Part shown: one piece after another, positions 1-33,512 of the stretch
Position numbering within the stretch: position 1 is the first letter of the stretch
Layout of the letters: each line of letters opens with the position of its first letter
Assembly: GCA_026413765.1 (NCBI GenBank)
Contig: JAOAKI010000004.1
Location: 1 to 33,512, forward strand
Source: Microcaldota archaeon
GTDB taxonomy: Archaea > Micrarchaeota > Micrarchaeia > Anstonellales > Anstonellaceae
Reading direction: 5' to 3'
DNA: 33,512 bases
The notes under the pieces: generated by a model
Seen by the model: only the letters and a program-made list of their open reading frames with translations
The model's database searches: none
Told to the model about the DNA's origin: nothing
Made by a program: the position numbers and the translations under genes

Positions 1-47
1 GGCATAGGCTCACCCCCTACTAGATTTCGATCCAAAAATACCGCATT

Positions 48-60
48 CTATTATAAATAT
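48..60 (+). promoter_or_regulatory. TATA-like box upstream of tRNA-like gene
   Basis: A/T-rich tctattataaatat ~40 bp upstream of the tRNA 5' end. Confidence 0.3.
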
Positions 61-96
61 CTATCCTTTTATTTTTGTTTCTCAGTTTTCTGTTGC

Positions 97-188
97 GCCC
101 TTGTAGTCCAACCTGGATAGGACGCGAGCCTCCGAATGGCTCGATGCAGGTGTAAGTTCGTAGTCCGGGTTCAAAACCCTAGGGGGCA
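97..188 (+). tRNA. tRNA-Arg-like gene (anticodon CCG proposed), possibly with a ~19-nt intron at 37/38; T-arm and acceptor atypical
   Basis: GCCCTTG-TA-GTCC-AACCTGGATA-GGAC gives a canonical D-arm. Anticodon stem CGAGC and loop CTCCGA-A pair with downstream GTTCG (156-160) if 136-154 is removed. GGGTTCAAAACCC is a T-loop core. 3' AGGGGGC-A pairs with GCCCTTG using G-U pairs and one G-A mismatch. TATA-like attataaata lies ~40 bp upstream. Confidence 0.55.
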
Positions 189-321
189 CTAAACTGACAC
201 AAGCTTCCCCCTGAGGGCTCACCCCCGAACGAAAAACAAATGTTTGGGGGTGGGGGCACTAAACTGACACAAGCTTCCCCCTAAGGGCTCACCCCCGAAT
301 GGAAAACAAATGTTTGGGGGG
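182..321. repeat. Two tandem copies of a 70-bp direct repeat (182-251, 252-321) with G5/C5 tracts able to form hairpins
   Basis: GGGGGCACTAAACTGACACAAGCTTCCCCCT(G/A)AGGGCTCACCCCCGAA(C/T)G(A/G)AAAACAAATGTTTGGGGG(T/G); 4 differences in 70 positions. Confidence 0.95.
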
Positions 322-479
322 TAAAAAGCCAGATATCTTTTGTGCTTTGGGTAAAATTTTACAGCAATCGGCTGGCCAAAAAATGAAAATCCCGGCAAGG
401 GCGTATTTTTTTTCATTGCATTTTTGCCTGAAAAAAGGCCATAAAAGCTATTAATTTATAGGAACACATCTATCGCTTC

Positions 480-2666
480 ATGCAAAAGAGGCTGGCAGGC
501 AAGCAAATCTTGATAACTTCCGCTCTTCCTTATGTTAACAACGTGCCGCATCTTGGCAATATTATCGGCTGTGTCCTATCTGCAGATGTCTTTGCAAGAT
601 ATTGCAGAAGCATGGGCTACCCGACGCTTTTTGTCTGCGGCACTGATGAGTATGGGACTGCTACAGAGGCAAAAGCTCTCGAAGAAGGAGTCAGCCCAAA
701 AGAATTGTGTGACAGGTATTATCTGGTCCACAAAAAAATCTATGAGTGGTTTGGCATTTCAACTGACATCTTTGGGAGGACCTCGACACCACTACATACC
801 CAAATAACGCAAGAGATTTTCCTCTCTCTTTACCGCAATGGCTACATTAAAGAGGATGAAATAATACAGGCTTATGATGAAAAAATCGGGATGTTTCTTG
901 CGGATAGGTTTATAGAAGGGACCTGCCCACATTGCGGATTTGAGCAGGCACGTGCGGACCAGTGTGACAAGTGCGGCAGGCTGCTCAACTTTGACGAACT
1001 TGTCAATCCTATAAGCAAGCTGACTAAAACTGTGCCTACAAAAAGGACATCTCGCCACCTTTTTATCGACCTTCCTGGAATTGAAAAGAAGCTTGAGCAA
1101 TGGATTGAGAAAACTGCAAAAGACGGGGAGTGGTCAGAAAACTCATACAAAATAGCAAAAGCATGGCTTGCAGAAGGGCTGAAAAAGCGCTGCATAACAA
1201 GGGACTTAAAATGGGGCGTCCCAGTCCCTCTAAAAGGATGGGAGCACAAAGTTTTCTACGTCTGGTTCGATGCGCCGATTGGCTATATTTCAATCACTGC
1301 AAATTATACAAGCAATTGGAAGGAATGGTGGCAAAACCCGCACAACGTCCTTCTTTTCCAGTTTATGGGCAAGGACAACGTCCCTTTCCATGCAGTAATT
1401 TTTCCATCTACGTTGATGGGGACTGGACAAGATTGGACATTGGTCCACCATCTTTCTACAACCGAATTTCTGAATTATGAGGGCGGCAAGTTCAGCAAAT
1501 CTCGCAAGATAGGGGTTTTCGGGGATGACGCAATCGAAAGCGGAATACCTGCTGACGTTTGGCGTTATTACCTTCTTGCAAACAGGCCAGAAAAAACAGA
1601 CTCAGATTTTACATGGCGGGACTTTGGGCAAAAAATAAACAACGAGCTGCTTGCCAATCTTGGGAATTTAGTCAACCGCACTCTTGTATTTGCCCACCGC
1701 CAATTTGATGGCATTGTGCCGCCGCCTCAGCTTTCTGATGAAGATATTGCCTTTTTGAGGCAACAAAAAGAAAAATTCGACCAGGTCAGTCATCTTCTGG
1801 AGCATGTCCAGCTGAAGGATGCACTGCACGTTGTCATGCAAATCAGCAAAGAGGCAAACGGCTATTTCCAGCGAAATCAGCCTTGGCAAACTGCAAAAGA
1901 AAACAATGTTCGCTGTGCAACCACTATTTTCGTCCTTCTTCATCAATTGAAGGACTTGGCTATTGGAATTGAGCCATTCTTGCCTTTCACCTCCAAGTCA
2001 ATTTTTGAGCAGATCAACAGTCCACAAAAGAAATGGGAGGATATCGGAAATCTCTCGATTCAGCCAGGCCATAAGCTTGGGGCCCCGAAAATACTATTTC
2101 ACAAAATTGAAGATTCGCAATTGGCTTCTCTTTCTGTCAGATATGGCGCAAAGACCAAAGAGCTGCCAACCGGCCAGTTCTCTGTAATTCCTGAAAGCTG
2201 GCTTGATTTGGAAATAGGTCAGATAATGTCAATAAGGCGGCATCCCTCTGCTGATAAGCTATACATCGAGCAAATTAGGCTTGGAGGAGGCGAAGAAAGG
2301 CAGATTGTGTCCGGCTTAGTTCCATATTATAAGCCAGAGGAGCTTGAAGGCAAAAAGATTGTTTTGGTCAAAAATCTGCAGCCTGCGGTAATCAGAGGTG
2401 TTGAGTCGCAAGGAATGCTTTTGGCAGTCCAAGACAAAGACGGCAATCTAGAGGTTTTGTCTGCCGATGCCCCAGTAGGCGCAAAGGCATCCATAAGCCA
2501 AGGAGCAAGCCAGCCATTTTCGCAACCTGCAAAAATTACTATTGAGCAGTTCTTTACCGTAAAGCTAGAGGTTATAGACGGGATATTTTTTGCAAATGGC
2601 AAGAAAGTTTTGTTTGATGGAAAGCCGCTCACAACAAAAAAAGTTTTGAATGGCAAGGTAAGCTGA
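480..2666 (+). CDS. metG: Methionyl-tRNA synthetase with C-terminal EMAPII/Trbp111-like tRNA-binding domain
   Basis: HLGN motif (NVPHLGNIIG), CGTDEYGTATE, zinc knuckle CPHCGF...CDKCGR, KFSKS; C-terminal DLEIGQIMSIRRHPSADKLYIEQI...VSGL tRNA-binding OB fold. Confidence 0.96.
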   Translation: MQKRLAGKQILITSALPYVNNVPHLGNIIGCVLSADVFARYCRSMGYPTLFVCGTDEYGTATEAKALEEGVSPKELCDRYYLVHKKIYEWFGISTDIFGRTSTPLHTQITQEIFLSLYRNGYIKEDEIIQAYDEKIGMFLADRFIEGTCPHCGFEQARADQCDKCGRLLNFDELVNPISKLTKTVPTKRTSRHLFIDLPGIEKKLEQWIEKTAKDGEWSENSYKIAKAWLAEGLKKRCITRDLKWGVPVPLKGWEHKVFYVWFDAPIGYISITANYTSNWKEWWQNPHNVLLFQFMGKDNVPFHAVIFPSTLMGTGQDWTLVHHLSTTEFLNYEGGKFSKSRKIGVFGDDAIESGIPADVWRYYLLANRPEKTDSDFTWRDFGQKINNELLANLGNLVNRTLVFAHRQFDGIVPPPQLSDEDIAFLRQQKEKFDQVSHLLEHVQLKDALHVVMQISKEANGYFQRNQPWQTAKENNVRCATTIFVLLHQLKDLAIGIEPFLPFTSKSIFEQINSPQKKWEDIGNLSIQPGHKLGAPKILFHKIEDSQLASLSVRYGAKTKELPTGQFSVIPESWLDLEIGQIMSIRRHPSADKLYIEQIRLGGGEERQIVSGLVPYYKPEELEGKKIVLVKNLQPAVIRGVESQGMLLAVQDKDGNLEVLSADAPVGAKASISQGASQPFSQPAKITIEQFFTVKLEVIDGIFFANGKKVLFDGKPLTTKKVLNGKVS

Positions 2667-2734
2667 GTTGCCCCAAAACTTATTTATAGGGCATAGGATG
2701 AAATTTCAAGAGCAACTGGGAGGGGAGCATAGCG

Positions 2735-4807
2735 ATGGCATCCGATACTGACCTTTTGCCATTCATAGAAAAATTTGAAGAATTTTATTCTGTTGCATTA
2801 AAAGACAAAATAAGCAAGCTTCTTGCGGACTATCCTGCGCAAAAAAGTCTTGTGGTGGATTACTACGAGTTGGAAAGGTTTGACAAAAACCTCGCAGACC
2901 TTCTTATCAAGCAGCCAGATGACATCATTTCCGCAGCAGAGCAGGCGCTCATAAATTCGCAGGCAGTAACTTTCAAGACAGCGCACCCAGAACAGTCATT
3001 CGAGCCCCACGTCCGCTTTTTCAATATTCCAAGTTCAAACCTTCTCATCCAAGATATTAGCAGTAGGCAAATAAAAGAGCTAATTTCGGTCAAGGGAACA
3101 ATTACTCGGCGGACCCAAGTGAAACACAAGGTCAAAGTTGCAGTTTATCTTTGCCAGTATTGCGATGCAAAAATCAAAGTTCCTATGACTAAGAACGCCA
3201 CCATCCCGCAAGTTTGCGACTCTTGCAAACGAAAAGCACTGAAACTGGAAGAAGATGAATCTTATTTTGTCGACATCCAATGGGCGCAAGCCCAAGAGAT
3301 TCTTGAGCGACTGAAAGGGGGTGCAACTCCTGCCCAGATAAGCTTGCTTTTGGAAGACGACCTTGTCAATTCAGTGACACCAGGGGACACGATGGAGATA
3401 ACTGGCATAATGAGGATAAGGCCCGAAGGCAAAAGGGGAAAAGACTCAGCGCAAATATATGAGCGCTATCTTGATGTCGTTTACATTAAAAGCACTCAGA
3501 GGGATTTTGAGGAGATTGAGACTACCAAAGAGGATGAGCGCAAGATCAAGGAGCTTGCTTCCGATCCGCATATTTACGAAAAAATGCGGCATTCGATTGC
3601 GCCTGGCATCTATGGTCATGACGAGGTCAAAGACGCTCTTGTTTTGCAGTTGTTTGGCGGGACGCCCGGAAAGACTATGCCGGGCGGGGCGCCGATACGC
3701 GACGACATGCACATCCTTTTAATCGGCGACCCAGGCTCTGCAAAAACCCGCTTTTTGCAATACGTGTGCGAGCTTGCCCCAAAAAGCATCTATGTTTCCG
3801 GAAAATCTGTTACTGGAGTTGGATTGACAGCGGCAGCTGAGAAAGATGAAATCGGCGACGGTGGCTGGACGCTTAAGGCAGGGGCTCTTGTTCTTGCGTC
3901 TGGTGGGATAGCAGGAGTGGACGAATTTGACAAAATAGATGAAAACGAAAGGGCAGCAATGCATGAAGTCATGGAATCCCAAAGCGTGTCAGTAGCAAAA
4001 GCGGGCATAGTCGCAAAATTCCGCGCAAAGACCGCAATTCTGGCAGCGGCAAATCCAAAATTCGGCAGGTTTGATCCTTCAAAATTGCCTGTCGTTCAAT
4101 TCGACATACCCCCAACATTGCTTTCTAGATTTGATCTTATTTTTCCCATCATTGATGTGCTTGATGAGGAAAAAGATGCAAAGCTTGCACAGCATCTGCT
4201 TTCAATCCACCAGTTTGCAGCAGGAAGCAGAGATACAAAAGAAGAAGCCATACTTCCTCCTATCGACCCTGTCCTCCTGCGCAAATACATCTCTTATGCA
4301 AGGCAGCATATTCGTCCAGTGCTTTCTGCCGAGGCGATGGAGAAGCTCAAGGAGTATTATGTGCAGCTTAGGAGCCGCGGTAAAACCGAAGGCACCGTAC
4401 CGATAACTCCCAGATACATAGAAGGCCTAATTCGGCTTTCAGAAGCTTCCGCAAAAGTGCGCCTTTCTAATACTGTGGAAGTTCAAGATGCAGAACGGGC
4501 AATAAGGCTTGTCGATTATATGCTCAATAAAGTAAGCCGCGACCGAGAAACCGACAAGTTAGACATTGATATTTTGGCCACAGGTCGGCCTAAGAGCCAG
4601 ATAGACAAAATAAACGAAATCCTGTCAATTGCCAAGCGGCTGCAAGATCAACTCGGAGTGGTAGAAATTTCTCGTCTTGTGATGCAGGCAGAGGAGAAGG
4701 GAATTGATGAGATTACCGCCAGGCGCCTCATCGAAGATCTAATATACAAAGGCGAGCTTTACAAAGTAAAGCCGGGATTTGTCAAGATTGTGGAACAAAG
4801 CGGCTAA
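2735..4807 (+). CDS. mcm: Replicative DNA helicase MCM (intein-free)
   Basis: Zinc motif CQYCDAK...CDSCKRK; Walker A GDPGSAKTRFLQY; Walker B GIAGVDEFDKI; LLSRFDLIF arginine finger. Confidence 0.96.
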   Translation: MASDTDLLPFIEKFEEFYSVALKDKISKLLADYPAQKSLVVDYYELERFDKNLADLLIKQPDDIISAAEQALINSQAVTFKTAHPEQSFEPHVRFFNIPSSNLLIQDISSRQIKELISVKGTITRRTQVKHKVKVAVYLCQYCDAKIKVPMTKNATIPQVCDSCKRKALKLEEDESYFVDIQWAQAQEILERLKGGATPAQISLLLEDDLVNSVTPGDTMEITGIMRIRPEGKRGKDSAQIYERYLDVVYIKSTQRDFEEIETTKEDERKIKELASDPHIYEKMRHSIAPGIYGHDEVKDALVLQLFGGTPGKTMPGGAPIRDDMHILLIGDPGSAKTRFLQYVCELAPKSIYVSGKSVTGVGLTAAAEKDEIGDGGWTLKAGALVLASGGIAGVDEFDKIDENERAAMHEVMESQSVSVAKAGIVAKFRAKTAILAAANPKFGRFDPSKLPVVQFDIPPTLLSRFDLIFPIIDVLDEEKDAKLAQHLLSIHQFAAGSRDTKEEAILPPIDPVLLRKYISYARQHIRPVLSAEAMEKLKEYYVQLRSRGKTEGTVPITPRYIEGLIRLSEASAKVRLSNTVEVQDAERAIRLVDYMLNKVSRDRETDKLDIDILATGRPKSQIDKINEILSIAKRLQDQLGVVEISRLVMQAEEKGIDEITARRLIEDLIYKGELYKVKPGFVKIVEQSG

Positions 4808-4877
4808 TCTCCATTTAAGCATTCTGCATTACCTATTATAAGAATTTGTCCTCTAAAAGATAAAAGGTGAAAAAGCA

Positions 4878-7280
4878 ATGACCAATCGCCACTTTTTTGG
4901 GAAAAGCGAATTTTTCAGGAAAGAAGAGAGTCCCGCTATTTCAGTTTTCAAGAAGCAGCTCCAAAACGAGTGCATCGGCATCCGCAAATTGAGGATCATC
5001 GTGCTGAAGGATTTTATAGAAAATGTCGTCGCAAAAAATATTGGCGATTTTGAGCCAGGCGCATACAAACTTGTCTTGAAACCAGACCACCAAGAAGGCT
5101 CTCCATACATTTCAATCTATCCACAGATGCGCTTTTCGGACATCAACGCATTCAAAATATTCAAAGATGAAACAAGCGGCATTTTTCTTATTTCTTACCG
5201 GTCGAAAGACCCATTCTCACTGGTCGACACTTTGCACCGTGAGATAGGCGCAAAACCGCTAATTAATTTCTCGATAAAATACATTGACGAACAAAGGGCA
5301 TCCTCTATCATTTCAAACAAAAAGAGTAAGATTAGCCGTTCTAACTCGATCAAAAATAAAGACGAAAAAGAGCAAGAGCTTCAAATTCTTTTGTCCTATC
5401 TTGAAGATGAAAAAAATGAACGAACCCGTCTTCTTGAACAATCCTGCATTCAGCCAAAGACACTCGAAGATCTCGATAAGAAGCTTATGAGCATCCGCTC
5501 AATTATTATCAGCATCAACAGCCTTAAGCGAAACCAGAACTTTGCAGTTAAGATCAAGAGATTCCCGATCGATGCTGCATCGCACTGGCCTATCTCGGCT
5601 TCGGTTGCAACCGAGCTTCTAAAAACAGCCGACAGCCAGCAACTCTCCTACATCACTGAAGGTCTTCAGAAATACGTCCTTGCGATGAAATCATCGATGG
5701 GAGTTGCATTGCTGGAATATTCTTCTTACGATCTGATGAGAGACATAGAATATACGCTCCAGCGAATTTCGCATTACTACGAAGGGCATCATGTTTTTGA
5801 GAGCCAATACTATTCTGTTTTGGGCACTCTCCGGCTCATCCATGAGCAAATAGCCAAAATTGACAAAAAAATGACTAATCTGTCTTCAAAAATATATTAC
5901 TCGGCAGAAGATTTTATCTCCGTTTGCGAATTAGGTGAAATGAGGGCAGATCTTCTGAAAATGCTCAAGTCTCTTTATAAGTCTATTTCAAAAGTGAGCC
6001 ACAAAAGAGAGGTACTCAATCATCTCAAAATGATAATTGCTACAATGGCAGCAAACCTTTGCAAGGTGCTGCCTTCCGAATATGGCTTATGGGAGCAGTT
6101 TTATTCGTCAGGCCAGCTGTCTGCCCTTTTGTCTTCTTATCAGCAGAGGCATAAAAGCAGCACTACCTCTGCGATATCTATAGATGAGGCAAAAGTCGAA
6201 TCCTCTGTACTCCTCTTCATATCGAAATCAAAAGAAGAATGGCAAAAGATCAAAGACATGAAGCAGAATTCTTCCAAGAGCCCTTATGAGTATAGCGGGA
6301 AAAGCAAAGAGCTTGAGGCTAAGCTTGCATCTGAAATCAGCTCTCTTTCAGACATTTCGCCTCTTGCGTATTTCATTTTATCTGAAGCATATATTGATTC
6401 AAAGACCCATCTTGAATACAAGTTCGGAGGCATGCTCTGCAAAGATCCGTACTATTATTTGAACTCATCTGACCTGCTTCTTGCCAGTCTCATGCTGTCT
6501 CCTCCGGATAAGAAAAAACACTATCTTGATCTTCTTAGCCAAAAGGTCGAAAGAAACGCGCAGCTTTTTGGCTTGTTTGAAAAGTATGGTCTGCGGGAAG
6601 AGATTTTTGCTCAAATTGAGCCATTCCTTTACCTCAAAGAGAAGGCTTTTGATTTGGAATCAAACCCATTTGCAAAAGTTGAAAAAGGATACCGTGGAAA
6701 AAGCATCGAGGTCACCTATAAAACCGCTGTTGAAAATGGAGACCAATATATCATCTACCAAATAAGCAACATCGTAAGAAAGGTCAAAATCCCACCACCA
6801 ACATACGACAGCAGCTTTGAAAAAACTGGAAAAGAGGTTCTCTATGGAGACAAATTTGACCTAGATTTTGTGCTGCAAAAAGATAATGTTTCCAGACATC
6901 GATTGCCGGATATATATGTTGCAATTTTCAACTCAATCCCAAAAGATTTTTCATTGTTCTTTAAAATCCAGCAAAGCCTGCGGTCAGAAGACCTTTCCAC
7001 CTCTTATTTCATTTCCACTTTTTCAAAAAGCAATTTTGGCGGCTATTTCTCCAATATAGGCGAAACTCCGCCCGCCTTCTTGGAAAGCTCATATAAGAAT
7101 ACTCTTTTGGAAGGCATAAAAAGCCATTATTCAAATTATAGAACCGAAAGCGGCGAACTTGTCGATTTCTTCCTAGACAAAATGAAGCTTAGGATATTTC
7201 GCGAGCTAAATCGCTCTATAAATTACTGGGCTGTTTCATGTTCGCGCTCTATTATGAAAAACCAACAATCAAAAACTTAA
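4878..7280 (+). CDS. Large hypothetical protein (800 aa), no recognised family, mostly helical and soluble-looking
   Basis: Long uninterrupted ORF with RBS-like aaaggtg 9-15 nt upstream and TATA-like tattataag further upstream; no recognisable motif. Confidence 0.85.
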   Translation: MTNRHFFGKSEFFRKEESPAISVFKKQLQNECIGIRKLRIIVLKDFIENVVAKNIGDFEPGAYKLVLKPDHQEGSPYISIYPQMRFSDINAFKIFKDETSGIFLISYRSKDPFSLVDTLHREIGAKPLINFSIKYIDEQRASSIISNKKSKISRSNSIKNKDEKEQELQILLSYLEDEKNERTRLLEQSCIQPKTLEDLDKKLMSIRSIIISINSLKRNQNFAVKIKRFPIDAASHWPISASVATELLKTADSQQLSYITEGLQKYVLAMKSSMGVALLEYSSYDLMRDIEYTLQRISHYYEGHHVFESQYYSVLGTLRLIHEQIAKIDKKMTNLSSKIYYSAEDFISVCELGEMRADLLKMLKSLYKSISKVSHKREVLNHLKMIIATMAANLCKVLPSEYGLWEQFYSSGQLSALLSSYQQRHKSSTTSAISIDEAKVESSVLLFISKSKEEWQKIKDMKQNSSKSPYEYSGKSKELEAKLASEISSLSDISPLAYFILSEAYIDSKTHLEYKFGGMLCKDPYYYLNSSDLLLASLMLSPPDKKKHYLDLLSQKVERNAQLFGLFEKYGLREEIFAQIEPFLYLKEKAFDLESNPFAKVEKGYRGKSIEVTYKTAVENGDQYIIYQISNIVRKVKIPPPTYDSSFEKTGKEVLYGDKFDLDFVLQKDNVSRHRLPDIYVAIFNSIPKDFSLFFKIQQSLRSEDLSTSYFISTFSKSNFGGYFSNIGETPPAFLESSYKNTLLEGIKSHYSNYRTESGELVDFFLDKMKLRIFRELNRSINYWAVSCSRSIMKNQQSKT

Positions 7281-7359
7281 AAATGTCATCATATTGTTTT
7301 TAAATTCATATGGGATTAATATATAAACGTCTTTTTGGGACTAAAATATGAGAGGTGAA

Positions 7360-8058
7360 ATGATGAAAATTTTAGACCTGTTGTCAGTCAAGGGACTCTC
7401 TTTCTTGCTGCTGTTTGTTGGCGTTGCCATAATTTCGTCATCTATAAATTTCTCGCAAGTGCTTGGCGGACCAAAAAACCAAACCTTCACATTCTTCCAA
7501 TTTGTAGGTCCCATTGCTGGCGGATTTTTGGGCGCCGGAGTTGGCGCGCTTTCGGTCTTGCTTGCGCAGGCAGTCTCTTTCATCACCCTTGGCTCTTCTG
7601 CAGAACCAATCACTTTCCTTAGGTTTTTGCCGATGATTTTTGCAACAATCTATTTCGCAAAGTACTCTAAAGGGAAACTGCATTCTGCAGTCGTTCCTCT
7701 TTTGTGCATGATTGCGTTCATTTTGCATCCTGTAGGTGGCCAAGCATGGTTCTATTCTCTCTATTGGCTAATTCCAGCATTGGTCCTTCTTGTTCCTGAA
7801 AACCTGTTTGCAAGGTCACTTGGTGCTACCTTCACTGCGCATTCAATAGGCAGCATAATATGGCTTTATTCTTTCCCCTCTACTCCAGAGTTTTGGATCG
7901 CACTCATCCCAATCGTCGCATTTGAAAGGCTTTTGTTTGCTTGCGGCATTTCTGCCTCATTCGTGGCTTTCAATACAGTGCTTGCCAGAGTCGAAACAGT
8001 AGCAAAATCAGGCATGCTTCATATTGACAAAAGGTATGTCCTTTTTGCCAAAAACTAA
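7360..8058 (+). CDS. Integral membrane protein resembling ECF-transporter S component
   Basis: Multi-TM; GPIAGGFLGAGVGALSVLLAQAV glycine-rich segment. GAGGTG RBS lies before ATGATG at 7360/7363, so the 7348 start is less likely. Confidence 0.55.
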   Translation: MMKILDLLSVKGLSFLLLFVGVAIISSSINFSQVLGGPKNQTFTFFQFVGPIAGGFLGAGVGALSVLLAQAVSFITLGSSAEPITFLRFLPMIFATIYFAKYSKGKLHSAVVPLLCMIAFILHPVGGQAWFYSLYWLIPALVLLVPENLFARSLGATFTAHSIGSIIWLYSFPSTPEFWIALIPIVAFERLLFACGISASFVAFNTVLARVETVAKSGMLHIDKRYVLFAKN

Positions 8059-8071
8059 AAGCAAGCTTTGC

Positions 8072-8875
8072 TTATTTTCTTTTTTTGTCTGCTTTTTGCA
8101 CTTTTCTTGCTATTTCAATGAATCCATCCAAAACTTCAAGCGGCAGTGGAATTATTACGGTGTTTGATGCGCTTGGGCCAAGGCCGTCAATTGTCTGCAA
8201 TGCCCTCAGTTGAAGGCTGCCCGGAGTTGTTGACATTATCCTTGCCGCATCCGCAAGGTTTTGCGCAGCAAGCTTGTCGCCTTCGGATTTTATGATCGTT
8301 GCCCTCTTTTCCCTTTCTGCAGAAGCCTGCCTGCTCATCATCTTCTTTAGGTCATCTGGCACATCAACATCCTGCAGCTTTATTGCAGTTACATCAAGTC
8401 CCCAGCCTTCTGTCACTTCCTCCACGACTTTCTGTATTTTCTCCCCAATCAGGCCCCTCTCGCTTAGCACCTCGTCCAAGTTCATAGAGCCGATGACATC
8501 TCTGAGTGCAGTCTGAGCATATTGAGCCATTGCATATTGGAAATTTTGCACTTTCATGACTGCGTCTTCAGGCTTTGCAACTCTGAAATAAAGAACTCCG
8601 TTCACAGAAACAGGCACGTTGTCTTTTGTCATTACTGATTGCTTCGGTATGTCTAAGGTCATTATTCTCATGTCAACCTTGCGAAGTTCCTGGATGATCG
8701 GAATGATGATTGTAATGCCTGGCTCCCTTGTTCCGGCATACCTTCCAAGCTGAAACACAACTCCTTTTTCATATTGGTAAATTACGCGGACAAATATGAT
8801 TATCAGCAAGATGAGGATTATGATGTAAAAGATGATTCCGCTTGCAAATAAAAAAAATAGGAATTCCAAAATCAT
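8072..8875 (-). CDS. SPFH/stomatin-prohibitin family protein (slipin)
   Basis: N-terminal TM, then YQYEKGVVFQLGRYAGTREPGITIIIPIIQELRKVDMRIMTLDIPKQSVMTKDNVPVSVNGVLYFRV and EREKRATIIKSEGDK. Confidence 0.95.
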   Translation of the reverse strand: MILEFLFFLFASGIIFYIIILILLIIIFVRVIYQYEKGVVFQLGRYAGTREPGITIIIPIIQELRKVDMRIMTLDIPKQSVMTKDNVPVSVNGVLYFRVAKPEDAVMKVQNFQYAMAQYAQTALRDVIGSMNLDEVLSERGLIGEKIQKVVEEVTEGWGLDVTAIKLQDVDVPDDLKKMMSRQASAEREKRATIIKSEGDKLAAQNLADAARIMSTTPGSLQLRALQTIDGLGPSASNTVIIPLPLEVLDGFIEIARKVQKADKKRK

Positions 8876-8937
8876 CTGATCACCGCATCTCTTTTTCCTC
8901 GTAACGATTTTTATTCTTTCTTTTTTACTCTAATCTT

Positions 8938-9408
8938 GTGCGCAAGGTCAAAATTTTCAAGTGCCAGGGCAATTCGTTGCTTTTGTGGTGGAAAGTTAGA
9001 AACCCACTGAGGATTGCTTGTAATTTCGTTTTGATTTACGCGGCAAGATTTTTGCCTTCGCTTGCTTTGAAGAACTTCTTTTACCGCCTCTGCGGAGCAA
9101 AAATAGGCAAAAACGTGGCATTCGGACTTGGCGCAACGCTGGACATTTTTTTCCCAGAATTGATAGAGGTGGAAGACGGCGCAATTGTCGGCTATAATAC
9201 TGTCATCCTCACCCATGAGTTTCTTCAGGGCTCTTTTCGAATTGGCAAGGTGAAAATCGGCAAAGGCGCAATGGTTGGAGCAAACTGTACAATTTTGCCA
9301 GGGGTGCAAATTGGGGAAGGAGCTTCGATTTCAGCGATGTCGCTTGTTAATAAAGATGTTCCGCCTAAGCAAGTTTGGGGCGGAGTCCCAGCAAAGTGTA
9401 TTAGATGA
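8938..9408 (+). CDS. Left-handed beta-helix (hexapeptide repeat) acyltransferase, GTG start
   Basis: GAIVGYNTVILTHEF...VKIGKGAMVGANCTILPGVQIGEGASISAMSLVNKDVPPKQVWGGVPAKCIR. Confidence 0.9.
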   Translation: MRKVKIFKCQGNSLLLWWKVRNPLRIACNFVLIYAARFLPSLALKNFFYRLCGAKIGKNVAFGLGATLDIFFPELIEVEDGAIVGYNTVILTHEFLQGSFRIGKVKIGKGAMVGANCTILPGVQIGEGASISAMSLVNKDVPPKQVWGGVPAKCIR

Positions 9409-9977
9409 GCTTGCGAGCACTTGCTGTTTTTGTCAATTTGGCTGCAGTCCTGATAGGCATTTTCTACTACAAAGATCAGCTTTCCTCGACTGTGCCGCTG
9501 CTTCTTTTATTTGTTCCCGACTGCCCTCTTTATGTCCTTCTTTTGCTTTTTGGCATACTGGCAAGGAATTCTTCCCATCCTTTTTTCTCTTTCTTTGTTT
9601 CGGCAGGCCTTGCAAAATATGGCCTTTGGACTCTCTTTGTGCTGCTTTTTTTCCACCAGTTTTATTTAGACAACTTTTTCATATGGGCAATTTTTGTAAT
9701 CGGGCATTTCGGAATGGCACTTGAAGGGTTTGCCTTTTCCTCTTTTCTGCGGCCATCTTTCACCCAGCTTTTTGTGCTTTTTTTGTGGTTTTTAATGAAT
9801 GATTTTTTTGACTATGTTGTTGGGACTGCTCCTCCCATTCCTCCCGAAGGGGCTTTGGCGGCAGGGCTAGCTGCAATAGCTCTCAGCGCATCTGTCCCTT
9901 TGTTTTTCTTCTTCTTTTCAGATTCAGCGTTTTTTGCGCAGTTACGCAAATTGCGCGTCTCTTTTTTTGGGGAATAA
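9405..9977 (+). CDS. DUF1405-like integral membrane protein
   Basis: Overlaps the previous stop by 4 bp (ATGA). FVPDCPLYVLLLLFGIL, GLAKYGLWTLF, GHFGMALEGF and NDFFDYVVGTAPPIP resemble DUF1405 signatures as recalled. Confidence 0.65.
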   Translation: MSLRALAVFVNLAAVLIGIFYYKDQLSSTVPLLLLFVPDCPLYVLLLLFGILARNSSHPFFSFFVSAGLAKYGLWTLFVLLFFHQFYLDNFFIWAIFVIGHFGMALEGFAFSSFLRPSFTQLFVLFLWFLMNDFFDYVVGTAPPIPPEGALAAGLAAIALSASVPLFFFFFSDSAFFAQLRKLRVSFFGE

Positions 9978-9984
9978 AAGCTGC

Positions 9985-12417
9985 TTACGAGGCGTTTACT
10001 CTCTCAATTGCCACCACTTTCTCATTTTCCTCAAGTTTCATCAACCGAACGCCGCTGGTGTTTCTTCCAATTATTGAGATTTCTTTTGCAGGCATCCTGA
10101 TTATCTTCCCGCCAGATGAAACCACAAGTATCTCGTCTTCATCACTCACTGATAAAATTCCGACGACTTTGCCATTTCTGCCAGCTGTCTTGATATTTTT
10201 CACCCCTTGCCCTCCCCTTGCCTGAAGCCTATAATCAGAAAGCAACGTCCTTTTTCCATATCCGTTTTCAGTCACTGTAAGAAGGGTTGGCGCGTCATCC
10301 ACTGCCATCCCTACGACGCAATCCCCTTTCTTCAGACGGATGCCAATCACTCCCTGACCAGTCCTTCCGATTTCCCTGATTTGCTTTTCTGGAAAGCGTA
10401 TCGCCATCCCTTCGGACGTAGCCAAAATTACTTCTCTTTTTCCATCCGTCTTTTTTGCGTCAATGAGCATGTCCCCTTCTTTCAGAGTGATTGCGATAAT
10501 GCCGCCCTTTCTTGGCCTGCAATATTCAGTCATTTGCGTCCTTTTTATGATCCCATTCTTTGTTACCATGATCAAGTACTCCTCTGGGCTGAAGTCTTTT
10601 GTTTTAACCCATGCGCATACCTTCTCTCCTTCCAATTGCAGCAGGTTGACTATTGCCTTACCCATGGAATATCTCGTTCCAGATGGTATTTTGTATGCCT
10701 TCAGCCAATGTACAATTCCTTTGTCAGTAAAGAACAGCAGATAATCGTGGGTTGAAGCAAGGATGACGTCTTTCACTTGGTCGTCTTCTTTTGTTTCAGA
10801 GCCAATTATTCCCTTCCCCCCGCGCCGTTGGGCTTTGTATTCCATAATCGGGACTCTCTTAATGTATCCGTCTTGCGTGATTATTACTGCAACTTCCTCA
10901 TCTGCAATCAAATCCTCGATTTCAACATCCTCTTCTTCTGCTTCAATGACTTGCGTTTTTCTTTCATCTCCGTATCTTTGCTTGACACCAATCAGCTCAT
11001 CCTTTATTATTTGGTATATGAGTCTTTCGTCAGATAGTACTTTTTGGAGATATTCTATTTTGCGGGCAAGTTCCTCGTTTTCTTCCTTCAATTTTCCAGA
11101 CTCAAGCGCAGAAAGCTTCCTTATTTTCATTTCAAGTATCGCTTCTGCTTGCTTTTCTGTCAGTGAAAACCTGCTTACAAGCTGCTTGAGAGGCTCTTTT
11201 GCAGTTTTTACTATCTGCACAACTTCCTCTATTTTTTCAACCGCCAGAATGAGACCCTCAACAATATGCTTTCTTTCTTTTGCTACTTTCAGCTCAAACA
11301 GGCTCCTTCTCTTCACAATATTTACGCGATGCTCCAAGAACAGCCTTAACAGCTGCTCAAGGCCAAGCGTCTTTGGCTCACCATTCACAAGCGCCACATT
11401 ATTTATCCCAAATGCGCTTTCTAGCTGGGTGTGGGCGTAAAGTTGGTTCAATACAACCTGCGCATTAGCATCTTTTTTTAGCTCTATAAAAATATGCATG
11501 CCCTCCCTGTCTGAGCGGTCGGCAATCTCTGCTATTCCCTCGATCTTTTTGTTTCGTGCAAGTTCCGCGATAGTCTTTACCAGCTCTGCTTTGTTTACTT
11601 GGTATGGAAGCTGGCTGATTATTATTGCCTGCCTTTTGTCTTTTTGTTCGACAATTTCTGCTTTTCCTCTTATCCTGATTATGCCTTTTCCAGTGAGATA
11701 TGCTTCCATCAGCCCTCGTTTGCCTATGATAAATCCGCCTGTCGGAAAGTCTGGCCCCTTTACTATTGCCAAAAGCTCCTCTTTTGTTGTTTGTGGCTTG
11801 TCAATTATCGCAACCAACGCATCCACTATTTCTGCCAGATTATGTGGGGGCATATTGGTAGCCATCCCAACCGCAATTCCAGAAGACCCATTGACAAGCA
11901 GATTGGGTATCTTGCAGGGCAGCACTGTCGGCTCTTTCAAGGTGGCATCAAAATTCAGCGCAAAATCAACTGTTTCCTTGTCAATATCCTCAAGCATTTC
12001 CTCCGCAAATTTAGTCAGTCTTGCTTCTGTATAGCGCATCGCGGCTGGGTTGTCGCCGTCTATGGAGCCAAAATTCCCCTGCCCTTCAATCAATGGATAT
12101 CTCATCGAAAAGTCTTGCGCCATTCTTACCATCGCATCATATATTGCCGCATCTCCGTGCGGATGGTATTTACCGAGGACTTCACCGACAATCCTTGCTG
12201 ATTTTTTAAATGGCTTGTCGTGAGTGTTCGAAAGCTCATACATCGCATAGAGTATTCTTCGGTGGACTGGCTTAAGGCCATCCCTCACGTCAGGAAGCGC
12301 CCTGCCAACAATCACAGACATCGCATAGTCCAGATAAGCAGTCTGCATCTCTCTTTCTACAGCTTTAGGCACTACTGCGCCGCCGCCATCTTGTTGCTTT
12401 TTGTCCATTTTTACCAC
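9985..12417 (-). CDS. gyrA: DNA gyrase subunit A (bacterial type)
   Basis: [83 protein letters not shown] start abuts gyrB TGA; alternative ATG at 12408. Confidence 0.97.
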
Positions 12418-14352
<1,935 letters not shown>

Positions 14353-14378
14353 CTAGCCCCGAGGCTGATTCTCTTGAT

Positions 14379-14396
14379 TTGTGCATTTTTGCGCAA
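14379..14396. promoter_or_regulatory. Imperfect dyad TTGTGCA-TTTT-TGCGCAA upstream of gyrB
   Basis: 6 of 7 arm positions complementary; 42 bp from the gyrB start. Confidence 0.3.
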
Positions 14397-14413
14397 TAGC
14401 CTATTTCTCCAAA

Positions 14414-14430
14414 TTTTTACGACGTAAAAA
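14414..14430. promoter_or_regulatory. Perfect inverted repeat TTTTTACG-A-CGTAAAAA in the gyrB upstream region
   Basis: 8-bp arms with a 1-nt centre, in the 134-bp CNNM-gyrB intergenic gap, 77 bp from the gyrB start. Confidence 0.5.
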
Positions 14431-14471
14431 CAACCATGAGTTTATCGCAAAACAGCCTTTTAAATGTATCT

Positions 14472-15440
14472 TCATTTTATCTCGCCGACAAGCTCTTCAA
14501 GAAGATCCTCAACTGTCACGATGCCCAAGAATCTCCCTTTTTCATCCTCAACTATCGCGATATTTCGCCCTAATTTCTGCAGCCTTGCGAATGCTTCGGA
14601 CACTTTGACGTTCGGATGGAATCTGATCGGCTCCCAGGCTATCTTTGAGACGTGCCAGTCTGGGTGCTGGTAGAGCGCTCGGCCAAGCATCCTTACCGAA
14701 ACAGTGCCAATCACCTTGCCGTTTTGCAGCACAGGAAATCTGGAATATTGCGTGTTTTCAAGCACTTTTTTGTGTGCAGTTGCAACGATCATGTTCCCAT
14801 CAATCGAGACAACCTTGCTTTTTGGGGTCATCGCATGTGCCACAGTCCTGTCATTGAATTCCAAAACATTCTCAATCATCTCCTTTTCTTTTTCAGTTAT
14901 ACCCTTTGTTTTTGCGCCAAGCTTTACCGCAGACCTGATTTCATCTTCAGTGAATTTTTCAATCCCTGTTGGCCTGCTGTATACTCCAGGTATCAAATGG
15001 TTGAGTAGATCAAAAAGAGCCACGAACGGAAAGACCAAGTAATAATAGAATTCCAGCGCAGGGCTTATGATGAGCATTATTTTTTCAGCATGCGATGTCG
15101 CAAAGCTTTTCGGAACAATGTCCCCAAAAGTCAAAATCAAGAAAGTCATTATTGCTATTGCCAGCCCGAGTCCGCTTTCACCCCAAATCCCGATTGCTAC
15201 TGCAGTCGCAATTGCAGAGGCCGCTATATTCACTACATTGTTCCCTATCAAAAGAGCAATTATTACTTTTCTTCTTCGTGAACGGAGGCGATGTAGGCTT
15301 TCGGCTCCTGGAACCTTTTTTTCGACTAGTGAGTGCAGCCTGACAGGTGAAATGGAAAGAAAGGCGACTTCGGTAGCCGCAAAAATGGCAGAAAGCAGCA
15401 AAAGAATACCCAAAATTAGAACATCCAAATAAAGCTGCAT
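14472..15440 (-). CDS. CNNM/CorC-like transporter (DUF21 + CBS pair)
   Basis: LLLSAIFAATEVAFLSISPVRLHSLVEKK; FGDIVPKSFATSHAEKI; MTPKSKVVSIDGNMIVATAHKKVLENTQYSRFPVLQNGKVIGTV; IVEDEKGRFLGIVTVEDLLEELVGEI. Confidence 0.93.
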   Translation of the reverse strand: MQLYLDVLILGILLLLSAIFAATEVAFLSISPVRLHSLVEKKVPGAESLHRLRSRRRKVIIALLIGNNVVNIAASAIATAVAIGIWGESGLGLAIAIMTFLILTFGDIVPKSFATSHAEKIMLIISPALEFYYYLVFPFVALFDLLNHLIPGVYSRPTGIEKFTEDEIRSAVKLGAKTKGITEKEKEMIENVLEFNDRTVAHAMTPKSKVVSIDGNMIVATAHKKVLENTQYSRFPVLQNGKVIGTVSVRMLGRALYQHPDWHVSKIAWEPIRFHPNVKVSEAFARLQKLGRNIAIVEDEKGRFLGIVTVEDLLEELVGEIK

Positions 15441-15479
15441 GTTTATAGTAGTCCTGCTCCAAAATAAAAAGCTACCCTT

Positions 15480-18400
15480 TCACGAGCAGCCAGTAGTTTC
15501 GCCGCAGTCAACGCATACTTGGCAGCTGCCGTTTTGCTTCACCTTCATAGAGCCGCAGCTGGGGCACTGCAGCCCAGTGAATCCCTGAGCTTTTGCGTTT
15601 CTTGCCTTCTCTTCAAAGTCTTCCTCCTCTTTTTGGGGTGCTTCCGCCGCCCTGCCTACAAGCTTGGTCTGCGTTTTTTGCTCTTCGACTCTTGGCAAAG
15701 CTTCATGCTGCGTTTCGCCGTTTATTGTTTTGACATGGACAAAATCTCTGCGGTTCAAATACTCATATCCCAAAACGCGGAACACGTAATCTATTATTGA
15801 TGTTGCGTTCTTTATCGCCTCATGTCCTGTCACCACTCCAGACGGTTCAAAGCGAGTGAAGGTGAAAGTGTCGACAAATTCCTCAAGCGGAACTCCATAT
15901 TGCAGCCCCTTGCTCACTGCGATTGCAAAGCAGTTGAGTAATGCGCGGTAGCCTGCGCCCTCTTTATACATGTCGATAAATATCTCACCTAGCGTCCCAT
16001 CCGGATATTCGCCTGTCTTGAGGTACACTTTATGGCCGCCCACTCTTGCTTCTTGGACAAACCCTCTTCTTTTTGGCGGCAGCTTTCTCCTATACATCCT
16101 GCCTATTATTTTAGATTGCAGCTGGGCAGGGCCAAACGTCTCATCGACGTCTTCAGTAAGTCCCATCAATTCTGAAAGTTCGTCTTCGTCAACATCTGCG
16201 GTGGCATTCAGCGGCTGGGAAAGCTTACTTCCATCCCTATAAATGGCTATGCTCTTGAGCATGTATTTCCAAGATAGAGAATATGCTTGCTTTATGTCTT
16301 CAATTGTGCTTTCGTTTGGCATGTTTATTGTCTTTGAGATCGAGCCGCTGATAAACGGCTGGGCAGCAGCCATCATTTTGATGTGCCCAAGATAAGATAT
16401 GAAGCGCTTGCCCTTTTTGCCGCATTTGCTTGCGCAATCAAATATTGGGTAGTGCTCTTCTTTCAAGTGTGGCGCGCCTTCGATTGTCATCGTCCCGCAG
16501 ACGTATTCGTTTGCTTCCTCAATCTGCTGTTTCGTAAACCCCAACTTAGAAAGCAAATCAAATTTCGGGTCATCTATTTCACTTTGGCTGAACCCAAGCG
16601 TTTTGAGGAAATCTTCCCCAAGAACATATCTGTTAAATGCAAATCTTATATCAAAAGTCTTTGGCAACTCTGCTTCAACTTTTGCTATCTTCTCATAAGT
16701 GAATCCTTTTGCAGTCAGGCTTTGCGGGTTTATATGCGGGCAGCCAGTCAGCGTAGATCTTCCTAATACATATTCTTCTATTTCTTTTATTTGCGAAGCA
16801 GAATAGCCAAGTTTTGCAAGCGCCTTTTTGACCGAGGTGTTGACAATCTTGAAATAGCCGCCGCCCGCAAGCTTCTTGTATTTGACAATCGCAAAGTCAG
16901 GCTCAATTCCAGTGGTGTCGCAGTCCATCTGCAGCCCTATCGTTCCGGTTGGAGCAATCACAGTGACCTGCGCATTCCTGTAGCCGTATTTTTCCCCCAT
17001 CTCATAGGCTAGATCCCAACATTCACGAGCCGCCTTGAGGAGATATTCTGGGCAAAACCTTGGGTCAATACCCATCGGTTTGACAGTGAGCCCTTCATAT
17101 TCTTCAGCTGGCGCATTGTAAGCAGCCCTTCTGTGGTTTCTTATCACGCGCAGCATGTGCTGTCGGTTCCTCTCAAACGCCCTGAATGGCCCAATCTCTC
17201 TAGCCATCTCAGCAGAAGTGGCATATGCCTGGCCGCACATAATTGCAGTTATCGCCCCGCAGATCGCAAGACCTTGCGGGCTTTCATAAGGTATTCCCAT
17301 TATCATCAATAATGTCCCAAGATTTGCATATCCCAAGCCAAGGGTGCGGTACTCAAAACTCCTCCTGGCAATCTCTTTGGATGGGAACTGCGCCATCAAA
17401 ACGGATATCTCAAGCACGATCGTCCAAATCCGCACCGCATGCTTGAATGCTTCCACTTCAAAAACGCCAGTCTTTTCATTATAAAATTTAGCCAAGTTGA
17501 GCGACGCCAAATTGCAGGCAGTATCATCCAGAAACATATATTCTGAGCATGGGTTAGATGCATTTATCCTCCCATCAACTGGGCATGTGTGCCATTCATT
17601 TATGGTGTCATCAAATTGCAGACCTGGATCAGCGCAGCTCCACGCTGCGAATGCTATCTGGTCCCACAACTGCCTTGCCTTCACCTTCTTCATGACGCTT
17701 CCATCAACCCTTGCTATCAAGTTCCAATCAGCATCATTTTCTACCGCCCAAATGAACTTGTTTGATATGCGTACCGAATTGTTGCTATTTTGCCCTGAAA
17801 CAGTCGTATAAGCTTCCGATTCATAGTGCGTGTCAAACACAGGGAAGTCAATTTTTTCCTTGCCTTGTTTTGCAAGCGCCAACGCCCTCAAAATGTAATT
17901 TATAGGCACATTCTTAGCCAACGCTTTTACTATTGCAAGCTTCACCCTCTCGTTTTTTATGTCAGCCGTCTGCTCCTGCTTGACAACCTTCATTATTTCA
18001 TTGAGCGCTTTTGAGCATGCCTTGCTTCCAGCAACCATCGCGGCTACTTTCTGCTCCTCGACTACTTTCCAATTTATGAATTTTTCAATGTCTGGGTGGT
18101 CAATATCTACAATCACCATCTTTGCAGCTCTTCGCGTCGTCCCACCAGATTTTATCGCCCCAGCAGCCCTGTCATATATTTTGAGGAAAGACATTAATCC
18201 GGAAGAATAGCCTCCGCCAGACAGCTTTTCGCCCTCTGCCCGCAGGCAAGAGAAATTAGTTCCAGTGCCAGACCCGTATTTGAAAAGCCTTGCCTCGCGC
18301 AGCACGAGGTCGAATATACCGCCTTCATTTACCAAATCGTCTTTTACCGACTGGATAAAGCAAGCATGCGGCTGAGGATGAGTATATGCATCTTCAGATT

Positions 18401-18956
18401 GCTTTACCTCTCCAGTTATCGGGTCTGCATAATAGTGGCCTTGCGGGCTGCCTTTTATCCCATAAGCAAAAGCAAGCCCAGTGTTGAACCATTGGGGCGA
18501 ATTAGGAGAAGCCATCTGGTGTATGAGCATATATTTTAGCTCTTCTTCAAATGCTTCTGCATCCTCCTTGCTTGCAAAATACCCGTATTTTTCCCCCCAA
18601 TAGCGCCAGCAGCCTGCAAGCCGCTTTACAACTTGTTTCACGCTCTTTTCTGCCCCAAGCAGTATTTTTCCATCTGGTCCTCTTATGGGGTTTCCGAATT
18701 TGTCGTATTGCGGGACCCCTGCCTTTCTGAAATATTTTTGTGCAACGACATCTGTTGCAACTTGCGACCAGCTTTTTGGAACCTCAACATCATTCATTTC
18801 GAATACGACTGAGCCGTCAGCATTCCTTATCACTGACTTTCTCAGCTCATATTCAACAGTATCAAGAGGGTCTATCCCTTCAGTTGTGAAAAAGCGACTT
18901 ATCTTCAGCCCGCCCTGCCTGCTTTCCTGCTGGGCAACAATTGCCGGTTTTTCCAT
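15480..18956 (-). CDS. nrdJ: Adenosylcobalamin-dependent ribonucleoside-diphosphate reductase (class II RNR) with C-terminal Zn ribbon
   Basis: [70 protein letters not shown]-terminal [30 protein letters not shown]. Start chosen at 18956 (RBS-like aaggggtga); the ORF extends to 18992. Confidence 0.95.
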
Positions 18957-19030
18957 CCCGTCACCCCTTCTTTGCAAGCAAACAGAACTCATGAGTTGCT
19001 CTTTTCAGCAAAATCTTTGCTTTGCGAAAA

Positions 19031-19046
19031 ACACAATATATTGTGC
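19031..19046. promoter_or_regulatory. NrdR-box-like palindrome 1 (ACACAATATATTGTGC)
   Basis: Near-perfect match to the NrdR box consensus acaCwAtATaTwGtgt; in the intergenic region of nrdJ. Confidence 0.65.
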
Positions 19047-19062
19047 ATTCCCACAGCCAGAC

Positions 19063-19078
19063 ACACAACCTGTTGTGC
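19063..19078. promoter_or_regulatory. NrdR-box-like palindrome 2 (ACACAACCTGTTGTGC)
   Basis: Second palindrome with the same outer half-sites (ACACAA/TTGTG), 32 bp from box 1. Confidence 0.6.
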
Positions 19079-19177
19079 TTGCGTAGTTTTTCGGATGTTC
19101 AGATTTATAAGCATATTTTTCAGCATTTTTTTCATTCTCTAAGTTGTTTTATGCGAAACAAAACAAATTGCCTTGCC

Positions 19178-20128
19178 ATGCCAAAACTTTATTTAAGCTT
19201 TCTTCGTAAGGACCTTTTGGGTGCCACTGTGACAAAGCAGGTCTTTTCTTCGACGGGTACATTCGCAGTAAAAGCAGGTCTTGCGCAGATGCTCAAGGGC
19301 GGAGTCATAATGGATGTCGTGAATGCCGAGCAAGCCCAATTGGCAGAGCAGGCAGGGGCAGTCGCAGTGATGGCGCTTGAAGCTGTTCCAGCCGACATAC
19401 GAAAAGCAGGCGGTGTTGCAAGGATGGCAGACCCTGCCAAAATCAAAGAGATCAAAGCTGCAGTCACAATACCTGTGATGGCTAAGTGCAGGATAGGGCA
19501 TTTTGTCGAGGCGCAGATACTTGAGGCGCTTGATGTTGACTATATCGATGAATCCGAGGTGCTTACACCCGCAGATTTGGAAAGCCACATAGACAAATGG
19601 TCTTTCAAAGTGCCATTCGTCTGCGGATGCAGGGATCTTGGTGAAGCATTAAGGAGAATCTCAGAAGGGGCCGCAATGCTGAGGACAAAAGGCGAGGCAG
19701 GCACTGGAAACATCGTTGAGGCAGTAAAGCATATCAAGGCAATCAACAGGCAGATCAGCCAGCTGAAATATTCTGATGAAAAAGAACTAGCCCAGGCAGC
19801 ACATCAAATGAGGGTGCCTCTTTCGCTTGTAAAAAAAGTGGTTGAGCTTGGCAGGCTGCCAGTGGTCAATTTCGCTGCCGGCGGAATTGCAACCCCTGCA
19901 GACGCTGCCTTGTGCATGCAGCTTGGATGCGACGGCGTGTTTGTCGGAAGCGGCATCTTCAAATCTTCTGACCCTCAAAGAAGAGCTGAAGCAATTGTTG
20001 AGGCAGTCGCCCACTTTAAAGATCCATTCAGACTTGCAGAGGTTTCGGAGGGTTTGGGCAAGCCTATGGAAGGCGTTGATTTATCTTCACTGAAAGTCGA
20101 AGAGAGATTTGCCCAGAGAGGTATCTGA
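19178..20128 (+). CDS. pdxS: Pyridoxal 5'-phosphate synthase subunit PdxS; start uncertain (19178 ATG, 19217 TTG or 19229 GTG)
   Basis: [116 protein letters not shown]. Confidence 0.97.
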
Positions 20129-20129
20129 C

Positions 20130-20705
20130 GTGGAAAAGATAGGCGTTCTTTCGCTGCAAGGGGATTACGAAGAGCACATACATGCTTTGCTGAAAGCATC
20201 CGAAAAAATCTCTGTGCCAATAAAGGTCATAGAAGTGCGAAATCAGAATCATGCCGAAAACATTGATGGGCTGATCATACCAGGAGGGGAGTCCACTTCA
20301 ATTTCAAGGCTGATGGAAAAAAGCGGGCTTTTCGAAAAGATTTCTTCGGTAAGAAAAATAATGGGAACATGCGCAGGCGCAATTTTGCTTGCTAAAGAAG
20401 TGCACGGGGCAACGCATTTCCAGCGCTTTCTTGGATTGATGGACATATCCGTGAGCAGGAATGCTTACGGCTCGCAGCTTGCTTCGTTCGAAGCGCAAAT
20501 CACCACTGTCTTTGGAAATCTCAATGGCGTCTTCATTCGCGCCCCGAAAATGTCGCTATTGTCAAAAGATGTCCAGCCAATGGCTTTCTTGGGGGATGAA
20601 GTTGTCGGCGCTTACCAAAAAGTGAAAGATCAGCATCTGATTGCTCTTGCATTCCATCCAGAGCTGACCACAACAAAATTCCACGAATATTTCATCCGCT
20701 TATAG
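20130..20705 (+). CDS. pdxT: Pyridoxal 5'-phosphate synthase glutaminase subunit PdxT (GTG start proposed)
   Basis: IGVLSLQGDYEEHIHAL; LIIPGGESTSISRLM; GTCAGAILLA; AFHPELTTT. Confidence 0.95.
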   Translation: MEKIGVLSLQGDYEEHIHALLKASEKISVPIKVIEVRNQNHAENIDGLIIPGGESTSISRLMEKSGLFEKISSVRKIMGTCAGAILLAKEVHGATHFQRFLGLMDISVSRNAYGSQLASFEAQITTVFGNLNGVFIRAPKMSLLSKDVQPMAFLGDEVVGAYQKVKDQHLIALAFHPELTTTKFHEYFIRL

Positions 20706-20706
20706 C

Positions 20707-20847
20707 TTAAATTTGCTTGCCCCTGGCGCAGTGAAGGCATACGAAGCCTATTTTGCACCCCTCTCTGCCGCAATTGCCTCTGCCGCAAAGCTTGCAGCTT
20801 TCGGTAGCTGTTCTTCCGCATACTGCGCACACTCCTGGTATGTTCAT
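20707..20847 (-). CDS. 46-aa Cys-rich putative zinc-binding microprotein
   Basis: My translation of the minus strand: MNIPGVCAVCGRTATESCKLCGRGNCGREGCKIGFVCLHCARGKQI. CxxC...CxxC...C...C...CxxC spacing; directly downstream of aIF2-gamma, 1 bp from the pdxT stop; absent from the ORF list because of length. Confidence 0.6.
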   Translation of the reverse strand: MNIPGVCAVCGRTATESCKLCGRGNCGREGCKIGFVCLHCARGKQI

Positions 20848-20878
20848 AAAAAAATCTCCATCTAACCTGCATTTAAAC

Positions 20879-22075
20879 CTAGCAGATTATGCCAAACCCA
20901 GCCAACCGCCATCGCTGGCCTATTTTTCGTGTAAGTGCTGCCTTCCCTTTCCTTTCAGCGCAGATCGGCCTTTTGAGCTTCACAGTTACGCTGTTTCCTT
21001 TCAATTTTGTTATTACTCCTACCGCAGTTGCAGTCCCAGCAGAAATCACAATTGGCTCTCCTGCTTTGAGCGGCGGGTTGTCTATGCCCTCCCTTTTCAA
21101 AAGGCTGTATTCCAGCTCCACTTCGGAAAGCACCGGCGGAAGCGTGCCCTTTTTCCCAACTATGTTGCCCACAAGCTGGTCCGCCTTGGTTATTGCAGGG
21201 TCAAGGCCGGTTGCAATCCCTATCAAGCCGCCAGGCTTTGCTTCTTCGACTGGCTCGCCGCCAGCCATCAGCCCCTCAATCTTCAAAACGATCGGCTCAA
21301 TTATCTCTTTATCTTTTACCTTCATCCAAATTCCGGGTAACATCTCGACTTCTTCGCCCAGCCTCAACTTTCCCTGCACTAAAGAGCCCCCAATCACTCC
21401 GCCCTTAAGTTTGCTTATCTCAGTGCCTGGCTTGTTCACATCAAAGCTTCTTGCAACATACATTCTTGCGGGCAATTCTGGGTCGTGCTTAGGCGTAGGT
21501 ATCGTTTTTTCGATCGCCTCAACCAGCTTGTCAATATTTGCGTTATAATTTGCAGACACCGGTATTATCGGGGCGTCTTCGAATTTCGTCCCTTTCAGGA
21601 ATTCTTTTATTTGCCTGTAATTCTCAAGCGCCTTTTCCTTGCTTACCAAATCAATCTTGTTTTGGACTACGACAATGTTTTTTATGCCCAACACATTAAG
21701 TACCATCAGGTGCTCTTCTGTTTGAGGCTGTGGGCATTTCTCATTTGCGGCGATCACCAATATGGCTCCATCAAGCAGGCTCGAAGCAGCAATAGTCGTA
21801 GTCATCAATGTCTCATGCCCTGGCGCATCCAAAAAAGAGACATGCCTGGAGACTTTCCATTTGTCTGGCTCTTTTTCTGCCTGCATAGCAGTCGCAAAGG
21901 CAGTGCCATCCTCGTTTTTGTAAAATGTAGTGTCAGCATAGCCTATCTTGATTGTTATCCCTCTTTTGATTTCTTCAGAATGAGTGTCAGTCCATTTGTT
22001 TGTCAAGGCTCGCGTTAGGCTTGTCTTGCCGTGGTCTACATGCCCAACCATCCCAATATTTACTTCTGCCTGCAA
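20879..22075 (-). CDS. eif2g: Translation initiation factor aIF2 subunit gamma
   Basis: GHVDHGKTSLTRAL, RGITIKIGYAD, DAPGHETLMTTTIAASSLLDGAILVIAANE, CPQPQTEEHLMVL, QNKIDLV. Confidence 0.97.
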   Translation of the reverse strand: MQAEVNIGMVGHVDHGKTSLTRALTNKWTDTHSEEIKRGITIKIGYADTTFYKNEDGTAFATAMQAEKEPDKWKVSRHVSFLDAPGHETLMTTTIAASSLLDGAILVIAANEKCPQPQTEEHLMVLNVLGIKNIVVVQNKIDLVSKEKALENYRQIKEFLKGTKFEDAPIIPVSANYNANIDKLVEAIEKTIPTPKHDPELPARMYVARSFDVNKPGTEISKLKGGVIGGSLVQGKLRLGEEVEMLPGIWMKVKDKEIIEPIVLKIEGLMAGGEPVEEAKPGGLIGIATGLDPAITKADQLVGNIVGKKGTLPPVLSEVELEYSLLKREGIDNPPLKAGEPIVISAGTATAVGVITKLKGNSVTVKLKRPICAERKGKAALTRKIGQRWRLAGFGIIC

Positions 22076-22079
22076 GAAA

Positions 22080-22478
22080 TCACTTTTTCTTCTCCTCTTT
22101 CTTTGCAGGAGCCGGAAATATTTCTTCTAGCGGCCTGCTTCCTGCCTTTGCCACAACTGCATTGACCTGGACAATCTGGTCTGAGATAACATTTCCTCTA
22201 ACTTTCCTTTTTTCCCTAGTGCCTTTCTTCTTTGGCCGATAGCCTGGCCCTTCTGAAAGGACGACATTCACTCTTCTTGGCCCAGAAACATCTGCCCTCA
22301 TTGGAAACCCAGAAGAGTCGCTGCCACCCCTTATTTCAAACTCGTACCCTTCTGCCCCTAGAAATCCACCAGCAAACGTCTGCCCTATTTTTTTGCCTAT
22401 CAGCTCGCTTTCTTTGCCTTTTGGCACCTCAACATTAAAGCTTTTCCCAGTCTTTGGATCAGAGATAACTATCTTCAT
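22080..22478 (-). CDS. rps6e: 30S ribosomal protein S6e
   Basis: MKIVISDPKTGKSFNVEVP, GGSDSSGFPMRADVSGPRRVNVVLSEGPGYRPKKKGTREKRKVRGNVISDQIVQVN. Confidence 0.96.
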   Translation of the reverse strand: MKIVISDPKTGKSFNVEVPKGKESELIGKKIGQTFAGGFLGAEGYEFEIRGGSDSSGFPMRADVSGPRRVNVVLSEGPGYRPKKKGTREKRKVRGNVISDQIVQVNAVVAKAGSRPLEEIFPAPAKKEEKKK

Positions 22479-22543
22479 TTTCTCACTCCGAAGGTCAAGT
22501 TAGCCTATTTTGTGCAATCTTTTAAAAACACTTTCACCGCTTT

Positions 22544-23560
22544 TCATACAATTTTCCACCCTCTTTTTTGAAATACCACCATCTCCTCAAATCTTACGCC
22601 GTATTTTGCTTTATATGCCGCAGGCTCAAGGGAGATCACGTTTCCAATTCTCAGCTTCTCGTTAGAGGCTTTGCCAAGGTGCGGCGCCTCATGAACTTCC
22701 AGCCCAACCCCGTGGCCGATTGCGTGCACGAGAGGTGGAAATCCTGCCTCTTTTAGCTTTAGCTCACTCAATTCTGCAATCTCTTTTGCTTGCGTGCACT
22801 CCTGAAGCCCATCATAAATTTCCCAAAATATTTCCTGGCATTTCTCATAGTCTTGCCACTCTTTACTGTTCTTGCTTTTCACATAGCAACGGGTGAGGTC
22901 TGAGCAATATCCATCCTTTTTTACCCCAAAATCCACAAGAACGATCTCTCCTATTTTTTTTTCTGTCGGCAGATGGTGCGGAAAAGAGCTGTTTTTGTCG
23001 GTTGCAACTATCGGCTCGAACGCGGCTTCACTATCCATCTGCAGAGCCATTATTTTCAGCGCATTTGCAATCTCCTTTTCATTTTTGTATTCCCACGGAT
23101 CAAGGCTCTCCAAAATGTCACGTGCAATCTTTGCCGCCTTTGCCATCGTTTTTATTTCATAGTCTGATTTGGATGCGCGCTGCCGGCTTACCGCCTCTTG
23201 AAAATCTACAAGATTTATACTGCTCTTTTTGAGCCTCTTGTAGTGGGCAACCGAAAATTCGTTCGGGCAGAATCCTATCTTTCGATTGCCGCATGCCTTT
23301 CTTATGATTTTTGCCACCTCTCCTTTTCTTATGCACTCGACGCGATAAGGTGCGATTGCTTTTGCCATGCGGTAATTCATCTCATGCGTCAGCACAGTGC
23401 CGCTTCTGGGTTTCAAGACAAGATAGCTCCCATCGATTCTGCACCCGCAGAAATACTCGAAGTTTGCGCCTTCTTTGTGGCCGCAAAAGAAAACTGCGGT
23501 TTTAATGTTTGTTTTCTCAAATAGCTCATTTCTCCTTTTCCTTATTTCAGCCAAAAGCAT
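22544..23560 (-). CDS. M24-family metallopeptidase (Xaa-Pro aminopeptidase-like)
   Basis: VDFGVKKDGYCSDLTRCY, HAIGHGVGLEVHEAPHLG, GNVISLEPAAYKAKYGVRFEEMVV. Start moved to MLLAEIRKRR to avoid overlap with cysS. Confidence 0.92.
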   Translation of the reverse strand: MLLAEIRKRRNELFEKTNIKTAVFFCGHKEGANFEYFCGCRIDGSYLVLKPRSGTVLTHEMNYRMAKAIAPYRVECIRKGEVAKIIRKACGNRKIGFCPNEFSVAHYKRLKKSSINLVDFQEAVSRQRASKSDYEIKTMAKAAKIARDILESLDPWEYKNEKEIANALKIMALQMDSEAAFEPIVATDKNSSFPHHLPTEKKIGEIVLVDFGVKKDGYCSDLTRCYVKSKNSKEWQDYEKCQEIFWEIYDGLQECTQAKEIAELSELKLKEAGFPPLVHAIGHGVGLEVHEAPHLGKASNEKLRIGNVISLEPAAYKAKYGVRFEEMVVFQKRGWKIV

Positions 23561-23582
23561 GCTGTTATTTTCCAGAAAAATT

Positions 23583-24800
23583 TTAAAGAGGCAATACTGC
23601 AAGGGCAAAATCCAGCTTTTTGAGCAGCTTGCATGCTCGGCTAGCTTGGGTTTTTGACATCTCTTGCCTTGCGCATTCTTCCAAAAAGCTCTCAATTGTT
23701 TCAATAGCTCCCTTTGCATCCAAGTTGTCGTCCATCTTCTTTTCGAACTCCTCCTTCAGTCTATTTATTTGCTTGTCGACATAGGGATTGAACTTCCCCC
23801 CCTCATTTCTTCTTAATGCATCTATCATCTTTTTTATGTGAAGCCACTTTTCTTTTGCCCTCTTTGCGAATTTCCAGCTGAAATTTAGCCTCTCTCTGTA
23901 ATGCTTCAAAAGCAGCAAGAACCGTATTTGCTTGGGTTCGAATCCCTTTTTCAATAGGTCTGGCAAGTAAACCACATTGCCTTTTGATTTGCTCATTTTT
24001 TTGCCGTTGATAATCAAATGGCGGATATGAATCCAATATCTTGCATATTCCCCTTTTAGCGCCTCTACGATAGCGCGAGTGTTCTCGTGGTGGTTGAATA
24101 TATTGTCTTTTCCTCCCATTGCAACATCAATTCCCTTGCCGAGAGTCTCAAACGACATCACCGCGCAGTGCAAATTCCAAGGAGGATAGGCTAAACCCAA
24201 TTTTGATTTGAAGCAAAATCTCTTCTGCTTTCCATCTTTTTCGCACGGCGCCCATATAAGGAAATCGCCCGCTTGCCACCTCTTGTATTCCTCAGCAACA
24301 ACTTTTTTTCCAGTTGAGCTGATTCTTTCTCCAGAAAGTTCTCCATATTTTGGATATTTTGATATGTCAAAAAAGACTTTCCCGTCTTTTTCTTGGTAAG
24401 CAAGCTTCTTTCTTTGCAGTTGGATTGCCCAATCAGCCATTTTGTCTATATACTGGGTGACATGGGGATAGATATCGGCAGGCAAGATTCCAAGCATTTC
24501 AGCATCCTTTCTGAATAATTTTTCGTATTTTGCCGCAATCTGTCTGCAGTTGCAACCTTTTTTCAGAGCTTCTTTGACAACGCTATTGTCAAAATCAGTG
24601 ATATTCATCACGTGCACGACTTCAAATCCGCTGTAAATTAAATACCTTTTGAAAATGTCTTCCCAAACATATGTTCTGAAATTCCCTATATGAGGCCTTG
24701 CATAGACGGTCGGGCCACAAGTGTATATCTTGACTTGCTTTGGCTTTTTTGGCAAAAATGGCTCAACTTTTTTTGTCAGGCTGTTGTACACCCTCAGCAT
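23583..24800 (-). CDS. cysS: Cysteinyl-tRNA synthetase (divergent)
   Basis: KIYTCGPTVYARPHIGNFRTYVWEDIFKRYL; VMNITDFD; WNLHCAVMS; GGKDNIFNHHENTRA; GKKMSKSKGNVV. Confidence 0.9.
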   Translation of the reverse strand: MLRVYNSLTKKVEPFLPKKPKQVKIYTCGPTVYARPHIGNFRTYVWEDIFKRYLIYSGFEVVHVMNITDFDNSVVKEALKKGCNCRQIAAKYEKLFRKDAEMLGILPADIYPHVTQYIDKMADWAIQLQRKKLAYQEKDGKVFFDISKYPKYGELSGERISSTGKKVVAEEYKRWQAGDFLIWAPCEKDGKQKRFCFKSKLGLAYPPWNLHCAVMSFETLGKGIDVAMGGKDNIFNHHENTRAIVEALKGEYARYWIHIRHLIINGKKMSKSKGNVVYLPDLLKKGFEPKQIRFLLLLKHYRERLNFSWKFAKRAKEKWLHIKKMIDALRRNEGGKFNPYVDKQINRLKEEFEKKMDDNLDAKGAIETIESFLEECARQEMSKTQASRACKLLKKLDFALAVLPL

Positions 24801-24804
24801 CCAA

Positions 24805-25563
24805 TCACATCTTCATCTTCTCGAAGCTATAGATGCCTGCTGCCGCAAACACTATGCTAAACAACCCAAGCGACATCAGGTCGGTTGCGACTCCAAAAGC
24901 GGTCCTCCCGCCAAGCATTACATATCTTAGCAAATCTACCCCATAGCTGAGCGGGTTGAGCGGTATCAGCACCGCCAAATATGCGGGCAAGTTTTCAACA
25001 GGGAAAAGTGCGCCAGAAAGCATAAACATCGGCCACAGCACAAAACTCATTATTAGGTTAAACCCTTCGGGGCTTTTCATGTTTGCCCCTATTATTAGGC
25101 CAAGCGAAACTATGCAAAAAGAAAGGAGAATGCAGACTGCGAAAGAAAGAATAGCACTCATCGTCGTTGTCATGCCCAGTGCCACCCCTATGGCAAGCAA
25201 TATCGCAATCTGCAGAAGAACATCGCTTGCGCCGCCAAGCATCTTGCCGATGAAAACAGCGCTTCGCGGCACAGGTGCGACCAGAACCTCTTTCAGAAAA
25301 TCAAGCTTTCTGTCCCATATTACATACAGGCCGTAAAATATCGACCCGAAAAGCACTGCCATCCCCACAATGCCAGGGAATATAAATCTCTGGTAATCTA
25401 TGCCATTTATCTTTACGCTGCTTCCAAGGCCTGCCCCAAAAATCAAAATCCACAGCAGAGGGGTTACTATCGCAGACACTACTCTCTCCTTTTCCCTGAA
25501 AAACACTTTCACTTCCCTAAGCCAAATCGCATAGGTCGCATAAATCAAGTTCAAAGCTATCAC
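24805..25563 (-). CDS. ABC-2 type transporter permease
   Basis: Multi-TM; FIFPGIVGMAVLFGSIFYGLYVIWDRKLDFLKEVLVAPVPRSAVFIGKMLGG; LSGALFPVENLPAYLAVLIPLNPLSYGVDLLRYV. Confidence 0.94.
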   Translation of the reverse strand: MIALNLIYATYAIWLREVKVFFREKERVVSAIVTPLLWILIFGAGLGSSVKINGIDYQRFIFPGIVGMAVLFGSIFYGLYVIWDRKLDFLKEVLVAPVPRSAVFIGKMLGGASDVLLQIAILLAIGVALGMTTTMSAILSFAVCILLSFCIVSLGLIIGANMKSPEGFNLIMSFVLWPMFMLSGALFPVENLPAYLAVLIPLNPLSYGVDLLRYVMLGGRTAFGVATDLMSLGLFSIVFAAAGIYSFEKMKM

Positions 25564-26543
25564 TCTCGCTGGCTTCTCATTATCCTTTCGTGGTATCCGC
25601 CTTCCCCCTCTTCTTCCCTTATTTGTTTGCCAGTATATTTCATGAACAAATCATTGAGGGTGGCAGGCTGCAGCGCCACTGATTTGATGCTCCTGAACCT
25701 TCTAAAAATGATCGGTAACTGTTTTTGTGGGTTTTTGACTGTCGCCTTAATCTGGTCTCCGATTACTTTCACATTCAGAATGCCATTCATTTTCTTCATT
25801 TTGCTTGCCACTTTTTCTGGCTGGGCTGTCTTGAAAAAAGCGGTGTCTCCCCCAAGGCTTTCAATCAGTCTCTTTGGCTGGCCTACAGCAATTATTTTTC
25901 CTTTGTCTATGATTGCCACTCTGTCTGCAAACCTCTCCGCTTCCTCAAGATAATGTGTAGTGAAAACAATCGTCACCTTTTCCTTCTCTGAGAGTCTCCT
26001 TATATAATTCCATATATGCTGCCTGGTTTGCGGATCCAGTCCGATCGTTGGCTCATCCAAAAATAATACTTTTGGGTGGTGCAAAAGCCCTCTTGCAATC
26101 TCGAGCCTTCTTCTCATCCCTCCCGAGTATTCTCTTACTTGGCTGTGCTGCCTTTCCTCCAATCCAACCAAGCGCAACATCGTGTCTATCCTCTTTCCAA
26201 TCTGGTCTAAAGGCATGCCATAAAGCATGGCATGCATTTCCAAATTCTCTCTGCCTGTCAGAAGGTCATCCACGCTTGGAGACTGAAAGACCACGCCAAT
26301 CTTCTGCCTCACCTTGAAAGGCTCTCTTGTGACATCAAAGCCCGCAACGGTTGCAGTGCCTTCGTCTGGTTGGAGAAGCCCGCACAGCATGAATATTGTT
26401 GTTGTCTTACCTGCCCCATTTGGGCCAAGAATAGCAAATATCTCGCCTTCCTCTATTTTCAGGCTTATTCCATTGACTGCGGCAATCTTTCCAAAATATT
26501 TTTTCAGTTTTACAATCTCAATTGCGCTCATCTTATCGTCCAA
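25560..26543 (-). CDS. ABC transporter ATP-binding protein (DrrA-like exporter)
   Basis: LGPNGAGKTTTIFMLCGLLQPDEG, YSGGMRRRLEIARGLLHHPKVLFLDEPTIGLDPQTR; start overlaps permease start by ATGA. Confidence 0.96.
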   Translation of the reverse strand: MDDKMSAIEIVKLKKYFGKIAAVNGISLKIEEGEIFAILGPNGAGKTTTIFMLCGLLQPDEGTATVAGFDVTREPFKVRQKIGVVFQSPSVDDLLTGRENLEMHAMLYGMPLDQIGKRIDTMLRLVGLEERQHSQVREYSGGMRRRLEIARGLLHHPKVLFLDEPTIGLDPQTRQHIWNYIRRLSEKEKVTIVFTTHYLEEAERFADRVAIIDKGKIIAVGQPKRLIESLGGDTAFFKTAQPEKVASKMKKMNGILNVKVIGDQIKATVKNPQKQLPIIFRRFRSIKSVALQPATLNDLFMKYTGKQIREEEGEGGYHERIMRSQRE

Positions 26544-26587
26544 TTTTTGGGGTTTATTTTTTAAATCACATTGACTCTTTTGTTAGC

Positions 26588-26896
26588 ATGCTTGAGGTTT
26601 CATCAGAAGCTGAGCTCTCAAAACAAATATCAAAAGGAAAGTCATTGGTATTGTTTTACGCAAGCTGGTGCCCAGATTGCAAGCGTTTTATGCCGATTTT
26701 CGAAGCCCTCTCACCTGGCGGCAAGATAAGACTGCTAAAAGCACAAATTGACGACGAATCCAATTCCATATGGGACTCTTTCAACATTTCAGTTGTTCCA
26801 ACTGTGGTGCTTTTTGAAAATGGCAAAGAAAAGGGGCGTGCGCAGGAAACTTCGCCTGGGCAATGCGCCAGGCAGCTCAATAAGCTTTTGCGCTAG
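26588..26896 (+). CDS. Thioredoxin-fold protein (CPDC active site)
   Basis: LVLFYASWCPDCKRFMPIFEAL...FNISVVPTVVLFENGKE. Confidence 0.88.
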   Translation: MLEVSSEAELSKQISKGKSLVLFYASWCPDCKRFMPIFEALSPGGKIRLLKAQIDDESNSIWDSFNISVVPTVVLFENGKEKGRAQETSPGQCARQLNKLLR

Positions 26897-27642
26897 TCTG
26901 CCTCTATGCGGGGCGCAAGGTAATATACGACTTTGGCACTTTCAACTTCATATTCTATTTTCAGCGGCTTGTCGGTTGTGAGATGGATTGTCAGCGCAGA
27001 ATTGTCCGGGCAAGCCCTCACAATATCCTCAAGATACTCCAGTGGGAAAGTTGCTCGCGCAGGCTTGCTAATTTTCATCTCTATTACTTCTTCCGACTGC
27101 ATCTCATTTTCTTCTGTCAAATCGCTTGAGTCTCCGTGCACCTCTATTGCAAATCCTTTTTCAGAGGCTTCAAGTGTGATGTGTGAGCCAACTAGCAGCG
27201 CATCCCTCAAGCTTTCCTTGAAATGCGTGCTTGACACTTTAACTAACGCATCATATTGGACAGATGGCTCTTTTGTCGCTCCTGCAGGCATATCAATAAT
27301 TGGGACTTTGAAACTTCTCCGCCTCCTCTGTCCGATGAACTTCAGCTGGAGCTTATTGTCTGCTTTAGTGATTTCGAGTTTTTCGCCTGCTCTGCTTCTT
27401 GAAAGGATTTTTGAGATACTGTCGAAATTCAAGCCTACCTTGGCAGGAGGTAATGGCGCTTCATATTGCATGAAGGCGCTTGCAGGCATAGAAAATACGA
27501 CCATTGATATCTGTGAGGGGTCCATCGCCCTAAGAAAGAGTCCGTCTTTTCCGATCTCCAGCAGCCCTTCGTCAATCAAATTCACAATTGCATCTGTGGC
27601 GTTCTTGTAGCGCCGAGCGTCCTCCACCACTATCTTAAACAT
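26893..27642 (-). CDS. pcn: DNA polymerase sliding clamp (PCNA)
   Basis: DAIVNLIDEGLLEIGKDGLFLRAMDPSQISMVVFSMPASAF; FPLEYLEDIVRA; YYLAPRIE C-terminus. Confidence 0.95.
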   Translation of the reverse strand: MFKIVVEDARRYKNATDAIVNLIDEGLLEIGKDGLFLRAMDPSQISMVVFSMPASAFMQYEAPLPPAKVGLNFDSISKILSRSRAGEKLEITKADNKLQLKFIGQRRRRSFKVPIIDMPAGATKEPSVQYDALVKVSSTHFKESLRDALLVGSHITLEASEKGFAIEVHGDSSDLTEENEMQSEEVIEMKISKPARATFPLEYLEDIVRACPDNSALTIHLTTDKPLKIEYEVESAKVVYYLAPRIEAD

Positions 27643-27708
27643 TCAACCTACCTCCCACTTATCACTAACAATGCATATCTTTAAAGCAGTTTGTTCAGTT
27701 ATCCTGCC

Positions 27709-28434
27709 ATGACCGAAGCGCTATATCTTTCTGATTCCTATTTGGCATCTTGTGGCTCGAAAGTCCTCCAAATCTTGGACAACAAATTTGCGATTCTTGA
27801 CCGCACTGTCTTTTATCCTGTTGGCGGAGGGCAGCCTTCTGACACCGGTCTTTTCATAAGGAAAAGCGATGGCGCAGCTTTCGAAGTTATAAATGTGACC
27901 AAGTCCTCACAAGCCATATTGCACGAATTTCGCCCCAAAGACCCAAATGCCTTTCTTTCTGTGGGGGACGAAATAGAGTGCAAGATAAATTGGGAGCGAA
28001 GATATCGGCTTATGCGAATGCATACCGCAGGCCACATCCTTTCAGCCATTCTTTTCCGAAAAAACATCCTCATTACAGGAAACCAGCTCGGAGTGGATAA
28101 GTCTCGCTTTGACTTCTCGCTTGAAAATTTTGACCGTGAGGAATTTCAAAAATTGGTAGATGAGGCAAACAGAGAAATTGCCAAAAATCTTGAGGTCAGC
28201 ACTTTCTATCTTTCTAGGCAAGAAGCGCTCAACTATCCTGGCGCAGTCAAGCTTGCTTCTGCTTTGCCTCCAGATGTCTTGCAATTGCGTATGATAAGGA
28301 TAGGCGATATTGACTGCCAAGCAGACGGCGGCACCCATGTAAAAAACACTTCGGAAATAGGTAAAATCATCTTTCTTTCAGCAGAAAATAAAGGCAAGAG
28401 CAATCGACGCATCTACTATACGCTGAATCCTTAG
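27709..28434 (+). CDS. alaX: Stand-alone alanyl-tRNA editing protein (AlaX-M type)
   Basis: ILDRTVFYPVGGGQPSDTG; MHTAGHILSAIL; CQADGGTHVKNTSEIG. Confidence 0.92.
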   Translation: MTEALYLSDSYLASCGSKVLQILDNKFAILDRTVFYPVGGGQPSDTGLFIRKSDGAAFEVINVTKSSQAILHEFRPKDPNAFLSVGDEIECKINWERRYRLMRMHTAGHILSAILFRKNILITGNQLGVDKSRFDFSLENFDREEFQKLVDEANREIAKNLEVSTFYLSRQEALNYPGAVKLASALPPDVLQLRMIRIGDIDCQADGGTHVKNTSEIGKIIFLSAENKGKSNRRIYYTLNP

Positions 28435-29786
28435 GCCATATTTATTTCAATAGGCTTGAATTTTATTGCTTTTGCAATCAAATTATATGGAAATTGCTCT
28501 ATTTTCGTGTTGTACAGCGTTATGCTGTCTACAAGAAACTTTCTTCCACCTGCTATCCACTCCTCTGTGTGCTTCAGCTGCCTTTGGAACTCAACAAAGT
28601 TGTTGTTTGCCTTCAGTTTTGGATAATTCTCAAGAATCGCCAAAAGCCCATCTATTTTTTCGTCCATGACGTAGGCGCGCACATTTGCAATAGCTGCTTG
28701 CAATTCTTTTTCATGTTTTGCACTCTCTTTCACTACTTCTTCAAGCTTTGGCAGCAGCTCTCGCCTTCTCATCAGAAGAACTTGCAAGTTGCTTTTTGCC
28801 CTCTCAATTTGCATCTTAAGCACCACTATCCCGTTATACATCTCAAGCAAGACCATCAAAATGGCATAAGCATACATAAGCAAAATAATCGCTGCAATTA
28901 TAGTTGCAATTTCCACAAAATGACCAGGCAGTTCGTTGCTGGCGAACAGCAGCATCAGAGCCCCAAAAAATAGCGGCATAAACACAATTTTAAAAAGAGC
29001 CGAGCTTTTCAGCTTTTTTACTGCCTCTCTTTCACTTCCATCTGAAATGTAAAAAGGCTTGCCTTTCTGGCTGCAAATAATCATGTTGTCTCCTTTTTCC
29101 TCCTCATCAACTTTCGCTTCCCCAAGAAGATAGATCTCATCACCTTCTTGAACCAGAATTTCGTTTATCTCAATATCTCCATGGTATTGGCTTAAGTGTG
29201 GGTAATATGTTTTGATAAATTCTACCGCTTTCTTTTCCTCTTCTACCTCGGCACTAGCCAGCGCCTGCTGCATTTCAATTATCTTTTCGGCAATGCCTCC
29301 ACTTATCTTTCCGCCTTGCGCTTTTCGGAGTTCTTCGAGTGCAGTTTTTGTCTGCTCTAAGGTAGATTTTCTTCCTGACAGCATGTTCACTCTTATCTTT
29401 TTGTCAACTTTCATATAATTCAGCTTGCACTCCAGGCCGCGCGGGTCGATTGCAACCCTTCCTGTTTCATCCTCAATATAGAACCGCTGTTCGCTTGTAG
29501 TGATGCCGACAATTTCCATTTGCTCTCCTTTTTTTCTTTTTTGCTCGAATTTATAAGTAAAAACTGCATAGAAAACGCACGGCTTTTTTCCAACCGGACT
29601 TTCAAGCAATCTCTCGCCTCTTGCTGCTTTGCCTTGTATTTCAACCAGTCCTGGATAAACGGAAATAGCCTTGCAAGTCGGCGTATATTCTATTTTTTTG
29701 AGAAGCTCAAGATCTTTCATCCCCGAATAATAACTATATAATCCAAAGACTGCAAAGGCCGGAATCAGCGCCTTACTAGTTTCCAT
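28431..29786 (-). CDS. GIDE-like domain + LemA-like fusion membrane protein
   Basis: GKAARGERLLESPVGKKPCVFYAVFTYK...FYIEDETGRVAIDP (GIDE-like); C-terminal YNGIVVLKMQIERAKSNLQVLLMRRRELLPKLEEVVKESAKHEKEL...LYNTKIEQFPYNLIAKAIKFKP (LemA). Start set at METSKAL. Confidence 0.82.
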   Translation of the reverse strand: METSKALIPAFAVFGLYSYYSGMKDLELLKKIEYTPTCKAISVYPGLVEIQGKAARGERLLESPVGKKPCVFYAVFTYKFEQKRKKGEQMEIVGITTSEQRFYIEDETGRVAIDPRGLECKLNYMKVDKKIRVNMLSGRKSTLEQTKTALEELRKAQGGKISGGIAEKIIEMQQALASAEVEEEKKAVEFIKTYYPHLSQYHGDIEINEILVQEGDEIYLLGEAKVDEEEKGDNMIICSQKGKPFYISDGSEREAVKKLKSSALFKIVFMPLFFGALMLLFASNELPGHFVEIATIIAAIILLMYAYAILMVLLEMYNGIVVLKMQIERAKSNLQVLLMRRRELLPKLEEVVKESAKHEKELQAAIANVRAYVMDEKIDGLLAILENYPKLKANNNFVEFQRQLKHTEEWIAGGRKFLVDSITLYNTKIEQFPYNLIAKAIKFKPIEINMA

Positions 29787-29863
29787 AAGCCCATCTTTTC
29801 CTTTCCCTATATAAACTTTTCTGTTATAACAACTTTTATATTTATATGCGCATTTGTTTATAT

Positions 29864-30145
29864 ATGGAAGAAGAGGCACGTCTGTTTTCAGCGCTGGCAG
29901 ATCCAACAAGGCTTGAAATTCTGCGCTTTCTTTCAAAAAAGAAAGGTTGCGTTTCGTCAATTCAGTCGGCCCTGAAAAAAAGCCAGCCTAACATCAGCCA
30001 GCACCTCAGGGTCCTTCGAGAGGCCAGGCTGATTTGGTACAAAAAAGAAGGAAAGCAGACATGCTATTTCATTTGCAAGCCACAGATTGCCAAACTAATT
30101 CAGTTGGCAAAAAGAATTGCAAAAGGAGGGGATTATGATGTCTAA
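29864..30145 (+). CDS. ArsR/SmtB family winged-helix regulator
   Basis: EEEARLFSALADPTRLEILRFLSKKKGCVSSIQSALKKSQPNISQHLRVLREARLIWYKKEGKQTCYFIC; start moved to 29864 (ATG after TATA-like run). Confidence 0.9.
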   Translation: MEEEARLFSALADPTRLEILRFLSKKKGCVSSIQSALKKSQPNISQHLRVLREARLIWYKKEGKQTCYFICKPQIAKLIQLAKRIAKGGDYDV

Positions 30146-30386
30146 CCCAGAACCAGAAGTCATTGTGTATAGCACACCCACCTGCCCTTTTTGCGTGATG
30201 GCCAAGAGATATCTTGCGCAAAAAGGCATCAAGTTCGTTGACTACAATGTTGCTGAAGATCAGCAGAAAGCGTTCGAAATGGTTGCAAAAAGCGGACAGA
30301 TGGGCGTTCCAGTGCTTGACATAAAAGGAAAAATCATCATAGGCTTCGACAAAGCGGCAATTGATGAGGCACTGTCAGCTAAGTGA
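30135..30386 (+). CDS. Glutaredoxin-family protein (CPFC)
   Basis: VIVYSTPTCPFCVMAKRYLAQKGIKFVDYNVAED...GVPVLDIKGKIIIGFD; RBS ggagggg. Confidence 0.93.
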   Translation: MMSNPEPEVIVYSTPTCPFCVMAKRYLAQKGIKFVDYNVAEDQQKAFEMVAKSGQMGVPVLDIKGKIIIGFDKAAIDEALSAK

Positions 30387-30420
30387 TTTTTCCTGATCAA
30401 ATTGCAGCAGAGGTGATTTC

Positions 30421-30624
30421 ATGAAATTTGAAAAAAATGTCGGCGAGGCAGACAGGATAGTGCGATTGATTTTGGGAGCAGTATTGCTTTTGTCGGCCGC
30501 ATTCTTGCAGCTGGACCTTCCAGTCAGGGTCTTGGTTGCTCTTTTGGGGATGATAAGCATTTTTACAGGCATAGTTGGAAGCTGCATGCTCTATTCTTTC
30601 TTTGGGTTCAAGACCTCAAAGTAG
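30421..30624 (+). CDS. DUF2892 (YgaP membrane-domain-like) small membrane protein
   Basis: MKFEKNVGEADRIVRLILGAVLLLSAA...LLGMISIFTGIVGSCMLYSFFGFKT. Confidence 0.88.
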   Translation: MKFEKNVGEADRIVRLILGAVLLLSAAFLQLDLPVRVLVALLGMISIFTGIVGSCMLYSFFGFKTSK

Positions 30625-31564
30625 ACACAAAATACCTATCGCATCCCTCTGGCGTGGTAATCCCGACAGGCGAAATGAATAGCTTAAGGTATCCGATTGC
30701 AGGAATCGACAATACAACCTTGCCTTTTATCCTTTCGCTTTCGACCGGCAAGTTCCCGGCTTTCTTTGCTGCGTCATAAACTTGAATATCAAAGACTGGA
30801 TTGTTGTCTCCCTTGGTTAATATGTATGTCTTTTCCTTTGTCTTCAGCTTGATGTATGCCCTATGTATAATGTCTCCAATCGAAGCATAATATTCGCTTT
30901 CTTTTGGAGTATATACAACAACATCGTTGCTCATGTTAGCATAATATCGGATGTTGTTGATTTCGATCCACCCAACGCAAGGACCGTATTTCTTTTCCCC
31001 AGTCTTAGGATATACCATCTCGCATTTTTCATAGCCAAAAGTGATCGCCCCATGCTTTTCGCTAAACTCCTGCGGATTTTGGATGAATTCTGCGCAAATT
31101 GGAATCTGTTGCTGGGCACATTGTGCATAAAGAGATCCTTTCAGCCTAGCCACCTCGGACTTCGAGCGCATTACTATTGCCTCGCCTATCGTAGACACAT
31201 CCTCTACTTCTACTTGGGGAGCAGCTATTTCTCCGCCAGCCAAAACAACCAAATCTCCCCTTTGAATGTTGGGCATCATCGAACAAGAGACGATTGCGTT
31301 GAGCGGGGAGGGAGTTTGCAAGACAAATCCTGCCCCAAACCAAATTGCCAATGCAATCGCAAGCGCGAAAGCAGTCTCTTTTATTTCATGCAGCAATCCG
31401 TGCTTTTTTGTTCCATGCCAAAACTCAAGAATCACCGCCCAAATTATCGAAAGTCCGCACAGCAGCCCAAACAGCCAATGTCCACTCAGCAAGTAGAGTA
31501 TGAATGTAAAAGCGATGCTGAGATAGGAAAATTTCTGGCTAAGAAAAAACGCTTCCTCTCCCAT
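30608..31564 (-). CDS. Signal peptidase I, archaeal/ER type
   Basis: IVSCSMMPNIQRGDLVVL catalytic Ser; ILTKGDNNPVFD box; multiple N-terminal TMs. Confidence 0.85.
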   Translation of the reverse strand: MGEEAFFLSQKFSYLSIAFTFILYLLSGHWLFGLLCGLSIIWAVILEFWHGTKKHGLLHEIKETAFALAIALAIWFGAGFVLQTPSPLNAIVSCSMMPNIQRGDLVVLAGGEIAAPQVEVEDVSTIGEAIVMRSKSEVARLKGSLYAQCAQQQIPICAEFIQNPQEFSEKHGAITFGYEKCEMVYPKTGEKKYGPCVGWIEINNIRYYANMSNDVVVYTPKESEYYASIGDIIHRAYIKLKTKEKTYILTKGDNNPVFDIQVYDAAKKAGNLPVESERIKGKVVLSIPAIGYLKLFISPVGITTPEGCDRYFVSTLRS

Positions 31565-31576
31565 TTGTATTGCTCC

Positions 31577-31873
31577 CTATTTTTTTGTCTTTTTAGCGCT
31601 CTTTGCCAATTCCTTAAATTCGACTGCTTGCTTGCGCAGTTTTTTTATCGCGCTCTTCAATGCTGAAACAGGGCTTCCCTCTTTTACCCTCACCATCAAT
31701 ACTGGCGGGGCAATCAACGGGTGGTCATGCCTGCATGCAGCAAATTCGACATTCTCATCCTCTAGCAGGATTTCTTTTATTGCGTTAGGAAAACCAATGT
31801 CGACATCCTCCCCATGCAACTCTATTTCAATGTAATCTTTCTCTTTTTTGGCTATCTTAATCTCCATCCGCAA
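31577..31873 (-). CDS. rpoL: DNA-directed RNA polymerase subunit L (Rpb11-like)
   Basis: IEIELHGEDVDIGFPNAIKEILLEDENVEFAACRHDHPLIAPPVLMVRVKEGSPVSALKSAIKKL. Confidence 0.9.
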   Translation of the reverse strand: MRMEIKIAKKEKDYIEIELHGEDVDIGFPNAIKEILLEDENVEFAACRHDHPLIAPPVLMVRVKEGSPVSALKSAIKKLRKQAVEFKELAKSAKKTKK

Positions 31874-31879
31874 TCCCTC

Positions 31880-32446
31880 CTATATTATGGCTTTTCGGTA
31901 GTCTTTCGCGATTTTCCTGTTGTCTATGTTCCTGCACTTCTCGCATTTCAATATTCTTCCCTCCAGCCTCATTGGGTGTCTGCATTTGTTGCAAAAAGCT
32001 TTTATCACTCCCAACTCCTCTGCATCGGTTGAGAGGCGCATTTCGCCATTCCTCATGTCGACAATCTTTGCGCGAATTATGTCGCCAATCTTGTACTCGT
32101 CGCGAACATTCCTTACATATCCCTTTTTTATCATTGAAGCATGCAAAATCGCATAATCTGGATTTTCCCCAAACCGCTCATCCTCTTCGGTCAGGCTGCC
32201 GCTGATCCGCATGCTCACAAGCGCAACCGGCTCCACAATGTTTTCCACTCTCCCAATTATTGTAGAGCCTATTCCGAAAGCTCTCAAAGGTATCTCATGG
32301 GCTACCGATATTTTGCGGTCTTTTTCACTGACGCTGCCGCACACCGCCGCCCTTATTGTCTCTCCTTCAATGAATGTGCCTTCCCCTGCCAAATACTCCT
32401 CCTGCACCCCCAGGAATTCCCCAGGAACTACGAACTTTTTTTCCAT
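31880..32446 (-). CDS. csl4: Exosome complex RNA-binding protein Csl4
   Basis: FVVPGEFLGVQEEYLAGEGTFIEGETIRAAVCG; S1-like VDMRNGEMRLSTDAEELGVIKAFCNKCRHPMRLEGRILKCEKCRNIDNRKIAKDYR. Confidence 0.92.
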   Translation of the reverse strand: MEKKFVVPGEFLGVQEEYLAGEGTFIEGETIRAAVCGSVSEKDRKISVAHEIPLRAFGIGSTIIGRVENIVEPVALVSMRISGSLTEEDERFGENPDYAILHASMIKKGYVRNVRDEYKIGDIIRAKIVDMRNGEMRLSTDAEELGVIKAFCNKCRHPMRLEGRILKCEKCRNIDNRKIAKDYRKAII

Positions 32447-32512
32447 TTTGACCTCCTAACTGGTGTTGTGCCTCAATAAATATTTAAATGGATTTTCTTA
32501 AACCTCTTATCA

Positions 32513-33512
32513 ATGGTGGCAAAGAAAGGCAGGCTGATAATCTGCATTGACAGGGACAACGACCTTTATGAGAAGGTCAAAATATCTGGCCCAATCATAG
32601 GCAGAGAGGCAAATCTGGAGGCAGCAGTTAAGCTTGCGCTGGCAGACCCAACAGAAACCGATGCAAATACAATATTCAAGGCGATAAAGCTTTTCGATTC
32701 AATCTCTGCAGAAATGCCGGCACAAATAGTGACGCTCACTGGTTCCTCTTCACTTGGCTATGTGGCGGACAATGAGATTGCGACCCAGCTTGACCGCGTC
32801 CTTTCCGAGTTTCCTGTTGATTCATGCATTGTGGTTTCAGATGGCGCATCTGACCAGCAGATATTGCCGATAATACGCTCAAGGCTCAAAATAGACGGCG
32901 TCGAGCTTGTTGTGATGAAGCAGGCAAAAGAGCTGGAAAAAACTTATTTTGTCATCCTTGAAAAGCTGAAAGAGCCGCATTATGCCCGCCTTATTTTCGG
33001 CATCCCTGCGATTCTGCTGATGCTTTTTGCGGCAAGCCGCTACCTTGGCCTTGGCATCGAGTTCGTCGCCGCTTTGCTTGCCTTTTACCTTGCCCTCAAG
33101 GCTTTCGGGATTGAGGACAAGCTTCTGCGCATCATTTCAGAGTTCCGCTTCACCCCAGACAAGATTTCAAGCATCGTGTATTTAGTGTTCTTCATCATGC
33201 TGCTTATTGCTGGCTGGTCTGCAATCCAGAGGTATTCTTCTGCCCAAGAGATGGGATTGGACAGCGTAAAGACAATGGCATATGTCGCAAAAACACTTGC
33301 AAATATGCTTTCAATCGCATTCATCATTCTTTTTGCAGGCAAGACAATCGACATCTTAAATGAACGCGAGCCAAAAAAAGTCGAAATACCTACTTATGGC
33401 CTTTATGCGATTACTACAGTCATCATCTGGTTCTTGATATCAGTCGCTTCTGATTGGGTGCTCAACCTTTACCCGCCATATGTTTCTTTCCAGGATTTCC
33501 TTCTCTCAATAT
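32513..33512 (+). CDS. DUF373 family membrane protein (truncated by window edge)
   Basis: My translation: MVAKKGRLIICIDRDNDLYEKVKISGPIIGREANLEAAVKLALADPTETDANTIFKAIKLFDSI...; open to window end. Confidence 0.88.
   Translation, partial: MVAKKGRLIICIDRDNDLYEKVKISGPIIGREANLEAAVKLALADPTETDANTIFKAIKLFDSISAEMPAQIVTLTGSSSLGYVADNEIATQLDRVLSEFPVDSCIVVSDGASDQQILPIIRSRLKIDGVELVVMKQAKELEKTYFVILEKLKEPHYARLIFGIPAILLMLFAASRYLGLGIEFVAALLAFYLALKAFGIEDKLLRIISEFRFTPDKISSIVYLVFFIMLLIAGWSAIQRYSSAQEMGLDSVKTMAYVAKTLANMLSIAFIILFAGKTIDILNEREPKKVEIPTYGLYAITTVIIWFLISVASDWVLNLYPPYVSFQDFLLSI

Follow-up and report, generated by a model that had tools for sequence, protein, structure and literature searches.

The window analysed here, a stretch of 33,512 nucleotides, comprises bases 1-33512 of a 249-kb contig from a genome identified as archaeal because TFIIB is encoded in the genome and MCM in the window. 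Within it, two palindromes, 19031-19046 (ACACAATATATTGTGC) and 19063-19078 (ACACAACCTGTTGTGC), separate the ribonucleotide reductase (RNR) gene nrdJ from the divergent gene pdxS. The features of this region are listed below.

15480..18956, minus strand: nrdJ, adenosylcobalamin-dependent (class II) RNR, 1158 aa (assigned with NCBIfam and Pfam)
19031..19046: putative inner NrdR box (gene-proximal), minus-strand reading GCACAATATATTGTGT; exact palindrome, matched by the profile together with the outer box
19047..19062: inter-box spacer of 16 bp, a length also seen in nearly all archaeal pairs found
19063..19078: putative outer NrdR box (TATA-proximal for nrdJ), minus-strand reading GCACAACAGGTTGTGT; exact palindrome, conserved in the genus
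19104..19111, minus strand: predicted nrdJ TATA element CTTATAAA, a consensus match 33 bp upstream of the outer box start
19187..19197, plus strand: putative TATA-like element of pdxS CTTTATTTAAG, ~110 bp from the nearer box, assigned by sequence inspection
19229..20128, plus strand: pdxS, divergent neighbour, with a probable GTG start at ~19229

NrdJ falls within the class II RNR family, scoring 1881.7 bits against NCBIfam PRK07562 (cut-off 1737) and 603.5 bits against TIGR02504 (cut-off 399.95), and contains the Pfam domains Ribonuc_red_lgC and Ribonuc_red_2_N. A Pfam domain search found no ATP-cone in this protein. An insert at residues 295-382 weakly resembles the N-terminal domain of YebC/TACO1, with scores (23-28 bits) that fall short of the curated cut-offs. 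Translation likely begins at 18956, with an ATG preceded by a GGGGTGA Shine-Dalgarno sequence; an alternative in-frame ATG upstream, at 18992, was judged less likely.

A preliminary description of this DNA had pointed to paired NrdR-box-like palindromes 32 bp apart and ~80 bp upstream of a class II RNR, and both statements are borne out. The palindromes lie 32 bp from centre to centre, about three helical turns, with a 16-bp spacer, and 74 bp separate the end of the inner box from the likely nrdJ ATG. C4 and G13 are conserved in both boxes. Spacers tolerated by bacterial NrdR measure 14-17 or 24-27 bp, and 15-16 bp is typical (PMC12051234); the site thus combines two palindromes, the invariant C/G pair and a spacer within the accepted range. 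Scans of the window and of the whole 840,152-bp genome showed that these two palindromes are the only zero-mismatch matches to ACACAANNNNTTGTG. Chance palindromes are ruled out, since two exact sites in tandem at 32 bp are far beyond the ~0.26-0.40 matches expected by chance genome-wide. Moreover, a 48-position profile of the box pair has the nrdJ-upstream site as its sole full-length match both in the window (E 5e-6) and in the whole genome (E 3e-5). No box pair was detected at nrdR itself in this genome.

A gene for the cognate repressor, for which a genome-wide search had been proposed, is present. It encodes a 150-aa protein at ~C3:150.8-151.2 kb, beside a TFB gene, in which an N-terminal CxxC...CxxC zinc ribbon (PF22811, 68.2 bits) is followed by an ATP-cone (PF03477, 85.4 bits). 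The protein scores 186.8 bits against the equivalog TIGR00244 (cut-off 124.65), placing it in that family, and matches solved NrdR structures with E 1e-37. In Streptomyces numbering, the four zinc cysteines, D15, R17 and the RRRR arginine run are kept, as are the nucleotide residues V48, K50, E56, F58, K62, F124, V127 and Y128; R51 is replaced by K and Q72 by E, both common substitutions in the family. Across 60 Micrarchaeota NrdRs, K50, K62 and Y128 never vary. According to previous work (PMC9110341), D15, R17 and associated residues read DNA, while K50, Y128 and others sense nucleotides. Contamination of the assembly was rejected as the source of nrdR because the gene shares the window's own contig, ~130 kb from nrdJ, and adjoins tfb. 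Recent single transfer of nrdR into this genome was not supported: a tree, albeit poorly resolved, places NrdR in a family-level Micrarchaeota clade.

Conservation of both boxes and of their 32-bp phasing at nrdJ in relatives, also put forward earlier as a check, extends across the genus and beyond. With the repressor gene present and the boxes kept, neither of the two refuting findings named earlier was encountered. All seven genus members in which the region is represented have the pair upstream of nrdJ, as do further genera and families. NrdJ relatives at 79-83% identity are named Candidatus Micrarchaeota. Identity within the genus is 88% for the boxes, 51% for the spacer and 39% for the 40 bp downstream. 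No boxes were found at nrdJ of G011 and G015, two genomes that possess nrdJ and have no nrdR, and weak boxes lie next to nrdJ in G012 and G013. The NrdR of G012 (L029, L055) carries Glu in place of D15 and the nrdJ boxes of this genome are weak and atypical, so that reader and site could possibly have co-evolved there. Several RNR genes of relatives are interrupted as if by inteins, namely nrdJ of G003, G006, G008, G017, G053 and G055; in the RNR of L315 an intein domain was confirmed.

The association between box pairs and nrdR was assessed blind, using a sequence-only profile built from 14 box pairs (5 archaeal and 9 from bacterial nrdJ loci) and scanned over whole genomes, with a pair cut-off of E <= 0.0125 in relatives and E <= 0.01 in the phylum sets. 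Among 59 relatives, a pair was present in 22 of the 32 genomes with NrdR vs 0 of the 27 lacking it. The same held for 295 Micrarchaeota, where NrdR is present in 135 genomes: pairs were detected in 84/135 NrdR-positive and 6/160 NrdR-negative genomes (Fisher p 4e-30, ignoring shared ancestry; p 1e-28 when the five training genomes are left out). A second archaeal phylum, that of a Woesearchaeota bin (G063), gave 77/151 vs 2/43 (p 3e-9, again ignoring shared ancestry), with NrdR present in 151 of its 194 genomes. We regard this phylum as archaeal because TFIIB was found in its genomes: 31 of the 32 genomes checked (30 from the second phylum plus the one studied here) contain it, the exception being the Woesearchaeota bin itself. 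At E <= 0.01, 40-50% of NrdR-positive genomes have no pair, partly because of the strict filters and of incomplete assemblies (e.g., the weak boxes of G012 and G013), and eight genomes contain a pair with no nrdR detected.

An RNR gene or nrdR lies downstream at every site whose target was inspected. Pairs precede nrdR-nrdD operons in nine order-level relatives, and also ATP-cone class II RNR genes. In the second phylum, the pair lies <=400 bp upstream of nrdR in 56 of 76 genomes, and all eight of the other sites inspected have an RNR gene (class I/II, II or III type) downstream. The occurrence of pairs before RNRs of several classes indicates that the operator follows enzyme function rather than one gene family. 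An apparent second target in G010 (C32:14059) was discarded, as it is a near-copy of that genome's own nrdJ upstream region at a contig end. At G030:C10:84451-86286, the nrdD match reads through two in-frame TAA codons, which may reflect decay, an assembly error or another cause.

These data bear on the possibility that nrdJ and nrdR were acquired from bacteria and that the boxes are inert relics of the event through which NrdR no longer represses at an archaeal promoter. NrdJ is indeed ~60% identical to its counterparts in Bacteriovoracaceae and in other bacteria with similar box pairs. However, the boxes are kept while spacer and flanks drift, and their distance to the TATA element is fixed (see below). 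Moreover, the pairs track nrdR, are absent where nrdR is absent (the eight genomes above apart), and precede RNRs of different classes with unrelated promoters. We therefore consider inert relics very unlikely.

The predicted promoter architecture of nrdJ differs from the one initially envisaged, in which AATATATT within box 1 (19031-19046) could serve as the nrdJ TATA element, such that NrdR could cover it and, through the divergent orientation of pdxS, could also affect pdxST. Box 1 does contain AATATATT, but the consensus TATA element CTTATAAA lies instead 33 bp upstream of the outer box and is the better candidate; by sequence, it neither overlaps nor abuts the boxes, as TBP occlusion at nrdJ would demand. 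This distance is conserved: the best TATA-like element lies 31-35 bp before the outer box in 12 of 12 nrdJ promoters with a confident pair, at -33 in most of them. As for pdxS, a TATA-like element of its own lies ~110 bp away from the closer of the two boxes, and the gene does not adjoin nrdJ consistently. In tblastn searches, pdxS is beside nrdJ in G000 (the present genome), G004 and G007 and ~2 kb away in G008; no match turned up close to nrdJ in G003, in G006 or at the remaining loci examined, some of which are on short contigs. The box pair persists at nrdJ loci without an adjacent pdxS. Neither a role of pdxST as co-target nor control of PLP synthesis is supported, and pdxS was judged to stand outside the NrdR circuit. 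Taken as a whole, coverage of a TATA element in box 1 with joint control of pdxST is very unlikely.

The usual spacing between TATA element and start site in archaea was used to place the nrdJ start. On this basis, transcription is predicted to begin at the border of the outer box (~19079-19083), in which case the boxes would cover the predicted start site and leader. A second arrangement is seen elsewhere. In 11 nrdR-nrdD and ATP-cone RNR promoters, a TATA-like element lies 5-8 bp before the outer box; it is the best match in 10 of them and the second best in G030. The operator thus occupies two fixed positions, one at loci L187, L192, L193, L197, L200-L202, L205 and L206 and the other at the nrdJ loci. 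For TBP occlusion, the only plausible setting is the nrdR-nrdD promoters of other Micrarchaeota, in which the TATA element abuts the outer box.

It is also very unlikely that the palindromes act as RNA hairpins in the nrdJ leader, regulating translation or stability. Lying downstream of the predicted start, the boxes would be transcribed, but in nrdR-nrdD promoters the pair abuts the TATA element and most of it precedes any likely start site. In addition, perfect symmetry is missing from many conserved boxes (e.g., ACCCTATATATTGTGG), the invariant positions are those that NrdR contacts (PMC9110341), and pairs co-occur with the NrdR gene.

Based on these findings, we consider it highly probable that the palindromes are a genuine NrdR operator, at which the repressor, carrying dATP and ATP, represses transcription of nrdJ from an archaeal TBP/TFB promoter. 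The nucleotide response, oligomer state and repression are inferred from bacterial NrdR, for which it has been shown that the ATP-loaded form does not bind DNA and that dATP/ATP-loaded tetramers bind it, kinking the DNA at each box (PMC9110341). We propose the following plausible mechanism. When dATP is high, NrdR would be loaded with dATP and ATP and assemble into a tetramer, whose two zinc-ribbon pairs would bind the two boxes. Bound NrdR would bend the DNA over the predicted start site of nrdJ and the ~50 bases transcribed first, thereby blocking either initiation by the archaeal polymerase or its escape from the promoter. Once dATP falls, NrdR loaded with ATP would release the DNA, allowing nrdJ to be expressed. 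No class III RNR was found in this genome. Because NrdJ has no ATP-cone, feedback by dATP on the dNTP supply of this organism may depend on NrdR alone.

The proposed circuit is reminiscent of bacterial NrdR systems such as Streptomyces coelicolor nrdRJ and Escherichia coli nrdHIEF, nrdDG and nrdAB, with which it shares a TIGR00244 repressor, a box consensus with invariant C4/G13, a 15-16-bp spacer, RNRs as target enzymes and frequent autoregulation. It differs in that the archaeal pairs sit on TBP/TFB promoters, at two fixed positions relative to the TATA element. A close parallel is Streptomyces nrdRJ, where NrdR boxes are likewise located at a B12-dependent class II RNR; however, the two genes form one operon there, whereas nrdR and nrdJ are far apart on the same contig here (~130 kb). 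Within archaea, haloarchaeal class I operons with nrdR are already known (PMC3019208). These plasmid nrdR-nrdBA operons (Natronomonas pharaonis PL131 and others; PMC3019208) resemble the present case in having an archaeal NrdR beside RNR genes, but encode a class I RNR from bacterial transfer. Moreover, their NrdRs lack R17, whereas the NrdRs of DPANN archaea keep the DNA and nucleotide residues as well as the boxes. The box-pair profile found no match in the haloarchaeal plasmid nrdR leaders. By eye, these leaders (L303-L307) nonetheless show a box pair that is conserved yet degenerate.

The presence of NrdR in archaea is acknowledged but has been called rare (PMC9110341 and PMC12176259), and a search of the open-access literature turned up no paper dealing with DPANN NrdR or with NrdR boxes in archaea. 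What appears to be new here, judging from the genomes, is a bacterial NrdR system operating on archaeal promoters and common in DPANN archaea. We lean modestly towards the broader view that NrdR, far from being imported only rarely, has long resided in DPANN archaea as a major regulator of RNR, and that it represses basal transcription in two ways set by operator position: a start-site and leader block where the TATA element is 33 bp upstream, and competition with TBP/TFB where it abuts the outer box. If this is true, a repressor known from bacteria would run dNTP feedback on eukaryote-like TBP/TFB promoters across a large share of archaeal diversity. The two positions of the operator would then offer a direct test of how one repressor blocks different steps of archaeal initiation.

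Two further features of the window lie apart from this region. The genes gyrA and gyrB occupy 9985-14337, alongside MCM and other archaeal genes. A ~70-bp tandem repeat (GGGGCACTAAACTGACACAAGCTTCCCCCT...) spans 187-321, directly after a putative intron-containing tRNA gene.
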